From: Acinetobacter sp. C32I
GTDB taxonomy: Bacteria; Pseudomonadota; Gammaproteobacteria; Pseudomonadales; Moraxellaceae
Direction of reading: 5' to 3'
NCBI RefSeq assembly: GCF_023702715.1
Contig: NZ_CP098480.1
Coordinates: 2,852,001-2,916,000, forward strand
DNA length: 64,000 nt
This document shows, in pieces, positions 1-64,000 of the stretch (the stretch's first letter is position 1; every line of letters begins with the position of its first letter). A program made the position numbers and the translations under genes. The notes beneath the pieces are model-generated. The model made no database searches. It was not told the DNA's origin and saw only the letters and a list, made by a program, of their open reading frames with translations.

Positions 1-2322
1 CAGTGGGTGTAAGCGGTTGTATTCTTCACATGCCATACCATCACGCGACAACTCATTGAAGCTGGTGACACTCCAAACGTTTGAATGGATTTGGTATTCA
101 TCACGTAAGATTTTCGCAGCTTTAATCACTTCGCGAAGAATGACACCTGAGCCCAGTAATTGCACAGTGGCTTTTTCATCTTTTTCGAACAAGTACATAC
201 CACGTTTAATGCCTTCCTCAGCGCCTTCTGGCATTGCAGGATGCTCGTAGTTTTCGTTCATTACAGTTAAGTAATAGAACACTCGCTCTTGGTTCACATA
301 CATACGCTGTAAACCATCATGGACGATCACCGCCAATTCATAACCAAAACATGGATCATAAGATACGCAGTTTGGAATGGTGTTCGCCAAGATATGTGAA
401 TGACCATCTTGGTGCTGTAAACCTTCACCGTTCAATGTAGTACGACCCGCAGTGGCACCTAACAAGAAACCTTGTGCCTGTGCATCACCCGCAGCCCATG
501 CAATGTCACCAATACGCTGGAAACCGAACATTGAGTAGTACATGTACATTGGAATCATTGGCAAGTTATTGGTTGAATAACTGGTTGCCAACGCAGCCCA
601 AGCGCTCATCGCACCCGCTTCGTTAATCCCTTCTTGCAACATGTGACCGTCACTTGCTTCACGGTAATGCATTAACTGTTCTTGGTCTTCTGGGGTATAT
701 TTTTGACCGTGTGCGGCATAAATACCGAGCTGACGGAACATCCCTTCTAAACCAAAAGTACGTGCTTCGTCTGGAACGATTGGTACGACGCGATCTTTAA
801 TGGCTTTTTCTTTCAGTAAAGCCGCAATTAAACGCACCATCAGCATCGTGGTCGATTGCTCTTTACCACCTGAACCATTTAATACAGCATCAAATACAGA
901 GAGTTCAGGAATCGCTAAAGTTTCACTCTCACGACGACGTGCAGGTAGGTAACCCCCTAGTGCTTCACGACGCGCCTTCATATACTTCATTTCTGGAGAG
1001 TTTTCACTTGGGCGGTAGAATGGCAGCTCTTCTAACTTATCATCCGTAAATGGCAGGTTAAAACGATCACGTACATATTTCAAAGAATCGATCTGCATTT
1101 TCTTGATTTGGTGGGTTTTGTTCACCGCTTCAATTTCTTCAGACAAACCATAGCCTTTGACCGTTTTCGCAAGAATAACGGTTGGCTGACCTTTGGCTTT
1201 CATTGCTTCTGCATAGGCAGCAAAAACTTTGTACGGGTCATGACCACCACGATTAAGATTATCGATGTCTTCATCGCTTAAATCTTTGACCAGTTCCGCA
1301 GCTTCTGGATACTTGCCAAAGAATTTCTCACGGGTATATGCACCACCTTTCACTTGATAACGCTGATACTCACCATCAACTGTTTCTTCCATAACCGCTT
1401 TTAAAGCACCTGAAGTGTCTTGTGCAAGCAGTGGATCCCAATGACGGCCCCACACCACTTTAATGACACGCCAACCTGCGCCACGGAACAATGATTCAAG
1501 CTCTTGAATGATCTTACCATTACCACGTACTGGGCCATCCAGACGCTGTAAGTTACAGTTCACCACCCAAACCAAGTTATCTAATTTTTCACGACCTGCC
1601 AGTGAAATTGCACCTGTACTTTCTGGCTCATCCATCTCACCATCGCCCAGATAAGCCCAGACTTTACGGTCTTCTTCTTTAATCAAACCACGATTCATCA
1701 AGTACTTTTGAATGTGTGCTTGGTAAATCGACATAATCGGGCCTAAACCCATCGATACGGTTGGGAACTGCCAATAGTCTGGCATTAAATACGGATGCGG
1801 ATAACTCGGAAGACCATTGCCACCCACTTCACGGCGGAAATTATTCAATTGATCTTCAGTTAAACGCCCTTCCAAGAACGAACGCGCATAGATACCAGGA
1901 GCACAGTGACCTTGGTAATAAATCATGTCACCGCCAAAGTTATCAGAGGCAGCACGGAAGAAATGGTTAAAACCAACATCATAAAGCGTTGCAGATGATG
2001 CAAAACTTGCAAGGTGACCACCGAGATCGTCACCCGTTTTGTTGGCACGCAACACCATTGCCAATGCATTCCAGCGAATCAAGGCACGGATACGACGCTC
2101 CATATCCTGATCACCAGGCATGGCTGGTTGCTCTTCAACTGAAATGGTATTGAGGTAAGGAGTATTTAGGCGTTGGATTGGAACATGTTTTGCAATAGCC
2201 CGTTGATAAAGTTTTTCTAGTAAGAAGGCAGCACGCTCCGTGCCCATATGTTGTAATACTGAATCAAATGCTTCTTGCCATTCCTGGGTTTCTTGCGCGT
2301 CAGAGTCGCCATAAAACGCCAT
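1..2322 (-). CDS. aceE: Pyruvate dehydrogenase E1 component, 3' end missing at window edge
   Basis: This is the TPP-dependent, homodimeric E1 of the pyruvate dehydrogenase complex, which decarboxylates pyruvate and acetylates the lipoyl arm of E2. The frame is open from the ATG at 2322 to base 1, giving 774 codons; the family is about 890-905 residues, so only the C-terminus is lost. The start reads MAFYGDSDAQETQEWQEAF. The TPP/Mg motif is visible as a GDGEMDEPES stretch followed about 30 residues later by VNCNLQRLDGPV. The partner aceF should lie beyond the left edge. The product is certain; only the end is unseen. Confidence 0.97.
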   Translation of the reverse strand, partial: MAFYGDSDAQETQEWQEAFDSVLQHMGTERAAFLLEKLYQRAIAKHVPIQRLNTPYLNTISVEEQPAMPGDQDMERRIRALIRWNALAMVLRANKTGDDLGGHLASFASSATLYDVGFNHFFRAASDNFGGDMIYYQGHCAPGIYARSFLEGRLTEDQLNNFRREVGGNGLPSYPHPYLMPDYWQFPTVSMGLGPIMSIYQAHIQKYLMNRGLIKEEDRKVWAYLGDGEMDEPESTGAISLAGREKLDNLVWVVNCNLQRLDGPVRGNGKIIQELESLFRGAGWRVIKVVWGRHWDPLLAQDTSGALKAVMEETVDGEYQRYQVKGGAYTREKFFGKYPEAAELVKDLSDEDIDNLNRGGHDPYKVFAAYAEAMKAKGQPTVILAKTVKGYGLSEEIEAVNKTHQIKKMQIDSLKYVRDRFNLPFTDDKLEELPFYRPSENSPEMKYMKARREALGGYLPARRRESETLAIPELSVFDAVLNGSGGKEQSTTMLMVRLIAALLKEKAIKDRVVPIVPDEARTFGLEGMFRQLGIYAAHGQKYTPEDQEQLMHYREASDGHMLQEGINEAGAMSAWAALATSYSTNNLPMIPMYMYYSMFGFQRIGDIAWAAGDAQAQGFLLGATAGRTTLNGEGLQHQDGHSHILANTIPNCVSYDPCFGYELAVIVHDGLQRMYVNQERVFYYLTVMNENYEHPAMPEGAEEGIKRGMYLFEKDEKATVQLLGSGVILREVIKAAKILRDEYQIHSNVWSVTSFNELSRDGMACEEYNRLHPL

Positions 2323-2465
2323 ACAATTCACCTTTTCCCTTAAGTTATTTGTCAACCCTATTTTTATCATGTTTTGCGGTGATAGAGGTATTGCCCTAAA
2401 TGAATGCAAAATGCCTTATTATTTTCTGACAAAATAGTCATTGACCGAAATAAAACAAAAAACAT

Positions 2466-2493
2466 AAAAAATCGCCAATAAAGGCGATTTTTT
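2466..2493 (-). terminator. Intrinsic terminator after the M23 peptidase gene
   Basis: An 11-bp perfect stem (AAAAAATCGCC / GGCGATTTTTT) with a 6-base loop lies 33 bases beyond the stop of the M23 gene. The run of A on the plus strand becomes a U-run on the minus strand transcript. It separates that gene from aceE. Confidence 0.85.
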
Positions 2494-2526
2494 CGGATAT
2501 TTATATACAACTGTTAACAAATTACA

Positions 2527-3273
2527 TTAAGGCAACATTGCTAAATAAGTTGATGGATTTTTCCGTTGACCATCTTTCACAACTTCAAAATGTAAATGTG
2601 GTCCGGTACAACGACCCGTACAGCCCACATTGGCAATATGCTCACCTGCGCCAACACGGTCACCCGCATTGACCATTAAACGCGATGCATGTGCATAACG
2701 AGTGATGTAACCGTTGCCATGATCAATTTCAACATACTGACCATAACCCGTACCCCAACCAGATTTGGTTACGACACCCGGGCCAGTCGCATAGATTGGC
2801 GTACCTGATGGTGCAGCAAGATCAACACCTGAATGGTGACGAGTTGAACCTAATAGGGTGCGGTTACCCCAAGAAGAGCTGACACGGCCTTCTTGCAATG
2901 GATGACTAACGAGCCAAGAATAACCTGTATTTGCAGAGAACGAAGAAGGTGCATTGTCTTGAGATGAAATCGCTGAACGACCATATTTCTTCTCGATCGT
3001 TGCATTGTTCAATTCAATGGTTTTTTCACGTAATTTAACTGACACATTCGATACGGCTGGCAGATCCATATCAGCAGAATGAGTATAAGAACCTTGAGCT
3101 AAGGTTTTTGAGAGTTGCTCTAGACGGTCATCACCTGTGGCTTGACCAATGTTCTGATAATCTGCGAAAGCAACCGAAGCAGCTGAAGCAGCCAACGAAA
3201 ATGCGAGTAAAATACGACGCGTATGATGCATAAAAAACCTCTTGAAACCGTCCTTCAAACGTTCCTTTATCAT
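2527..3273 (-). CDS. M23 (LytM/LasA-type) peptidoglycan metallopeptidase
   Basis: A predicted periplasmic zinc endopeptidase, or an amidase-activating LytM factor, acting on peptidoglycan cross-links. Of 248 residues, a basic N-terminus and hydrophobic stretch (about 20-37, ending SVAFA) look like a signal peptide. The M23 domain fills residues 135-232. The metal ligands are visible: H147 and D151 in HHSGVDLAAP, and H226/H228 in GPHLHFEV, with H195 in the RYAH motif. All catalytic positions are present, so it could be an active enzyme rather than a degenerate EnvC/NlpD-type activator. AAGGA sits just upstream of the chosen ATG. It is divergent from dciA; the substrate is unproven. Confidence 0.9.
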   Translation of the reverse strand: MIKERLKDGFKRFFMHHTRRILLAFSLAASAASVAFADYQNIGQATGDDRLEQLSKTLAQGSYTHSADMDLPAVSNVSVKLREKTIELNNATIEKKYGRSAISSQDNAPSSFSANTGYSWLVSHPLQEGRVSSSWGNRTLLGSTRHHSGVDLAAPSGTPIYATGPGVVTKSGWGTGYGQYVEIDHGNGYITRYAHASRLMVNAGDRVGAGEHIANVGCTGRCTGPHLHFEVVKDGQRKNPSTYLAMLP

Positions 3274-3336
3274 CTGTTCCTTGATAACAGTTGAAGCAAA
3301 CGCTTAAGATGGACACATCACCTCCGAGGAAGTTCT

Positions 3337-3777
3337 ATGTCTGAACCTAACAACGTTTTCCAACAGAAAGGACAACACATAAAAACTGGAAACTTAACGT
3401 TTCTGACGACGCAAGTCACACAATGGAAACAACTTACGAAAATTATTCAACCCCTACTGCCCCAACCAGAGCAATGGCAGGTTGTTTGTTATCAACATGG
3501 TGTATTGATCATAACGGGTGAAAATCAAGCAATGATTAGTCAACTCAGCTATTTACAAAGCCACTATGTTGCGCAGTTAGCTCAGCTCGAAGGACTCAAG
3601 GAATTACGAAAAATTCAAGTTCGGTTAAGAAACAAAACGCTTGTCTCTCGTGAACCCTCTCCCCCAACAAAAACACTGACATCAGAGACCCAAGAGCAAT
3701 TGCGCAGCGCCGCTGAATATGTGAGCGACCCTAAGCTTAGCCAAGCTTTACTACGTTTGGCAAGCAATAAAAAGTAA
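3337..3777 (+). CDS. dciA: DciA-like protein (DUF721), replicative helicase loader
   Basis: A 146-residue DUF721 protein. Known DciA proteins load the DnaB helicase in bacteria that lack the phage-derived DnaC/DnaI loaders. The N-terminal KH-like core spans about residues 20-100 (WQVVCYQHGVLIITGENQAMISQL and the LRKIQVRL strand), followed by a flexible tail. An AGGAAG ribosome site precedes the ATG. Its place divergent from the M23 gene and convergent with lpxC is the usual proteobacterial context for DUF721 near lpxC/secA. The family call is firm; the DciA role is taken from the family. Confidence 0.85.
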   Translation: MSEPNNVFQQKGQHIKTGNLTFLTTQVTQWKQLTKIIQPLLPQPEQWQVVCYQHGVLIITGENQAMISQLSYLQSHYVAQLAQLEGLKELRKIQVRLRNKTLVSREPSPPTKTLTSETQEQLRSAAEYVSDPKLSQALLRLASNKK

Positions 3778-3875
3778 ACTTCATAGATTAAGTGTTGGAA
3801 TACACACTAGTTTTGTGTGACGAAAATCTCAGATTCAATTGTTACAATATAACATAGACAATAAAAGACAATGAC

Positions 3876-4778
3876 TTATGTCACACTTACATAAGGAATT
3901 GGACAATCACTCTCGTTATTAAATGTTACAATTTCATAGCTGCTTGGATCGTTTTGAACATTGCGTAATAGCTGGTTGTTCAGCGCATGTCCCGATTTGT
4001 AACCATCAAACTTGGCAATAATTTGATGCCCAAGCAAATATAAGTCACCGACAGCATCTAAAATTTTATGACGCACAAACTCATCAGCAAAGCGCAAGCC
4101 TTCTTCATTGACCACACCGGTATCATCCACACCAATCGCATTTTCAAGACTCGCCCCCAAAGCCAGATTATTGGCTTTTAAATAGTCCAAATCTTTCATA
4201 AAGCCAAAGGTTCGTGCTTCACTAACTTCGTAGACAAAGGTTTCCGTGGAGAAATCGATGGTTGCCGATTGGTACTCTTTGGCAAAAGCAGGATGGTCAA
4301 AGTCGATGGTAAAATTCAGCTGGAAACCTGAATGAGGTGAGAAAATCGCTTTTTTGTCGTCGATTAAAGCCTCTACTGGCTTTAAAATACGAATGAACTT
4401 CTTTGGCGCATCTTGCTCCGCCAGTTCACCTTGCATCAGCAAATAGATAAAAGGCCCTGCACTCCCATCCATGATCGGCACTTCGGAAGCAGACACTTCA
4501 ACAATCAGGTTATCAATCCCCAAACCCGCGATCGCACTCATCACATGTTCAATGGTGCCGACTTTAATGTCATCACGAACCAGATTCGAGCACATAAATG
4601 CTTCTTGGATTAACAGCGCATTGGCCGCAATATCCACTGGAGGATTTAAGTCGATACGGCGAAAGACAATACCCCCATCAATATGATGCGGAACAAAATT
4701 AATCAGCACCTTTTGACCACTGTGCAGACCAATACCGCTCGCTTTCACCACACGCTTGAGAGTACGTTGTTTCAACAT
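3876..4778 (-). CDS. lpxC: UDP-3-O-acyl-N-acetylglucosamine deacetylase
   Basis: LpxC is the zinc-dependent, committed step of lipid A synthesis: removal of the N-acetyl group from UDP-3-O-acyl-GlcNAc in the cytosol. The product is 300 residues, the normal family length. The first zinc ligand is H78 in GTIEHVMSA, and the second pair lies in the [13 protein letters not shown] motif (H and D). The start [21 protein letters not shown] is the family start. It follows ftsZ at the end of the division cluster, as in E. coli, but a strong terminator (4845-4870) separates the two. Confidence 0.98.
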
Positions 4779-4844
4779 GCCATACCAACTTCATTTGCAA
4801 AAACCGATATAACTTAGCATATTTTGCCATTTTAAAAAAATAAA

Positions 4845-4870
4845 AAAGGGGGCAATTACTTGCCCCCTTT
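4845..4870 (-). terminator. Intrinsic terminator between ftsZ and lpxC
   Basis: A 10-bp GC-rich stem (AAAGGGGGCA / TGCCCCCTTT) with a 6-base loop sits 20 bases beyond the ftsZ stop. Plus-strand A-runs at 4834-4847 give the U-tract on the minus strand transcript. lpxC therefore probably has its own promoter in 4779-4844. Confidence 0.85.
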
Positions 4871-4889
4871 CGCTAAATATATGATTTTA

Positions 4890-6071
4890 TTATTTACGCT
4901 GTTGATTTTTCAGATAGTCTTGAATGCTCATTGGCGATGAACGTGGCGTAGAACTTGCCGCAGCGCTCACTGGTGCCTCAGTATTTGCACGTTTGCTGAT
5001 CGCAGGAACATCATCTTCGTCAACTGATTGTTGCGCAGATTGAGAAACTGGTGCATGTGAAGTCACCGCACGACGCTTTTGATCAACCTCACTGGCATTA
5101 CGGGTTAAACCTGTTGCAATAACAGTGACACGTAATTCATCACGCGCATCTGGATCAAATACCGTACCGTAGAAGATTTCACCTTCATCTAGGTCAACAA
5201 TCTGGTTGACCACATCGGTAATGATTTCAGTTTCACGCAGGGTAATATCATCCCCACCCGTGATGTTAATTAACACACCTTTCGCATTGATAATATTCAC
5301 ATTATCAAGCAATGGGCTACGGATCGCCTGCTCAGCTGCTTGGCGAGCACGATCTTCACCACGACCTAAACCAGCACCCATCATGGCATAACCACGTGTA
5401 CTCATCGCTGTTTTCAAGTCAGCAAAGTCGAGGTTAATATGACCACGATTCACGACCAGATCAAAGATACTGCGTACCGCATTCAGCAACACATCATCTG
5501 CCTTTTTATAGGCATCTTTCATTGAAATATCGCCATATACGCTCAATAAGCGTTGGTTTGGAATGATGATCAATGAATCAACATGTGCTTCTAAAGCATC
5601 AATGCCTTTTTCAGCAGACTTTTGACGACGACGACCTTCAAAATTGAATGGCGTAGTCACCACACCTACGGTCAAGATGCCCATTTCTTTGGCAACTTCA
5701 GCAACCACTGGCGCAGCACCGGTACCTGTACCACCGCCCATACCGGCAGTGACAAACACCATATCCGTGCCTTCAAGATGCTGACGAATCACTTCACGGC
5801 TTTCTTCTGCCGCAATTTGACCCACCTCAGGATTCGCACCTGCACCCAAACCACGTGTACTTTGTTCACCCAATTGAATTTTGAACGGGGCATTCATGCT
5901 ATCCAAGGCTTGCTTGTCAGTATTTGCACAAACGAACTTTACACCTTGAATGTCAGATTGCGCCATATGCTGCACGGCATTACCACCGCCACCACCAACG
6001 CCAAATACTGTGAAACGGGCTTGACCGTTGCCATTGTCTAGTTCATCTTCTATAAATTCAAATGAGGCCAT
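4890..6071 (-). CDS. ftsZ: Cell division GTPase FtsZ
   Basis: The tubulin homologue that builds the cytokinetic Z-ring. It has 393 residues. The nucleotide-binding signature GGGTGTG is at 112-118 and the N-terminal glycine-rich loop [11 protein letters not shown] is at 23-33. A variable linker rich in Ala, Ser and Thr runs from about 320 to 378. The C-terminal partner-binding peptide ends [14 protein letters not shown], which differs from the DIPAFLRKQ-type peptide of enterobacteria; as far as I recall this form is typical of Acinetobacter. It lies 164 bases downstream of ftsA in the same direction. Confidence 0.99.
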
Positions 6072-6235
6072 GACCTTTAGATTTCCTAATATTAATGGCA
6101 GTTACTTCAGCCCGTTACTGCCCTGATTTTTAAACAACTGATGTTTAGGATGCTGTTCAATAATCGCTAGCTTGTCAAGTACAGTGGCAGATTTAGAACA
6201 ACTTCCTAACAAATTTTCCCAAAAATAACTACAAC

Positions 6236-7498
6236 TTAAAAGATGGCCTTTAATTTGCTATTTAATGCATTCCAACCATTGGCAACGCGATCAACAAAAC
6301 TACGATCACTTGCCTCTTCTGGTTCTTCCACCGCATCTTGCAAATCACTCTGGCTAAACATCAACAAACCCGCTGCAGTTGCATACATTGAACGACGCAA
6401 GGCTGGTAAATGCTGATCATCCGCGTAGACCTGTAACGGCGGATTACCCAAATGTGCCGAGACACCCAACATACGACGTGCCAGATTCACCATGCCTTCA
6501 ATTTGACAGGCATCCCCAGTGAGTACCACGCCATGATAGAGACCATGAATTGCACCACTATGCTCTAACTCTTCACGAATCAGGCTAAAGATTTCTTCAT
6601 AGCGCGCAATGATGATTTCTGCAAGCTCAATACGACTGATGGTTTGTGTACCATCAATGCCTTGCACCTGAATCATATGATCGGGTTTGACCACGCTCAT
6701 ATCCACGCAGCCATGCAAAATCTTGATGCGTTCCGCTTCTTCCGTGGTGGTCTGTAAAACAGCGGCAATATCACGGGTGACATTCTCACCACCACGTGGC
6801 AAGGTTCGTGCTAAAGCCAATCGACCATCTAGATACACAGCAATATTGGTAATACCCGCACCAATATCCACCAAGCAAACACCATATTCTTTTTCGTCTT
6901 TGAGCAGACTGGCTTCAGCAGTTGCCAAGCAAGACACCACCATTTTCTCCACCCCGATATTGGCGCCTTTCATGGCACGATCAAGGTTTTGCATGGTGCT
7001 GATCGGCATCATCATCAACTGATAATGACCCGTCATGCTGTGCGCCGACATATTGACTGGGTTTTGTACCCACTCCGCCGAATCACCCAGCTCAAAGCCC
7101 AATGGCACCGCACTGGCCAGATAATAATCTGGCGATACATGGCTGGCTTTGGCCAACTCTAAGGCGCGCACCACTTCATTTGTCGTAATAATATGATCGT
7201 GGTTCGCAACAGGCGTACGACCTGAGGCATAAAAACTTTGTAATTCAGTACTTGGAATCGACACCCATGCACTATGAATACGGCATTCCGCCATATCCTC
7301 TGCTTCGGATACCGCATTTTTAATCGCCGCAATCACCTTGTCTAAGCTAACAATCTTGCCTTTAACCATACCTCGGTTGCGAGCAGTTGCCATGCCAATG
7401 ACCTGGATCTTATCCGGCGCATGGATCTTACCAATCAAAACTGTGACTTTATGAGTCCCAATATCAATCGCAACAACTGAGGGAACAGCTTCACTCAT
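6236..7498 (-). CDS. ftsA: Cell division protein FtsA
   Basis: The actin-like ATPase that tethers FtsZ to the inner membrane. It has 420 residues, the same length as in E. coli. The phosphate-1 loop is visible at the start (VVAIDIGTHKVTVLIG) and the phosphate-2/adenosine region at DIGAGITNIAVYLDG. The C-terminal amphipathic membrane-targeting helix is recognisable at the end (RVANGWNALNSKLKAIF). It is 61 bases downstream of ftsQ and 164 upstream of ftsZ in the division cluster. Confidence 0.98.
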   Translation of the reverse strand: MSEAVPSVVAIDIGTHKVTVLIGKIHAPDKIQVIGMATARNRGMVKGKIVSLDKVIAAIKNAVSEAEDMAECRIHSAWVSIPSTELQSFYASGRTPVANHDHIITTNEVVRALELAKASHVSPDYYLASAVPLGFELGDSAEWVQNPVNMSAHSMTGHYQLMMMPISTMQNLDRAMKGANIGVEKMVVSCLATAEASLLKDEKEYGVCLVDIGAGITNIAVYLDGRLALARTLPRGGENVTRDIAAVLQTTTEEAERIKILHGCVDMSVVKPDHMIQVQGIDGTQTISRIELAEIIIARYEEIFSLIREELEHSGAIHGLYHGVVLTGDACQIEGMVNLARRMLGVSAHLGNPPLQVYADDQHLPALRRSMYATAAGLLMFSQSDLQDAVEEPEEASDRSFVDRVANGWNALNSKLKAIF

Positions 7499-7559
7499 TA
7501 CTTCAATACCATATCTTTAATGTTGTTTAGGACCACTGCCCTTTATTTTAAGCCACGTA

Positions 7560-8417
7560 TTATGGCTTTGCCTGAATTGCCCCTGCAAGGCTTGTGTCAT
7601 CACTCGTTACAACTAACTGACCGTTGACAATCTTTGGCGGAGCTGCGTTTTTCCACTGAATAGCTAGGCCATTCCGATAACGCAGATCAATTGCCGTGAT
7701 TTTTGACCATACAGGTTTTAAATCCGTTTGTGCCAAATGGCTTAAACGCTGAAGCTTATTCATGGTCTGATCCTGATCTACAATAATCCGCAGGCCTGAA
7801 TCAAATTGCATGAACCACGTCATACGCTCGGTTAAATACAATTCTTTTAATCTCAAATTCGCTGGATGAAACAGTTGATTAATTTCATTATAGCGACGCA
7901 TCATCATTTTGGATTGGCTGGCAGGCCCATGTAGTAGCGGCAAGTTTGGATGTGCTGTTGGCACCGCCTCGCTAAATACATCACCATTGTCACTGAGCAA
8001 ACGCCCTGTTCCCCAACGTGCAATCGCATGACGCGGCATCACCCGCACCCGAATTGCATTTGGCCAAGCCCGTGACACTACCACACGATCAACCCATGAC
8101 ACTTTTAATGCTTGATCTCGAATCTGTTCTAAATCTGAAGTGAAATAGTTATCTTTAATAATCGGATTAAGATATTGAACTAACTGTTGATTCTCAACAT
8201 CAGAATGGGTTCCCACCACCTGCAACTGTGCGACTCGAGCATCTGTCATAACTTTATATAAAGCAAACAGACCCAGTGCCAACACTGCAAATGCAATCAC
8301 CAGCAATATCCAACCGCCCGCATTCACCATCTTTTGTCGAGGCGAAGGCGGTTTCTCGTGAATCGAGCTGATGGCTGGCCGTGTTTTACGGCGCATCGAA
8401 GCAGGTAGTTGAGCCAT
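7560..8417 (-). CDS. ftsQ: Cell division protein FtsQ
   Basis: A bitopic inner-membrane divisome protein that bridges FtsA/FtsZ and FtsB/FtsL. It has 285 residues: a basic cytosolic tail (1-33), one membrane helix (about 34-56), then a POTRA domain beginning near residue 60 (VAQLQVVGTHSDVENQQLVQYL) and the FtsQ beta domain. It sits 6 bases after ddlB and before ftsA, the standard order, which supports translational coupling to ddlB. Confidence 0.96.
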   Translation of the reverse strand: MAQLPASMRRKTRPAISSIHEKPPSPRQKMVNAGGWILLVIAFAVLALGLFALYKVMTDARVAQLQVVGTHSDVENQQLVQYLNPIIKDNYFTSDLEQIRDQALKVSWVDRVVVSRAWPNAIRVRVMPRHAIARWGTGRLLSDNGDVFSEAVPTAHPNLPLLHGPASQSKMMMRRYNEINQLFHPANLRLKELYLTERMTWFMQFDSGLRIIVDQDQTMNKLQRLSHLAQTDLKPVWSKITAIDLRYRNGLAIQWKNAAPPKIVNGQLVVTSDDTSLAGAIQAKP

Positions 8418-8423
8418 AAATCG

Positions 8424-9350
8424 TTAAGCCGACGTTGTTAAGGTTTGCTCTAAAATCGCAACGCAGAGCTGATCAAAGTTATAACCCACTGCTTGCGCCG
8501 CTTTTGGCACCAAAGAGTGACTGGTCATTCCCGGAACGGTATTCACTTCCAATAACCAGAAGTTGCCCTGCTCATCCTGCATCGCATCAATACGACCCCA
8601 GCCTTCTGCACCTACTGCTTGGAATGCACGTAAGCACAATGCTTGTAAGCTTTTCTCTTCCGATTCGCTCAGACCGCAAGGAATGCCATATTCCACGTCA
8701 TTGCGTTGATATTTCGCTTCATAGTCGTAGAACGCTACATCTGCGGGTGGCTGTAAACGAATCACGGGTAATGGCTGACCATTTAAGAATGAAATGGTGA
8801 ATTCACGACCTGTGATCCATTTTTCTGCCATCACCACCGCGTCGTGCTGAGTGGCTTTCTCAATCGCCGCAGCAAAGTCTTCGGCTTTTTCAACCTTACT
8901 CATGCCAACGCTTGAGCCTTCATGCACTGGTTTGATAATCACCGGCAAGCCTAGTTCAGCAATCACAGGTTCAAGATCTGTATCTTTGGTGATAATACGG
9001 TACGGCGCAGTCGGCAGGTCACTCCCCTGCCAGATTTGCTTGGTTTTGACTTTGTCCATACCAATCGCAGAACCTTGTACACCCGTACCCGTATACGGAA
9101 GGTTTAACCATTCCAAGACACCTTGGATCTGGCCGTCTTCACCACCACGACCATGCAATACGATAAAAGCACGATCATAGCCAACCAATTCAGTCACACT
9201 ACGATCTTGTGGGTCAAATGCTTCTGCCTGAACGCCCGAACGTAATAATGCCTCTAAAACAGCTTGACCGCTGTCCAATGACACAGCGCGCTCAGCCGAC
9301 TTCCCACCAAACAACACAGCAACTTTGCCGAATTTTGCAGCATTTGACAC
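8424..9350 (-). CDS. ddlB: D-alanine--D-alanine ligase (division cluster copy)
   Basis: An ATP-grasp ligase making D-Ala-D-Ala for the peptidoglycan pentapeptide. The frame opens at a GTG at 9380, but I choose the GTG at 9350 (SNAAKFGKVAVLFGG) because AAGGA lies 7 bases before it and it gives the normal 308-residue length. Family motifs include HGRGGEDGQIQGVLE, the omega-loop YDYEAKY with the Tyr that favours D-Ala as second substrate, and EVNTVPGMTSHS. It lies between murC and ftsQ. A second, distinct ligase gene occurs at 21258-22367. Confidence 0.96.
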   Translation of the reverse strand: MSNAAKFGKVAVLFGGKSAERAVSLDSGQAVLEALLRSGVQAEAFDPQDRSVTELVGYDRAFIVLHGRGGEDGQIQGVLEWLNLPYTGTGVQGSAIGMDKVKTKQIWQGSDLPTAPYRIITKDTDLEPVIAELGLPVIIKPVHEGSSVGMSKVEKAEDFAAAIEKATQHDAVVMAEKWITGREFTISFLNGQPLPVIRLQPPADVAFYDYEAKYQRNDVEYGIPCGLSESEEKSLQALCLRAFQAVGAEGWGRIDAMQDEQGNFWLLEVNTVPGMTSHSLVPKAAQAVGYNFDQLCVAILEQTLTTSA

Positions 9351-9389
9351 GTTTATATCCTTAAAACTTTTAATATTCACAAAACAAAA

Positions 9390-10835
9390 TTATTTGGCAT
9401 ACAAGCGATGCTGAGCCAATTCTACCGAAATTGCGCCAACGTTACCCGCGCCTTGTGTTAATAACAGGTCATTTGCTTGTAACACTTTTTGTAAAACGTT
9501 CGGTAAATTACCTTCCACTGGATCGACCAAGATCGGTTCAACTTCACCACGTAAACGAATACTACGTGCTAAAGCACGACTATCAGCACCCACAATCGGC
9601 TTTTCACCTGCTGGATAAACTTCCAGTAATAACAGTTGATCGACTTGCGACAACACATCGACAAAGTCATCAAAACAATCACGGGTACGGCTAAAACGGT
9701 GCGGCTGGAACAACATCACCAAACGACGGTCTGGATGGCTGGCACGTGCCGCTTTAATGGTGGCTTCAACTTCTTTCGGATGGTGACCATAGTCATCCAC
9801 CAATTTCACCACACCTTCGCCCACTTCATATTCACCCTGAACTTGGAAGCGACGACCGACACCACTAAAGCCTTCTAAAGCACGACAAATCGCACCATCA
9901 GAAACACCTTCATCGGTTGCTACACCAATCGCAGCCAATGCATTCAAGACATTATGCAAGCCTGGTTGATTGATGGTGACACGCAATGGCTCACGGTCTT
10001 TACGCAATACGGTAAAGTGCGATTGCATGCCCTCTTGTTCAACATCGACCGCACGAATATCGTTGCCTTCATCAAAACCATAGGTCAGGACTGGACGACC
10101 GACACGCGGTAAAATTTCACGAATATTGGCGTCATCACCACAGACCACAGCCAAGCCATAGAATGGCAGGTTATGTAGGAACTGAATAAAGGTATCTTTT
10201 AACTTATCAAAGCTGCCTTCATAGGTGTCCATATGATCTGCATCGATATTGGTCACGATCGCAGCCATTGGTTGCAAATACAAGAAAGAAGCATCCGACT
10301 CATCCGCTTCCGCCACGATAAAACGGCTTTCGCCTAATGCAGCATTTACACCTGTGCTATTCAGCAAACCGCCAATCACATAAGTCGGATCAAGGTTTTC
10401 TTCTGCCAACATGGTGGTCAATAAGCTTGTCGTTGTGGTTTTACCATGCGTTCCCGCAACCGCAATCCCGTGACGGTAACGCATCAACTCACCCAACATT
10501 TCCGCACGACGCACGATTGGGGTACGTTGTTCGATGGCTGCTTTAATTTCTGGGTTTTCAGGATCAATCGCAGTCGATACCACCAATACATTGGCATTTT
10601 TAATATTGTCAGCCGAGTGACCAATAAACACCTTAATGCCATTCGCTTCGAGTTGAGCCGTGGTTTTCGAGGCTTTAATGTCTGAACCTGAAATTTTATA
10701 ACCTTGGTTACTCAATACTTCGGCAATACCGCACATCCCCGCACCACCAATACCAACAAAGTGGATATTTTTAATACGGCGCATTTCTGGCACTTTAATC
10801 AGCTTTTTGGCTTGGTTTGGATTTGTAGGAGACAT
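9390..10835 (-). CDS. murC: UDP-N-acetylmuramate--L-alanine ligase
   Basis: MurC adds the first amino acid (L-Ala) of the peptidoglycan stem to UDP-MurNAc using ATP. It has 481 residues. The N-terminal Rossmann motif is at 27-34 (VGIGGAGM) and the Mur-ligase P-loop GTHGKTTT at 128-135. It lies 13 bases downstream of murG and upstream of ddlB, all in one direction, consistent with a murG-murC-ddlB-ftsQ-ftsA operon. Confidence 0.98.
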
Positions 10836-10848
10836 AGATAAACTCGAA

Positions 10849-11946
10849 TTACAATTTTTTAATCAGATCAACCACATGCTGTGTTGCATTCGGTTGTGCT
10901 TGTTGACGTGCTTTTACAGCCATTTCAGACAGTAGTTGGCGATTTAATAATGTTGCTAACAACTCATCTAAAACAGCAGGTGTCATGTCTGCTTGCTGGC
11001 AAATCTTGGCTGCGCCAGCATTGGCCAAGAATTTCGCATTTGCAGTTTGGTGATCATCCACCGCAATCGGTAAAGGCACAAAAATCGCGGCCAAACCTGC
11101 GGTTGCCACTTCGGTCACCGTTAAAGCACCGGCGCGGCAAATAATCAAGTCTGCTTCACTATAGGCTTTTGCCATATCGTGAATAAACGGTTCCACCTGA
11201 ATGTCCAAACTGGCAGGTGCACCTTGATACAATGCACGCGTGGCCTCTTGCTTGTTTTGACCACACTGATGGAACACCTTCAGCGGAACATTGACCTTTT
11301 TCAAGGCCTCAGGCAAACGCTCATTCAGCGCTTGAGCACCCAGTGAACCACCCACAACCAGAAGATTGATCGGTAATTGTTCCTGTTCGCGGGTTTGATA
11401 GCGCCAAGACGGATTTAAAATTGCCGTGATTTCCGCACGCACAGGATTACCTGTGGTCACGACTTTATCACTGTTTGCAAATGTATTTGGAAAAGCCTGA
11501 CACACGGTCTTGGCAATACGTGCCAATTGGGTGTTGGTAAACCCTGCAATCGCATTTTGCTCATGAATCAGCACAGGAATACCCAGCAAACGTGCAGCCA
11601 AGCCACCTGGGCCTGCCACATAACCACCAAAACCCGCCACAGCATCAATCTTGAGCTGTTTCATATAGCGCATAGCGCTGAGCGTGGCTTTTAAAATTTT
11701 AAAGGGTGCACTGAGTTTACGAACTAAGCCATTGCCGCGTACACCTTGAATATCAATTTGATAAATCGGAATATTTTGATCTTTCAGCAACCGATTTTCC
11801 ATTCCCGTAGGCGTCGCTAACCAAGAGACTTGGCAGCCTTCCTGTTGCAGCTGTTTGGCAACAGCAAGCGCGGGAAATACATGCCCACCTGTACCTGCGG
11901 CCATCATCATGACATGTTTGGGTTTGTTCTGCGGTGAATTGGTCAC
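10849..11946 (-). CDS. murG: UDP-GlcNAc:undecaprenyl-PP-MurNAc-pentapeptide transferase
   Basis: MurG is the GT28-family membrane-associated transferase that converts lipid I to lipid II. It has 365 residues. The glycine-rich loop [11 protein letters not shown] is at 16-26, and the UDP-GlcNAc-binding region includes [12 protein letters not shown] and [12 protein letters not shown]. The start is a GTG (11946); this matches the family N-terminus, although the ribosome site before it is weak. It heads the murG-murC-ddlB-ftsQ-ftsA-ftsZ run. Confidence 0.97.
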
Positions 11947-12111
11947 GGTCTAATTCTTCAACTCAAAAAAAGAAGGTTATCGTCTATTGTTTTCGAGCGT
12001 TATTTTAATCCTAAAGCTTCATTCACGAAAAGCGAATTTCACTTGTTTACAACAGAAAGCTCGGCTTTTTTCGATTCTTTGTTAAAAACAAGGTCCTGCC
12101 AATATACAAAA

Positions 12112-12150
12112 GCCCATTTGCGTCCAAATTTTGATGGAATACAAACGGGC
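12112..12150 (-). terminator. Likely terminator after gshB
   Basis: On the minus strand, GCCCGTTTG and CAAATGGGC pair (one mismatch) around an inner TCCA/TGGA stem, followed by TTTTG. It begins 25 bases beyond the gshB stop. It is interrupted, so the call is moderate. Confidence 0.55.
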
Positions 12151-12174
12151 AATTCGGTCAAAAATGCAACTTTT

Positions 12175-13119
12175 TTAATTTTTAGGACCTGCTTCTAAAA
12201 CATCGAAAAGATCGTCGGCAATCGAGGTGCCAAATTGTGCATCAATCTCACGGATACAGGTTGGACTGGTCACGTTAATTTCAGTCACATAGTTACCAAT
12301 CACATCCAAACCAACAAAGACCAGACCTTTTTCACGCAGGAATGGACCGACTTTCGCGGCAATCAATTTATCATTTTCAGTCAGTGGACGGGCCTGACCT
12401 AGACCACCCGCGGCCAAGTTACCGCGCACTTCACCATTTTGCGGAATCCGTGCCAAGCAATATGGAATCGGCTCACCATTGACCATCAAGATGCGTTTAT
12501 CACCTTCAACAATTTCAGGGATATAACGTTGTGCCATGATCGGACGCGTACCCATTTCCGTGAGCATTTCCAAGGTCGAACCAATGTTTACCCCATCTTG
12601 GTATAAACGGAAAATCCCCATACCGCCCATACCATCCAAAGGCTTCACAATCACATCACCATGTTCTTTGATGAACTCACGAATCAGGCTTTGTTGAGAA
12701 GTCACCAAAGTGGGTACTTGTAATTCAGGGAATTGGGTCGCGAACAGCTTTTCATTACAGTCACGTAGTGATTGTGGTTTGTTGATAATCCACACGCCTT
12801 CACGCTCGGCCTGTTCCAAAATATAAGTGGTATAGACAAAGTTCATGTCGAAGGGTGGGTCTTTACGCATCAACACCACATCGTAATCCGCCAACGATTC
12901 TTTGCGCTGCTCGCCCAACTCATAATAATGGTTATAATCTTCAAATACTTTTAGTGGTGAGATCAGGCCAAAGGCTTTGCCTTGGTCGATATATAAATCG
13001 TGTTGTAATGCATAACCCAATTCATGCCCACGACGGCTGGCCGCCCATAACATTGCCATGGTTGAATCTTTTTTGAGATTCACAGTTTCAATCGGGTCCA
13101 TCACTACAAGTACACGCAT
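12175..13119 (-). CDS. gshB: Glutathione synthetase
   Basis: An ATP-grasp enzyme that joins glycine to gamma-glutamylcysteine, the second step of glutathione synthesis. It has 314 residues, the family length. The start MRVLVVMDPIETVNLKKDSTMAML is typical. The ATP-grasp region is seen at VIVKPLDGMGGMGIFRL, and the metal-binding end at VTEINVTSPTCIREID. The first enzyme, gshA, is also in this window (54709-56283) but far away. It ends a region of same-direction genes behind gpx. Confidence 0.98.
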   Translation of the reverse strand: MRVLVVMDPIETVNLKKDSTMAMLWAASRRGHELGYALQHDLYIDQGKAFGLISPLKVFEDYNHYYELGEQRKESLADYDVVLMRKDPPFDMNFVYTTYILEQAEREGVWIINKPQSLRDCNEKLFATQFPELQVPTLVTSQQSLIREFIKEHGDVIVKPLDGMGGMGIFRLYQDGVNIGSTLEMLTEMGTRPIMAQRYIPEIVEGDKRILMVNGEPIPYCLARIPQNGEVRGNLAAGGLGQARPLTENDKLIAAKVGPFLREKGLVFVGLDVIGNYVTEINVTSPTCIREIDAQFGTSIADDLFDVLEAGPKN

Positions 13120-13344
13120 AATCTGACGCTCGTATTTTTAATCTTGGCAAAAAGTATAGCGAAGTTTGCGGTCAATCGTGAAACAAGTTGTATAAATCTT
13201 AAAGATTAAAAAATCTATTTTGTTCAATTAATTACAACATATTAAAAATATTCAGCTTTATGATTTCATTTGTTTCGGATGAGGAAATCACCAGTGGACG
13301 CATCGTAGACTAGTCATTTCCATTTTCCTCATTTTTTAGGCTAT

Positions 13345-13824
13345 TTATCCCAAAAGCTTTTGGATATCTTTGGCAATTTTTTCAGGTTTGGTGATTGGGG
13401 CATAGCGTTTCACCACTTCCCCGTTTTGATTGATCAGGAATTTGGTGAAGTTCCATTTAATGCTGCTGCCTAACAGACCTTTGGCTTCAGAAGTGAGGTA
13501 TTGATACAAAGGATGTGCGGTTGGGCCATTGACATCGACCTTGGCAAACATCGGGAAAGATACGCCATAATTGCGCTGGCAGAAGCTGCCAATTTCTTCA
13601 TTGCTGGATGGATCTTGGTTGGCAAATTGATTACATGGAAAACCAAGAATCACCAACCCTTGCTGTTGATAGTCCTGATATAACTTTTCCAAACCTTCAA
13701 ATTGTGGCGTTAGACCACACTGGCTTGCGGTATTCACTACCAATAACACTTTGCCTTGGTAATCGGCGAGGTTCTTTTGTTCGCCTTCTAACAGTTCAGC
13801 CTGAAAATCATAAATCTTGCTCAT
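13345..13824 (-). CDS. Glutathione/thiol peroxidase, cysteine type
   Basis: Reduces hydrogen and organic peroxides with glutathione or, in many bacterial members, thioredoxin. The product is 159 residues from the ATG at 13824 ([11 protein letters not shown]). A longer frame reaches 13893, but the shorter start has GAGAGAA before it and is the family start. The peroxidatic cysteine is C36 in [10 protein letters not shown]; the GFPCNQF and [10 protein letters not shown] motifs supply the Gln and Trp. It is divergent from an OhrR-like regulator at 14003 with a palindrome between them, suggesting peroxide-inducible expression. Confidence 0.93.
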
Positions 13825-13902
13825 AGGTGTTCTCTCTTCTATCCAATGGTGGATGTACTTAAAATCGTTTGCTGAATCATTCAGCTTGCTCATTTAATAT
13901 TT

Positions 13903-13921
13903 CACACAATTATCTTGTGTG
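13903..13921. promoter_or_regulatory. Candidate OhrR-type operator between gpx and the MarR gene
   Basis: A perfect inverted repeat, CACACAA-TTATC-TTGTGTG, lies between the divergent gpx and MarR/OhrR genes, flanked by AT-rich sequence (AATTA ... TAATT). MarR/OhrR dimers bind such dyads and usually repress both flanking genes. The match to the regulator is inferred from position. Confidence 0.55.
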
Positions 13922-14002
13922 CAAGTTAATTATGCGCAATATACTTTTTGAGCAATCCAATTTATACTGAATGTTCAACAACTGAGTCGAGGACAAATCA
14001 TC

Positions 14003-14455
14003 ATGGCTGAAGTTTCATTTTTGGATAACCAAGTGTGTTTTGCCATGTATTCCGCGACCAATGCGATGATTCGCCAATATCGCCCTTTGCTGCAGGAATA
14101 TGATCTGACCTATCCGCAATTTATTGTATTGCTGGCTTTGTATGAGCAGGACAATGTGATGTTGTCTGAAATTGGGCAAAAGACTTTTTTTGATTCCGGA
14201 ACGCTGACACCGATTATTAAAAAACTCGAAGAAAAGCAGTTTTTAAAACGTGTTGCGGTCAAAGAAGATGAGCGAATGAAAAAAGTGATCTTGCTGGAAA
14301 AAGCACTGACTTCAAAAGATGAGATTATCGCAATTCCATTTAAGCTCGCCTGCTCATTGGGTATGGACCCGAATGATTTAGTGGCGATTCATAGCTTATG
14401 CCATCGTTTTTTAAAGGGTTTGGAACAATCTAAACTCGAGTCTCTGGAAAATTAA
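14003..14455 (+). CDS. MarR-family regulator, OhrR-like, with sensing cysteine
   Basis: A winged-helix dimeric repressor of 150 residues. The N-terminus LDNQVCFAMYSATNAM contains C12, in the position of the organic-peroxide-sensing cysteine of OhrR. The YPQFIVLLALYE and SGTLTPIIKKLEE stretches are the typical first helix and recognition helix. Known OhrR proteins repress ohr; here no ohr is in sight and the divergent gene is a glutathione peroxidase, so that gene is the probable target. The DUF3565 gene begins at the next base after its stop. Confidence 0.88.
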   Translation: MAEVSFLDNQVCFAMYSATNAMIRQYRPLLQEYDLTYPQFIVLLALYEQDNVMLSEIGQKTFFDSGTLTPIIKKLEEKQFLKRVAVKEDERMKKVILLEKALTSKDEIIAIPFKLACSLGMDPNDLVAIHSLCHRFLKGLEQSKLESLEN

Positions 14456-14605
14456 ATGCAGCAAGCGATTGTCGGTTTTCATCTCGATGAAGAAGCTCAT
14501 TGGATAGCTGATCTTGCTTGTGGGCATGGGCAACATGTGCGCCATGATCCACCATGGCAGAATCGCCCTTGGGTGTTAACCGAACAAGGGCGGAATGAAA
14601 ATTAG
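14456..14605 (+). CDS. DUF3565 small protein
   Basis: A 49-residue gene whose ATG follows directly after the TAA of the OhrR-like gene (no spacer), so it is probably translated by reinitiation. It begins MQQAIVGFHLDEEAHW and contains LACGHGQHVRHDPPWQNRPWV, the conserved core of the DUF3565 family. The cluster of one Cys and several His (CGHGQHVRH) suggests metal binding, but no function is known to me. Linkage to a peroxide regulator suggests a stress role; that is inference. Confidence 0.8.
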   Translation: MQQAIVGFHLDEEAHWIADLACGHGQHVRHDPPWQNRPWVLTEQGRNEN

Positions 14606-14675
14606 GGGTGATGTTAGAATGTAAGTGGTGTGAAGATGTACAATTCGGATAAGAGATTTTATGTTAAATGATAAG

Positions 14676-14882
14676 CTATTCATTTGGATGAAATTCAAGT
14701 AAATCTTCAATATTACAATTAAAAAATTCACATAGTTTGTCTAAAACATCGATTTCTAAACGAACAGTTTCTTCTTTATACATATTATATAATGTATTTC
14801 TATTTATTCCTGTGGCTCTTGCAACATCTGAAACTTTAAGTTTCCTCTCTCCTAATATGTTAGATAATTTGCATTTAATCAT
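14676..14882 (-). CDS. Cro/CI-type HTH regulator of the restriction-modification island
   Basis: A small XRE-family DNA-binding protein of 68 residues from the ATG at 14882; an upstream ATG at 14918 would give 80. The HTH is visible as VSDVARATGINRNTLYNMY, and the tail DKLCEFFNCNIEDLLEF is typical of YozG/C-protein-like single-domain regulators. It is divergent from two methyltransferase genes with a perfect 25-bp palindrome between them, the layout of controller proteins in type II systems. It most likely represses the methyltransferase promoter and its own. Confidence 0.82.
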   Translation of the reverse strand: MIKCKLSNILGERKLKVSDVARATGINRNTLYNMYKEETVRLEIDVLDKLCEFFNCNIEDLLEFHPNE

Positions 14883-14911
14883 ACAGAGCCCGTAAATAGA
14901 TATATCAGTTG

Positions 14912-14939
14912 TTGACATTCAGCACTTGTAGTATAAAAT
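14912..14939 (+). promoter_or_regulatory. Candidate sigma-70 promoter for the methyltransferase operon
   Basis: TTGACA (14912-14917), a 16-base spacer and TAAAAT (14934-14939) face the methyltransferase genes. The -10 box overlaps the first bases of the palindrome at 14938-14962, so a bound regulator would block transcription start. This is read from sequence only. Confidence 0.5.
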
Positions 14940-14962
14940 AAATACCTGCTGTAGGTATTTAT
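14938..14962. promoter_or_regulatory. Perfect 10-bp-arm palindrome, candidate operator of the HTH regulator
   Basis: ATAAATACCT and AGGTATTTAT are exact reverse complements separated by GCTGT. It sits in the divergent region between the HTH regulator and the first methyltransferase, overlapping the predicted start of the methyltransferase transcript. Controller proteins of type II systems bind comparable dyads. Confidence 0.65.
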
Positions 14963-15030
14963 CTTGTGGTTAATATATATTTTATTATATGTAAGTACTC
15001 TTTTATAGATTTGTGGATTAATTTTTGTTT

Positions 15031-16167
15031 ATGAGTGAAAAATATAATGTTCTCGATCTTTTCTGTGGAACGGGTGGCATCTCTTATGGTTTGACTTCAG
15101 CAGACCCATCATTTCAGACTGTGATGGGAATTGATATGAATAAATCAGCTTGTCAGACTGCTCAAGCTAATCATAAACATGCAAATATTGTATGTGGAAA
15201 GATTGAGGATATAGATCCTGCAACTATAAAAGAAAAAATTGACGTTATTGTTGGTGGACCTCCATGCCAAGGATTTTCTTCGCTAAGACCATCTCGTGGA
15301 AAAAATTTAGAAGACCCAAGGAACAGCTTATATAAGTCTTTTATGCAATATGTAAAAGTACTACAACCTAAAGTTTTTCTAATGGAAAATGTTGTAGGTC
15401 TTGTTAATGCTAATGGAGGTCTTTTATTAGAGGATATTCAAGAAGGTTTTGATAAAGTTGGTTATGTTGTAGATTGGCGTATAGTAAATGCCGCAAATTA
15501 TGGTGTACCACAAAAACGTGAAAGATTCATTCTTATTGGGATTCGTAAAGATTTAGGCTTTACAGAAGTACTTTTTCCTACACCAACACATTATTTTTCA
15601 GGGAAAGTTATAGGAACTAAATTAAAAGATAAACATATTTTCAATACAGACTCTGGGTGTCCAGCTGTAACAGTGTGGGATGCAATATCTGATTTGCCAT
15701 CTATAAAGTCGGGAGAAGAAGCAACTCATTACCAGAGTACTCCTTTAAATGAATATCAAATTGAGCGAAGAAAATATTCGGTAGAAACCGTTAACTTACA
15801 TCAAGCAGCTAATCATTCTGAAAAAATGTTAGAAGTAATAAAGCATTCAGGTTCTAATATTAATGCTTTACCTCAAGGCTTAGTTTCAAGTGGATATAGT
15901 TCATGCTATTCAAGGCTAGGTAAAGATGATGTATCTACAACGATAACAGTAAAATTTACTTCTCCTGCTTCTAGTAAATGTATACATCCCTTAGACGACA
16001 GATCTATAACCCCAAGAGAAGCTGCTAGGTTACAAGGTTTTGATGATCATTTTATATTCTGTGGTTCAAAAACTGACATAGCAACTCAAATTGGTAATGC
16101 AGTTCCTCCTATTCTTGGTAGTGCTTTTGCTAACGTTTTTCTTAGTATTTTACGAAAGGATATTTAG
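15031..16167 (+). CDS. DNA cytosine-5 methyltransferase (first of a pair)
   Basis: A 378-residue SAM-dependent C5-cytosine methyltransferase. Motif I is DLFCGTGGIS (9-18), motif IV has the catalytic C79 in GGPPCQGFSS, motif VI is MENV (118-121), motif VIII is QKRERFILIG, and motif X includes RLQGFDDHF and QIGNAVPPILG. A target-recognition region lies between VIII and IX. I chose the ATG at 15031 over a TTG at 15025. Its stop is directly followed by the second methyltransferase, with no spacer. It is AT-rich compared with the flanking core genes. It would protect one strand of an asymmetric site if the system is of the BbvCI kind. Confidence 0.93.
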   Translation: MSEKYNVLDLFCGTGGISYGLTSADPSFQTVMGIDMNKSACQTAQANHKHANIVCGKIEDIDPATIKEKIDVIVGGPPCQGFSSLRPSRGKNLEDPRNSLYKSFMQYVKVLQPKVFLMENVVGLVNANGGLLLEDIQEGFDKVGYVVDWRIVNAANYGVPQKRERFILIGIRKDLGFTEVLFPTPTHYFSGKVIGTKLKDKHIFNTDSGCPAVTVWDAISDLPSIKSGEEATHYQSTPLNEYQIERRKYSVETVNLHQAANHSEKMLEVIKHSGSNINALPQGLVSSGYSSCYSRLGKDDVSTTITVKFTSPASSKCIHPLDDRSITPREAARLQGFDDHFIFCGSKTDIATQIGNAVPPILGSAFANVFLSILRKDI

Positions 16168-17481
16168 ATGGAACAGTTGTCTATAGATTTAGAAAGTACT
16201 AAGGACTTTAGCCGTTATAAACAAAGTACTAAGTTGAAAAAAGCATTGTGCTTATTTTCATCAGCGGGCATTGGTGAACTAGGTATAATTAGCAGTGGTA
16301 TTGAAATTGTTTTAGCAAATGAACTTTTACCAGAGAGAGTAAAATTATATAAAGAAAATTTTAAAACTGACAATATTATCGAAGGAGATATTTGGGAACT
16401 TCAAGATCGAATAGTCAGTAAAACAAATAAAATTCTACGCAATGATGAGCTCTTTTTGGTTTATGCAACGCCACCATGTCAGGGGATGTCTACTAATGGA
16501 ATGGGTAAATTAAAAAGTGAAATTGAAAAAGGAAAGCGTTCTGAAGAGGATAAAAGAAATAGGTTAATTATTCCCACTCTAACTATTGTTAAGCAGCTAA
16601 AACCAGAATGGGTACTTTTTGAAAATGTACCAGCCATGAAAAATACGGAAATACGTCTAGATGATAATTCTTATATGAATATTATTGAATATATTCGCCA
16701 AGAATTAGGTAATGACTATGATGGTTGTGCTGAGGTGGTCGCTTGTGAGGATCATGGTATTCCTCAAAAAAGAAGGCGACTTATTACTATCTTCACAAAA
16801 AATACTAAAGCGAAAGAATGGTTTAAATTAAATGGGAATACATTTTTTCCTTTAGCAATGAAAGAAAAAAAGATAACATTAAGAGATGCTATCGAGAACT
16901 TACCCCCTTTAGATGCAAGTGAAGGGAAAAATAAAAATACTGAATTCAATAAATATCATTTTGTTCCAATTATGAATCCTCGGAAATACTGGTGGATTAG
17001 TAATACAAAAGAAGGTACCACTGCATTTAATAATCAATGTATTAGTTGCGGATATACAGGTACACCAGGGCATAAAGATATTTTAGTAGATGGAAAGTGG
17101 ATTGCTTCTAAAGACACACCAATTTATTGTGATAACTGTAATGCTCTTTTACCAAGGCCAACTGTTGTAGATAAATTAGGAAATCATAGGCCTCTAAAAG
17201 GTTTTCATTCAGCCTATAGGCGCATGAAGTGGGATGAACCTGCACGAACATTGACTCAAAACTTTATATATGAAGCCTCTGATAACAAAGTACATCCTAG
17301 CCAAAATAGAGTTTTATCAATCTATGAAGCAATGATTCTACAGACGATTGACAAATATTCTTATGATTTTGAAATTGATGGTAAAGTTTTAAGTGCAGTC
17401 AAAATAGCAGAAGTCATTGGTGAATCAGTTCCTCCATACTTAATAGAGAAAATATCTAGATTGATGATTTCATTTGATTAA
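16168..17481 (+). CDS. DNA cytosine-5 methyltransferase (second of a pair), with Cys4 insertion
   Basis: A 437-residue C5-cytosine methyltransferase, divergent from its neighbour. Motif I is LFSSAGIGELGI (29-40), the catalytic C104 lies in ATPPCQGMS, motif VI is FENV (151-154), and motif VIII is QKRRRLITI (200-208). In the recognition region two CxxC pairs (C291/C294 and C321/C324) look like a zinc ribbon. DEPARTLTQNF and ESVPPYL are motifs IX and X. Its ATG directly follows the stop of the first methyltransferase, so the two are translated as a pair. Two different C5 enzymes suit an asymmetric recognition sequence, one for each strand. Confidence 0.92.
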   Translation: MEQLSIDLESTKDFSRYKQSTKLKKALCLFSSAGIGELGIISSGIEIVLANELLPERVKLYKENFKTDNIIEGDIWELQDRIVSKTNKILRNDELFLVYATPPCQGMSTNGMGKLKSEIEKGKRSEEDKRNRLIIPTLTIVKQLKPEWVLFENVPAMKNTEIRLDDNSYMNIIEYIRQELGNDYDGCAEVVACEDHGIPQKRRRLITIFTKNTKAKEWFKLNGNTFFPLAMKEKKITLRDAIENLPPLDASEGKNKNTEFNKYHFVPIMNPRKYWWISNTKEGTTAFNNQCISCGYTGTPGHKDILVDGKWIASKDTPIYCDNCNALLPRPTVVDKLGNHRPLKGFHSAYRRMKWDEPARTLTQNFIYEASDNKVHPSQNRVLSIYEAMILQTIDKYSYDFEIDGKVLSAVKIAEVIGESVPPYLIEKISRLMISFD

Positions 17482-17508
17482 AATGGAAGGGGCTACCCTT
17501 CCATTTTT
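17480..17508. terminator. Bidirectional terminator between methyltransferase and nuclease genes
   Basis: A 12-bp stem (AAAATGGAAGGG / CCCTTCCATTTT) with a 4-base loop lies between the convergent second methyltransferase and the nuclease operon. A-runs and T-runs on both sides let it work in both directions. Confidence 0.85.
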
Positions 17509-17510
17509 AT

Positions 17511-18260
17511 TTACATTAGGAAATTATTTTTTCTGAAATAATCAATATATTTTTGCTCGCTTGAGTAAAGAATCAAGGAGTTTTTGAGCTTAGAAATACC
17601 ATCTTTATTTAAAGAAGTATTGCTTGTTTTCTTATTTTCAGCTTTTCCTAGGCTAACCTTATTCCAGTCTTCCTCAATTAAGTTACAGAAAAATAAAGCT
17701 TTTATTTGTGGCATGCCATTATTGTATTCACAAAAATCGTAGTATATACCTAATAAATTACATGCATGTCTATGATGTGCCCAATAGTTAATTGATGAAA
17801 TATCATTGATCCTAGGCTTTCCTATAGGAAAATCTTTTGCGGCCCCTTTGAGAGAGCCGATAGAGGCCTTGACTTCAATACCATTAAATTGAAAAGGTGC
17901 TAAAAAGGATCTAATGGGTAACTTTGTAATTTGATCAAAGCATTCTTCATTAAAGTGTTTAACGATCGAAGCATTCTCCAAATGCAGAATATCAGGTCTT
18001 CCATCTGGATGTGGATTAGGAATGAAGTTTTTATCTAGTTCACAAATAACTTTTTTGAAAATTTCACCTAAGAAACCACTTAGATTCCGTTGATTTAATA
18101 TTTCATAAAAGCTATCTGTCGTTGAAAAAAAACTAGGTAAATTTATTAAATATTCGTTAGTTATCTTAACGGCCTTTTGTAAAGTTTCTGGTGAAATAGA
18201 ACATGTGATGGCTTTAGGATGGGATGTCGAAGAATATTTAATGTTACATGAACTGTTCAT
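17511..18260 (-). CDS. Predicted restriction endonuclease subunit B (PD-(D/E)XK)
   Basis: A 249-residue protein with no family I can name with certainty. A nuclease core is visible: E66 in LSGFLGE, D90 in DGRPDIL, and E129-x-K131 in GIEVKAS, the usual PD...ExK layout. It aligns along its length with the 227-residue protein encoded just upstream (LSG-GE, NP-DG-PD, GIEVK, WAHHRH versus WKAHHQY, PQI-A, DW), so the two are paralogues. Its start overlaps the upstream gene by 17 bases, implying coupled synthesis. With two C5 methyltransferases next door, the likely role is one half of a heterodimeric restriction enzyme. Confidence 0.72.
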   Translation of the reverse strand: MNSSCNIKYSSTSHPKAITCSISPETLQKAVKITNEYLINLPSFFSTTDSFYEILNQRNLSGFLGEIFKKVICELDKNFIPNPHPDGRPDILHLENASIVKHFNEECFDQITKLPIRSFLAPFQFNGIEVKASIGSLKGAAKDFPIGKPRINDISSINYWAHHRHACNLLGIYYDFCEYNNGMPQIKALFFCNLIEEDWNKVSLGKAENKKTSNTSLNKDGISKLKNSLILYSSEQKYIDYFRKNNFLM

Positions 18261-18927
18261 AACCTATTCCTTCTTGAAAACAAATGAGTCCTTGTTTGAT
18301 TTTCATAAAACCAGATGTCTCTGTTTGGCAAAAAGAAGTCATGGTACTGCCTTCTTTGGGTTTTTGGGTAACAGTCCAATCAGAAGTAGTCAAATTGTTG
18401 GCATAATAAATCGCAATAATTTGTGGGATGTTAGCTATATAATCGGAATGAATAGCTAATAAGTGATTGGTATATTGATGATGTGCTTTCCATACCAACT
18501 TTTTTTGAATCTTAAATAATCTACTTTCTCGTGGCTTTAGATCTGTCTTAGCTTTTTTTACTCCAAACGTATTTTTTACTTCTATTCCTCCATAAGGATA
18601 ATTTTTAAAATAGTTTGACGGGTAACTTTTGAAGTCTTTATCTTGAATAGTTGATATATCACAAAGATCAGGATAGCCATCAATATCAGGATTTTTTAAT
18701 AACTTTCCTTTGCTAATGAAACTTAACTCAGCGATTAACATTTCACCAATTAGCCCACTTAACATTCTTAGATCAATAATGTCATAGATATCTAGAGGAA
18801 CCTCTTTAGCTGTATCTAATTGAGCTGATTTTAGTTTATGATTTACATTGATAGCAGCTTCTACTATCAAATTAGTGGGAAAATCACCATTACTATAAGA
18901 AATTTTTCCAGAATTAATAATCTTCAA
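18244..18927 (-). CDS. Predicted restriction endonuclease subunit A (PD-(D/E)XK)
   Basis: A 227-residue paralogue of the following gene. The same catalytic pattern is present: E62 in LSGLIGE, D87 in DGYPDLC, and E116-x-K118 in GIEVKNT. Both copies keep all three positions, so neither looks inactive. It is the first gene of a two-gene minus-strand operon whose 3' end meets the methyltransferase operon. I infer a BbvCI- or Bpu10I-like arrangement, in which two related subunits each cut one strand of an asymmetric site. The recognition sequence cannot be read from the sequence. Confidence 0.72.
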   Translation of the reverse strand: MKIINSGKISYSNGDFPTNLIVEAAINVNHKLKSAQLDTAKEVPLDIYDIIDLRMLSGLIGEMLIAELSFISKGKLLKNPDIDGYPDLCDISTIQDKDFKSYPSNYFKNYPYGGIEVKNTFGVKKAKTDLKPRESRLFKIQKKLVWKAHHQYTNHLLAIHSDYIANIPQIIAIYYANNLTTSDWTVTQKPKEGSTMTSFCQTETSGFMKIKQGLICFQEGIGYEQFM

Positions 18928-19371
18928 AATTAGAACCTTAAATAATAAAAGCCCATAATTTATATGAAATTAATAACTTAAAGAAAGAAAAAGATTTTTT
19001 TTAAAGACGAATATTTAATTTACCTAAAATTAACATAATACGCCTTATGCGAAATAATTTAATTTTTAATTTTCAAATCAACACCTTATAAAAATACGTT
19101 CTAAAGTTCAGCCCACTAGAACGGATCTTTCGTCACTTTCCATGTCCCAAGCTCACTTTTTAATCATTATTTCCAATAATCAATTAGCCAAACTCAAGAA
19201 GAAAGAAAACCCTCTGCTTTCTTTCCTCTATCTAATTCTTAGATGCCGCCTTTTTCACAATAGACCTGCATATGTGCCAAAGCGAATTCTAGAACTATAG
19301 GTTCAAGTATTGACCTCAAGCTAACTTGAGATTTTATAGTGATTTTTTAATCTAAAAGTATGGATAGATGA
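18928..19371. other. Gene-free stretch between the restriction island and the SDR gene
   Basis: It is strongly AT-rich at its left end (18928-19090), where a promoter for the nuclease operon must lie. No intact gene is present. The right half contains the pyrE 3' fossil at 19239-19289, described separately. No insertion sequence, integrase or tRNA was recognised. Confidence 0.6.
19239..19289 (-). pseudogene. Fossil of the pyrE 3' end
   Basis: Seventeen minus-strand codons ending in TAA read EFALAHMQVYCEKGGI at the end. The intact pyrE product at 22439 ends [15 protein letters not shown]. About 11 of 16 positions agree, and the nucleotide match continues around the stop (TTAGATGCC). A pyrimidine-rich hairpin-like stretch lies beyond it (19199-19228), where the intact pyrE also has its terminator. 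It marks the left edge of the accessory segment 19290-22438. Confidence 0.7.
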
Positions 19372-20091
19372 ATGGATAACTCGAATCAAACATTTCTCAT
19401 CTACGGCGTCAGTAAAGGCCTAGGAAAAGCCATTGTTCAAGTTGTACCAAAGCCAACAGATACCATCTATGGTGTCTCTCGCACCCAACCACAAGAAATG
19501 CCGAATTTAAACTGGATTCGTGCTGATCTATCCAAACCAGAACAGGCTGTAAGCGATGTAAAGGCAACAATTGGACAGCAAAAACTTGATGTGCTGATTT
19601 ACAATGTGGGTATTTGGGAACAACAGGCTTTTAGCAACAACTATAATTTTGAAAATGTTTCTGCTGCTGAAATCAACCAAATCATTCATACCAATATCAC
19701 AACCTGTATCCTGTCAATCCAATCTCTTATTGAAAATCTAAAACTCTCTAACAACGCCAAAATCATTCTAATCGGCTCAACGTGGGGTGTTGATAATCAT
19801 AATGGTAAAGAACTTGTTTTCTCCGCTACCAAATTTGCGTTAAGGGGCATTGCGCAATCACTACGAGAAATCTTACGTGAGCACTTGATTGGAGTCAGTG
19901 TGCTGAATTTGGGCTATCTAGCCAGTGAATATGAAATTGAAAAAGCAACTCAAGATATTTTAGAAGAAACGAAATACTCTCTTATTCCTTTAGCCGATGT
20001 GGTTCAGGCAATTCACTTTATTCTTTCAACCACTAAGGCAAGCTGTGTTAAAGAAATCTTGATGCCTGCGATGTTGGATCCGAATGTTTAG
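19372..20091 (+). CDS. SDR-family protein lacking the catalytic tyrosine
   Basis: A 239-residue short-chain dehydrogenase/reductase-fold protein. The dinucleotide loop is GVSKGLG (12-18) instead of TGxxxGxG, and the NAG motif is replaced by YNVG (77-80). In the catalytic set S136 and K154 are present but the expected Tyr is F150 (FSATKFA). A classical oxidoreductase mechanism is therefore doubtful; it may be a sensor or bind substrate without turnover. It lies in the accessory segment left of pyrE. No partner gene is evident. Confidence 0.75.
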   Translation: MDNSNQTFLIYGVSKGLGKAIVQVVPKPTDTIYGVSRTQPQEMPNLNWIRADLSKPEQAVSDVKATIGQQKLDVLIYNVGIWEQQAFSNNYNFENVSAAEINQIIHTNITTCILSIQSLIENLKLSNNAKIILIGSTWGVDNHNGKELVFSATKFALRGIAQSLREILREHLIGVSVLNLGYLASEYEIEKATQDILEETKYSLIPLADVVQAIHFILSTTKASCVKEILMPAMLDPNV

Positions 20092-20095
20092 CTGT

Positions 20096-20932
20096 TTATG
20101 AATACTCCAAATAGCCAACATAAGATGAACCAATACATTCAAAGCCCATTTGTCGGTAAAGTTCTATTGCAGAGGTGTTATCTATATCGGCAACAAGGTG
20201 TGCCGTACGCCCACTCTCAACGATTTGATTGACTGCAAACGCCACCACACACTCAGCATAGCCCTGCCGACGATAGGCAGGAAAGGTATACGTTCCGCCT
20301 AGACTGACTAAACGATGAGTTTCAATCCCGAATCGGACGATTGAGACAATCTGACCCTCAACCTCATACACAACAACTTTCGCTTGCTGAATAAGTACAT
20401 CCCAATCAGATCGTTCATCTACCGAGCGTTCTTGGTTGTATAAGTGCTGATATTCAATCAGACGAGGAATATCTGAAGTAATCGCTAAACGGCCACTTGT
20501 CTGTGGGAAACGACGTGTACAGACCATAATCCATTGATCATACTGTCGTAATATGCTCACTTGATGCCCTGCCACAGAACGCAATACATCACGGCCAAAA
20601 GATGTAGTGACAATTCGAAGTGGCTGAAGTTTAAGAATCTCTGAACAAAGCAATCCAGCAGAGCTGCTTTCCTCAGGTAACCAAAAACAAGTCCCTCTGG
20701 CAAGTATGGCTGCAACACCAAGGAGCTCATTAGGCTGGTTAGAATCATATAGTCTTAACAGCTGCCACTGTGTATCAATCACTTGTGTCCGATCAAGAAA
20801 TACGGTGATCCCAAGAGAGTGATAAAATCGAGCATCCAGCCATTGAGAAATGAGTTGGCACTCATTTTGGGATGTAAAAAATCCTCTTATAATTTTCACA
20901 TCAGGATTTGCCTGCTCAATCTTGTTTTTCAC
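20096..20932 (-). CDS. GNAT-family N-acetyltransferase
   Basis: A 278-residue protein with a C-terminal GNAT domain. Residues about 190-278 carry the acetyl-CoA pyrophosphate loop YRRQGYAE and the closing DNTSAIELYRQMGFE motif. The N-terminal half looks like a degenerate acetyltransferase-like domain (strands around QWQLLRLY and LRIVTTSFGRD). The substrate is unknown. It is convergent with the SDR gene, with 4 bases between the stops, and divergent from the second D-Ala-D-Ala ligase. Confidence 0.82.
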   Translation of the reverse strand: MKNKIEQANPDVKIIRGFFTSQNECQLISQWLDARFYHSLGITVFLDRTQVIDTQWQLLRLYDSNQPNELLGVAAILARGTCFWLPEESSSAGLLCSEILKLQPLRIVTTSFGRDVLRSVAGHQVSILRQYDQWIMVCTRRFPQTSGRLAITSDIPRLIEYQHLYNQERSVDERSDWDVLIQQAKVVVYEVEGQIVSIVRFGIETHRLVSLGGTYTFPAYRRQGYAECVVAFAVNQIVESGRTAHLVADIDNTSAIELYRQMGFECIGSSYVGYLEYS

Positions 20933-21257
20933 TTTTCTTTTCTCTAACTGTAGTTACGATCAATTTGAAACAAATGAAAATATCTTTGATATCTAAGTTA
21001 ATTTTCAACAATAAGCTAAATATTTTAATTCTTTATTTTATTAAAAGATTATTGAGCTTTAGCTAACCTAGAAATGAAGAAAAATATGTCGTAACCAATA
21101 GTAATCAATCATTCTGTAATGGCTTCCCTTCTCCCTTGATATTCAGATAAATTTAGCTAAGTGTCACAAATATTAATCATGATGTTACATCATTCAGAGG
21201 TACATTAAGGTTTGGTTTTTAACTGAAAATTTAGTAAATATTTAAGGAAATATAGGA
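20933..21257. other. Divergent promoter region, no gene
   Basis: An AT-rich stretch between the GNAT gene and the second ligase gene. It should contain both promoters. I see no strong palindrome, no intact reading frame and no terminator. AAGGAAATATAGGA just before 21258 supplies the ribosome site of the ligase. Confidence 0.5.
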
Positions 21258-22367
21258 ATGCAGAAGAAAAATATTGGCATTATATTTGGGGGGAAATCTA
21301 CCGAGCACGAGGTTTCGCTTCAGTCTGCAAGAAATATTGTTGATGCGATAGATCGAGAAAAATTTGATGTGACATTAATCGGTATCGATAAAAATGGAAT
21401 ATGGCATCTGAATAAAAGTACTCATTTTTTATTAAATTCAGACAATCCATCTCTCATTTCACTACATCAATCAGGACGAAATATTGCGTTCATTCCAGGG
21501 AAAAATGAAAAACAAATCATAGAGTTTCAAAACAAAACGCTATCGCAATTGGATGTGATCTTTCCGATCGTTCACGGAACACTTGGAGAAGATGGGTCAT
21601 TGCAAGGATTGCTAAGAATGGTGAACCTTCCATTTGTTGGTTCTCAAGTCCTCAGTTCTGCCATGTGTATGGATAAAGATATAACCAAAAGATTATTAAG
21701 AGATGCTGGCTTAAATATTACCCCCTTCATAAAGCTAATGAAGAAAAATAGAAAAGATATCAGCTTCGAAATTGCAAGTTCACAATTAGGCTGCCCATTA
21801 TTCATTAAACCCGCTAATCAGGGTTCATCAGTAGGTGTGAGTAAAGTCACCACTCAAGATGAATTTGAAACAGCTCTAGATACAGCATTCATTTACGACA
21901 ATAAAGTTTTGATTGAGCAAGGAATTGATGGCAGAGAAATAGAATGTGCCGTTATCGGCAACAGTGAACCTTTAGCGAGTGTTTGCGGAGAAATTGAACT
22001 GGAAGATAGTTTCTATTCTTACGACACAAAATATATTAATGATAAAGGCGCAACAGTAACGATACCTGCAAATATATCGGATGAAATCAGTCAAAAAATT
22101 AGAGAGATCTCAATTAAAGCCTATGAAGTTTTGGAATGCACTGGACTCGCAAGGGTTGATGTTTTTTTAACAAAAAATGGAGAAGTTTTTATTAATGAAA
22201 TAAATACTTTACCGGGCTTTACCAACATAAGTATGTTTCCAAAACTATGGGAAGCGAGTGGACTACGTTATTCTGACCTCATTACCCGTTTAATAGAATT
22301 AGCGATCGAACATCATGAAAATAATGCTCAGCTACAAAATACAGTTTCTTTAAACAAGAAAGAGTAA
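21258..22367 (+). CDS. D-alanine--D-alanine ligase, accessory DdlA-like copy
   Basis: A 369-residue ATP-grasp ligase of the longer DdlA type. Motifs: FGGKSTEHEVSLQSARNI at the start, HGTLGEDGSLQGLLRM, the KPANQGSSVGVSKV loop, and EINTLPGFTNISMFP at the end. The omega loop reads FYSYDTKY, with the Tyr of D-Ala-D-Ala ligases rather than the residues of VanA- or VanC-type enzymes, so a change to D-Lac or D-Ser is unlikely. It is more AT-rich than ddlB at 8424 and lies in the segment bounded by the pyrE fossil, which suggests transfer. Duplicated Ddl can raise tolerance to D-cycloserine; that is inference. Confidence 0.92.
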   Translation: MQKKNIGIIFGGKSTEHEVSLQSARNIVDAIDREKFDVTLIGIDKNGIWHLNKSTHFLLNSDNPSLISLHQSGRNIAFIPGKNEKQIIEFQNKTLSQLDVIFPIVHGTLGEDGSLQGLLRMVNLPFVGSQVLSSAMCMDKDITKRLLRDAGLNITPFIKLMKKNRKDISFEIASSQLGCPLFIKPANQGSSVGVSKVTTQDEFETALDTAFIYDNKVLIEQGIDGREIECAVIGNSEPLASVCGEIELEDSFYSYDTKYINDKGATVTIPANISDEISQKIREISIKAYEVLECTGLARVDVFLTKNGEVFINEINTLPGFTNISMFPKLWEASGLRYSDLITRLIELAIEHHENNAQLQNTVSLNKKE

Positions 22368-22398
22368 TCGTATTTTCCCGCTCAAAACCAAAGAATAA

Positions 22399-22422
22399 AA
22401 AAGGAAGCCTTCGCTTCCTTTT
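22399..22422. terminator. Bidirectional terminator between ligase and pyrE
   Basis: AAAAGGAAGC and GCTTCCTTTT pair over a CTTC loop, with an A-run before and a T-run after, between the convergent second ligase gene and pyrE. Confidence 0.88.
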
Positions 22423-22438
22423 CGTTTACATCTAAAAC

Positions 22439-23089
22439 TTAGATGCCATATTTTTCACGATAAGCCTGCATATTGGCTAAAGCGTCTTTTTCGCCTTTCG
22501 TATCTAGATAATCCATCAAATCTTTCATGGTAATCAATGCATGTACTGGAATTTCGAGTTCTTTTTGTACTTCCTGAATCGCAGAAAGCTCACCTTGACC
22601 ACGTTCCTGACGATCTAACGCCACCAATACACCTGCAATTTCAGCACCTGCATTTTTTAAGATGGTCACAACTTCACGAATCGCTGTCCCCGCAGTGATC
22701 ACATCATCAATGATCCAAACTTTTTGACCTGCAACCGATGCACCCACCAACACACCGCCTTCACCATGATCTTTGGCTTCTTTACGGTTAAAGCCCCAAG
22801 GTACGCTTTTGCCGTGCACTTGAGACAAGGCCACCGCTGTTGCTGCAACAAAAGGAATCCCTTTATAGGCTGGGCCAAAAATCACACCGACATTGTCGCA
22901 CTGCACCAGTTTATCGGCATAGCCTTGCGCTAACAAAGACAGTGCTTCACCATCGTTTAACAAACCTGCGTTAAAGAAATAAGGACTGACACGGCCTGAT
23001 TTTAAGGTAAACTCACCAAATTTAAGCACTCCACGTGATAATGCGAGTTCGATAAAAGCTTGCGGATGAAATGACACAGGCGTTGTCAT
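22439..23089 (-). CDS. pyrE: Orotate phosphoribosyltransferase
   Basis: Converts orotate and PRPP to OMP in pyrimidine synthesis. It has 216 residues from [15 protein letters not shown]; a longer frame to 23185 overlaps crc and lacks support. The PRPP loop is [15 protein letters not shown], and the [10 protein letters not shown] and [15 protein letters not shown] motifs are typical of the family. It is divergent from crc, the same neighbour as in Pseudomonas. Its last codons are duplicated at 19239-19289. Confidence 0.97.
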
Positions 23090-23130
23090 ATAAAGTGCTC
23101 CAAATTCTTCAATTGAGGTTAAACAGACGT

Positions 23131-23955
23131 ATGATACCAAAGGATAGCTATCCAAGTGATGTAAAAATTCTTCGAGTCGTTTCAATTAACGTAAATGGCT
23201 TGCGCTCATCAGTCACCAAAGGCCTACTCGAATGGTTAGAACAGTCGGGTGCCGATGTGGTGTGTATGCAGGAAAGCCGCATCACTCATGAACAATGGAC
23301 CGATAAATTTAAACCTGAAGGCTGGTATACCCACCTGTTCCCTGCTGAACGCGCAGGCTACGCAGGTACGGCGATTTATAGCCGTCTGCCATTCGTGTCA
23401 GTGAAAGATGGTCTAGGCTTTGAACTCGCTGATTCTCAAGGGCGTTTTACCACAGCTGAATTTGATTTAGGGCTGTCACAAACTGTTCATATTGCCTCGT
23501 TATACTTGCCATCAGGATCAAGCGGTGACGAAGCGCAAGCACGCAAAGACGTGTTTTTACAAGAATACGCCAAAATACTCAAACAGTGGCGAGATGAAAA
23601 TAAATCAATCATTGTCTGTGGGGATTATAATATCGTGCATAAACGCATCGATATTAAAAACTGGTCAGGTAACCAGAAATCTTCTGGGGTTCTGCCACAT
23701 GAACGTGCTTGGCTCGATCATATGTATGACGAGTTAGGTTATGTGGATACTTTCCGCGAAGTTCGCCCTGAAGCAGAATTGTATTCATGGTGGTCAAATC
23801 GCGGTCAAGCACGTGCGAAAAATGTTGGGTGGCGTATCGACTACCATTCATGCTCTCCAGACTGGAAAGCACGCACAACAAATGCATGGGTCTATAAAGA
23901 ACAATGGTTTAGCGACCATGCACCCGTGATTATCGACTACAAAATACACGAATAA
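23131..23955 (+). CDS. crc: Crc-like protein of the exonuclease III family
   Basis: A 274-residue EEP-fold protein starting at the ATG at 23131. Position beside pyrE and the motifs [17 protein letters not shown] and PHERAWLD point to Crc, the Hfq partner in carbon catabolite repression of pseudomonads. Unlike Pseudomonas Crc, which as I recall it lost the nuclease residues (GSLYVAH and SQHAP), this protein keeps [13 protein letters not shown] and SDHAP, the Glu, Asp/Asn and Asp/His of active exonuclease III. It could be a working nuclease, a Crc, or both. Only 41 bases separate its start from that of pyrE. Confidence 0.85.
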
Positions 23956-23973
23956 GTGAACACTTGTTCACTT
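23954..23973 (+). terminator. Hairpin at the end of crc
   Basis: AAGTGAAC-ACTT-GTTCACTT is a perfect 8-bp stem starting at the crc stop codon. There is only a short T-run after it, so it may be a weak terminator or a 3' stabiliser. Confidence 0.5.
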
Positions 23974-24044
23974 TGATCGCTTCTTTAGCTTACATAACTT
24001 GTCGCTTTTGTGTATTTTTATTTCGCATCTAGAACGGCATTATA

Positions 24045-24198
24045 GCTTCACGGCACAGGGAAGCGGTCAGGATGACCAAAAAGGGATAGGACGCCGTAGG
24101 AAGATAAAATAAACTTAGATTAAGTTTATTTGCATGGATGAGACATTGGACGTTGAAATGAGACCCGCATAATCAGGAAGATTATATGCGGGTTTTCT
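24045..24198 (+). ncRNA. Candidate CsrA/RsmA-sequestering small RNA (Rsm/Csr-like)
   Basis: A gene-free stretch of about 150 bases holds eight GGA triplets (24059, 24070, 24084, 24089, 24099, 24136, 24148 and 24176, first bases). One sits at the tip of a hairpin GGTCA-GGA-TGACC (24065-24077) and another in the AGGA loop topping the terminator stem. A perfect 10-bp hairpin (AATAAACTTA/TAAGTTTATT, 24108-24130) lies between. It ends in a terminator (ACCCGCAT/ATGCGGGT then TTTTCTCTTTT). Repeated GGA in loops is the hallmark of CsrB/RsmX-Y-Z RNAs that titrate CsrA. A -10-like TTATAG lies near 24041. The 5' end is a guess; no GacA box was found. Confidence 0.62.
24163..24198 (+). terminator. Terminator of the candidate small RNA
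   Basis: ACCCGCATAATC pairs with GATTATATGCGGGT (one 2-base bulge) over an AGGAA loop, followed by TTTTCTCTTTT. No protein gene lies just upstream of it, which is what first suggests a small RNA. Confidence 0.8.
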
Positions 24199-24392
24199 CT
24201 TTTCTAAATCTTAGATTTTCTTGCTTTAATTTGTCTTTAGCAGTTCTGCTCAATTCGCATGATCTTTTTCGTCATTTAACTGTTGCTGCATACACCCTAC
24301 CGATCAACCTAATAAAAAATTTCAACTGGTACACCACCCTCCTTTTACGTTAGGCTTTGGTTCATCTCTTTATTGTTTTTATGGTTTTCACT

Positions 24393-24743
24393 ATGTTTAA
24401 AATTTACGGCATTAAAAATTGTAATTCGATGAAAAAAGCCTTTGATGCCTTACAAGCCAACGGCATCAATTACGAATTTCATGATTATAAAAAACAAGGC
24501 ATTGATGCAGATACTTTAGCGATCTGGTTAAAAGAGATTGGTGCAGACAAAGTACTGAATAAAAAAGGCACCACATGGCGCAAACTCACTGCCGATGAGC
24601 AAACACACGCCACCAGCAATGAACAGAACCTGATTGAAGCCCTGATCGCACAGCCTAGCCTGATTAAGCGTCCTGTACTGCAAACCCCACAAGGTTTTGT
24701 GATTGGCTTTGATGAAGCCACCTATCAAGCCTTATCCGCTTAA
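24393..24743 (+). CDS. Spx/MgsR-ArsC-like reductase family protein (YffB-like)
   Basis: A 116-residue thioredoxin-fold protein from the ATG at 24393 (MFKIYGIKNCNSMKKAF); in-frame upstream starts add an unlikely hydrophobic leader. C10 in KNCNSMKK matches the single Cys of YffB/ArsC-like proteins. NKKGTTWRKL and LIKRPVL (the Arg-Pro substrate loop) are the other family motifs. YffB is thought to be a glutathione-dependent reductase of unknown substrate; arsenate reduction should not be assumed, and there are no ars genes nearby. Confidence 0.87.
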   Translation: MFKIYGIKNCNSMKKAFDALQANGINYEFHDYKKQGIDADTLAIWLKEIGADKVLNKKGTTWRKLTADEQTHATSNEQNLIEALIAQPSLIKRPVLQTPQGFVIGFDEATYQALSA

Positions 24744-24764
24744 ACGCTAAAGATGGGCAGAAAT

Positions 24765-24794
24765 AAAAAACCGAGTCTTAGAACTCGGTTTTTT
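24765..24794. terminator. Bidirectional terminator
   Basis: AAAAAACCGAGT-CTTAGA-ACTCGGTTTTTT is a perfect 12-bp stem between the convergent YffB-like and DUF2147 genes. Confidence 0.9.
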
Positions 24795-24810
24795 ATTATT
24801 TAAATCTGGC

Positions 24811-25248
24811 TTAGTTAGTACGAATCCAAGTTTGGTTACGACCTAAAGCAGCGACACCGATATAGCCACGTAATTTCAGCTTTTTACCGCCTTCGATGAT
24901 TTCAGCTTTCAATTTATAGGTTTTACCATTTTTAGGATCGATAATTGAGCCACCATCGTAATTTACACCACCGACATTTTTCAGGCCATGCACAATGGTC
25001 ACACCTTTCAGTGGTTTGTTATGGTAAGTTCCTTCACATTTAGAGCAGGCATTTTCTTGGCCCGCCACCAAATATTTTTGAATAGACGCAGTGAGAGTTC
25101 CATCCTTTTGCTCCGTGAACTTCACGATCGCCTTTGGCTGTTTTGTTTCATCATCGATGGTCTGCCAAACACTGCCATTCAGCGCATCCGCTGCATTGGC
25201 AAAAGTTGTCAAACCGAGCAATCCAAATGCTAAAGCAATTTTCTTCAT
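24811..25248 (-). CDS. DUF2147 exported protein
   Basis: A 145-residue protein with a clear signal peptide (MKKIALAFGLLGLTTFANA, cleavage after about residue 20). The mature part shows the DUF2147 pattern: GSVWQTIDDETKQPKAIV near the start, ACSKCEGTYHNKPLKGV (Cys pair) in the middle, and KLKLRGYIGVAALGRNQTW at the end. It is a lipocalin-like periplasmic family without an assigned function. It is a single gene, convergent with the YffB-like gene. Confidence 0.85.
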   Translation of the reverse strand: MKKIALAFGLLGLTTFANAADALNGSVWQTIDDETKQPKAIVKFTEQKDGTLTASIQKYLVAGQENACSKCEGTYHNKPLKGVTIVHGLKNVGGVNYDGGSIIDPKNGKTYKLKAEIIEGGKKLKLRGYIGVAALGRNQTWIRTN

Positions 25249-25451
25249 TTTTGTAATATCCTTAAGGGTCTTTCAAACTGAAAGTATTGAGAACTTCAAT
25301 CAATATTGCAATTCTTGATTATGACTATTTGGTATAACCTGAGTAAGAGTGTCATAGCGCACATTTTTTCAGATATTATCGTCGTGCGTAAGCATCACTT
25401 GTTTTCAAGAACTTTCTTATTGCTATACTGATCTAACAATATGGAAAAATT

Positions 25452-26363
25452 ATGAAATTTGCTACTGTTTGGAAATATTATTTTACTGAATCCTTACTTA
25501 AAGCGACGATTCGGACACCGAGCCAATTTAACTTGGCCCCAAATGCGCTACGTCCGTTGCTCGACCAGTTGTGTCGTCTATTTCCACAAAATCCAACAGT
25601 ACAAGTTCGCCCAATCCGTCTGGCAGGCGTGCGCGGTGAAGAAATCAAAGCCCAAGCAGCGGCAACACAGCTGATCTTTCATATTCATGGTGGTGCATTT
25701 TTCCTCGGTAGTTTAAATACCCATCGTGCCTTGATGACGGATATTGCCGCACGCACCCAAATGCAAGTGATTCATGTTGATTATCCACTTGCACCTGAAC
25801 ATCCTTATCCTGAAGCCATCGATGCGATTTTCGATGTCTATCAAGCGCTGTTGGTACAAGGCATTAAACCGAAAGATATTATTATTTCAGGCGATTCTTG
25901 CGGTGCTAACCTTGCCTTGGCACTGTGTTTACGTCTCAAACAACAACCAGAACTGATGCCAAGTGGCTTGATTCTGATGTCGCCTTATCTTGATCTCACC
26001 TTGACTAGTGAATCGCTACGCTTTAACCAGAAACATGATGCCTTATTGTCGATTGAGGCCTTACAGGCAGGTATCAATCATTATCTCACCGAGAGCATCC
26101 AAGCCGATGATCCACGTGTTTCACCGTTGTTTGATGATTTAAAAGGGCTACCACCCACCTTGGTACAAGTCGGCTCTAAAGAAATTCTATTGGATGACTC
26201 AAAACGCTTTAGAGAAAAAGCGGAAAAAGCCGATGTCAAAGTTCAATTCAAGCTATATACCGGCATGTGGCATAACTTCCAGATGTTTAATGCCTGGTTC
26301 CCTGAAGCCAAACAAGCCTTGGCAGATATTGCTGAATTTGCCCATACCCTTGATCATGACTGA
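25452..26363 (+). CDS. HSL-family alpha/beta hydrolase (esterase)
   Basis: A 303-residue esterase of the hormone-sensitive-lipase family (family IV). The oxyanion motif HGG is at 79-81. The nucleophile is S149 in GDSCGAN, an unusual Cys version of GDSAG. The acid is probably D248 in EILLDDS, and the base is H274 in GMWHNFQ. No signal peptide, so it is cytosolic; substrates are likely short-chain esters. It is a single gene with an imperfect hairpin (26385-26408) after it. Confidence 0.88.
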   Translation: MKFATVWKYYFTESLLKATIRTPSQFNLAPNALRPLLDQLCRLFPQNPTVQVRPIRLAGVRGEEIKAQAAATQLIFHIHGGAFFLGSLNTHRALMTDIAARTQMQVIHVDYPLAPEHPYPEAIDAIFDVYQALLVQGIKPKDIIISGDSCGANLALALCLRLKQQPELMPSGLILMSPYLDLTLTSESLRFNQKHDALLSIEALQAGINHYLTESIQADDPRVSPLFDDLKGLPPTLVQVGSKEILLDDSKRFREKAEKADVKVQFKLYTGMWHNFQMFNAWFPEAKQALADIAEFAHTLDHD

Positions 26364-26629
26364 ACCCAACAAAATCGTGTGAAAAATGGTCAGCTATGTC
26401 TGACCATTGTCACTCTTAATTCGCTTTGGTCATCATAAAATAAAATTGATTGGATATTCAGATAAGAGCTGATTTATCAAAGAATTTTTCCAGTCCTGAT
26501 TTGCATTAAAAAGCCCAGAGTTCGACTTTTTTCTCATTCTAAAGATGTTATTGTTATTTCAATAATCGTTCTTCGGTATTTTGACGACAGCACTACAGTT
26601 CCTAGGAATCTCATTGCATATAAGGATGC

Positions 26630-27823
26630 ATGCCAATGGTGAAGATTCATTTTAATAGGTCAACTGACACAAAAAGATGGGGCTTTAAGCTTTCTTGGGA
26701 ACATCATATTGTAGTCAATTGGACCATACTCAAAAAAAGTATTTTATTGCTGATACTTGCAGCATTTATGAACCTATTCTGGATCAGTTGGGACATTTTT
26801 GTCTTAATCAACACGCAGTACTATGAATGGGTGCATTTGAATCTGGTGCGTTCACAATTATGGACCAGTCTGATCATGCTGGTGGTTCTGTTGCTCCTGA
26901 TCATCCCTTGTCATCTATTTAGAGAACAACTTTGGGCACAAAGTATTCTGCCTATTCTGAGCGTACAGGTCTTTACTGCAATGCTGTGCCATAACAGCTA
27001 TTTGGTGGGAAGTTTTAGCCCTGCCACCATGGTCGGTTATGTCAGCGTGGTCGGTGTAGGCTTGGTACTGTTTGACCGTAGGATGGTGTACTGTGCACTC
27101 ATTCCTGCAACATTTGCCTTATTGCTCTGCAACTACCTTAGTATGATTGGGGTGCTGACCTATGCACCATTGTTCAATATGCAGCGCCTGAATGAAGTGT
27201 CCATGCACCCGTTTTGGGTCGGCAGTATGATGTTTTTTTTATTGCCGATCATGTTGGCCTGTTTATTTCTATTTGAAATTCTGCTGACGCAATGGCGGAC
27301 TCGGGAGATGACCATCCAAGTCCTCAGTCGTCTCGATCCGCTGACCAATGTACTGAATCGGCGCAGTATCGGCAGTTATTTAGAAAAATTACATCAACAG
27401 CCTGAGCCGCTATATTCGATCATTCTGCTGGATCTGGATCATTTTAAAAGCATTAATGATCATTTCGGACACAGCATGGGAGATCAGGTCTTAGTACAGG
27501 TCGCAAAATGCTTAGCCAATCATTTGCGTGATCAGGACATCATCGGGCGTTTTGGCGGCGAAGAGTTTATTCTATTGCTGCCCAGCACCACCACAGCACA
27601 AGCACAGAACGTGGCAGAACGCTGCCGCTTGGCAATCTCGCAATTGCGGTTTATCACCGAGCACAAACAAGAGTTCGTCATCAGTGCCAGCTTTGGGGTT
27701 AGCAGCTCACTCAGTGCCGATGAACCTCACCTGATCATCAGTCAGGCCGATCAAGCCCTATATGCCGTCAAAGCTGCGGGACGTAATCAAGTCAGAGTTT
27801 TTACCGATCTGATCAGTAGTTAA
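26630..27823 (+). CDS. Membrane diguanylate cyclase (GGDEF)
   Basis: A 397-residue protein with about six membrane helices (residues 36-218) followed by a GGDEF domain. The active-site signature is GGEEF (309-313), which is catalytically competent in other proteins. A product-inhibition site RDQD (300-303) lies five residues before it. It should make cyclic di-GMP; the sensed signal is unknown. Either M1 or M3 may be the start; AAGGA at 26622-26626 is better spaced for the ATG at 26636. It is convergent with the GST gene. Confidence 0.9.
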   Translation: MPMVKIHFNRSTDTKRWGFKLSWEHHIVVNWTILKKSILLLILAAFMNLFWISWDIFVLINTQYYEWVHLNLVRSQLWTSLIMLVVLLLLIIPCHLFREQLWAQSILPILSVQVFTAMLCHNSYLVGSFSPATMVGYVSVVGVGLVLFDRRMVYCALIPATFALLLCNYLSMIGVLTYAPLFNMQRLNEVSMHPFWVGSMMFFLLPIMLACLFLFEILLTQWRTREMTIQVLSRLDPLTNVLNRRSIGSYLEKLHQQPEPLYSIILLDLDHFKSINDHFGHSMGDQVLVQVAKCLANHLRDQDIIGRFGGEEFILLLPSTTTAQAQNVAERCRLAISQLRFITEHKQEFVISASFGVSSSLSADEPHLIISQADQALYAVKAAGRNQVRVFTDLISS

Positions 27824-27826
27824 TAC

Positions 27827-27852
27827 AATGAAGGTAGAAATCTGCCTTCATT
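27827..27852. terminator. Bidirectional hairpin between GGDEF and GST genes
   Basis: AATGAAGGTAGA and TCTGCCTTCATT pair (one T-G wobble) over an AA loop, between convergent stops. Confidence 0.6.
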
Positions 27853-27863
27853 TCTCTACTATT

Positions 27864-28559
27864 TTAGCCTTTCAAAAATTCTTCTCGATGTTGACGATAA
27901 GGTTCATCAAAAGGCACAAACATCTGCTCTTGTTTGGCTTCGTCAATCCATTGCTGTACCGATGGTAACGACAAGATTTTTTGCACATAGGCTTGGCTGG
28001 ATGCGGAGAGTGGCAGTTGATAGCATTCAAAACGCATCACTACAGGTGCATAGAATGCATCGGCAATACTAAATTCACCGCATAAAAAACTGTCTTCGCT
28101 CGGACGTTCAGACCAGATCTGATCAATTCGAGCCACATCGGCACGCAACTGTGCATGTTCGGCCCAGAGTTGTTTGCCAATATGACTTAGATCCGCTTCG
28201 ATATTCATCGGACACAGATTGCGTAGGCTTTGAAAGCTACTGTGCATTTCTGCGCTGATACAACGTGCTCTCGCCCGCAATGTTTTCTCTTGTGGCCACA
28301 AATCAAGTTCAGGATGCTGTTCCGCAATATACTCACAGATCGCCAAGCTATCCCAGACCACCAGTTCGCCATTCACAAGCGCAGGGACTTTACCCGTTGG
28401 GTTGAGCTTTAGGATCTCTGTTTTAAATTGGCTATCTGCTTCAAAGCTATCAAACCGAATCACATGCTCCTGAAAGGAAACCCCCGCTTGTGTGAGTAAA
28501 ATCCATGGACGCATCGACCATGTAGAATAATTTTTATTGCCAATAAAGAGTTGATACAT
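27864..28559 (-). CDS. Glutathione S-transferase family protein
   Basis: A 231-residue GST: a thioredoxin-like N-terminal domain (1-82) with a NKNYSTWSMRPWILL start in which a Ser or Tyr would activate glutathione, the cis-Pro region GKVPALVNGELVVWDSLAICEYI, and an all-alpha C-terminal domain. The stop lies 2 bases from where the next upstream gene's frame ends: dsbD ends at 28562, so the two form a dsbD-gst pair. The substrate is unknown. Confidence 0.88.
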   Translation of the reverse strand: MYQLFIGNKNYSTWSMRPWILLTQAGVSFQEHVIRFDSFEADSQFKTEILKLNPTGKVPALVNGELVVWDSLAICEYIAEQHPELDLWPQEKTLRARARCISAEMHSSFQSLRNLCPMNIEADLSHIGKQLWAEHAQLRADVARIDQIWSERPSEDSFLCGEFSIADAFYAPVVMRFECYQLPLSASSQAYVQKILSLPSVQQWIDEAKQEQMFVPFDEPYRQHREEFLKG

Positions 28560-28561
28560 TG

Positions 28562-30409
28562 TTATTGTTTCCCTTTAAATAAAGCCAGTTGTTGTAATAG
28601 CTCAGCTTTCTGGAATGCACCCGTTAAGCGTAGTGAGCGAATTTCTTGTTGTTGCTGATCTAAAAATAAATAGGTCGGTGGCCCTAAAATATCCCACTGC
28701 GCCAACAGTGCTTGATGGGAAGCATCATAATGGCTTAAATCCAGTTTAATCAGATAATAGCCCGACAATGCCTGCTGCACCTCTGCATCTTTTAGAATGC
28801 GATGCTCAATCGGCTGACAGGCCACACACCAGTCCGCATAGACATCAATCACAATGCCACGGTCTTTCGGTGCATTGGCAAGGATCTGTTGGAATTCATC
28901 TGCGGTTTGCGCCACATGCCATTCAGCCAATTGATCTGCCTGAACCGAACTGAGACTTTGAAAATGCTGATATTGATTAAAGGCCAGTGCTGGAATCGCT
29001 AAAATCAGTAACAGTGCATAGAGCCATTGCAACTTACTTTTCTGAGCAAACAGACGATAAGCCGCATAAATAATAAAGGCCAAACCGAGAACTAGGCTGA
29101 GAATTTGAATCGCGAGTTCTAGCAATAAAGGACGAATAAAATAAATGCTCAAGGCCAGCATTAAAAAGGCAAAAATCACCTTGATTTGATTCATCCAGTC
29201 ACCAGCTTTGGGTAAAGCTTTTGCCCCCAACACACTGGCGAGTAGCAATGGAATGCCCATGCCAAAGCCGAGAGTAAACAGCAACAGCGCACCTTGCCAT
29301 TGACTCTGTGTCTGTGAGATAAACAGTAACACCCCAGCCAAAGGTGCGGTCATACAAGGCCCAACCAACAGTGCAGAGATCATCCCCATCACACTGGCAC
29401 CGACCAAAGTACCGCCTTTTTGATTGGACTGCAGTTGGTCCAGTCGATTGACCCAATTCTGTGGCAATTTCAACTCGAACAAGCCAAATAGATTGAGTGC
29501 AAACACCACAAACAATAAGCTAAACGCAATCAAGGTGGCGGGTTGTTGTAACCAACGCTGGAAATTCAGCCCTGCTGCCGAAGCAATCAAACCTAATACC
29601 GCATAGACCAAGGCCATACTCACGACAAAAGTCAGTGCAATCGACCAAGCCTTGACGCCTTTATTGTCACGTACAATTAATGAAGTCAGAATCGGTAACA
29701 TTGGTAAGGAACATGGCGTAAATGCCAATAAAATCCCTAAACCCAAGAACAGTAAAAGACTATAGGCCAAGGAATGCTGTTCCAGCGCACTTGACCATTT
29801 TTGGTCTTGTGCCATCACGCCTGCATTATTTGAATTTGAGCTTTGTGCAGTTGGCTCAGCTCCTTCATCATTGCTTGCCGTTTGGGTATTTAAAGCTTGA
29901 GATGAACGTGCGACATCTAAAAAGCTTTTTTGGGTATTTGTACTGATATTCTGAGCACTAATTAGACCATCGGCATCGGTTTGGAATTCGATATTCTGTG
30001 GTGGATAGCAGATCCGGTCTTTGGCACACCCCTGCCAAGTGACACGATAATGCTGCGAGGCTTGGGTTGGAATACTAAATTCGGCTTGTTGATAATAGAC
30101 TTGGCTGTGGCCATAGTTCTCATCATACTGCTCGACTGCTTTCGGTAAAGTCAGCGCAACGGGCTGATTACCCTGCTGGACCTCAAACTTATGCTGATAA
30201 AGATAATAATTCGGCTGAATCGACCAATGTAAACGTGCCTGATTGGGCTGTGTTGATTCAACCGTAAATGCAAAAGCCTGTTCAGGACTCAGCAACGGCG
30301 CGGATGAATTTTCTTGGGCGTAAGTCAGAGACCCACATAACAACAATAAAGTCCCGAGAAAGTAACGCATCAGCGAGAAAGATCTCCCCACCTGAACAGA
30401 CATTTTCAT
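28562..30409 (-). CDS. dsbD: Thiol:disulfide interchange protein DsbD
   Basis: Carries electrons from cytosolic thioredoxin across the inner membrane to periplasmic partners such as DsbC. The 615-residue product has three parts: an N-terminal periplasmic domain with a Cys pair in WQGCAKDRICYPP; eight membrane helices with the redox pair in FTPCSLPML and VGPCMTAPL; and a C-terminal thioredoxin-like domain with WCVAC. A signal peptide is visible (LGTLLLLCGSLTYAQ). I chose the ATG at 30409, preceded by GAGAGAA, over the ATG at 30445, which lacks a ribosome site. dsbB is also in the window (54184). Confidence 0.95.
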   Translation of the reverse strand: MKMSVQVGRSFSLMRYFLGTLLLLCGSLTYAQENSSAPLLSPEQAFAFTVESTQPNQARLHWSIQPNYYLYQHKFEVQQGNQPVALTLPKAVEQYDENYGHSQVYYQQAEFSIPTQASQHYRVTWQGCAKDRICYPPQNIEFQTDADGLISAQNISTNTQKSFLDVARSSQALNTQTASNDEGAEPTAQSSNSNNAGVMAQDQKWSSALEQHSLAYSLLLFLGLGILLAFTPCSLPMLPILTSLIVRDNKGVKAWSIALTFVVSMALVYAVLGLIASAAGLNFQRWLQQPATLIAFSLLFVVFALNLFGLFELKLPQNWVNRLDQLQSNQKGGTLVGASVMGMISALLVGPCMTAPLAGVLLFISQTQSQWQGALLLFTLGFGMGIPLLLASVLGAKALPKAGDWMNQIKVIFAFLMLALSIYFIRPLLLELAIQILSLVLGLAFIIYAAYRLFAQKSKLQWLYALLLILAIPALAFNQYQHFQSLSSVQADQLAEWHVAQTADEFQQILANAPKDRGIVIDVYADWCVACQPIEHRILKDAEVQQALSGYYLIKLDLSHYDASHQALLAQWDILGPPTYLFLDQQQQEIRSLRLTGAFQKAELLQQLALFKGKQ

Positions 30410-30486
30410 GATTCTCTCACTACGACCTGCCTGAAGCTCCCCCATTCATATAGAAATGGATTTAAGTGCATTCAGGCGGTTTGTTC

Positions 30487-31254
30487 TTAGAATAAAACCG
30501 ATACGCCGAAGCCACCGTTATAACTTTTTTGATCGCCATTCAGGTCAACACCAATGCTGGCATCCAATTGCGTGCGATTATTCAAAGCATAAATCAGACC
30601 TGTACCGAGACCATATTCATAGTCTTGGCTCTCGGCTTTACGATAAACAAACTCTGAATAACCCGATAATTTACCAGCAATTTTATAATCTATGGTTGGA
30701 ATCGCAGTCACAGCCCAGTCACTGTTTTGCGCTTCATAACGCATGGTGATCGACGTACCGATCAGATCGCTAAACTCATACGCGACAGCAGAAGTGAGGC
30801 TATAGATATCATCATGGTTGGTGAATTCATCATTGCCGGTTGCAATAATGGCTTCAGCCAACAAGGCCATGGATAAACGATCATCTTTTAAATCAATGGC
30901 TTTTTTCAAACCAATGCTGACATCGCCCAGACCATTGGTCTCTTTTTTCGTGCCTGCACGTTTGTATTGCTGCCATACTGGACCCTGCCAACCCAATTGC
31001 AATTCCAAGCCATCGGCCAAGCCAGTACGCAATAACATGTCACCATTCAGGGTTAAAGTCTTGTCTTTAACACCATCGACCTTACCTTCTTGATAGCTGA
31101 CACTCGGCAAACTTTGCTCCCATGCCAACTGTCCTACAGGAGTAATCCCTGTGCCCATACCCGCACCAGGGCGGTCAAAAGAAAAATCCGCCGCAAAAGC
31201 GGTCGTGGTCAGCGTTGATGCAGCAATCAAGCTCAATGTTTGTAATGTTTTCAT
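30487..31254 (-). CDS. Outer-membrane beta-barrel protein (transporter / Phenol_MetA_deg type)
   Basis: A 255-residue exported protein: signal peptide (MKTLQTLSLIAASTLTTTAFA), then alternating-strand sequence closing in a C-terminal Phe (GFGVSVLF), the outer-membrane signature. The start FSFDRPGAGMGTGITPVGQLAWEQ resembles the MetA-pathway phenol degradation/transporter family. I chose the ATG at 31254 because GAGGAAT precedes it; the longer frame reads through the neighbouring gene's end. No catabolic genes are nearby, so the cargo is unknown. Confidence 0.82.
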   Translation of the reverse strand: MKTLQTLSLIAASTLTTTAFAADFSFDRPGAGMGTGITPVGQLAWEQSLPSVSYQEGKVDGVKDKTLTLNGDMLLRTGLADGLELQLGWQGPVWQQYKRAGTKKETNGLGDVSIGLKKAIDLKDDRLSMALLAEAIIATGNDEFTNHDDIYSLTSAVAYEFSDLIGTSITMRYEAQNSDWAVTAIPTIDYKIAGKLSGYSEFVYRKAESQDYEYGLGTGLIYALNNRTQLDASIGVDLNGDQKSYNGGFGVSVLF

Positions 31255-31286
31255 TCTATTCCTCATTCTATTTCTAATGGCTTGGC

Positions 31287-31832
31287 TTATGCGCTGAGCT
31301 CTTTTGACATTTTTGCACCATGCTGGCGTAGCAATTCCAGTGTTGCACGCTCTTCTGGCAATGACTCTGACCAATCAATTTCATCAAATTCACAATCAAA
31401 GAATAACTGGCTGATTGAAGATAAAATGGTGAGACCTTCTTCGTCACGGGTATTCGGGTCTACTTTTTCATCAAGTAAACGTTGTACTACAGGTACGCAG
31501 GCAGAACTTGCCGCATCCCAAAGCGGGCCATAAAACTCTTCTGCATCCCATAAATGTAAATTGGCTTTGGCTTGAATAAGCGCATCTAAAATATCAAGAT
31601 AGACTTTAAGCTCTTGTTGCTTTTGTTCTGCGCTCAATGGTTTACCCGCTTCATAAGCTTCGCAGATTTGTTCCCACCATGCGAATAAGCCATCACAAAT
31701 CAAAGAAACGGGTGGGCCTTGTTCAGGGTCAATAAAATTCGGGTCGAGTCCTTCAGCAAGTAAAGACTGCACTTGGTCCAAATTGAGTTGTTGTATGGCT
31801 TGCACCAAGGCCTGCTGTTGCTTATTTAACAT
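31287..31832 (-). CDS. Ankyrin-repeat protein
   Basis: A 181-residue cytosolic protein with weak ankyrin-like repeats: ALVQAIQQLNLDQVQSLLAEGLDPNF near the start and PVVQRLLDEKVDPNTRDEEGLTIL toward the end, separated by a longer acidic helical segment. The end LELLRQHGAKM is a third partial repeat. It probably mediates a protein contact. The partner is unknown. It is 32 bases upstream of the outer-membrane barrel gene in the same direction. Confidence 0.8.
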   Translation of the reverse strand: MLNKQQQALVQAIQQLNLDQVQSLLAEGLDPNFIDPEQGPPVSLICDGLFAWWEQICEAYEAGKPLSAEQKQQELKVYLDILDALIQAKANLHLWDAEEFYGPLWDAASSACVPVVQRLLDEKVDPNTRDEEGLTILSSISQLFFDCEFDEIDWSESLPEERATLELLRQHGAKMSKELSA

Positions 31833-31930
31833 GACCAATTCTCACAATATTTTTTAATGCGTCTATTATGCCGAATATCCTGACAGGATTTTATAAAAGC
31901 ATCTAAAAAATCATGTATAAATTTGATACA

Positions 31931-31968
31931 CGCATAAAAAAAGCCCCAAACAGGGCTTTTTTTATGCG
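31931..31968 (-). terminator. Long intrinsic terminator after the HPF-like gene
   Basis: A perfect 16-bp stem (CGCATAAAAAAAGCCC / GGGCTTTTTTTATGCG) with a 6-base loop lies 8 bases beyond the stop at 31976. The stem contains the U-tract on both strands. Confidence 0.92.
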
Positions 31969-31975
31969 TCGATTT

Positions 31976-32350
31976 TTACGCTTCATCATCCACTTTTACA
32001 TCGTCATCTACATCGACATATTCGGGTAAGCCACCACGGTGGTGTTCTTTTTTCTCATACAGATGCTCCAAACTACGTTTCAGTTTATCAATTGCACCAT
32101 GAATCGAGTTATCAATATTTGCTGCTTTGTGTGTCACTGCGACAGGTTTCATTCCTGCTGGACGAGCCTCAATCATACAACGTTTGTCATGATCGCCCGT
32201 TTTATCCCCGTTCTCATCACTAATATGAACCGAAAAATGTGTAATACGCTCGCTATAACGTTGAAATTCTTGTGTAAGTTCTGCACGAACATAACTGATT
32301 AAGCGTTCACTACCTTGAATGTTTTTATCTGTACGGATTTCAATATTCAT
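31976..32350 (-). CDS. HPF/RaiA-family ribosome-associated protein
   Basis: A 124-residue protein with the beta-alpha-beta-beta-beta-alpha fold of ribosome hibernation factors: MNIEIRTDKNIQGSERLISYVRAEL at the start and NIDNSIHGAIDKLKRSLEHLYEKK as the last helix. A short acidic tail (EYVDVDDDVKVDDEA) follows instead of the long-HPF dimer domain. It probably binds the 30S decoding region in stress or stationary phase. AGAGAGGAAG gives a strong ribosome site. Confidence 0.82.
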   Translation of the reverse strand: MNIEIRTDKNIQGSERLISYVRAELTQEFQRYSERITHFSVHISDENGDKTGDHDKRCMIEARPAGMKPVAVTHKAANIDNSIHGAIDKLKRSLEHLYEKKEHHRGGLPEYVDVDDDVKVDDEA

Positions 32351-32720
32351 AAATATCTTCCTCTCTTATCTGTGAGACGGTGCTACAAAATTTTCTTATC
32401 TGGCACACTTTGAGCATGCAATCATTCAGTGCAGTTGTATATTCTGATTATGTAAATACCTGTTGTCTCCTCGCTTTGCATCTGTTGCTTTTCAGTATGT
32501 AAGAAGATCTTCTATAGTTCCAATATCTGACTTTCCTCTGAAATATGCAAGCTGATTTTTGACATTTTGATGAAATCTTCAACAAAAAGATGACTAACTT
32601 GAACGTCCTTTTAGACAGCTTCTGGCATATACAATTCTTTTGTTCATTTGGTCAAATTTGGCTTTATTTTTGCTTAATACCTTGTATCCTTTACACGCCT
32701 TTTGGGGGGAGATTTTTTAA
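32351..32720. other. Divergent promoter region, no gene
   Basis: An AT-rich stretch between the HPF-like gene and the Tsx-type porin. I see no reading frame, no strong dyad and no terminator. A very G-rich ribosome site (GGGGGGAGA, 32704-32712) precedes the porin start and suggests high expression of that gene. Confidence 0.5.
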
Positions 32721-33446
32721 ATGCAATTGAAGCAACTTGCAGCAACATGTTTATTGGTATCTACAGCAGCTTTCACTCAAGCGAAGCCGATTTGGCAAGA
32801 TTTCAGCTTGACTGGTTTGTATGGCGAGAACTACGAAGTTGTTGATGAAAAGCAAACAACCATCACGGTTGAATATGCGGCAAAAGTTAAATACGCCGAT
32901 GTATTTTTCTTTATGGACCGTATGCGTGGCAGCGATGACCACAAAAGCACTTATTTCGAGCTTTCTCCACGTTTAAGCTTGGGTGAAATTTCAGGTCAAA
33001 AACTTGCGTTTGGTCCAATCAAAGATGTGTTGATCTCAACCACTTGGGAAAGCAACAATGATGACTTCGCTAGTTTTGACAACTTCTTGTATGGTGTAGG
33101 TTTCGATCTCGCGATTCCATATTTCCAGTATGCGAATGTAAACTTCTATCGCGCTAACAACGAAAATACTGCTGATGACTATCAAATGACGATTGCTTAT
33201 GCATTGCCATTTAAAGTATCAAACGAAGATTTCTTGGTGGATGGTTTCCTTGACTGGTCGACAGGTGAAAAAGATCACGCCAGTGAACTCAACTGGACCA
33301 CACAATACAAGTGGAACTTGGGTAAACACATTTCACCAGACACTCGCCTCTATTTAGGTGTTGAGCATTCTGTTTGGAATAACAAATTTGGTATGAAAAA
33401 CCGTGACGAAAACAACGTCAGCGCTTTGATCAAATACCATTTCTAA
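32721..33446 (+). CDS. Outer-membrane channel of the Tsx/OmpK family
   Basis: A 241-residue outer-membrane protein. Signal peptide MQLKQLAATCLLVSTAAFTQA, cleaved before KPIWQDFSLTGLYGENYEV, the recognisable Tsx/OmpK start. FFFMDRMRG and ELSPRLSLG are family motifs, and the C-terminal ALIKYHF ends in Phe as barrel proteins do. Tsx proteins pass nucleosides; OmpK is the vibrio relative. The cargo here is unproven. A strong terminator follows. Confidence 0.87.
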   Translation: MQLKQLAATCLLVSTAAFTQAKPIWQDFSLTGLYGENYEVVDEKQTTITVEYAAKVKYADVFFFMDRMRGSDDHKSTYFELSPRLSLGEISGQKLAFGPIKDVLISTTWESNNDDFASFDNFLYGVGFDLAIPYFQYANVNFYRANNENTADDYQMTIAYALPFKVSNEDFLVDGFLDWSTGEKDHASELNWTTQYKWNLGKHISPDTRLYLGVEHSVWNNKFGMKNRDENNVSALIKYHF

Positions 33447-33463
33447 TCTGATTAGAATGTTAA

Positions 33464-33492
33464 AAAACAGCAAGGATTTCCTTGCTGTTTTT
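33464..33492 (+). terminator. Terminator after the Tsx/OmpK gene
   Basis: AAAACAGCAAGG-ATTT-CCTTGCTGTTTT is a 12-bp stem followed by T, 18 bases beyond the stop. Confidence 0.9.
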
Positions 33493-33581
33493 GTTGGTAT
33501 CACCGAATATAAATGCCTGTTGATCTTTTATCCGATCAGCATCATATCGGTTTATTTTGTCCAATTTGATGACCTGCACAT

Positions 33582-34145
33582 ATGTCTGAACATCTTGCGC
33601 TTACTGCTTCAGTTTTAGCCGCACATTTCCACATGCGTTTTGCCACAGTCGATGACCTCGAACAAATCCTCGCGATCTATAATGCAGAGATCCTGAATGG
33701 CACAGCAAATTGGAATGATCATGCGGTTTCCTTAACAGATTATCAGCAACGTTTTCACGGCATGCAGCAACAGCACTTCCCCATGATCGTGGTCGAAGAC
33801 TTGAATAGCCATCAAATCGCTGGTTATGCCTATTACACTGCATTTCGAAGCATCAGTGGTTATCGCCAAAGCATTGAACATTCTGTTTTTGTTGATCCAA
33901 GCCACGCTCGCCAAGGTCTGGGAAAAGCCCTGATGCAACAACTGATCCATCTGGCCAAACAGCAAAACATGCATATCATGGTGGCTGCGATTGATAGTGA
34001 AAATAAGGGTTCAATCGTGCTACATGAACAGCTTGGCTTTATTCAAACAGGTTATATGCCTCAAGTGGGACAAAAGTTTGGGACATGGCGAGATTTGGTC
34101 TGGATGCAACTGCAACTGCAACTGCAACTCACAGAATCTCAATAA
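33582..34145 (+). CDS. GNAT acetyltransferase of the phosphinothricin (PAT) type
   Basis: A 187-residue acetyltransferase. The start of the domain, MRFATVDDLEQILAIYNAEILNGTANW, and the middle SGYRQSIEHSVFVDPSHARQGLGKALM (acetyl-CoA loop) are typical of PAT/Bar-like enzymes; GTWRDLVWMQ closes it. Members acetylate methionine sulfone or sulfoximine, or phosphinothricin. M1 or M18 could be the start. The last codons are a hexamer repeat, (TGCAAC) four times at 34105-34128, giving LQLQLQLQ. Confidence 0.87.
   Translation: MSEHLALTASVLAAHFHMRFATVDDLEQILAIYNAEILNGTANWNDHAVSLTDYQQRFHGMQQQHFPMIVVEDLNSHQIAGYAYYTAFRSISGYRQSIEHSVFVDPSHARQGLGKALMQQLIHLAKQQNMHIMVAAIDSENKGSIVLHEQLGFIQTGYMPQVGQKFGTWRDLVWMQLQLQLQLTESQ
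34105..34128 (+). repeat. Hexanucleotide repeat (TGCAAC)x4 in the PAT gene
   Basis: Four exact tandem copies of TGCAAC lie within the 3' end of the acetyltransferase gene. Copy changes would keep the frame and only lengthen or shorten the Leu-Gln tail. Confidence 0.9.
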
Positions 34146-34226
34146 AAAGCTCACTTTTACCCTACTGTCCTACGACTGAATTGTGGCTTAGAATGAAAGC
34201 AATACTTGATTTCAAAAATAGCCAAA

Positions 34227-34967
34227 ATGATTAAAACATCTCAACTCGGTCTGTGCCTTTCCATCGCAATCGCTTCAAGCGCGAGCTTTGCCGAATTTTC
34301 TTTTGAGCAAGAATTACAACAAGGCTGCACCAAAGTAAAACAATATGCGCAAGCAGGTAAAAAGTTTTACGATCAAAAGCAATATCTCAAAGCCGCCAAT
34401 CAATTTGAAGATCAAGCTGCATGGGCACATTTCTGTCAGCTTAATGCAGATGAAAGTGGTATTCAGGTCAGTGACCGAGAGATTGAAATCGCTAACAATA
34501 ATGTCGGGTTAAGCTATGCCAAACTAGGCAAACCGCAATGGGCCAGAGTCTGGTTTCTCAGAGATAAAGACTCAAAAACCAGTCAATACAACTTAAAACA
34601 GCTCCCTAAACCAAAACTATCTTCGGATCTACAAGGCACTTATGTCCGAGCCAATGGTTTTGGGCAATGGGATTACCTCAAGGTCAGTAAAAAGCAGAAT
34701 CAATATGCGATTGCATTTGATGGTTATTACTTCGGACTACGTGGCTTAATCTATGGACCCAATATGGGTCAGTTTGAAACCAGCATGCCAATCAAGTCAA
34801 AACAAGCCAGCTATCGCTATGAGGACTGTCAGATCAAACTGCAATTCGCCAATGACCCGAATCTAGGTCAAAAAATTGAAGTTGAGCAACACAATGGTGA
34901 GTCCTCGTGTGGCTTTGGACACAATGTCTATGCAGGTGGCACGTTTTATAAGGTTGAAGACAAATAA
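34227..34967 (+). CDS. Exported TPR-like protein of unknown function
   Basis: A 246-residue protein from the ATG at 34227; a TTG at 34206 is also open. A signal peptide (MIKTSQLGLCLSIAIASSASFA) is followed by a helical region, about residues 30-110, with the look of TPR repeats (YAQAGKKFYDQKQYLKAANQFEDQAAW; NNNVGLSYAKLGKPQWARVWF). The C-terminal half is strand-rich (LQGTYVRANGFGQWDYLKVSKK ...). I do not recognise the family. It is likely periplasmic and a single gene. Confidence 0.7.
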   Translation: MIKTSQLGLCLSIAIASSASFAEFSFEQELQQGCTKVKQYAQAGKKFYDQKQYLKAANQFEDQAAWAHFCQLNADESGIQVSDREIEIANNNVGLSYAKLGKPQWARVWFLRDKDSKTSQYNLKQLPKPKLSSDLQGTYVRANGFGQWDYLKVSKKQNQYAIAFDGYYFGLRGLIYGPNMGQFETSMPIKSKQASYRYEDCQIKLQFANDPNLGQKIEVEQHNGESSCGFGHNVYAGGTFYKVEDK

Positions 34968-35020
34968 ATCTAGGCTAACCATTTAATGTTCTAAATTGCA
35001 TTTTCCCAACACTCACTATC

Positions 35021-35121
35021 GTGACAGGCGACATGGATGTCGCCATGTTCGACTACGGTCACAAGGACGTACCGTTAGTCGAACAAAGGATTTTTGCCTA
35101 CTTTTGATCCTTCAAAAGTAG
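35021..35121. repeat. Three-hairpin intergenic repeat, copy 1
   Basis: Three consecutive hairpins: 35027-35044 (GGCGACA/TGTCGCC), 35047-35084 (GTTCGACTA/TAGTCGAAC with an inner CGGT/ACCG), and 35098-35121 (CTACTTTTGA/TCAAAAGTAG, loop TCCT). AAAGGATTTTTG joins the last two. The copy at 59022-59120 keeps the spacing and pairing while the stem bases differ. It lies between the TPR-like gene and urtE, which are convergent. Confidence 0.85.
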
Positions 35122-35181
35122 GGTACATCATAAAGATAGATTACTAAAAACACAGATAAAGCAACAATTAGCCAAGAAAGA

Positions 35182-35880
35182 CTAAATCGCCACTAACTCC
35201 CGAATCCCCTTCTCAGGCATCTCCTCCCCCCGCCCCTGCGCAATCACTTGCCCACGTGCCATCACGGTATACGCATCTGCCAACTCTTCAGCAAAATCAT
35301 AAAACTGCTCAACCAAAATAATCGCCATTTCGCCTTGATCTGCCAATTTACGAATCACCCGACCAATATCTTTAATAATCGAGGGCTGAATCCCTTCAGT
35401 CGGTTCATCCAGAATTAATACGCTTGGTTCTGAGGCCAACGCTCGGGCAATCGCAAGCTGTTGTTGCTGACCACCCGATAAATCTCCGCCACGGCGATGT
35501 TTCATTTCATCCAACACAGGGAAAATTTCATATAAATGGCTTGGCACCTTACGGGTCTTGGCCCCTGAAAATTTGGCCATGCCAATTAAAATATTTTCCT
35601 CTACGGTTAAAGTCGAAAAGATATCACGCCCTTGCGGCACATAGGCCAAACCTGCACGCACCCGTTGTTCAGGGGACATTTTGGCGATGTCTTTGCCATC
35701 TAACAAAATCTGTCCTGATTTAATCGGTAGTATCCCCATCAGGCATTTCAGTAAGGTGGTTTTGCCCACACCATTACGACCCAGTACCACACTACATTCA
35801 CCCACAGGCGCATTAAAAGACACATCACGCAGAATATGACTGCCACCATAGAACTGATTAATTTGTTTCACTTCTAACAT
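35182..35880 (-). CDS. urtE: Urea ABC transporter, ATP-binding subunit UrtE
   Basis: One of two ATPases of the high-affinity urea importer. It has 232 residues: Walker A GRNGVGKTT, signature LSGGQQQQLAIARAL, and Walker B LILDEPTEGIQPS. The latter is the typical UrtE/LivF-type wording. It is the last gene of urtA-B-C-D-E, starting 9 bases after urtD. No urease genes lie in the window. Confidence 0.95.
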   Translation of the reverse strand: MLEVKQINQFYGGSHILRDVSFNAPVGECSVVLGRNGVGKTTLLKCLMGILPIKSGQILLDGKDIAKMSPEQRVRAGLAYVPQGRDIFSTLTVEENILIGMAKFSGAKTRKVPSHLYEIFPVLDEMKHRRGGDLSGGQQQQLAIARALASEPSVLILDEPTEGIQPSIIKDIGRVIRKLADQGEMAIILVEQFYDFAEELADAYTVMARGQVIAQGRGEEMPEKGIRELVAI

Positions 35881-35889
35881 GTGCCTCTC

Positions 35890-36717
35890 CTAACGTCCTA
35901 AATACTTTTCAATCACATCTTCATTGGCCTGAACTTCTGCCAATGTGCCCTCAGCCAAGATCGCCCCTTGCGCCAGTACCGTGACTTTTTCACTGATGGT
36001 GTCAATAAAACTCATGTCATGTTCGACCACCACAAGGGTGTGATTTTTTTTCAGCTCCAGACACAGTTCAGCCGTGCGTTCGGTTTCAGCATCGGTCATG
36101 CCTGCAACAGGCTCATCCAATAAAATCAACTTCGGTCGTTGCATCAGCAACATGCCAATTTCTAACCACTGCTTTTGCCCATGCGACAGTAAGCCCGCTG
36201 GCTTGTGTACAAACTCCTTTAAACGAATCTGTTCCAGACTTTCATCCAAAGCTAATTGCGCTTCTGGGTCTAAACGCGAAAAGAAGCTTTTCTTCACCCG
36301 TTTATCTCGTGGTGCTGCCAACAGTAGATTTTCCATGACAGTAAAATTTTCAAATACCGTTGGTTTTTGGAATTTTCGACCGATGCCCGCTTCGGCAATT
36401 TGCTCGGTACTCATTTTGGCAAGATCATAGTTTTGCCCAAAAAATGCTGTGCCTGTGGTTGGACGCGTTTTACCTGTAATCACATCCATCAAGGTGGTTT
36501 TCCCCGCACCATTTGGCCCGATGATGCAGCGTAATTCACCCTCGGCAATGTACAACGACAAATCATTGAGGGCTCGAAATGAGTCAAACCAGACACTGAC
36601 TTTTTCCAGATATAAGGCAATACCATGGCTAAAATCCGCACCTTGCGGCTTGGCACGACCATAGCCCTCACCCAGTTGACCGCCATGTTGAGCTGAGTCT
36701 ATTAATACATCACTCAT
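35890..36717 (-). CDS. urtD: Urea ABC transporter, ATP-binding subunit UrtD
   Basis: The second ATPase of the urea importer, 275 residues. Walker A is GPNGAGKTT, followed by the LivG-like insertion GIGRKFQKPTVFENFTVMENLLLA; the signature is LSHGQKQWLEIGMLL, the UrtD variant; Walker B is LILLDEPVAGM. Its start abuts the urtC stop with no spacer. It pairs with UrtE. Confidence 0.95.
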   Translation of the reverse strand: MSDVLIDSAQHGGQLGEGYGRAKPQGADFSHGIALYLEKVSVWFDSFRALNDLSLYIAEGELRCIIGPNGAGKTTLMDVITGKTRPTTGTAFFGQNYDLAKMSTEQIAEAGIGRKFQKPTVFENFTVMENLLLAAPRDKRVKKSFFSRLDPEAQLALDESLEQIRLKEFVHKPAGLLSHGQKQWLEIGMLLMQRPKLILLDEPVAGMTDAETERTAELCLELKKNHTLVVVEHDMSFIDTISEKVTVLAQGAILAEGTLAEVQANEDVIEKYLGR

Positions 36718-37788
36718 TTAATCACGCTCCTTTTTAAAACGGTCAAATAAACCAATCACACCTTTTGGTAAGAACAAGGTCACCACAATGAACAGCGCGC
36801 CCAAAATCAATAACCATGCTTCTGGCGCAGCCACAGTGAAATAGGTTTTCACTGCATTGATTAAACCTGCCCCTAAAATCGGGCCAATCAAAGTGCCACG
36901 TCCACCCGCAGCCACCCACACCGCCATTTCAATTGAATTGACTGGGTTCATTTCACTTGGGTTAATGATGCCTGCCTGCGGTACATACAACGCCCCTGCA
37001 ATGCCTGCAATCACCGCAGACAATACCCATGCAGATAGCTTGTACCACAACGTGCGATAGCCGAGATATTGCAGGCGATTTTCACTGTCACGAATCGCAC
37101 CCAATACTCTCCCATAAGGACGATTCATCAGTTGACGCAGACCAAGGAAGCACAACATCAACATCAACGCAGTCAAAAAGCATAGCGTTGCGCGCATTGG
37201 TGCAGAGGTAATATCAAAGCCGAGAATGGTCTTAAAACCCGTAAAACCATTATTGCCCCCAAAGCCTGTTTCATTACGGAAGAACAATAGCGCTGCTGCA
37301 AAGGTCATGGCTTGGGTAATAATCGAGAAATACACGCCTTTGATTTTGGAGCGAAAGGCAAAAAAGCCAAAGATAAATGCGATCAAACCCGGTACAAGAA
37401 TGACTAAAGCCAAGGCCCACGCAATATGCTCGGTCCCGACCCAATACCAAGGCAATTCAGTCCAACTCAGAAAGCGCATAAAATCAGGCAGACCATCGCC
37501 TGCAGATTGACGCATGAGGTACATGCCAAAGGCATAACCGCCCAAAGCAAAATACAAACCATGCCCCAAGCTTAGAATCCCGGCATAGCCCCAGACTAGA
37601 TCCAGTGCCAAAGCGACCAAAGCCAAACACATGATCTTGCCAATCAAGGTGATCCAGTAAGCAGACAGATAAAATGCAGAGTCAGGAGACAACAGGTGTA
37701 GCCATGGCAACAACAACAGCACGCCGAAACAAACTGCAATCGCCACCGCGCTATAGGGCTTGTCGGCAAATAAAGAAGTGATTTTCAT
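36718..37788 (-). CDS. urtC: Urea ABC transporter, permease subunit UrtC
   Basis: A LivM-type inner-membrane permease of 356 residues with about nine to ten hydrophobic helices. The frame is open to 37821 within urtB, but the ATG at 37788 (MKITSLFADKPYSAVAIAV) has a GGAG site and lies 4 bases after the urtB stop. The AWVLSAVIAGIAGALYVPQAGIINPSEM loop is the family EAA-like contact with the ATPases. Confidence 0.95.
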   Translation of the reverse strand: MKITSLFADKPYSAVAIAVCFGVLLLLPWLHLLSPDSAFYLSAYWITLIGKIMCLALVALALDLVWGYAGILSLGHGLYFALGGYAFGMYLMRQSAGDGLPDFMRFLSWTELPWYWVGTEHIAWALALVILVPGLIAFIFGFFAFRSKIKGVYFSIITQAMTFAAALLFFRNETGFGGNNGFTGFKTILGFDITSAPMRATLCFLTALMLMLCFLGLRQLMNRPYGRVLGAIRDSENRLQYLGYRTLWYKLSAWVLSAVIAGIAGALYVPQAGIINPSEMNPVNSIEMAVWVAAGGRGTLIGPILGAGLINAVKTYFTVAAPEAWLLILGALFIVVTLFLPKGVIGLFDRFKKERD

Positions 37789-37792
37789 TGGC

Positions 37793-39415
37793 TTACTCCA
37801 CAAAACGGCCTTTGATGGCAAACAAACCTTGTGGACGCTTTTGGATAAACAAAATCACAAGAACCAAGAGAATAATTTTTGCGAGCACTGCGCCTAAACC
37901 AATCTCTAAAACTGTACCGCTAATCCCCAGTCCGAGTGCCGCCAATACCGCCCCCCAAACTTGACCCACGCCACCAACAACGACCACAAGGAAGGCATCG
38001 ATAATGTAGTTTTGTCCAAGGTCAGGTCCAACATTACCCACTTGTGCCAAGGCACAGCCTGCCAAACCCGCCAAGCCTGAACCGAGACCAAAGGCCATCA
38101 TGTCAATCCGTGCAGAACGGATACCAACAGCGCGTGCCATTTGACGATTTTGCGTCACCGCACGTACAAATAAACCAAAACGAGTTTTATTGAGTAAGAA
38201 CAGCAACAGTAATAACACTGCGACGGTAAAACCAATAATGGCGATCCGGTTATACGGCAGCATCAGGCTCGGTGTTAGCGCAATTCCGCCACTCAACCAT
38301 GCCACATTGGAAACCTCGACATTCTGCGCACCAAACACCATACGCACCAATTGCATCAGGATCAGACTCACCCCAAAGGTAGCAAGTAAAGTCTCCAATT
38401 GACGACCATAGAGCGGACGAATCACGGTGCGTTCAATCAACATGCCCATCAAAGCACTGACCAGAAATGCCGCAGGAATTGCTGCCAACAGATACCAATC
38501 GACTAATCCAGCAAAATGGGTTTTAAAAAAGCTTTGAATCACGTAGGTGGTATAGGCGCCAATCATGATGAGCTCACCATGTGCCATGTTAATTACCCCA
38601 AGCAGACCATAGGTAATGGCTAAGCCAAGTGCTGCAAGCAGCAAAATGCTGGCGGTACTCAAACCTGAAAAGACATGGCCTGACCACTCACTGATTTGCA
38701 GGCGGGTTTTAATTTGATTGTGTGCATCCAACAACGCTGCCTTCAATGCAGGATTGCTTTGTGGTTGTTCTAAAGTTTGGTTGATCAAAGCAAATACGTC
38801 AGGACGATTTGAATCGGCCAAGACTTTCACTGCTTCAAGTTTGGTGAACTCATCGCTACTGTTAAAATCCAAACGAGCTTTGAGCTGCGCTAAACGTGCT
38901 TTGACCTGATCATTTTTTTCATTCAGATAAAGCTGCTTCACCATCGCGACATCAAGTTCAGCCAAATTATTTTCTAAAATATCAACTGCAGCTAAGCGTT
39001 GCGATGCATCAGTTGAATTGAGTTTGGCTTTGGCTTGACCAAAATTCAACGCCTTGCGTAAAGTGTTCACCAAAGTTACTTGGGATAAATCTGCTGGCCA
39101 TTGTTCCAGCGCCTGCTGCTCAGGATAACTAAACAGTTTGTCATCATTTTTCAGCAAATAAGTATTGCCTGCACTATCGGTATACAGCTCATTTTGATCA
39201 ATATAGGCCACCAGTTGATCCAGTTGTTCAATACTAGCAGGCCATTGATTGAGCATGGCACGACGCGTCGCAAAATCGGACTTCACAAAGGTCTGAATGG
39301 CATCTTGAGAAGCTGTAGACGTCACGGTTGTTGCGGATGTGGCTTCTGCCCATGCTGGACTAAAAATCATCTGTGCCATGATGCAGAGCAGTGCCAAAAC
39401 ATAGTGTTTCGCCAT
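37793..39415 (-). CDS. urtB: Urea ABC transporter, permease subunit UrtB
   Basis: A LivH-type permease of 540 residues. It has a signal peptide (MAKHYVLALLCIMAQMIFSPAWA) and a periplasmic extension of about 220 residues before the membrane domain, which begins near SGLSTASILLLAALGLAITYGL. The long N-terminal part is usual in proteobacterial UrtB. GLGSGLAGLAGCALAQVGNVGPDLG is the ATPase-contact loop. GGGGAG precedes the ATG. A hairpin separates it from urtA (39471-39497). Confidence 0.95.
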   Translation of the reverse strand: MAKHYVLALLCIMAQMIFSPAWAEATSATTVTSTASQDAIQTFVKSDFATRRAMLNQWPASIEQLDQLVAYIDQNELYTDSAGNTYLLKNDDKLFSYPEQQALEQWPADLSQVTLVNTLRKALNFGQAKAKLNSTDASQRLAAVDILENNLAELDVAMVKQLYLNEKNDQVKARLAQLKARLDFNSSDEFTKLEAVKVLADSNRPDVFALINQTLEQPQSNPALKAALLDAHNQIKTRLQISEWSGHVFSGLSTASILLLAALGLAITYGLLGVINMAHGELIMIGAYTTYVIQSFFKTHFAGLVDWYLLAAIPAAFLVSALMGMLIERTVIRPLYGRQLETLLATFGVSLILMQLVRMVFGAQNVEVSNVAWLSGGIALTPSLMLPYNRIAIIGFTVAVLLLLLFLLNKTRFGLFVRAVTQNRQMARAVGIRSARIDMMAFGLGSGLAGLAGCALAQVGNVGPDLGQNYIIDAFLVVVVGGVGQVWGAVLAALGLGISGTVLEIGLGAVLAKIILLVLVILFIQKRPQGLFAIKGRFVE

Positions 39416-39470
39416 AGAACTCCCCTTATTATTACGGTTTTAAATAGATCAAAAAAATCAGAATAAAAAT

Positions 39471-39497
39471 GCCTGCTGCCAATACAGCACAGCAGGC
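39471..39497 (-). terminator. Intercistronic hairpin between urtA and urtB
   Basis: GCCTGCTG and CAGCAGGC form a perfect 8-bp stem; on the minus strand it is followed by ATTTTTATTC. It lies 11 bases past the urtA stop. A partial terminator or 3' stabiliser here would give more binding protein than permease, a common need in ABC importers. Confidence 0.65.
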
Positions 39498-39507
39498 GAA
39501 AAAACCC

Positions 39508-40788
39508 TTATTTCGGGATATACGGACTCCAAGGCTCCGCCTTGATGGTTTGCGGTGTTTTATAGACCACGTCGAATTGACCATCGCCACGGATCTGTCC
39601 AATCATCACGGGTTTATGTAGATGATGATTAGTTTCATCCATTTTTAAGGTATAGCCTGATGGGGCAGCAAAGGTCTGACCTGCCATCGCATCACGGACT
39701 TTGTCGACCTCAGTCGTGCCCGCTTTTTCAACCGCTTGCTTCCACATATTGATACCGACATAAGTTGCTTCCATCGGATCATTGGTCACTACTTTGTCAG
39801 CATTTGGAAGTTTGTATTGCACCGCATATTGTTTGAATTTATTCACAAACTCAGTGTTCTTTGGATTTTTCACCGACATGAAATAATTCCATGCCGCTAA
39901 ATGACCCACCAATGGTTTGGTATCAATACCACGTAATTCTTCCTCACCCACCGAGAACGCCATCACCGGAATATCCGATGCTTTGATGCCTTGGTTACCC
40001 AGCTCACGATAGAACGGCACATTAGAGTCGCCATTAATGGTCGAAATTACCGCAGTCTTTTTACCCGCAGAGAATTTCTTAATATTGGAAACAATGGTTT
40101 GATAATTGCTGTGACCAAATGGCGTGTATTCTTCCATGATGTCAGCATCAGCCACGCCTTTCGATTTCAAGAAAGCACGAAGAATTTTATTGGTAGTGCG
40201 TGGGTAGACATAATCTGTGCCGAGTAACACAAAACGTTCTGCTTTACCGCCCTCATCCCCCATCAAGTATTCAACCGCAGGAATCGCTTGTTGATTTGGC
40301 GCTGCGCCCGTGTAGAAGATGTTTTTAGATTGTTCCTGACCTTCATATTGCACGGGATAGAACAATAAGCCATTCAGTTCTTCAACTACAGGTAGAACTG
40401 ATTTACGAGAAACGGATGTCCAACAGCCAAAAATAACAGCCACTTTATCTTGGGTAATCAACTGACGGGCTTTTTCTGCAAATAATGGCCAATCCGATGC
40501 AGGGTCAACAATCACAGGCTCTAATTTTTTTCCGAGTACCCCACCATTGGCATTAATCTCATTAATGGTCATCAAGGCGGTATCTTTCAGCGAGGTTTCT
40601 GAAATCGCCATGGTGCCTGAAAGCGAATGTAGAATCCCCACTTTAATGGTATCGCCACTGGCTGCAGGTGCAGTTTTGGCTTCTGTTTTAGTCTGTTCTG
40701 TTTTTTCTGCTGGTTTGGAACAGCCAACCAGACCGATCCCCATCATGGCTGCCATCAGTACAGACATCGACATCAATTTGTTTTGCAT
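39508..40788 (-). CDS. urtA: Urea ABC transporter, substrate-binding lipoprotein UrtA
   Basis: The periplasmic urea-binding protein, 426 residues. A lipoprotein signal with lipobox GLVGC (C23) shows it is anchored to a membrane. The mature start DTIKVGILHSLSGTMAISETSLKD is the typical UrtA opening, and VIFGCWTSVSRKSVLPVVEE and EYTPFGHSNYQTIVSNIKKF are family motifs. It is the first gene of the urt operon. Its ribosome site lies inside an inverted repeat, described separately. Confidence 0.96.
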   Translation of the reverse strand: MQNKLMSMSVLMAAMMGIGLVGCSKPAEKTEQTKTEAKTAPAASGDTIKVGILHSLSGTMAISETSLKDTALMTINEINANGGVLGKKLEPVIVDPASDWPLFAEKARQLITQDKVAVIFGCWTSVSRKSVLPVVEELNGLLFYPVQYEGQEQSKNIFYTGAAPNQQAIPAVEYLMGDEGGKAERFVLLGTDYVYPRTTNKILRAFLKSKGVADADIMEEYTPFGHSNYQTIVSNIKKFSAGKKTAVISTINGDSNVPFYRELGNQGIKASDIPVMAFSVGEEELRGIDTKPLVGHLAAWNYFMSVKNPKNTEFVNKFKQYAVQYKLPNADKVVTNDPMEATYVGINMWKQAVEKAGTTEVDKVRDAMAGQTFAAPSGYTLKMDETNHHLHKPVMIGQIRGDGQFDVVYKTPQTIKAEPWSPYIPK

Positions 40789-40795
40789 CTTGTTT

Positions 40796-40833
40796 CTCCA
40801 CCCATCAATAATTGTGATTTTTACTGGGTGGAG
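40796..40833 (-). promoter_or_regulatory. Inverted repeat that pairs with the urtA ribosome-binding site
   Basis: CTCCACCCA (40796-40804) and TGGGTGGAG (40825-40833) are exact reverse complements, 9 bp with a 20-base loop. On the transcript the 3' arm contains GGTGGAG, the urtA Shine-Dalgarno sequence, 7 bases before the ATG. A transcript that includes both arms would hide the site. Confidence 0.65.
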
Positions 40834-40836
40834 TTA

Positions 40837-40853
40837 TTCAATTTCTGTGCCAA
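40837..40853 (-). promoter_or_regulatory. Candidate sigma-54 promoter of urtA
   Basis: The minus strand reads TTGGCAC-AGAAA-TTGAA. It matches the sigma-54 consensus (TGGCAC-N5-TTGCW) in spacing and in all but one base, the C at -12. The predicted start is near 40826, inside the 5' arm of the inverted repeat. Nitrogen control of urt genes by NtrC and sigma-54 is known in other bacteria. Confidence 0.45.
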
Positions 40854-40912
40854 CAAAACAAGTTGTTGTTTTTTATTAATTTAAATAAAAGTTAAGCCTT
40901 AATTCTTTCATC

Positions 40913-40934
40913 TTGTATACAACATTGCATACAA
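40913..40934. promoter_or_regulatory. Tandem TTGTATACAA-type dyads upstream of urtA
   Basis: A perfect palindrome TTGTATACAA (40913-40922) is followed 12 bases on by a near copy, TTGCATACAA (40925-40934). Such dyads are typical GntR-family operators. No GntR gene is in the window. Confidence 0.4.
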
Positions 40935-41001
40935 AAAATACGCAACGACCTAAAATGATGCAAATTTGTTCAGCTCGCATATTAAAAGTTCAGCAAAAGA
41001 A

Positions 41002-41025
41002 AAAGCCAAACATTAGCTTGGCTTT
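41002..41025 (-). terminator. Terminator after parE
   Basis: AAAGCCAA and TTGGCTTT pair over an 8-base loop; the minus strand continues TTTCTTTTG. It lies 24 bases past the parE stop. Confidence 0.75.
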
Positions 41026-41048
41026 AATCTAATAATAGGACAAAGGGC

Positions 41049-42932
41049 TTAAACCGTAATATCCGCCAAATTACCCTTCTGTTCTAACCAGTGTTTACGA
41101 TCTGCTGAACGCTTTTTCGCTAGCAATTTATCCAATAAACCTGCGGTTAGATGTGCATCATCCAAATCCAACTGCACCAAACGACGCGTATTCGGGTCCA
41201 TGGTGGTTTCACGCAACTGACTGGCATTCATCTCGCCCAACCCTTTAAATCGGGTGATCTGCGGATTCTTGTTGCCTTTGACTTTTTTCAGGATGCTTTC
41301 AAGCTCGTCATCATCCAAGGCATAGTACACCTCTTTACCAATATCGATACGATAGAGTGGTGGCATAGCGACGAACAGATGGCCTTCCTCAACCAAGGTC
41401 GGGAAATGTTTTACGAATAAAGCACATAATAAGGTTGCGATATGCAGACCATCCGAGTCTGCATCGGCAAGGATACAGATCTTGCCATAACGTAATTCAG
41501 ACAGATCATCACTGCCTGGATCAACGCCTATGGCAATAGCGATATCATGCACTTCTTGAGAAGCCAAAACTTCGTCCGAGGAGACTTCCCAAGTATTCAG
41601 GATTTTTCCACGAATCGGCATAATCGCTTGGAAATTCTTGTCACGTGCCTGTTTGGCACTACCGCCCGCAGAATCCCCTTCGACAATAAACAGCTCACTG
41701 TCCTCACGGGTTAAACCGACACAATCGGCTAATTTCCCTGGTAGGGCTGGGCCTGCGACAATCTTCTTACGTTCTACTTTTTTCGCGGCTTTAAGACGAC
41801 GCCCTGCTTTGGCAATCGCCATTTCAGCCAGTTGTGTCGCAATCTCGGCATGCTGGTTTAACCATAAAGCAAACGCATCTTTGGCGATGTTCAGCACAAT
41901 ATTAGAGGCTTCACGACTGGATAAACGTTCTTTGGTTTGGCCTGAAAATTGTGGCTCTTGGAATTTCAGCGATAGAATAAAGTTTACGCCATCCCAAACA
42001 TCTTCCGCAGACAGTTTCATATTACGCGGCAATAAATTGCGTAATTCACAAAATTCACGTAAAGCCTCAGTCACGCCTGAACGCAGACCATTGACATGGG
42101 TACCGCCTTGCGCGGTTGGAATCAAGTTGACATAGCTTTCCTGAATCTGCTCGCCACCCTCCACATTCCAGCAAATCGCAAATTCACAGGCTGCGCGGTC
42201 TGCTTGTCCACTGCTGACAAAAGCAGGATCTGGCAAGATGTCACGATCTTGCAGTTCATCCATCAAATAGTCGACTAGACCATTTTCAAACTGCCATTCA
42301 ATCTTTTCGTTATTGATTTTGTCGTCATAAATTATTTTTAAGCCCGCAGCTAAAACCGCCTTGGCTTTTAAATTATGTTTCAGTGCTTTCAGCGCAAATT
42401 TAGGACTATCAAAATATTTAGTTTCAGGCCAGAAACGTACCGTCGTGCCTGTCGCACGCTTGGCAACCTTACCTTCTAACACCGATAATGGTGCAACGGG
42501 CTCACCTTGTTCAAAGGCCATTTGGTACAGATTACCTTGACGCTGTACGGCCACTTCAACACGGGTCGACAAGGCATTTACAACGGAAATCCCGACCCCA
42601 TGCAAACCACCTGAGAACTGATAGTTATCGGTGCTGAATTTACCGCCTGCATGCAGCTTGGTCAAAATAATCTCGATACCACTTTGCCCATATTCAGGAT
42701 GAATATCGACTGGCATACCACGACCATTATCTTCGACTGACAATGAACCGTCTTCATAGACCGTGACACAAATCTGGTTGGCATGACCCGCAAGTGCTTC
42801 ATCGACTGCATTATCAATCACCTCTTGCGCCAAATGGTTTGGACGTGAGGTATCGGTATACATGCCCGGTCGACGACGCACTGGATCTAAACCAGAAAGA
42901 ACTTCAAGAGATTGTGCCGTGTATTGTGTCAC
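41049..42932 (-). CDS. parE: DNA topoisomerase IV subunit B
   Basis: The ATPase subunit of topoisomerase IV, which decatenates daughter chromosomes. It has 627 residues. GHKL ATPase motifs are EVIDNAVDEALAGHA, VEDNGRGMPVDIH and GGLHGVGISVVNALS; the Toprim region shows LFIVEGDSAGGSAKQARD, which is also the quinolone-region motif, and ILADADSDGLHI. It starts 14 bases after the YqiA-like gene, the same pair as yqiA-parE in E. coli. The partner parC is not in the window. Confidence 0.98.
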   Translation of the reverse strand: MTQYTAQSLEVLSGLDPVRRRPGMYTDTSRPNHLAQEVIDNAVDEALAGHANQICVTVYEDGSLSVEDNGRGMPVDIHPEYGQSGIEIILTKLHAGGKFSTDNYQFSGGLHGVGISVVNALSTRVEVAVQRQGNLYQMAFEQGEPVAPLSVLEGKVAKRATGTTVRFWPETKYFDSPKFALKALKHNLKAKAVLAAGLKIIYDDKINNEKIEWQFENGLVDYLMDELQDRDILPDPAFVSSGQADRAACEFAICWNVEGGEQIQESYVNLIPTAQGGTHVNGLRSGVTEALREFCELRNLLPRNMKLSAEDVWDGVNFILSLKFQEPQFSGQTKERLSSREASNIVLNIAKDAFALWLNQHAEIATQLAEMAIAKAGRRLKAAKKVERKKIVAGPALPGKLADCVGLTREDSELFIVEGDSAGGSAKQARDKNFQAIMPIRGKILNTWEVSSDEVLASQEVHDIAIAIGVDPGSDDLSELRYGKICILADADSDGLHIATLLCALFVKHFPTLVEEGHLFVAMPPLYRIDIGKEVYYALDDDELESILKKVKGNKNPQITRFKGLGEMNASQLRETTMDPNTRRLVQLDLDDAHLTAGLLDKLLAKKRSADRKHWLEQKGNLADITV

Positions 42933-42946
42933 TTGGTCTGACTTCC

Positions 42947-43537
42947 TTATTGGATGGCTGCCGATAAAAATTCGAGAACTAAAGGTAATTTTTCTTCAAA
43001 ATCATCCATTGCATGATTACCATTAGCGTCGGTTAAAATCAATGAGGATGGATGAACTGCACTATAATAGCGTTGAGCTTCACGATAATCCAAAACTTCG
43101 TCGCCTTGTTGCAAAAGCACTAGAATTTTATCAGCATGAACGAGCTTCGTGTCAGCAATCGATTGTAATTGCTGCAGTTGATTGGCATCAAGTGTCCATG
43201 ATGCAGTGACTTTGAGCGGGATTTGCTCAACCCCAAATAAATCTTCGAATAATTGCCATGGTCGCATAGCAGGATTAATCAATACAGCAGCACAACCATA
43301 TTTTGCGACAAGATATGTCGCATAGAAACCACCGAGGCTGCTTCCCACTAAAACTACTTTATCCTGTGCTAAATTTTCGATAAGCTGAGAGAGTTGTTCT
43401 AGCACTTGATTGGGTGGCTGATTTAAATCAGGTAAATGCACCTGTATCGCCTCATACTGTGCACAATATTGTTGCAACTGCTGCCCTTTTATCGACATCG
43501 GACTGCTTCGAAAACCATGTAGATAGATAATTTGCAT
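42947..43537 (-). CDS. YqiA-like alpha/beta-fold esterase
   Basis: A 196-residue small hydrolase of the YqiA/YcfP family, starting at the ATG at 43537 (MQIIYLHGFRSSP); the frame is open to a TTG at 43555. The nucleophile is the first Ser after GS in LVGSSLGGFYA; QQGDEVLDY and GNHAMDDF hold the acid and the base. E. coli YqiA hydrolyses acyl-CoA and short esters. Linkage to parE is conserved and suggests co-transcription, without a known reason. Confidence 0.88.
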   Translation of the reverse strand: MQIIYLHGFRSSPMSIKGQQLQQYCAQYEAIQVHLPDLNQPPNQVLEQLSQLIENLAQDKVVLVGSSLGGFYATYLVAKYGCAAVLINPAMRPWQLFEDLFGVEQIPLKVTASWTLDANQLQQLQSIADTKLVHADKILVLLQQGDEVLDYREAQRYYSAVHPSSLILTDANGNHAMDDFEEKLPLVLEFLSAAIQ

Positions 43538-43799
43538 ACGCACCAAAATAGGCAATGACTTGACATAAAGTGAAATAAATCACATTATTTTGATTAATAG
43601 TTAAACAAATAACAATATAAATTACATTTAAGCTGGATATTGTCTGACACAAAAAACGATACTGTACTCCGTTCATCAGTATTCTAAAAAAATTACGTAT
43701 GAAAGACATAAGATGTAAGCGTTTGTTGTAGTTTATCTAAACAATATTCAGAAAAAACACTTCAAACCTTCGGTATATATCAAGGATGGGGAAATCAAT

Positions 43800-45146
43800 A
43801 TGCCAAGTTTAACACCTCTGCATGAAACCTATTGTAAGTGGGATCGCACGCCCCCGAGTCAGGCAGATGTTTTGGAAGGTTTGGCACAGCTGGTCAGTAC
43901 CAGCCTCAGCGGTGTACATGAACTGATCCAAGTGGTACAGACTGAGGTATTAAGGACAACGCTCGGTTTAAGTGCACAAAAAGCCAAACAATTACAAAAG
44001 CACCCGCAACTGCAAAAGTTTTATCAGTTTTCATATGTGGCACTGCAGAAATATGGCAGTCATTTTCTGGCACCCAATTTACGTCGCATTATTGAAAAAT
44101 TTCCAGTTTTGCATGACAAGCCCTTAACCCCAACCCTGCATTTTTTGGTCGGTGCGTTGAATGGAATTTTTGGTGATTTCTTCTTAAAGCAACACAATCC
44201 AATGGCTTTGCCGATGGTGCTTTATGATCACTATGGTTCTTTACAGCAGGGCGAGCTAACAGGCCGTGTGGTGATTCTTGCCCATGGTTTATGTATGAAC
44301 CATTTAACCTGGTCTAACCATCGTTATGGCGGGATTGGTGAGCGTTTACTTGCACAACGCGATAACAACACCATGTTGTATTTGAATTACAATACTGGAC
44401 GTCGAATTTCAGCCAATGGCCGTAGTTTTGCCAATACCTTAGAGGATTTGGTACAGCGTAATCCGCGTATCACCAGTATTGACCTGATCGGGCACAGTAT
44501 GGGCGGCTTGGTTTCGCGTAGTGCCCTGTTTTATGGCAAACAGAATCTGTATCAATGGGTGCATATGGTCGAGAATCTGGTTTGTATCGGTTCGCCACAT
44601 CATGGTGCAGTACTTGAACGCTTTGGTTTCGTTTTACAGGACAAACTCGGTGGATTCCCGTTTATCAACTTGCTTGGTCAACTGGTGAATGTGCGCAGTA
44701 ACGGCATACTTGATCTGCGTTATGGTAGTGTCCGTGATGATGACTGGGAACATAATGATGCCCGCATTGGTTTTGCCGACGACAATCGTAAACCCGCTCC
44801 GTTACCGTCCCATATCAATACCTTCTTGATTGCAGGGACTTTAGAATTTGAGAAGTTACGCAATAAAGCGCTGTCTGTGATTGGGGATTATCTGGTCAGT
44901 GTGAAAAGTGCTTTAGGTGAACATCCAAACCCGCGTTTCCAACTGAAATTACCTGACACCCATAAAGCGGTTTTCTATGGCCTGAATCATTTTGAAATTC
45001 AGTATCATTCCAGTGTGGCTGAACAGATTACCCGCTGGTTATATCCAGATGCTAAAGAGAAGGTTGAAGCTGGTGTACAAACCCATATGATCAATGTACC
45101 CCATAACTATACCTTTGATGATTTAGAAGGCATTGTTGAGACCTAA
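43800..45146 (+). CDS. Lipase/esterase-like alpha/beta hydrolase
   Basis: A 448-residue protein. The first 130 residues are helical and unlike known domains. From about 150 an alpha/beta hydrolase fold follows, with the oxyanion stretch VVILAHGLCMNHLTW, the nucleophile S233 in GHSMGGLVSR, and a likely base in the GLNHFEIQYHSS region. There is no signal peptide. The wording (GSPHHGAVLERFG) resembles triacylglycerol lipases and PGAP1-like proteins. The substrate is unknown. It is a single gene with a terminator. Confidence 0.83.
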   Translation: MPSLTPLHETYCKWDRTPPSQADVLEGLAQLVSTSLSGVHELIQVVQTEVLRTTLGLSAQKAKQLQKHPQLQKFYQFSYVALQKYGSHFLAPNLRRIIEKFPVLHDKPLTPTLHFLVGALNGIFGDFFLKQHNPMALPMVLYDHYGSLQQGELTGRVVILAHGLCMNHLTWSNHRYGGIGERLLAQRDNNTMLYLNYNTGRRISANGRSFANTLEDLVQRNPRITSIDLIGHSMGGLVSRSALFYGKQNLYQWVHMVENLVCIGSPHHGAVLERFGFVLQDKLGGFPFINLLGQLVNVRSNGILDLRYGSVRDDDWEHNDARIGFADDNRKPAPLPSHINTFLIAGTLEFEKLRNKALSVIGDYLVSVKSALGEHPNPRFQLKLPDTHKAVFYGLNHFEIQYHSSVAEQITRWLYPDAKEKVEAGVQTHMINVPHNYTFDDLEGIVET

Positions 45147-45151
45147 ACGAT

Positions 45152-45181
45152 AAAAGCTCAGTTAGGTTCTAGCTGAGCTTT
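45152..45181 (+). terminator. Hairpin after the lipase-like gene
   Basis: AAAGCTCAG and CTGAGCTTT pair over an 11-base loop, 6 bases past the stop. The T-run is short, so strength is moderate. Confidence 0.6.
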
Positions 45182-45224
45182 ATAGTCAAAGGCTGCAACA
45201 AGCTCAAAAAATCTATAAATATCT

Positions 45225-45773
45225 TTATTTAACAAAGTCACCCTGTTCATTTAACTTCAGTTTTAGATCTTTTCCATTTTCTTTATATAAAATCTCATAG
45301 TTTTGATTAATTTCAATATTTTTAGATGCATCCAAAGTAATGCTTTTAACCAAACCCAATTTATTCACAGAAGTCAGATTGATTCCTAGGTGTCCACTTT
45401 CATTTGAAAAAGGTGAGGCAATTAATAGAACACCATCGCTTGTTTTTGGAAAAATGACTGAATCAACATAACTTGGGTTAATAAAATTATAAACTTTGAT
45501 TAAACTTACACTATCAATTAAGTTAATTGAGCCACAATTCATTCTCTGTGCAGATAAAATACAATTCAGATGTGCATTCGAGCTATAAGGAAGTGAAGTG
45601 ATCAGGAAACCATCATCATTTTTTAACTTTGCAGGATTTGATGAAGCTTTTTGTGTTCGGTTTTGATGAGAAGTCTCATGTTTCTTTTCTAAGACAGTGC
45701 TACAGGAAGAAGTTATGATGCTTAGGCTGACTAAGCTTAGAATATAAGTATATTTTTTATAAGGTGAAGTCAT
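45225..45773 (-). CDS. Orphan immunity-like lipoprotein, paralogue of the T6SS immunity protein
   Basis: A 182-residue lipoprotein from the ATG at 45773, which has GGAA 8 bases before it. The signal ends SLSIITSSC. From LITSLPYSSNAHLNC to the end it aligns with the C-terminal half of the immunity protein at 47770-48498 (LTHLPYNSVDHFKC; SLIKVY-INPSY versus NLIKFY-ISPSY; SPF; INQNYEILY versus IDKNYNLTY). It lacks that protein's LprI-like domain. A gene fossil ends 18 bases before its start. It probably protects against, or once protected against, an effector no longer encoded here. Confidence 0.72.
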   Translation of the reverse strand: MTSPYKKYTYILSLVSLSIITSSCSTVLEKKHETSHQNRTQKASSNPAKLKNDDGFLITSLPYSSNAHLNCILSAQRMNCGSINLIDSVSLIKVYNFINPSYVDSVIFPKTSDGVLLIASPFSNESGHLGINLTSVNKLGLVKSITLDASKNIEINQNYEILYKENGKDLKLKLNEQGDFVK

Positions 45774-45790
45774 AATAAATTCCATTAAAA

Positions 45791-45916
45791 TCAACCACAA
45801 CGGCCGTAATACTCACTAAATTTAATCTTTTTCTTGGTTAAGCAATTTACCTGCTTAGGTACAAAATCATCAGGTGTTTCAGTTTGAGGGTAAATTAAAT
45901 AGTTATAATAATTTAT
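45791..45916 (-). pseudogene. C-terminal fossil of a lost gene before the orphan lipoprotein
   Basis: An open stretch of 41 codons with no start ends at TGA 45791. It reads like a real C-terminus (PQTETPDDFVPKQVNCLTKK ... YYGRCG). Upstream, the frame is closed by stops. It stands to the orphan lipoprotein exactly as the live effector stands to its immunity gene, so I infer a decayed effector. It does not match the C-terminus of the live effector. The rest of 45917-46060 holds nothing I recognise. Confidence 0.45.
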
Positions 45917-46068
45917 TCATCATACACATTTCAAAAAATTGACTTTAAAAAATACGATAGATACATAGTTTCATCCTTACAATTTCTATTTCCCCACTAG
46001 ATGCCCTAAATTAACTCCTGCACTGTTGCTCCAGATATCGAACAAACTACACCCTAATTTTTGCAAGA

Positions 46069-46097
46069 ATAAAGAAGGTTTTTATGACCTTCTTTAT
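46069..46097 (-). terminator. Terminator after the lipoprotein at 46115
   Basis: ATAAAGAAGGT and ACCTTCTTTAT form an 11-bp stem 18 bases past the stop at 46115. Confidence 0.75.
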
Positions 46098-46114
46098 CAT
46101 TTTATATTTATAGA

Positions 46115-46810
46115 TTATATTTTCTTAAAATAAACTTTACTTTCATCTAAACATTCATTATAAAAAATTCCAGAAAATTGTTTTTTTACTGTTTCATTTT
46201 TCATATAAGCCTTACAATCTAAAAGTATCGTACCATCCTTTTGTTTCGTAAATTTAATTTCTTGTTTTTGATAGTATGGATTTTTGTCATAATTATCACT
46301 CAAGAAATAAATACCTTTCTTATGGTTTCTGGATTTTACTTGGTTTGAATTATCACCCATTAATAAAAAATCGACTCCCCCCATAGTCAAAAACACTTTA
46401 TTTATACCTAAAATTAAATTTTCATCATTCTCAGATAAAATATGAGAATTTGCCCACCCCATTAAAACATCCTCATTATAAATATTTTTATAATAGAGAA
46501 CATACCCATCCTTATTCTTTTTTAAATAAAATTCATCATTCGGAGGATCAAAACTCTCAAAAAAATATTGATCTTTATTATTTCTCGCCTTATTCAATTG
46601 ACATTTACCAGTTATATTACAAATTTTGAATGAATAAAAAGTATCATTAAAATTTATAAATGAATCCAACGATGCTGAAGATTTAACCACCTTCACATTT
46701 TCTTCTATTTTGTTAATTTCTTTGGCGACTGACGAACTGCTTGAGCAAGCAAAAATAGGGGTTAGCACTAATATAGCTAAATACATTTTTATATGATTAA
46801 AAACTTTCAC
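46115..46810 (-). CDS. Lipoprotein of unknown function in the vgrG island
   Basis: A 231-residue protein with a lipoprotein-like signal (MKVFNHIKMYLAILVLTPIFAC, C22). The mature part is rich in Asn, Lys and Tyr and very AT-rich in its codons. I do not recognise the family. It lies downstream of a decayed vgrG end, 50 bases after another small lipoprotein, in the place where immunity genes sit in VgrG cassettes. Immunity to a periplasm-acting effector is the likely role, by context alone. Confidence 0.65.
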   Translation of the reverse strand: MKVFNHIKMYLAILVLTPIFACSSSSSVAKEINKIEENVKVVKSSASLDSFINFNDTFYSFKICNITGKCQLNKARNNKDQYFFESFDPPNDEFYLKKNKDGYVLYYKNIYNEDVLMGWANSHILSENDENLILGINKVFLTMGGVDFLLMGDNSNQVKSRNHKKGIYFLSDNYDKNPYYQKQEIKFTKQKDGTILLDCKAYMKNETVKKQFSGIFYNECLDESKVYFKKI

Positions 46811-46860
46811 AAACTTATCTCCTTATTTTTATACCACAAAACTTTTTAACAGCACTAAAA

Positions 46861-47214
46861 CTACAGACATCTATCGATATAATTATTTTTACCTAAAGTA
46901 TTCATTGGAATTTTATTTTCATTATCATAAGTAACATCATATAATTTATTATTATTTTTATCAATTTTAATCCACCCAAATGTCGCTCCATTGTTTACCC
47001 CACTTTTACTTTTCACAAATATTTGTATGTAATCCTTTTCTGAAAAATCGAAAGTAATATCTTTCTTTTTAATTTCTTTCATGTCAAAATTTTTATAAAC
47101 AATAGCATTAAGATCATTTTCACATTGCTGATTTTGATCCAAACTATTAACATTTATCTTCGCACTGCATCCACTAGTTAATAAAACAGAAAATAAAAAA
47201 CATATAAATTTCAT
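46861..47214 (-). CDS. Small lipoprotein of unknown function in the vgrG island
   Basis: A 117-residue lipoprotein from the ATG at 47214 (MKFICFLFSVLLTSGC, lipobox LTSGC). The mature part contains NDLNAIVYKNFDMKEIKKKDI and a single late Cys. The family is not recognised. It starts 83 bases past the stop of the vgrG fossil, and is followed by a second lipoprotein gene. AT-rich codons and position suggest an immunity gene left from an earlier cassette. Confidence 0.65.
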   Translation of the reverse strand: MKFICFLFSVLLTSGCSAKINVNSLDQNQQCENDLNAIVYKNFDMKEIKKKDITFDFSEKDYIQIFVKSKSGVNNGATFGWIKIDKNNNKLYDVTYDNENKIPMNTLGKNNYIDRCL

Positions 47215-47297
47215 TAGCAACCCGCCATTATCTCTTAAAATGTTGACACAATCCTGGCTTTCATTTTATCAGGAGTACTACTTTTAAATCGTTCTGT

Positions 47298-47698
47298 TCA
47301 CTTCAACCACTCTAAACTTCCTTGGATAATTTTTTGATTCTCAAAAATACCCTTATATTTAATACTATCAAAATTACTCCATTGAAAAATTTTATATAAA
47401 TTAATCCCATTACCATAATTAAAGCTATTCGGTAATTGCGGAACCTCGCCTGCAACTCCAATTTCCCTTTTGCTATATAAACCCTAAAGCCATTTTACGC
47501 AGCAAACAAACTGATCTTGTCCTGTACATGCCAATAATATTTTTCTGTACGCTCAAATTAATTGAACCACTAGCACTCTCGGCAATATCCTGAGCGGTCT
47601 GAAAGATAATATTTTCAGGTGTGGCTAATGCAATCCCATTCAACAATGCCAGCAACATCAGCGCCTGTCTGAAAAGTTTGCCTTGCTCTTACTGTTTG
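47298..47698 (-). pseudogene. Decayed 3' end of a second vgrG
   Basis: This stretch matches the live vgrG 3' region (51211-51463) at close to 90 percent by eye, including NGIALxTPENII and QDIAESASGSINLS. After KLELQA it jumps to the sequence EVPQLPN, which corresponds to EVPKLPS of the live gene about 200 bases further on; the junction is out of frame. It then has its own diverged tail ending in TGA at 47298. It has no intact reading frame beyond 61 codons. It marks an earlier vgrG-effector unit. Confidence 0.85.
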
Positions 47699-47703
47699 TT
47701 TAC

Positions 47704-47732
47704 AAAAAAACCCGAACTAAGCAAAATTCGGG
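47704..47732 (-). terminator. Terminator after the T6SS immunity gene
   Basis: CCCGAA and TTCGGG pair over a 10-base loop; the minus strand then has seven Ts. It closes the vgrG-effector-immunity operon and isolates it from the fossil unit. Confidence 0.85.
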
Positions 47733-47769
47733 CTGATTTCACGTATTTACTACAATACAAATAAAATTA

Positions 47770-48498
47770 TCATTTTAATTGTACTCGTTTTTCTTTATTT
47801 CCTTCCATATAAGTTAAATTATAATTCTTATCGATTAATACGTTTTTAGTTGCTGGTATAAATTTCTTTTCTTCCACACCAAAAGCATTAATGATTAAAA
47901 TAGCAAGTTGTGGCCCCTCATCCTCATTATCTTCAAATGGAGAAATAATGATTTGTTTACCACTTTCTGTTTCTGGAAGAACAATACCATCCCCATAACT
48001 AGGAGAAATAGATGGATAGAATTTTATCAAATTAGATGAGCTCACCAAATTAACTTTAGAACAACTATTTATATCTTTCTTTAAAAGACATTTAAAATGA
48101 TCAACTGAATTGTAAGGTAAATGTGTTAATACTAAACCATGAATATTTTCTTCTTCTTTCGAAGATTTTCCAGTTGTTAAAAATGATAATCTAGATAAAT
48201 ATTCATCCCTATAACATTGATTTCTAACTAGACCAGCACCTTCCCCAGCTATATGACTTATTTTACCTTCACAATTACTTTTTATTTTTTTCACCCATTT
48301 ATCATAATCATTTTTTTCTCTATTTTTCTCATTATCAAGTTTAATAATTAATTTTTTATTTTCCTTTTCTATACATTGCATACTTTCATAAACATTATTT
48401 TTATTACAATTTACTGACGAACTATCCGCACATGCTGATATTGTTGAACCAAATGCTAACAATACTAATCCTGTACCAACCACATATTTACTAAACAT
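47770..48498 (-). CDS. T6SS immunity protein with LprI-like lysozyme-inhibitor domain
   Basis: A 242-residue exported protein. A signal peptide ends near ISACA, and may be a lipobox. Residues about 28-110 have the spacing of the DUF1311/LprI lysozyme-inhibitor family: VNCNKNNVYESMQCIEKEN, then W-K-KSNC, an EGAGLVRNQC segment, and DEYLSRL. The C-terminal half is shared with the orphan lipoprotein at 45225. Its ATG begins 1 base after the effector stop. An LprI-type domain fits neutralising a glycan-cleaving domain of that effector in the periplasm. Confidence 0.78.
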   Translation of the reverse strand: MFSKYVVGTGLVLLAFGSTISACADSSSVNCNKNNVYESMQCIEKENKKLIIKLDNEKNREKNDYDKWVKKIKSNCEGKISHIAGEGAGLVRNQCYRDEYLSRLSFLTTGKSSKEEENIHGLVLTHLPYNSVDHFKCLLKKDINSCSKVNLVSSSNLIKFYPSISPSYGDGIVLPETESGKQIIISPFEDNEDEGPQLAILIINAFGVEEKKFIPATKNVLIDKNYNLTYMEGNKEKRVQLK

Positions 48499-48499
48499 A

Positions 48500-50683
48500 T
48501 TAAATTCCTTTGAAGTTTTTAGGGAGAACTATTTTAAAAGGTTTTGGCATTTTATTTCTTAGTTCATTCGTAGTGCCATGAGCATGTATAGCTGTTCCAT
48601 TGCCAAGTATCATACCTTTCTTTACTGCTTCATCATGAAATTTATCTACCCATGCCTTTCTATTTTTTGCATCTGAATAATATTTATTTGCATAGTTTAG
48701 ATTTTCTCCAATAATGGAAAGTTTACCATCTGCTCTTTCTATAAGATAGCTATTAACAAAATTCCTAACCCTTGTACTTACATGCGATATTGGCATTTTT
48801 TCAACACTACCATAAGGATCTAAACTTTTAGGACCTGTAATTTTAGAAAACTGTCTATCAGCATTGACTACACTTCTGACACTATTCCCCCATACACCAG
48901 ACTTGACTCTATTCATAATAGTATCTACAACACCAGCAGCTTGATCAGTAAAATACTTCTCTGTTTTAAACTTTATTACCTCAGTCTCAGTTACTTTCAT
49001 AATATCTATAATATCATCATTACTTAGTACTAGTTCACCCCCCACTATATTATCATGTGGTTTTGGTGTTGACACCCCCCCTCCACAACTTAAAATCCTA
49101 GGAACTTTCAAACTGTTTACTAGAGTAGACATTTTAACGCCATTTAATTCAACTATTGTTTTTTGAAAAATATTTCCACTAAAATATACAGCTGAGAATT
49201 TAGTAACGTCAAAATGTACCCATGTAGTTGCTCCTGAAGTTCCACTATTAAAAACTTTTGGTTCTAAATAAATTTTATCAACCTCTCTATTTTCTGATGC
49301 TCGCATTTTTTTAATCATAATTTCTTTTCGAATAAATTCCATATCATTGACTTCACGAGTCCTACTTCCATTCTTATTAAAATGAATATCCAGAGCTAAC
49401 CCCATATGATTTACTGTTGCTCTTCCATGCTTTTTATTATTTTCAATACATCTATAACCAGACTCTATATAAGCCACTTCGATTTTCTTTTTCTTAAATT
49501 CATTTTTTAAATAAAAATTTACAGCCTTTAATATCCAGATTAGACTTCGGTGTAATCCTGGATATTCATTTGCTTTATTTGAACCAGATTGAACCCCCAT
49601 ATTACCATTACCAAAGCCCGAACATTTTCCACAATTACAAGCAGCTTTCCCCATAAAACCTGCAATAGGGTATTCTTCATAAAATTTATCCAACGCTACC
49701 AATACTGAGCCACAAATTTTCCCCGTCTCTGGTACCCCCATATAATCCCGTTGGAATTGCTTAATACAATTTGCAGTTAGTTCGGTAAACTCATCCGTAG
49801 GTAAAGCCCCACCGAAGCCCGCCAAACGAATATTCACTTCTCGAATAAGCTCACTCTTACCACTTGAAATACATTGCGGATTGGTTTTACATAAATTTGG
49901 AGCATCTGCTTTAGGTGTACCACCATCCTGACTACGGTCATCCACTGTCAGTATCTTGGAAGCAGCGTTTGTAGCTTCATTCAGCGTTTTTTTACCTTCT
50001 TCATAAAGCTCATTCACTTGGTCGAGGATTTTACTGCCAAAATTTGCTCCAAAAATTCCTTCTTCCTGCTTTTTCTGAGGTGTTGTACTCGATGGCCTTA
50101 CAGGTGGAGTCTGTGGTGCTTTTGTTTTAGTGCTGCTAGCCGAAGGTTGTGTTCTCTGCTGAGTGGTCTGTTTAGCTTTTTCTTGATGTGAATTATTTCC
50201 TGTAGCAGGAATATTCACTGGCAACTTAATCACTTGCCCAATACTAATCTTATTGGGGTCATCTATTTTATTCAAACGCTCCAATGCTCGAACAGTAGTA
50301 TGATTTTTTTGAGCTATTTCAAATAAAGTTTCACCCTTTTTTACAACATGCGTTTTTCTTTTATATTGTCCATTATTACCTTGATTTGTTAATGTTTTTA
50401 AATCCAACATTACTTTTGGGCTTGTAATTTTTACGAGCATGCGATCTCTAGACATTACAAAACTTTGTACCTTGATCATCAAGCCATTAAACATACTTTT
50501 GATATAAACATCTAAAGCCGTACCTTTATCTCGACTAATCTCAACGATACATCCAGATGAATTCGTAAATCCCGCAGCAATAACTTGCCCAGTTCTCTGA
50601 TTTTTTACTTCATATTGTGCTTTTGAGATTGGACTACCAAATAAGTCTAAGATTTGTATCGTCACTAATGATTTTTTATTCAT
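48500..50683 (-). CDS. Predicted T6SS effector with LysM, PG-binding, M15-like and SleB-like regions
   Basis: A 727-residue protein whose ATG overlaps the vgrG stop (ATGA at 50680-50683). Regions in order: a beta-rich N-terminus (1-100, VTIQILDLFGSPISKAQYEV), probably the VgrG adaptor; LysM (about 111-155); a Thr/Pro/Gln-rich linker; a peptidoglycan-binding-1-like domain (about 278-335); a CNCGKC motif (349-354); an M15-like D,D-peptidase region with H426 and D432 in NHMGLALDIHF and H490 in WVHFDV; and a SleB-like cell-wall hydrolase region (about 565-690, IMNRV, QFSKI, NYANKYY). It should cut both peptide and glycan parts of peptidoglycan in a rival's periplasm. No signal peptide, as expected for VgrG cargo. 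Confidence 0.8.
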   Translation of the reverse strand: MNKKSLVTIQILDLFGSPISKAQYEVKNQRTGQVIAAGFTNSSGCIVEISRDKGTALDVYIKSMFNGLMIKVQSFVMSRDRMLVKITSPKVMLDLKTLTNQGNNGQYKRKTHVVKKGETLFEIAQKNHTTVRALERLNKIDDPNKISIGQVIKLPVNIPATGNNSHQEKAKQTTQQRTQPSASSTKTKAPQTPPVRPSSTTPQKKQEEGIFGANFGSKILDQVNELYEEGKKTLNEATNAASKILTVDDRSQDGGTPKADAPNLCKTNPQCISSGKSELIREVNIRLAGFGGALPTDEFTELTANCIKQFQRDYMGVPETGKICGSVLVALDKFYEEYPIAGFMGKAACNCGKCSGFGNGNMGVQSGSNKANEYPGLHRSLIWILKAVNFYLKNEFKKKKIEVAYIESGYRCIENNKKHGRATVNHMGLALDIHFNKNGSRTREVNDMEFIRKEIMIKKMRASENREVDKIYLEPKVFNSGTSGATTWVHFDVTKFSAVYFSGNIFQKTIVELNGVKMSTLVNSLKVPRILSCGGGVSTPKPHDNIVGGELVLSNDDIIDIMKVTETEVIKFKTEKYFTDQAAGVVDTIMNRVKSGVWGNSVRSVVNADRQFSKITGPKSLDPYGSVEKMPISHVSTRVRNFVNSYLIERADGKLSIIGENLNYANKYYSDAKNRKAWVDKFHDEAVKKGMILGNGTAIHAHGTTNELRNKMPKPFKIVLPKNFKGI

Positions 50684-53600
50684 TTCCAATCCCTATCTTC
50701 TACATTATTCTCTGTTTCTGAGTCATTCACATTTTGATCTGCTAAAAAATCATCTTCATCAAAACTATCAATGACTAATCCCCATTCATCATTAGAGCCA
50801 ACAAGAACCTGAACTTTGGTTGGATCTGGCGTACTAATTTTCCCTGTACGACCATGCTCATCTATTGATCCCGAAGTAAATGAATTCGTGCCCTGTACAA
50901 AAGCTTTATAACTGAGCTGGCTAAAATCACTCTCCCAAAATAAATCATAAATATCTAAGCGATTGCTAAAAGTCGGCGTGCTAGGTAATTTAGGAACCTC
51001 GTATGAAACCTTAGCGCCACTCACAAACAAATGCTGACCAGCCTTACTCTCAAACTTACCACCCGTGGTTGAAAACACCCCATTGGCATTGATCTTCAGC
51101 TGAGAACCACCCGCTGTTAGTACAATCTCTTTAGGACTGGTGATTTCAATCTTATCTTCAGTAGAAATCAGTTTAATCACCTTCTTGGCAATCGCTTCAA
51201 TCGCATCATCCTGCGCCTGCAACTCCAATTTCCCTTTTGCTGCATACGCCCTAAAGCCCTTTTGCGCGGCAAACAAACTGATCTTGTCCTGTGCATGCCC
51301 AATAATATTCTTCTGTGCACTCAGGTTAATTGAACCACTGGCACTCTCGGCAATATCCTGAGAGGCCTGTAAGATAATATTTTCAGGCGTGGTTAATGCA
51401 ATCCCATTCGGCGATGCCAACAACATCAGCGCCTGTCTGAAAATCTTGCCTTGCTCTTGCTGTTTGGCATTCGAACTGCTTTCCAAACCTTGGGTATAAC
51501 CCTCCATAAAGCCCTGTAACGAATTCAACGCTTTGGACGGGGTCACTTCTAACTTGCTGCCTTTACTAAACGTTCCGCAGGTACTCATCAGCTCAAAATC
51601 TTTAATATCGACATTGGCCAAAACCTTTCCGACTTCTTTAATACTTTCAAACGGGTTTTGCTGAATCCGATCTTTAATACTGGCAAGCTTACCTTTAACA
51701 ATATCAGCGCCATGCTCTTCTACGTTTTCAATGAACTCTTTCAGATTTTCGACCGCATCTTTGGCATCACTAAAGAACGCATTAAACTCTTCGACCGCGC
51801 CTTTGGCATTTCCGCCGAGGGCACCAATATCCTCAATAAAACCACCACAATCTTTCAAAGCATGAATCGGATCATTGCTCATCCCTTCTTTAAATAAATT
51901 TAAAGTGCTATCCAGTGCTTGACCTGTGGTTTTAAGCTCCAATGACTGAATAAACTTCGGTAGACGGTTAATCACATTTAGCGCATCAGTCTGTTGCTTC
52001 GCAGCCACTTCACTGAGCATTTTCATACTGTCATAGCCCTGTGACAGCAAAGATTGCGCTTGCGCAGCTTCCAGATGATCAGCAATGGCCTGTTCTTGGG
52101 CATAGGTACTAATCAGCATACCCTTACCTGCCCGTACAGCGCCCCAAGCATCCGTTCTGAGCTCAAAGCCCTCGCCACGACCGTTACTGGTTTCCTGCAC
52201 TTTAGGATGACTTAAATTACCTAAATTCAACTGTGTTGCAGCATGGCTACTTTGTAACTGGGTACTGATTTGCCCTGTCGTATCATCAAAACGTAACTGG
52301 TTAAAACCATTGCCATTCACTTCCTGACTGCGGATACCACTGAGTCTTTTAGTGTCTGGGAGTTGCCCTTTGACATCAAATTTGGTCGGAGAACGCTGTG
52401 CTTCATGGATTCGCCCTGTCACAAAAGGACGGTCGATATTGCCATCAAAGAAGTCAATGACGACCACCTCACCGATACGCGGCAAGAAGCGAGCACCATA
52501 ACCTTCCCCCGCCCAAGGCGTCAGGACATCGACCCATGCGGAGTCGGTGTCATTGTCATTGCTGCCCGCACCACCATCATGTCCATGATCATCGCTACGG
52601 GTAAACAGAAAACGTACTTTGATCCGTCCCCACTCATCCACATAGATGGTTTCCCCTTCAGGCCCTACTACTTTGGCGCGTTGCGGATAGGCAACCGGAC
52701 GATGCAATTCTGGATCATATTCAGGGGTGATTTTGATCTGACGGCGAATTAAGGTCAGCTCATTGCCTTGGCGCTCGATGTCGTCATAGCCTCGTTGATC
52801 CCAGCGGCTTTGGCTGAGCAGTTGACTGACCTGTTGCTGTAAATCTTTCGGTAAATTATTTTGATTATAGAAATTCTTGGCAATAATCAGGAACTCTTGA
52901 TCAGCTCCTTCATGTTGGTCAATTTCAGGATGTTCCCTGAGATTAAACCAATAACCGACTTGGCTATCACGCACGGTGCTATAAGCCTTAAAGTATTTGG
53001 CTTGACTGGCGTACATGTCATTGAATTGCTGATTCAGTTTTTCTAACTGACTGCCACCTGAAGCCGTGGCTTGGTCTTCACCTTTTAAGTCCTGCATCCA
53101 AGCTGGGCTGATATGCCATGCCTGCTCAAGGCTTAAACTGGCAGAGTCAAAACTGTCCGAATGGTTATGGCTAGTGACCACTGAACCTGCACCTTCTTCT
53201 TGTGCCAAGGCATCAGGCTGCCAACGTTGCAGATGCACCGCAGTCGGCTGCAAACTACGCACTGCCACGAAACTGGTCATGCTGTCTTGGAATTCAGTAG
53301 CACTACTGCGGTGATAGCGAATACTCCGTCGAGCCAAAGCTTGATATTGACTATTATCATCAATCAATCTTAGCTTCTGCGCTTTGACAGGCGTACTTGA
53401 ATGCGGCACAAAAAGTTCAGCCTCATCAATCAGCCAGTTTATGCCTTCACTGCGCCATAGGCGTGTAAGAAAAGAATAGTCGGATTCATTATGACCCATT
53501 ACAAATGGGCGTATATCATAATTCTGGCTTAAGCCACTCAGATCTAGATTTAAACTTGCCGCAAATAGTGGACTTCTTTGCTGCCATTCCTTGAATAAAA

Positions 53601-54006
53601 CTTCGGTGATTTCCACAATCGTTTTATTCATAAAAACACGGCTATTACGGCGCTTATGCCATAAATGGGTCGCATCATTTAAGGTCAGTTTATACAGCGT
53701 TAATGCACCATCGCTTTGTCCATAACTGGCCTCAGTCACAATCCCCGTAGTACGAAACAGTTGCCCTGAATCGGTGACCTGATCAACCGCAACCTGAACT
53801 CCAATAAATTGTTTGAGGGGAATCTGGGCATTGGTCGAAAGACAAATCAGCTCTGCTTCCAAGCCCTCATTGAGTTGATGCTGGCCTTGTATGCGTTGTA
53901 AAAAAACTTGATTATTCAGTAGATTATTAGAAAATTGTACGTGGATAGCACGTTTCTGTGCATTTAGCCCTATTTTTTCTAATACATTAAATATATTAAA
54001 AAGCAT
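50680..54006 (-). CDS. vgrG: T6SS spike protein VgrG with DUF2345 tail
   Basis: The needle-tip trimer of the type VI secretion system, 1108 residues. The gp27-like part is at the N-terminus (IQGQHQLNEGLEAELICLS ... RPFVMGHNESDYSFLTRLW) and the gp5-like OB part around AKVVGPEGETIYVDEWGRIKV and GYGARFLPRIGEVV. A long helical region (about 650-850) follows, then the DUF2345 beta-prism (GIALTTPENIIL ... KLISTEDKIEITSP) and an acidic tail (DSFDEDDFLADQNVND). No toxin domain is fused, so cargo is carried as a separate protein. No other T6SS core genes are in the window; this is an orphan vgrG cluster. Confidence 0.95.
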   Translation of the reverse strand: MLFNIFNVLEKIGLNAQKRAIHVQFSNNLLNNQVFLQRIQGQHQLNEGLEAELICLSTNAQIPLKQFIGVQVAVDQVTDSGQLFRTTGIVTEASYGQSDGALTLYKLTLNDATHLWHKRRNSRVFMNKTIVEITEVLFKEWQQRSPLFAASLNLDLSGLSQNYDIRPFVMGHNESDYSFLTRLWRSEGINWLIDEAELFVPHSSTPVKAQKLRLIDDNSQYQALARRSIRYHRSSATEFQDSMTSFVAVRSLQPTAVHLQRWQPDALAQEEGAGSVVTSHNHSDSFDSASLSLEQAWHISPAWMQDLKGEDQATASGGSQLEKLNQQFNDMYASQAKYFKAYSTVRDSQVGYWFNLREHPEIDQHEGADQEFLIIAKNFYNQNNLPKDLQQQVSQLLSQSRWDQRGYDDIERQGNELTLIRRQIKITPEYDPELHRPVAYPQRAKVVGPEGETIYVDEWGRIKVRFLFTRSDDHGHDGGAGSNDNDTDSAWVDVLTPWAGEGYGARFLPRIGEVVVIDFFDGNIDRPFVTGRIHEAQRSPTKFDVKGQLPDTKRLSGIRSQEVNGNGFNQLRFDDTTGQISTQLQSSHAATQLNLGNLSHPKVQETSNGRGEGFELRTDAWGAVRAGKGMLISTYAQEQAIADHLEAAQAQSLLSQGYDSMKMLSEVAAKQQTDALNVINRLPKFIQSLELKTTGQALDSTLNLFKEGMSNDPIHALKDCGGFIEDIGALGGNAKGAVEEFNAFFSDAKDAVENLKEFIENVEEHGADIVKGKLASIKDRIQQNPFESIKEVGKVLANVDIKDFELMSTCGTFSKGSKLEVTPSKALNSLQGFMEGYTQGLESSSNAKQQEQGKIFRQALMLLASPNGIALTTPENIILQASQDIAESASGSINLSAQKNIIGHAQDKISLFAAQKGFRAYAAKGKLELQAQDDAIEAIAKKVIKLISTEDKIEITSPKEIVLTAGGSQLKINANGVFSTTGGKFESKAGQHLFVSGAKVSYEVPKLPSTPTFSNRLDIYDLFWESDFSQLSYKAFVQGTNSFTSGSIDEHGRTGKISTPDPTKVQVLVGSNDEWGLVIDSFDEDDFLADQNVNDSETENNVEDRDWK

Positions 54007-54125
54007 TTTTTATAATCAGATCGTACGGGGAATCGGCTGAACTTTACAAAAAACAGACCTATCTGTCCACAAAAAAAGCCTTTAAGCAACAAAATGGCAC
54101 AACTTGTTTAGTTTTTGAGAAAATT

Positions 54126-54157
54126 AAACCCGAAATATGCATTCATATTTCGGGTTT
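54126..54157 (-). terminator. Terminator after dsbB
   Basis: AAACCCGAAATATG-CATT-CATATTTCGGGTTT is a perfect 14-bp stem, 26 bases past the dsbB stop. The vgrG promoter must lie between it and 54006. Confidence 0.9.
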
Positions 54158-54183
54158 TTAAATGATTTAGAACAATGATTCGC

Positions 54184-54690
54184 TTATTTTTGTGTAACGC
54201 GATAGTTTCTAAATAATTGCCATAAGCAGATCAATAAAATCAAACTGAAATAAACCAGAGACCAAACGGGTAGCGATTGACCGAGGAAAGTCCAATCTAT
54301 CGCAGCACATTCACCTGAACCCGAAAGTACTTCTTGCAGTACGGTTTTCATCGGCAAGGCATCCACCAGATAGTTTAAGCCAGGTCCACAGCTCGGAACC
54401 TGATCTGGCGGTAAGCTTTGCAACCAAACATGACGTGCCGCAACACCAACCGACCAACCAATGGATAAAGTCGCCAAGAAGGCATAAAAACGTTTAAATC
54501 CGCTTGAAACTGGATTATGGATAAATGCGACAAGTGCAATTAAACCCATCCCAATTAAGCCAAGACGTTGGAAAATACAGAGTGGACAAGGATCCAAACC
54601 TTGCACATGTTCTAAATACAACGCAAATGAGATACCAATAATGCTGGTCAGTACCAGTACTGCACTGACTAAGCGGTAATTCCATCGCAT
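54184..54690 (-). CDS. dsbB: Disulfide bond formation protein DsbB
   Basis: The inner-membrane quinone reductase that reoxidises DsbA. It has 168 residues and four membrane helices. The first redox pair is C35-x-x-C38 in DPCPLCIFQR; the second pair is in VPSCGPGL and GSGECAAI in the second periplasmic loop. It starts 18 bases after gshA in the same direction, so the two probably share a transcript. dsbD is at 28562. Confidence 0.96.
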   Translation of the reverse strand: MRWNYRLVSAVLVLTSIIGISFALYLEHVQGLDPCPLCIFQRLGLIGMGLIALVAFIHNPVSSGFKRFYAFLATLSIGWSVGVAARHVWLQSLPPDQVPSCGPGLNYLVDALPMKTVLQEVLSGSGECAAIDWTFLGQSLPVWSLVYFSLILLICLWQLFRNYRVTQK

Positions 54691-54708
54691 GGGAAGTCCT
54701 CTAAAATT

Positions 54709-56283
54709 TTAACGGTATTGTGCAAGATATTGTTCAAAACTCATGTCGTTATCTTGTTCAAGTTGCGCCTGTTTTTGCAACGAAGTTTGCGCCAATTGTT
54801 CAAAATAGTGTTTGCGTTCTTCACTCAATGGATGTTGGTCATAATGATCAACATGTTGCTGTGCCATGACACTACCAAAATTCCATGTGCCACCATGTTG
54901 CAAGGTATCTGCAATGACGTGCGCCGAAGGTGTGTTTTCAACATGGTCTAGACGTTGTTGCATCACTTGAATGGCATCTTGATATAGCTCGGTGCCATCC
55001 ATTTGGTCTAGGACCTTGGCACAGGCTTGAATTGCATTTAAATGAGTTTGTGCCCAGTCTTTTAAAGCAATCGACTGATCTCCCGCTTCAATCTTGGCAT
55101 CTGCTGCACGACCACGATTGACCACTTCAGTTTGGTTCCGATCAATTTGCTCTTGTTCTTCGGCAAATAAATCTGGACTGTCTTTGAGTAAGCAGTACAA
55201 GGCTAGACTTTCAAGGAAGCCTGCCGAAATTTCATCAATCCCAATCGCGCTATACGGATTCACATCGACTGCACGTAATTCGACATAGCCGACACCACGA
55301 TTTTTTAACGCTTGCGAAGGTGTTTCACCCGCTTGTGGCACCTGTTTAGGACGCACCAGACTGTAATATTCATTTTCAATCTGTAATACGTGATCATTGA
55401 TTTGAATTGGCTCGCCCTGTTCATCATTTAAACCGAGCTGGGTAAATTCTGGATATGGGGTATGCACGGCTTTTTGTAGGCCATCCAAGTAATCGTGCAG
55501 GTCGTTATAATGAATCCCAAGTTCTTTTTGTGCTGAGTTTTGATAGCCCAAACGCCCCATCCGCAATGCAGTCGCTTCTGGTAAATATAAGGTGCCTTTG
55601 ACTAAAGGCTGTAAATGATGCTGGCGACCGGTCAGGAAGCAACGGCACACCGATGGACTTGCGCCCAACATATACATCACTAAAGGAATCAGGCGAATAA
55701 AATTGCGGATCAAGCCAAAATAACGGTGACTACGATAATCTTGTAGGCTGAGTTGTTTTAATTCTGGATTACTTTCATGTTGCTGTAAAACAGCAAACAG
55801 TTGTTCAGGAAAAGATAAATTATAGTGCACCCCTGAAATGGTCTGCATACGGCGGCCATAACGCACGCCTAAACCACGACGGTATAAGGTTTTAAAGCGG
55901 CCAATATTGGAACTGCCATATTGTGCTAGTTTAATATTTTCTTCGTTATCATCCAGCATACATGGCATCGATAAAGGCCAGAGTTTCTCACCCTCTTCAA
56001 GCTGCTGATGTACGACACTATGGATATCACTCAACTCATTTAAAGCGGCAGCAATGGTCGTTTGTGGTGTGGTAATAAACTCCATCAACGCTTCTGAATA
56101 ATCAGTGGTGATATGTGGATGTGTGAGTGCCGAACCTAAAGCGATGGGATGATTTTGTTGTGATAAGAATCCATTGCTTTGCATGCGTAGGCTTTCACGT
56201 TCGATCCCACGTAACATCCCCTTTAATAGCGAGGCATCTACCCAAGTTGGTATCACAGAGGAAGTAAGGCTGGGTTGATTCAT
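54709..56283 (-). CDS. gshA: Glutamate--cysteine ligase
   Basis: The first, rate-limiting step of glutathione synthesis. It has 524 residues, matching the E. coli-type (class 1) enzyme. Motifs: GIERESLRMQSNGFLSQ at the start, TDYSEALMEFITTP, the YGRRMQTISGVHYNLSFP block, and RGVGYVELRAVDVNPYS. gshB, a glutathione peroxidase and a GST family gene also occur in the window but are not linked to it. dsbB follows at once. Confidence 0.97.
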   Translation of the reverse strand: MNQPSLTSSVIPTWVDASLLKGMLRGIERESLRMQSNGFLSQQNHPIALGSALTHPHITTDYSEALMEFITTPQTTIAAALNELSDIHSVVHQQLEEGEKLWPLSMPCMLDDNEENIKLAQYGSSNIGRFKTLYRRGLGVRYGRRMQTISGVHYNLSFPEQLFAVLQQHESNPELKQLSLQDYRSHRYFGLIRNFIRLIPLVMYMLGASPSVCRCFLTGRQHHLQPLVKGTLYLPEATALRMGRLGYQNSAQKELGIHYNDLHDYLDGLQKAVHTPYPEFTQLGLNDEQGEPIQINDHVLQIENEYYSLVRPKQVPQAGETPSQALKNRGVGYVELRAVDVNPYSAIGIDEISAGFLESLALYCLLKDSPDLFAEEQEQIDRNQTEVVNRGRAADAKIEAGDQSIALKDWAQTHLNAIQACAKVLDQMDGTELYQDAIQVMQQRLDHVENTPSAHVIADTLQHGGTWNFGSVMAQQHVDHYDQHPLSEERKHYFEQLAQTSLQKQAQLEQDNDMSFEQYLAQYR

Positions 56284-56510
56284 ATTCTATGCTCGCTTAT
56301 TCAAGATCAGCCGACCACATGCATGGTAACGACGTCGTCGATTCTACAGACATGCTGTGCATGCCAATCCCTTCGACTCAGCCAATTATAACGACAATTA
56401 CAATCTAGTCATCTGATTTAGTTTGGCAATTTTTATCACAATCTTGTTACATAAGACACGCAAAAATTGTGATTTTATTGAAAAATAAATCTTCCAATGG
56501 ATACTCGACC

Positions 56511-57050
56511 ATGCAAGCGCAAGACATTCTTAATTTTTGGTTTGACCCTGATCATCGTGCACTTTGGTTTGCCAAAAGTGATGATTTTGATGCAAAAATT
56601 CATGCGTCCTTTGCAGAGATTCATCAACAAGCTGCTCAGGCAGAGCTGTGGTCATGGCGCCAAACACCTGAAGGACGTCTGGCTGAAATTATTATCCTCG
56701 ATCAGTTCTCACGAAATTTATACCGAGATCAGGCTCAAGCCTTTGCCTACGACAGCTTGGCTTTAACCCTGTCACAAGAAGCGATTAGCTTGCAATTGGA
56801 TGCACAACTCAGTCCTGAGCAACGTTCCTTTCTTTATATGCCGTTTATGCATAGCGAATCCAAGCTCATACATGAATTTGCCCTAAAATTGTTTCAACGC
56901 TTAGGCAATGAAATTAATTTAAACTTTGAGAAAAAGCATAAAGTGATCATTGATCGTTTTGGTCGTTATCCACATCGCAATGCAATTTTAGGCCGTAACT
57001 CAAGCGCTGAAGAACTGGAATTTTTAACTCAACCGAATAGTAGTTTTTAA
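56511..57050 (+). CDS. DUF924 family protein
   Basis: A 179-residue all-helical protein from the ATG at 56511 (MQAQDILNFWFDPDH); the frame is open to 56469 but the family starts here. ALWFAKSDDFDAKI, LAEIIILDQFSRNLYRD and LYMPFMHSESKLIHE are the DUF924 blocks. The fold resembles TPR proteins; no biochemical role is established that I know of. It is first of three same-direction genes (DUF924, lipoprotein, DUF445), with 36 bases before the next. Confidence 0.87.
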   Translation: MQAQDILNFWFDPDHRALWFAKSDDFDAKIHASFAEIHQQAAQAELWSWRQTPEGRLAEIIILDQFSRNLYRDQAQAFAYDSLALTLSQEAISLQLDAQLSPEQRSFLYMPFMHSESKLIHEFALKLFQRLGNEINLNFEKKHKVIIDRFGRYPHRNAILGRNSSAEELEFLTQPNSSF

Positions 57051-57086
57051 GTCGATCTCCCTCGACACTGAATAAAGGAATGGCAT

Positions 57087-57644
57087 ATGAAAGCTTTATT
57101 AATATGCACCCCGCTCCTTGTCGCACTGACATTTGCAGGATGTGCAACGGTTCCCTCCAAACCCAGAACCTTTGATCAACTCGGACAATTCACCGCTTAT
57201 CCGTTAAATAACAAAACTTACCGCGTTGGTTTCCAAGCGGATAATAATTTGAGTTATGGTACGGCTGAGGAAATTACCTTGCTCAAAGCAGCGCAAACCA
57301 CGGTCAAAAATGGTTTCCGCTATTTTAGTGTGGTGGACGATCCAAGTAATGCCCGTCATAAAACACCTCGTCAGGCGGTAATTTATCCGACACCATCTTA
57401 TTATCCTTATGGTTATTATCGTCGTCATCCTGCCTTTTGGCCGGATCCATTCTACGATACCCCACAAGTGGTCAATATTGATCCGATTCAAGTGTCGTAT
57501 ACTATCGAGTGCTTTAAGACACAGCAGCAATCACCAGATGCCTTTGATGCACAACTGATTTTGCAATCACTAGGGCCTAAATATGGCTTGAGTCCATCAG
57601 GAGATGTGTTGCAGCCGCCTGCACCACCTCAAAACAAGAAATGA
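57087..57644 (+). CDS. DUF4136-like lipoprotein
   Basis: A 185-residue lipoprotein: signal MKALLICTPLLVALTFAGC with C19 as lipid site. The mature part follows the pattern of the CC0125/DUF4136-like family (TFDQLGQFTAYPLNNKTYRVGF; AAQTTVKNGFRYFSVVDD) with a Tyr/Pro-rich loop (PTPSYYPYGYYRRHPAF) and a Pro-rich end. Location is a membrane, probably outer. The role is unknown. It lies 18 bases before the DUF445 gene. Confidence 0.8.
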   Translation: MKALLICTPLLVALTFAGCATVPSKPRTFDQLGQFTAYPLNNKTYRVGFQADNNLSYGTAEEITLLKAAQTTVKNGFRYFSVVDDPSNARHKTPRQAVIYPTPSYYPYGYYRRHPAFWPDPFYDTPQVVNIDPIQVSYTIECFKTQQQSPDAFDAQLILQSLGPKYGLSPSGDVLQPPAPPQNKK

Positions 57645-57662
57645 AATTAAAAGGATGACTCA

Positions 57663-58970
57663 ATGAGTTCAGTCGAAGAAATCCACGTCCCAAGCTTACA
57701 ACGAAGTAAATACTTCGCCACCATGGCACTGATTATTGCAGTGGTGTCATGGGTCGCTTTAATGGTCGCGGCACATTTCCTGCCTGAATATAAATGGCTC
57801 ATCCATATTTTCATGCTCGGTGCAGAAGCAGGTGTGGTTGGTGGCTTAGCCGATTGGTATGCAGTCACCGTCTTATTCCGCAACCCTTTCGGCAGAATGC
57901 CCTTACCCAAACTGTTGCGTGATCACACTGAAATTATTCCACGCAATAAAGCGCGTATTGCCGAATCAATGGGACGCTTTGTACAGGAAAATTTCTTATC
58001 CCCACAAATTGTGGAACGTAGCTTACAAAATGCCGATATCAGTTTGGCGGTGGGTCAATGGTTGGCCAGTCCAAAGAACAATCAACAAGTGGTACAGATG
58101 ATTCAGCATACTGTGCCGAGAATCTTTGAATTTGTCAGCCAAGATCAGATTGCACACTTTGTCCAAAATAACAGTGTGCAATGGGTCAGAAGTACTAAGG
58201 TCAATAAACTGGCCAGTGAAATGCTGCGTGCGGTACTGGAAAATGATTTCCATCAAGATGTATTACAACGTGGACTGGATCTGGCACATGAATGGATGGT
58301 ATCTCACCCTGAAGAAGCACGTGATTTATCACGTAAATTATTCCAAGAACTCGGTGTTTGGAAACTGGCTAAAGGCGCAAGCTGGATTGGCATTGATGTA
58401 CAGCAACGCACCATTGACTCACTCATTGAAAAAGTTGAATCAATGCTGGCCAATCCTGATCATCCTTGGCGTCAAGATATTGAAGCCACCACGCATAATT
58501 TAATGCTGGAACTGGCAGAACCTGACAGTGAAGCCAGCCAACGCTTAAATCGTGGTAAAGATGCTCTACTTGATAGCCCACAAGTGCTGAACTTTATCAG
58601 TGGCGCTGTGGCCATTCTATGTGATGCGATTAAAACTGATTTAATGCAGGAAGATTCAGGCATTGCTACCAATTTACAAGCCGCCATTCAACAGTTGGGT
58701 GAGAGCCTGATTCAGAATGAAAAAGTCCGTCAGGTACTGAATGAAAAAATGGTCGGTTTAGCCACCAATTTCAGTGAGCAATATAGCGACAAAATCATTC
58801 GTTATATCAGTGAGCGCATTCATGAATGGGATTCTCGGGAAATGATCGCCAAAATCGAAAGTGAAGTTGGCGGTGATTTGCATATGATCCGCGTCAACGG
58901 TGTGATTGTCGGTGCGTTTATTGGTTTAGCACTCGGTGTGATTCGTGCCATTGTTGAAAATGTTTTGTAA
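57663..58970 (+). CDS. DUF445 membrane protein
   Basis: A 435-residue protein with an N-terminal helix pair (about 20-65, MALIIAVVSWVALMVAAHFL and FMLGAEAGVVGGLADWYAV), a long helical soluble part, and a last membrane helix (NGVIVGAFIGLALGVIRAIV). The ADWYAVTVLFRNPFG motif and RNKARIAESMGRFVQENFL are the DUF445 (YjiN-like) signature. The function is not established. It is last in the DUF924-lipoprotein-DUF445 run. Confidence 0.85.
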   Translation: MSSVEEIHVPSLQRSKYFATMALIIAVVSWVALMVAAHFLPEYKWLIHIFMLGAEAGVVGGLADWYAVTVLFRNPFGRMPLPKLLRDHTEIIPRNKARIAESMGRFVQENFLSPQIVERSLQNADISLAVGQWLASPKNNQQVVQMIQHTVPRIFEFVSQDQIAHFVQNNSVQWVRSTKVNKLASEMLRAVLENDFHQDVLQRGLDLAHEWMVSHPEEARDLSRKLFQELGVWKLAKGASWIGIDVQQRTIDSLIEKVESMLANPDHPWRQDIEATTHNLMLELAEPDSEASQRLNRGKDALLDSPQVLNFISGAVAILCDAIKTDLMQEDSGIATNLQAAIQQLGESLIQNEKVRQVLNEKMVGLATNFSEQYSDKIIRYISERIHEWDSREMIAKIESEVGGDLHMIRVNGVIVGAFIGLALGVIRAIVENVL

Positions 58971-59021
58971 ATAAATCAAATCGTAAAATTCTCTAGCTCA
59001 ATTTAAGTTGGGATCAACTAT

Positions 59022-59120
59022 CGTGACGGCGGCATGGATGCCGCCCGTAGTGCTGCGGCCTCAAGGATGGGCCGTCAGCACTACAAAGGATTTTTGTTAC
59101 TTTTCATCCTTGAAAAGTAA
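59022..59120. repeat. Three-hairpin intergenic repeat, copy 2
   Basis: The same three-hairpin layout as 35021-35121: 59028-59045 (GGCGGCA/TGCCGCC), 59047-59084 (GTAGTGCTG/CAGCACTAC with inner CGGCC/GGCCG), and 59097-59120 (TTACTTTTCA/TGAAAAGTAA, loop TCCT). Hairpin lengths (18, 38 and 24) are the same in both copies. AAAGGATTTTTG is conserved. It lies between DUF445 and the aminotransferase gene, which run in the same direction. Confidence 0.85.
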
Positions 59121-59214
59121 AACATGCCTATGCAAATTACATATAATTTCTCACAGCATACGAGGCTGTGCAGAGTCATCGTAAAAAAGAAATTAGACAT
59201 AAAAAGGACATCCG

Positions 59215-60369
59215 ATGTTGCAACTTCAGTCAAAACTCCCAAGCCAAGGCGTCACCATTTTTAGTGTCATGACTGAACTCGCACACCGACTCAATGCCCT
59301 GAACCTGTCTCAAGGTTTCCCAGATTTCCCTGCGCCACCTGCATTGCTCGAAGCCCTCAGCCAAGCGACACTTTCAGGCTATAACCAATACCCTGCGGGT
59401 GATGGTGTACTGACTTTAAGACAACAACTGGCGACACAATTCTTAGCGCGTGATCAGTTGCAACTCGATCCAGTCACTGAGATCACCATCACCCCTGGCG
59501 CAACCATTGCAATTTTCTGTGCCATTCAAGCCTGTATCCACGCTGGCGATGAAGTGATTATTTTCGATCCAAGCTATGACAGCTATGCCCCTGCGGTTCA
59601 GTTGGCAGGTGGAAAATCAGTGCATATCCATTTAGATGCACCCAGCTTTCAGGTGAATTGGCAAAAGGTCAAAGACAGTATCAATGCCAACACTCGCATG
59701 ATTATTGTCAACACCCCACACAATCCAACAGGGGCAATTTGGTCAGAACAGGATTGGCGACAGTTAATTGAGCTGATTCAAGATAAAAATATCGTAGTGC
59801 TCTCCGATGAAGTCTATGAACATCTGATTTTTGATGGGCAAAAACACCATAGCGCACTGCAATTTCCAGAATTGCGTGAACGCAGCTTTGTGATTGGTTC
59901 TTTCGGCAAAACCTATCATGTCACAGGCTGGAAAACCGGCTATTGTGTTGCTGCGCCACAACTCATGCGCCTGTTCCGCCAAATCTATCAATTTGCCAAT
60001 TTCTGTGGCACCACCCCGTGCCAGATTGCACTAGCCAACTATATGCAACAACACCCTGAGCATATTCAAGAATTGCCTAGTTTTTATCAGGCGAAACGTG
60101 ATCTGTTCAACGCCCAAATTCAAGATTCACGTTTCGACTTCATTCCATCTCAAGGCACCTATTTCCAAAATCTGGATTACAGCAACATTCGTCCTGATCT
60201 TAATGATGTCGAGATGTGCCAATTTCTTGCGGAGCAACATAAAATTGTGGCCATTCCAATTTCGGTGTTCTATCAACAAGCACCAGCCTCATTACGCCTG
60301 ATTCGTTTCTGTTTTGCCAAAACCGATCAAACACTGCAACGCGCAGGTGAAATCCTCGTACAATGTTGA
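59215..60369 (+). CDS. PLP-dependent aminotransferase, methionine/kynurenine type (YbdL-like)
   Basis: A class I aminotransferase of 384 residues. The Schiff-base lysine is K232 in SFGKTYHVTGWKTGY; PLP contacts are N166/N170 in NTPHNPTG and D198/Y201 in SDEVYEHL. The wording matches YbdL/MtnE-like methionine aminotransferases and the kynurenine aminotransferase group. It probably acts in methionine salvage or 2-oxo-acid exchange. It is 97 bases upstream of the MATE gene. Confidence 0.88.
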   Translation: MLQLQSKLPSQGVTIFSVMTELAHRLNALNLSQGFPDFPAPPALLEALSQATLSGYNQYPAGDGVLTLRQQLATQFLARDQLQLDPVTEITITPGATIAIFCAIQACIHAGDEVIIFDPSYDSYAPAVQLAGGKSVHIHLDAPSFQVNWQKVKDSINANTRMIIVNTPHNPTGAIWSEQDWRQLIELIQDKNIVVLSDEVYEHLIFDGQKHHSALQFPELRERSFVIGSFGKTYHVTGWKTGYCVAAPQLMRLFRQIYQFANFCGTTPCQIALANYMQQHPEHIQELPSFYQAKRDLFNAQIQDSRFDFIPSQGTYFQNLDYSNIRPDLNDVEMCQFLAEQHKIVAIPISVFYQQAPASLRLIRFCFAKTDQTLQRAGEILVQC

Positions 60370-60466
60370 TCAACAAAAAGAAACTGAACCCTCATCTTCA
60401 ACACAACTGAAAATGTTATGTTGACAAAAATACAATCGTTTCAGGATGAAGCGTGAAGGAAATTGA

Positions 60467-61834
60467 ATGACACCACGCCAACCCTTGGTCATGCAGCCGA
60501 ATCTCTGGAAAACCTTTTTTGTGTTTCTGGTGCCGTTGATTGCCACCAATATTTTGCAAAACCTGTCGGGAACCATTAATACCATCTTTGTCGGTCAAAT
60601 GATGGGAGTCAATGCAATTGCCGCAGTCTCGGTATTCTTCCCCATCCTGTTCTTTTTACTGGCTTTTGTAATTGGAATTTCTGCAGGCTCCACGGTGCTG
60701 ATTGGACAGGCATGGGGTGCGCAGAATCTAGAAAAAGTTCGCTCAGTGATTGGTTCCACTGTATTTATGACCTTGATCGGCGGCAGCATTATTGCAGTCT
60801 TGGGCCTGATCTTCGCCAAACATATTTTGGAGTTGCTGGGTACCGATCCTAAAGTGATGCACCTGTCCTTGCCTTATGTACAATGGATGTTGGTGGGCAG
60901 TCCCTTACTGTTCGTCTATATTATTTATACCTCAATCTTGCGGGGTGTCGGTGATAGTGTGACGCCACTGATTGCCCTGAGTCTCACCAGCTTGATTGGT
61001 TTGGGCGTAACCCCCGTTTTACTGAAAGGTTATTTTGGTTTTCCAGCGTTAGGTATTGTTGCCCCTGCGATTGCAACCATTATCGGTTATGCCGCGGTGC
61101 TGATTTTTTTAGCAATTTATCTAAATTATAAAAACCATCCACTGAAAATTGATGGTCTATTGCTGCAACATATTCGCCATGATGCAGAACTGAGTAAATT
61201 AATTTTAAAACTCGGAATTCCAACAGGGATTCAGATGGTCACCACCTCCTTAGCGGGTCTGGTGATTATTGGCTTGATTAACCATTATGGTGCACATGCC
61301 ACCGCTGCTTACGGCGCAGTCAATCAGGTACTGAACTACATTCAATTTCCAGCCTTGTCAATTTCGATTGCCGCTTCGATTTTTGCTGCACAAGCGATTG
61401 GTGCAGGTAAACCTGATTTACTGGCCAAAGTCACCCGTACCGCTTTAGGTATGAATTTCTTATTTACCGGTAGTTTAATTGCCTTGGCTTATTTGTTCTC
61501 AAAATATCTGATGGCGCTGTTTATTACCGATCACAGTGTGATTGAACTGGGTCAACAACTGTTATTTATTGTGCTGTGGTCGATTCTGTTCTTTGGTGCC
61601 AGTGCTATTTTTGCATCGATTATGCGTGCCAGTGGTGCGGTCAATATCCCAATGCTCATCAATATTTTCACAATTGTTCTGATCGAAGTGCCATGCGCGT
61701 ATTGGTTTAGCTCATTGTGGGGCTTAACAGGCATTTGGATTGCCTATGCACTGTCCTTTGTCTGTCTATGTCTGTTCCAAGCCTTTTATTATCAATTCTT
61801 TTGGAAAAAGACCAAGATTAAGGTACTGATCTAA
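60467..61834 (+). CDS. MATE-family efflux transporter
   Basis: A 455-residue inner-membrane protein with twelve hydrophobic helices in two related halves, each opening with a MATE motif (NLSGTINTIFVGQMMGVNAIAAVS in the first). It exports cationic drugs or metabolites against Na+ or H+. The short basic start MTPRQPLVMQPNLWKTFFVFLVPLIATNIL is typical. The substrate cannot be inferred. It is convergent with the SDR gene beyond a shared terminator. Confidence 0.9.
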   Translation: MTPRQPLVMQPNLWKTFFVFLVPLIATNILQNLSGTINTIFVGQMMGVNAIAAVSVFFPILFFLLAFVIGISAGSTVLIGQAWGAQNLEKVRSVIGSTVFMTLIGGSIIAVLGLIFAKHILELLGTDPKVMHLSLPYVQWMLVGSPLLFVYIIYTSILRGVGDSVTPLIALSLTSLIGLGVTPVLLKGYFGFPALGIVAPAIATIIGYAAVLIFLAIYLNYKNHPLKIDGLLLQHIRHDAELSKLILKLGIPTGIQMVTTSLAGLVIIGLINHYGAHATAAYGAVNQVLNYIQFPALSISIAASIFAAQAIGAGKPDLLAKVTRTALGMNFLFTGSLIALAYLFSKYLMALFITDHSVIELGQQLLFIVLWSILFFGASAIFASIMRASGAVNIPMLINIFTIVLIEVPCAYWFSSLWGLTGIWIAYALSFVCLCLFQAFYYQFFWKKTKIKVLI

Positions 61835-61854
61835 AATCATCTTCTTATGCAAAT

Positions 61855-61885
61855 AAAAAAGCCATTCACAAGGAATGGCTTTTTT
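61855..61885. terminator. Bidirectional terminator
   Basis: AAAAAAGCCATTC-ACAAG-GAATGGCTTTTTT is a perfect 13-bp stem between the convergent MATE and SDR genes. Confidence 0.93.
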
Positions 61886-61896
61886 ATGCTGATAAC

Positions 61897-62724
61897 TTAC
61901 ATCATCTTGGTTGCAAGCGCTGCAATACGTTGATAACCCGTCGGGAATAAACGTTGGAACGAATCCACAATACGCGCATCGGTACCAATCAATAAACGGC
62001 GTTTATCTTTCAATACTGCATTTAAAATTTGACGAGCGGCTTCTTCTGGTGGGGTACGTAGGAACTTGTCAAATTGCTTGATTGATTTGTTCGGGTCCAT
62101 GCCCAAGCTCTTCAAACTGTCATTCATTTTCGCTGCTTTGGCGATATTGGTACGAATCCCGCCCGGATGTACGCAGAGTGAGCTGACACCGCCCTTCTCA
62201 ATATCTAGCTCTTGGCGCAGTGATTCAGTAAAACCGCGTACCGCAAATTTAGTTGCGTTATACGCCGATTGCGTTGGTTGCGAGGTTAAACCAAAAATAC
62301 TGGAGATGTTGATGATATGCCCATCTTTGGTTTGTTTAATGAATGGCAGGAATTCTTTGGTGCCATAGACCACACCCCAGAAATTAATCCCAACGATCCA
62401 TTCTAAATCTTCATAGCTTGCGCCTTCGACAGTTGAGCCAAGTGCTACGCCTGCGTTATTGAAGATCAAATTGACTGAGCCATGATCCTGTACCGTCTCT
62501 TGTGCCCACTGTTTCACCGCATCACGGTTTGAAACATCGAGTACTTTGGTGGTCACTGTTACAGGATACTGCTTCACCAATTCAACGGTTTGTGCCAGAC
62601 CTTTGTCATTGATATCACTCAACGATAAATGACAGCCTTGTTTCGCCAATAAAACGGCCAATTGTTGTCCAATCCCAGAACCTGCACCGGTGATCGCTGC
62701 GACTTTATTTTTAAAATTTTTCAT
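61897..62724 (-). CDS. SDR-family NAD(P)-dependent oxidoreductase
   Basis: A classical short-chain dehydrogenase of 275 residues. The cofactor loop TGAGSGIG is at 12-19, NNAG at 89-92, and the catalytic S142, Y155 and K159 (YNATK) are all present. D37 in SLSDIND suggests NAD preference. The C-terminal extension with FLRTPPEEAARQILNAVLKDKRRLLIG is seen in lipid-linked SDRs. It is under a promoter with a palindromic operator and divergent from a TetR regulator. The substrate is unknown. Confidence 0.88.
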   Translation of the reverse strand: MKNFKNKVAAITGAGSGIGQQLAVLLAKQGCHLSLSDINDKGLAQTVELVKQYPVTVTTKVLDVSNRDAVKQWAQETVQDHGSVNLIFNNAGVALGSTVEGASYEDLEWIVGINFWGVVYGTKEFLPFIKQTKDGHIINISSIFGLTSQPTQSAYNATKFAVRGFTESLRQELDIEKGGVSSLCVHPGGIRTNIAKAAKMNDSLKSLGMDPNKSIKQFDKFLRTPPEEAARQILNAVLKDKRRLLIGTDARIVDSFQRLFPTGYQRIAALATKMM

Positions 62725-62793
62725 TGCCTATCCTTTGTACTGCGAATGATACGCACATATTCGCTCAGACCATGTGCTGTTTAACCTGTAACC

Positions 62794-62822
62794 AATATAA
62801 TTTTGACAATACGTGTTGTCAA
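62794..62822 (-). promoter_or_regulatory. SDR promoter with overlapping TetR-type operator
   Basis: On the minus strand TTGACA (62822-62817), a 17-base spacer and TATATT (62799-62794) form a near-ideal sigma-70 promoter. TTGACAATACGTGTTGTCAA (62803-62822) is a 20-bp palindrome with one mismatched pair covering the -35 box and most of the spacer. A repressor bound there would shut off the SDR gene; the divergent TetR protein is the obvious candidate. Confidence 0.75.
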
Positions 62823-63024
62823 TATAGTACACTCTAGCTTTAAGACAAATGGCAATAACCAACATCCTACATGTCATAATAGGCCTATTTACATTTCATG
62901 ACTGATGATGTTTAAAAGAGACAAGGCATATTTTCAAAATTTGGTTATGCTAGTCAGCACAACATAGTTGAAATGCATATATTAGACACGCGGTTTAAAG
63001 ACTTTTTAGGGAACGGTTTTTTCA

Positions 63025-63702
63025 ATGGCAACTCAAGATCAAGCGACAAGCAAGAAAAAAAATACAGAAGCGAAAGAACGACAATTTAAAGGTCTGTCTT
63101 TAACCGAGCGCAAAGAAGCACGTCGTGAAAAATTGATTGAAGCAGGTATTGCAACCTACGGCACACAAGGCTTTTTCTCAGTCACGGTCAAAGATGTCTG
63201 TAATGAAGCCAAGCTGACTGAACGCTATTTTTATGAATCATTTAAGAAAAGTGAAGAACTATTTCAAACCGTATTCTTAAAAATGATTGAAAAAATGCAA
63301 ACCTGCTTAACCCAAGCTGTCCTCATGGCAGCACCTGAACCCAAGAATATGGTGACTGCAGGTTTGTCAGCGTTATTGAGCGCGATTAAAGATGATCCTC
63401 GTATGGCACGGATTATTTATATTGATGCCATGCTGGTGCAGGATTTACATAATCAAGCCACCATTCAAGAAACGCTGACCCAATTCGATCGCATTATTCA
63501 GGGCTTCGTGATGATCACCATGCCCAATGCCCCACATAGCACTGAAGAAGTCTCGTTGATGGCAACTGGCCTAAATGGTTATGTCACCCATATTATTATT
63601 CGTTGGGTCTCGGAAGGCTTCAAACAGCCTCTGGAAGATGTTTTGTCCGCCTGCTGTGCTGTCTTTTTGTCTTTTATCGAAACCACCTCGCAAAAAAATT
63701 AA
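63025..63702 (+). CDS. TetR/AcrR-family transcriptional regulator
   Basis: A 225-residue repressor. After a lysine-rich leader (1-30) the TetR HTH is at about 36-80 (REKLIEAGIATYGTQGFFSVTVKDVCNEAKLTERYFYESFKKSEELF). The ligand-binding part is helical. It is divergent from the SDR gene with a 20-bp palindrome in between, so it probably represses that gene and is released by its substrate or a fatty-acid-like ligand. The ligand is unknown. Confidence 0.88.
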   Translation: MATQDQATSKKKNTEAKERQFKGLSLTERKEARREKLIEAGIATYGTQGFFSVTVKDVCNEAKLTERYFYESFKKSEELFQTVFLKMIEKMQTCLTQAVLMAAPEPKNMVTAGLSALLSAIKDDPRMARIIYIDAMLVQDLHNQATIQETLTQFDRIIQGFVMITMPNAPHSTEEVSLMATGLNGYVTHIIIRWVSEGFKQPLEDVLSACCAVFLSFIETTSQKN

Positions 63703-63789
63703 AATCGTTTTACAGTTTTGTGACACACAAAGCTGTTAAACTACAGTTAAGTTAAGCAAATGAATTCATTTGCTTTATTGCTAGGCAAA

Positions 63790-63807
63790 TTGTCATCAAT
63801 CCGTCAC
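63790..63807 (+). promoter_or_regulatory. Pho-box-like repeat 1
   Basis: TTGTCAT-CAAT-CCGTCAC: two 7-base units of the CTGTCAT type separated by 4 bases, the 11-base period of a PhoB site. It is about 150 bases upstream of the response-regulator start. Confidence 0.5.
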
Positions 63808-63889
63808 GACTCTGCCCCATGCTTGTCACAATTTATTGCTAAATTCGACTTTATTAATTCTTTTGCAATGATATTGTCATAATTAATCT

Positions 63890-63907
63890 TTGTAATAAGC
63901 CTGTCAT
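63890..63907 (+). promoter_or_regulatory. Pho-box-like repeat 2
   Basis: TTGTAAT-AAGC-CTGTCAT, again with an 11-base period; another TTGTCAT lies at 63874-63880. It is 46 bases before the response-regulator start, where an autoregulatory PhoB site would be expected. Confidence 0.55.
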
Positions 63908-63953
63908 AACAACAAAACGGTTAAACCGTTACAGATTTTAAGGGTATTGCGCT

Positions 63954-64000
63954 GTGAAAGATGACTATATTTTAATTGTCGATGATGAGCTACCGATCCG
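63954..64000 (+). CDS. phoB: Response regulator, PhoB-like, cut by the window edge
   Basis: Only the first 15 codons are seen, from a GTG with AAGGG 9 bases before it: KDDYILIVDDELPIR. This is the first strand and acidic pair (DD) of a CheY-like receiver. The wording (ILIVDDELPIR) resembles PhoB, whose E. coli form has ILVVEDEAPIR. Two Pho-box-like repeats upstream support an autoregulated phosphate-response regulator. The gene runs off the right edge; phoR would follow. Confidence 0.6.
   Translation, partial: MKDDYILIVDDELPI

What the first reader, a model, noticed from the sequence alone, without database searches (positions are those of the whole stretch)
14676..18927. Restriction-modification island with paired C5 methyltransferases and paired nuclease subunits (BbvCI/Bpu10I-like)
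Seen: two different C5-cytosine methyltransferases joined stop-to-start, and two homologous nuclease-like proteins overlapping by 17 bases, each with an intact PD...ExK core (D90/E129/K131 and D87/E116/K118). Known: BbvCI and Bpu10I cut asymmetric sites with two related subunits, each cleaving one strand, and have two C5 methyltransferases. Inference: this is a new member of that rare class. If so, mutating one subunit should give a strand-specific nicking enzyme. The dedicated HTH regulator and palindrome add a control layer. The recognition site is unknown.
Basis: partly seen in the sequence, partly recalled or inferred. Interest (0 to 1): 0.78.

Follow-up and report, generated by a model that had tools for sequence, protein, structure and literature searches.

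The report
Two-subunit restriction system in Xer cassette
A bacterium (probably an Acinetobacter) carries a complete restriction-modification system whose DNA cutter is probably built from two different halves, each cutting one strand, and the whole set sits as a foreign cassette in a chromosomal spot where some related bacteria carry other anti-virus cassettes.

Summary
A divergent HTH gene, two C5-cytosine methyltransferases joined stop-to-start (M1, M2) and two homologous PD...ExK proteins overlapping by 17 bases (R_B then R_A) form one compact island. The Type IIT reading (two-subunit enzyme, asymmetric site, one methyltransferase per strand) is the best explanation. The named family is not: the nucleases are relatives of BsaAI (34% and 39% identical), not detectably of BbvCI/Bpu10I. 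All nine outside loci with an A-type nuclease have a B-type one beside it; two further loci hold a single nuclease with a single M2-type methyltransferase. A and B form separate clades (support 100/99 and 100/100) and co-diverge (r = 0.92). BsaAI cuts YACGTR and BmgBI, cited as Type IIT, CACGTC, so I predict an asymmetric NACGTN' site cut blunt; the site was not shown, and an avoidance test was negative. The island (GC 32% against 41%) lies exactly between two inversely oriented Xer/dif sites. At the same locus, 12 of 51 fetched genus genomes (partly chosen for it) also have two dif sites, with other cargo: 6 of those 12 carry a recognisable defence system. This chromosomal slot may be the more novel part.

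The parts
14642..14669 (+). left Xer/dif-like site (XerC arm, 6-bp spacer GAGATT, XerD arm), just after the DUF3565 gene
   Evidence: pattern match without mismatch; with up to 3 mismatches allowed 0.13 matches expected in the whole window; dif-like sites at the same place in some other genomes of the genus
14676..14918 (-). XRE/HTH_26 regulator, 80 aa, divergent from M1
   Evidence: HTH_26, E 2e-22; among the loci searched (L001-L015) only L015 has a weak relative besides the window's own copies
14912..14939 (+). promoter-like TTGACA-16-TAAAAT facing M1 (11 of 12 consensus bases)
   Evidence: a consensus match only (11 sites found in the region, 22.6 expected from shuffles)
14935..14965 (.). 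inverted repeat AAAATAAATACCT-5-AGGTATTTATCTT overlapping the -10 element: likely operator (inference)
15031..16167 (+). M1, C5-cytosine DNA methyltransferase, 378 aa
16168..17481 (+). M2, C5-cytosine DNA methyltransferase, 437 aa, of the type found beside the single nucleases of L005 and L007
17480..17507 (+). terminator-like hairpin between the convergent M and R operons
   Evidence: 2 found in the region, 2.1 expected
17511..18260 (-). R_A, nuclease subunit A, GRPD90...E129-V-K131, 249 aa
18244..18927 (-). R_B, nuclease subunit B, GYPD87...E116-V-K118, 227 aa, TTG start
19028..19055 (-). right Xer/dif site ATTTCGCATAAGGCGTATTATGTTAATT, inverted relative to the left one, so that both XerD arms face inward (a D module)
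   Evidence: its 26-base core is identical to a site on the genome's own 8.3-kb second contig

Best explanation
It is a Type II restriction-modification system of the Type IIT kind built from BsaAI-family parts. R_B and R_A, translated from one overlapping operon, pair into a heterodimer. Each subunit reads one half of a non-palindromic site with an ACGT core (NACGTN', of which CACGTC, the BmgBI/AjiI site, is my first guess) and cuts one strand, giving blunt ends. Because the site is asymmetric, M1 and M2 each methylate the core cytosine of one strand. The divergent HTH protein binds the palindrome over the M1-M2 promoter and tunes methyltransferase expression. The set came in as a foreign Xer/dif module. 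Shown by computation: gene content, homology, motifs, conserved pairing, separate A and B clades, dif boundaries, foreign composition. Inferred: heterodimer, site, cut position, division of labour of M1 and M2, regulation, Xer transfer.
For: A-B homology. BsaAI (record name, UniRef E5LGA6) matches R_A (34% over 236 aligned positions, E 2e-39) and R_B (39% over 193, E 5e-38), both closer than A is to B. Of 11 outside loci, the 9 with an A-type nuclease all have B upstream of A on the same strand with overlapping open frames; the other two (L005, L007) have one full-length nuclease and one M2-type methyltransferase. 44 distinct longest-contig lengths are shared between 120 listed A-type and 111 listed B-type proteins, which suggests further pairs. 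A and B clades 100/99 and 100/100. A-A and B-B identities correlate, r 0.915, Mantel p 0.0005, 9 loci. Catalytic residues invariant in both sets. Two methyltransferases in all 9 paired loci of the trees: M1+M2 in 6 with the window, two M2-type in 3. Models of both subunits (pLDDT 92) rank PD-(D/E)XK restriction enzymes first, mostly blunt or 3'-overhang cutters (fold class and cleavage types are recalled). BsaAI site YACGTR (PMC10495008), BmgBI site CACGTC (PMC6153268), BmgBI named as a Type IIT enzyme whose two subunits or domains both recognise and cut (PMC4081073).
Confidence: 0.72

Rival explanations
1. R_A and R_B form two separate homodimers with two palindromic sites, each protected by one methyltransferase: two R-M systems fused in one locus.
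For: BsaAI-like single-nuclease systems exist (L005, L007); two methyltransferases are present; BsaAI's own site is palindromic.
Against: All 9 outside loci with an A-type nuclease keep B beside it, in fixed order with overlapping open frames, and A and B co-diverge. In 3 of 9 tree loci both methyltransferases are of the M2 type, as expected when one site is split into two strands.
Confidence: 0.13
2. A direct member of the BbvCI/Bpu10I family.
For: Same four-gene logic: two related subunits and two C5 methyltransferases.
Against: No BbvCI sequence match with any of three family profiles; kin is BsaAI; fold neighbours differ from the SgrAI/NgoMIV kin reported for BbvCI, though unlisted folds are not excluded.
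Confidence: 0.04
3. One subunit carries recognition and cutting and the other is a helper or a decaying copy (BsrDI-like, or degenerating).
For: Some Type IIT enzymes work with a small subunit that lacks sequence specificity (PMC4081073 section 35).
Against: Similar sizes, and catalytic residues invariant in both across alignments of 45 and 38 sequences; similar identity of A and B to BsaAI.
Confidence: 0.08

Closest known systems
BsaAI (Geobacillus stearothermophilus, YACGTR)
   Same: Homologous nuclease over most of its length, with GYPD...GLEVK and the SGxxGE helix.
   Different: Known here as one protein record (its own locus was not seen); here there are two diverged relatives, each nearer to BsaAI than to the other subunit, and two methyltransferases.
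BmgBI / AjiI (CACGTC), Type IIT
   Same: Two similar-sized subunits or domains that both recognise and cut; ACGT core shared with BsaAI; AjiI is listed with BmgBI as its equivalent and is, as I recall, from Acinetobacter johnsonii.
   Different: No protein sequence was at hand to compare; the site of the present system is not determined. It may prove to be the same family.
BbvCI / Bpu10I
   Different: No detectable sequence kinship; different predicted fold neighbours; BbvCI gives 3-base 5' overhangs, here blunt ends are predicted.
LlaJI (Lactococcus plasmid pNP40)
   Same: Two 5mC methyltransferases for an asymmetric site; a LlaJI methyltransferase is 31% identical to M2.
   Different: Its restriction part is an AAA family ATPase plus a LlaJI-family nuclease, unrelated in layout.
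Acinetobacter dif modules (pdif / chromosomal dif modules)
   Same: Cargo between inversely oriented 28-bp Xer sites with the XerD arms inside (D module; definition in PMC13141974). Additional chromosomal dif sites and modules are known (PMC6449649; PMC12907356), and accessory segments of dif-module-bearing GR13 plasmids include R-M and an anti-phage system (PMC9455709).
   Different: In the passages seen I met no R-M system in a chromosomal dif module and no fixed chromosomal slot holding different defence systems in different genomes.

Membership tests
Type IIT restriction-modification | two different catalytic sites in two subunits or domains | tested here: met
   Both subunits keep GxPD...GxEVK; residues invariant in alignments of 45 and 38 sequences. 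Catalysis itself not tested.
Type IIT restriction-modification | generally two methyltransferases, one per strand | tested here: met
   Two C5 methyltransferase genes with their motifs; strand assignment not tested.
Type IIT restriction-modification | asymmetric recognition sequence | not testable with these tools
   No methylome or cleavage data; site avoidance gave no signal.
BsaAI family | significant sequence similarity to BsaAI over most of its length | tested here: met
   R_A E 2e-39; R_B E 5e-38.
BsaAI family | single nuclease gene with one methyltransferase | tested here: not met
   Two nuclease and two methyltransferase genes in the window; the single state is seen in L005 and L007; BsaAI's own locus was not seen.
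BsaAI family | recognition of YACGTR | not testable with these tools
   Site not determined.
BbvCI/Bpu10I family | detectable sequence similarity to BbvCI subunits | tested here: not met
   Profiles A1, A2, A3 against all PDB chain sequences, E <= 10: no BbvCI. BbvCI entries are named in PMC6326814; I did not separately check that they are in the copy.
BbvCI/Bpu10I family | SgrAI/NgoMIV-like fold | tested here: inconclusive
   Searches list NaeI, SwaI, EcoRV, SfiI and similar; unlisted folds are not excluded.
dif D module | inversely oriented XerC/XerD sites with XerD arms internal | tested here: met
   definition.
dif D module | moved by XerC/XerD | not testable with these tools
   Only indirect: other cargo at the same locus in other genomes.
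LlaJI | McrBC-like restriction subunits | tested here: not met
   R_A and R_B have no Pfam match at E <= 1, ATPase or other.

The most novel reading that the evidence does not exclude
The stretch between the MarR-DUF3565 genes and the pyrE-like gene is a one-cassette slot in this genus: a fixed chromosomal pair of inverted dif sites through which Xer recombination swaps whole defence systems, and it is here filled by a BsaAI-family two-subunit R-M system that arose by duplication of the nuclease together with doubling of the methyltransferase. Bacteria would then change their anti-phage weapon the way integrons change resistance cassettes.
Probability: 0.4. Interest if true: 0.72.

Novelty: new member of a known kind. 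Interest (0 to 1): 0.56.

Why it matters
Related two-subunit restriction enzymes are described as rare (PMC6326814), and there the descent of an asymmetric enzyme from symmetric ones is argued from four enzymes of the BbvCI group. This family offers an independent case with both states alive today: single-nuclease/single-methyltransferase systems and paired ones, and two ways of supplying the second methyltransferase. It may also be a source of strand-specific nickases with an ACGT core. If the dif slot is real, it gives a simple natural system for studying how bacteria exchange defence genes.

Tried and rejected
Pfam gives no match at E <= 1 for R_A or R_B; NCBIfam gives none for R_B and two for R_A far below their cut-offs. 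PADLOC's best model for both is one generic REase_II, PDLC03564. The 45 members of A1 scanned against Pfam: no meaningful family. The PDB sequence search with single proteins gave noise for R_A and nothing for R_B; the profiles A2 and A3 gave 3 and 2 unrelated chains at E above 1, A1 none. BbvCI chains do not appear in either VIA list; by the tool's own note that excludes nothing.

Recognition site by avoidance: hexamer counts in 464 kb of the own genome (window included) against 400 kb of one relative (G010) gave no signal: CACGTC -0.29 against -0.24; TACGTA -0.38 against -0.03, with an overall sd of 0.17. This does not support any particular site.

Recognition site through M1 or M2 relatives beside known enzymes: the best M1 relative outside the R loci, on Psychrobacter plasmid pA15BP4 (48.7%), has no annotated restriction partner in the 7.5 of 10.0 kb viewed; its 299-aa neighbour matches HTH families only. 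No lead.

A control-protein role for the HTH gene was considered; no close relative lies in the other loci, although L006 has a differently built HTH regulator beside its R genes. It is treated as a local regulator.

Zinc finger in M2: CISC/CDNC in the window copy; of the M2-type relatives only L005 also shows two CxxC, the others one; not claimed.

Papers: searches (10 of 10 used). Seen: PMC6326814 abstract, sections 3, 11, 17, 19 and passages; PMC4081073 section 35 and passages; PMC1459862, PMC12907356, PMC6449649, PMC9455709, PMC7315799, PMC13125923, PMC13141974, PMC6541035, PMC10495008, PMC6153268 passages only (parts of abstracts among them); others listings only. I found no paper on this R-M system or on this chromosomal slot in those searches; the library lacks most subscription papers. 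Against novelty: PMC6449649 found additional chromosomal dif sites in 19 of 20 chromosomes studied, and PMC9455709 names R-M and an anti-phage system among accessory segments of dif-module plasmids.
Full report
WHAT IS THERE. Between 14642 and 19055 the window holds five genes: a small HTH regulator on the minus strand, two C5-cytosine methyltransferases on the plus strand joined stop-to-start, and two nuclease genes on the minus strand overlapping by 17 bases. M1 most likely starts at ATG 15031. R_A and R_B are homologous (28%, E 2e-17; hhalign probability 100). GRPD90/E129-V-K131 and GYPD87/E116-V-K118 are invariant in alignments of 45 and 38 sequences, and a further glutamate is invariant in a helix before them (E66 in A, E62 in B). 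The own genome has no other PF00145 methyltransferase at E <= 0.001.

CONTROL REGION. An inverted repeat (14935-14947/14953-14965) overlaps the -10 element of a TTGACA-16-TAAAAT promoter-like site that faces M1. The simplest reading is that the HTH protein controls the methyltransferase operon. This is inference; promoter scans of this kind are weak (11 sites found, 22.6 expected), and the HTH gene has no close relative in the other loci searched, though L006 has another HTH regulator beside its R genes.

PAIRED AND SINGLE STATES. Searches of plasmids and phages with R_A, and of one genome for each of about 85,000 species and viral contigs with its profile, gave 11 outside loci. Nine have an A-type nuclease, and all nine have a B-type one upstream on the same strand with overlapping open frames. 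Two (L005, an E. coli plasmid; L007, a Streptococcus suis phage record) have one full-length nuclease with one M2-type methyltransferase. Because the queries were A-type, single loci are under-sampled: most of the 1952 wider relatives were not placed in loci. In L007 a short open frame upstream weakly resembles the nuclease family. In the nine paired loci of the trees (window plus eight; L014 left out), A forms one clade (100/99) and B another (100/100), apart from BsaAI and the single ones. Identities among A and among B correlate (r 0.915, Mantel p 0.0005). Six of the nine have M1+M2, three have two M2-type methyltransferases instead. M2 is 51% identical to the methyltransferase of L007, M1 32% by the same measure. 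The simplest history is duplication of a BsaAI-like nuclease, with the second methyltransferase supplied either by duplication of the M2 type or by recruitment of a distant one (M1). The paired system looks rare, within the reach of a pattern search: 7 loci in the species collection and, of 96 genomes searched (own and relatives), only the own one.

LIKELY SITE. BsaAI cuts YACGTR (PMC10495008). In that site the only cytosine present in every version of each strand is the one in ACGT, so a C5 methyltransferase protecting it should mark that base (my deduction). BmgBI recognises CACGTC (PMC6153268) and is cited beside BbvCI as a Type IIT enzyme whose two similar subunits or domains both recognise and cut (PMC4081073 section 35). 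AjiI is listed as its equivalent and comes, as I recall, from Acinetobacter johnsonii. The blunt cut of BsaAI and BmgBI, and the site TACGTA of SnaBI, are also recalled; the phage record L007 labels its nuclease 'R.SnaBI endonuclease'. I therefore predict an asymmetric NACGTN' site, CACGTC first. The one test I could run, site avoidance in the host, was negative.

XER BOUNDARIES. Both ends of the island are dif-like Xer sites, inverted relative to each other with the XerD arms inside, which is a D module in the terms of PMC13141974. In the own genome 8 places match the pattern with up to 2 mismatches (control with the pattern read backwards: 1), six of them perfectly: one at C1:902243 that I take as the main dif, these two, one at C1:3078758 and two on the 8.3-kb second contig, one of which shares the right-hand core. 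GC of the module is 31.7% against 41.4% (sd 2.5, minimum 34.3%) in 80 tiles of the same size.

THE SAME LOCUS ELSEWHERE. 70 of 119 genus genomes searched (own included) match the left flank at E <= 0.001. In 51 fetched regions, the phosphoribosyltransferase gene (pyrE by recall; Pfam Pribosyltran) lies downstream within the stretch in 42 (some stretches end early); 16 of 51 have a dif-like site (up to 3 mismatches) just after the DUF3565 gene, and 12 of 51 also have an inverted one further on (up to 2 mismatches). The first 11 regions were chosen partly because a site had been seen, so these fractions are not unbiased. All 25 cargo ORFs (60 aa or more) of the 12 were scanned with PADLOC; none lists the nuclease model of the present system. 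Six of 12 carry a recognisable system: C5 methyltransferase + HNH nuclease (L052), PD-T4-4 A+B (L054), methyltransferase + REase_II + control protein (L058), AbiLi (L059), a methyltransferase fused to an HpaII-type nuclease (L065), Septu PtuA+PtuB (L073). L055 has weaker hits to PD-T7-4 and PD-T4-9_C. L053, L057, L069 and L084 have none; L061 has no ORF. Two flanking genes of the window used as controls had no hit. Published work describes additional chromosomal dif sites and modules (PMC12907356, PMC6449649) and R-M and anti-phage genes on dif-module plasmids (PMC9455709); in the passages and searches seen I met no such chromosomal defence slot.

VERDICT.

Noticed in passing
window 14456-23185 and loci L052-L102: Chromosomal slot between the DUF3565 gene and a pyrE-like gene: 12 of 51 fetched genus genomes have two inverted dif-like sites there with different cargo, 6 of the 12 with a recognisable defence system; the first 11 genomes were partly picked for it.
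   Followed up: partly
L103 (own genome, contig C2, 8308 bases): Small plasmid-like contig with two pdif sites, one with the same core as the right end of the R-M module; it carries an Abi_2 abortive-infection-like gene at 427-1449.
   Followed up: partly
window 14456-14602: The DUF3565 ORF is short (49 aa, matching profile positions 1-43 of 58) and stops before the left dif site.
   Followed up: no
L007 5347-5715: Short ORF upstream of the single nuclease in the S. suis phage record with weak similarity to the nuclease family (E 6.8e-6), perhaps a remnant of a second subunit gene.
   Followed up: no
L060 818-1627: TIR-domain-like ORF (below the Pfam cut-off) at the same chromosomal locus in G107, with an imperfect left dif site and no right one found.
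   Followed up: no
L104 (own genome C1:3076500-3081500): A second pair of inverted dif-like sites about 0.7 kb apart on the chromosome (C1:3078758 and 3079439); cargo not examined.
   Followed up: no
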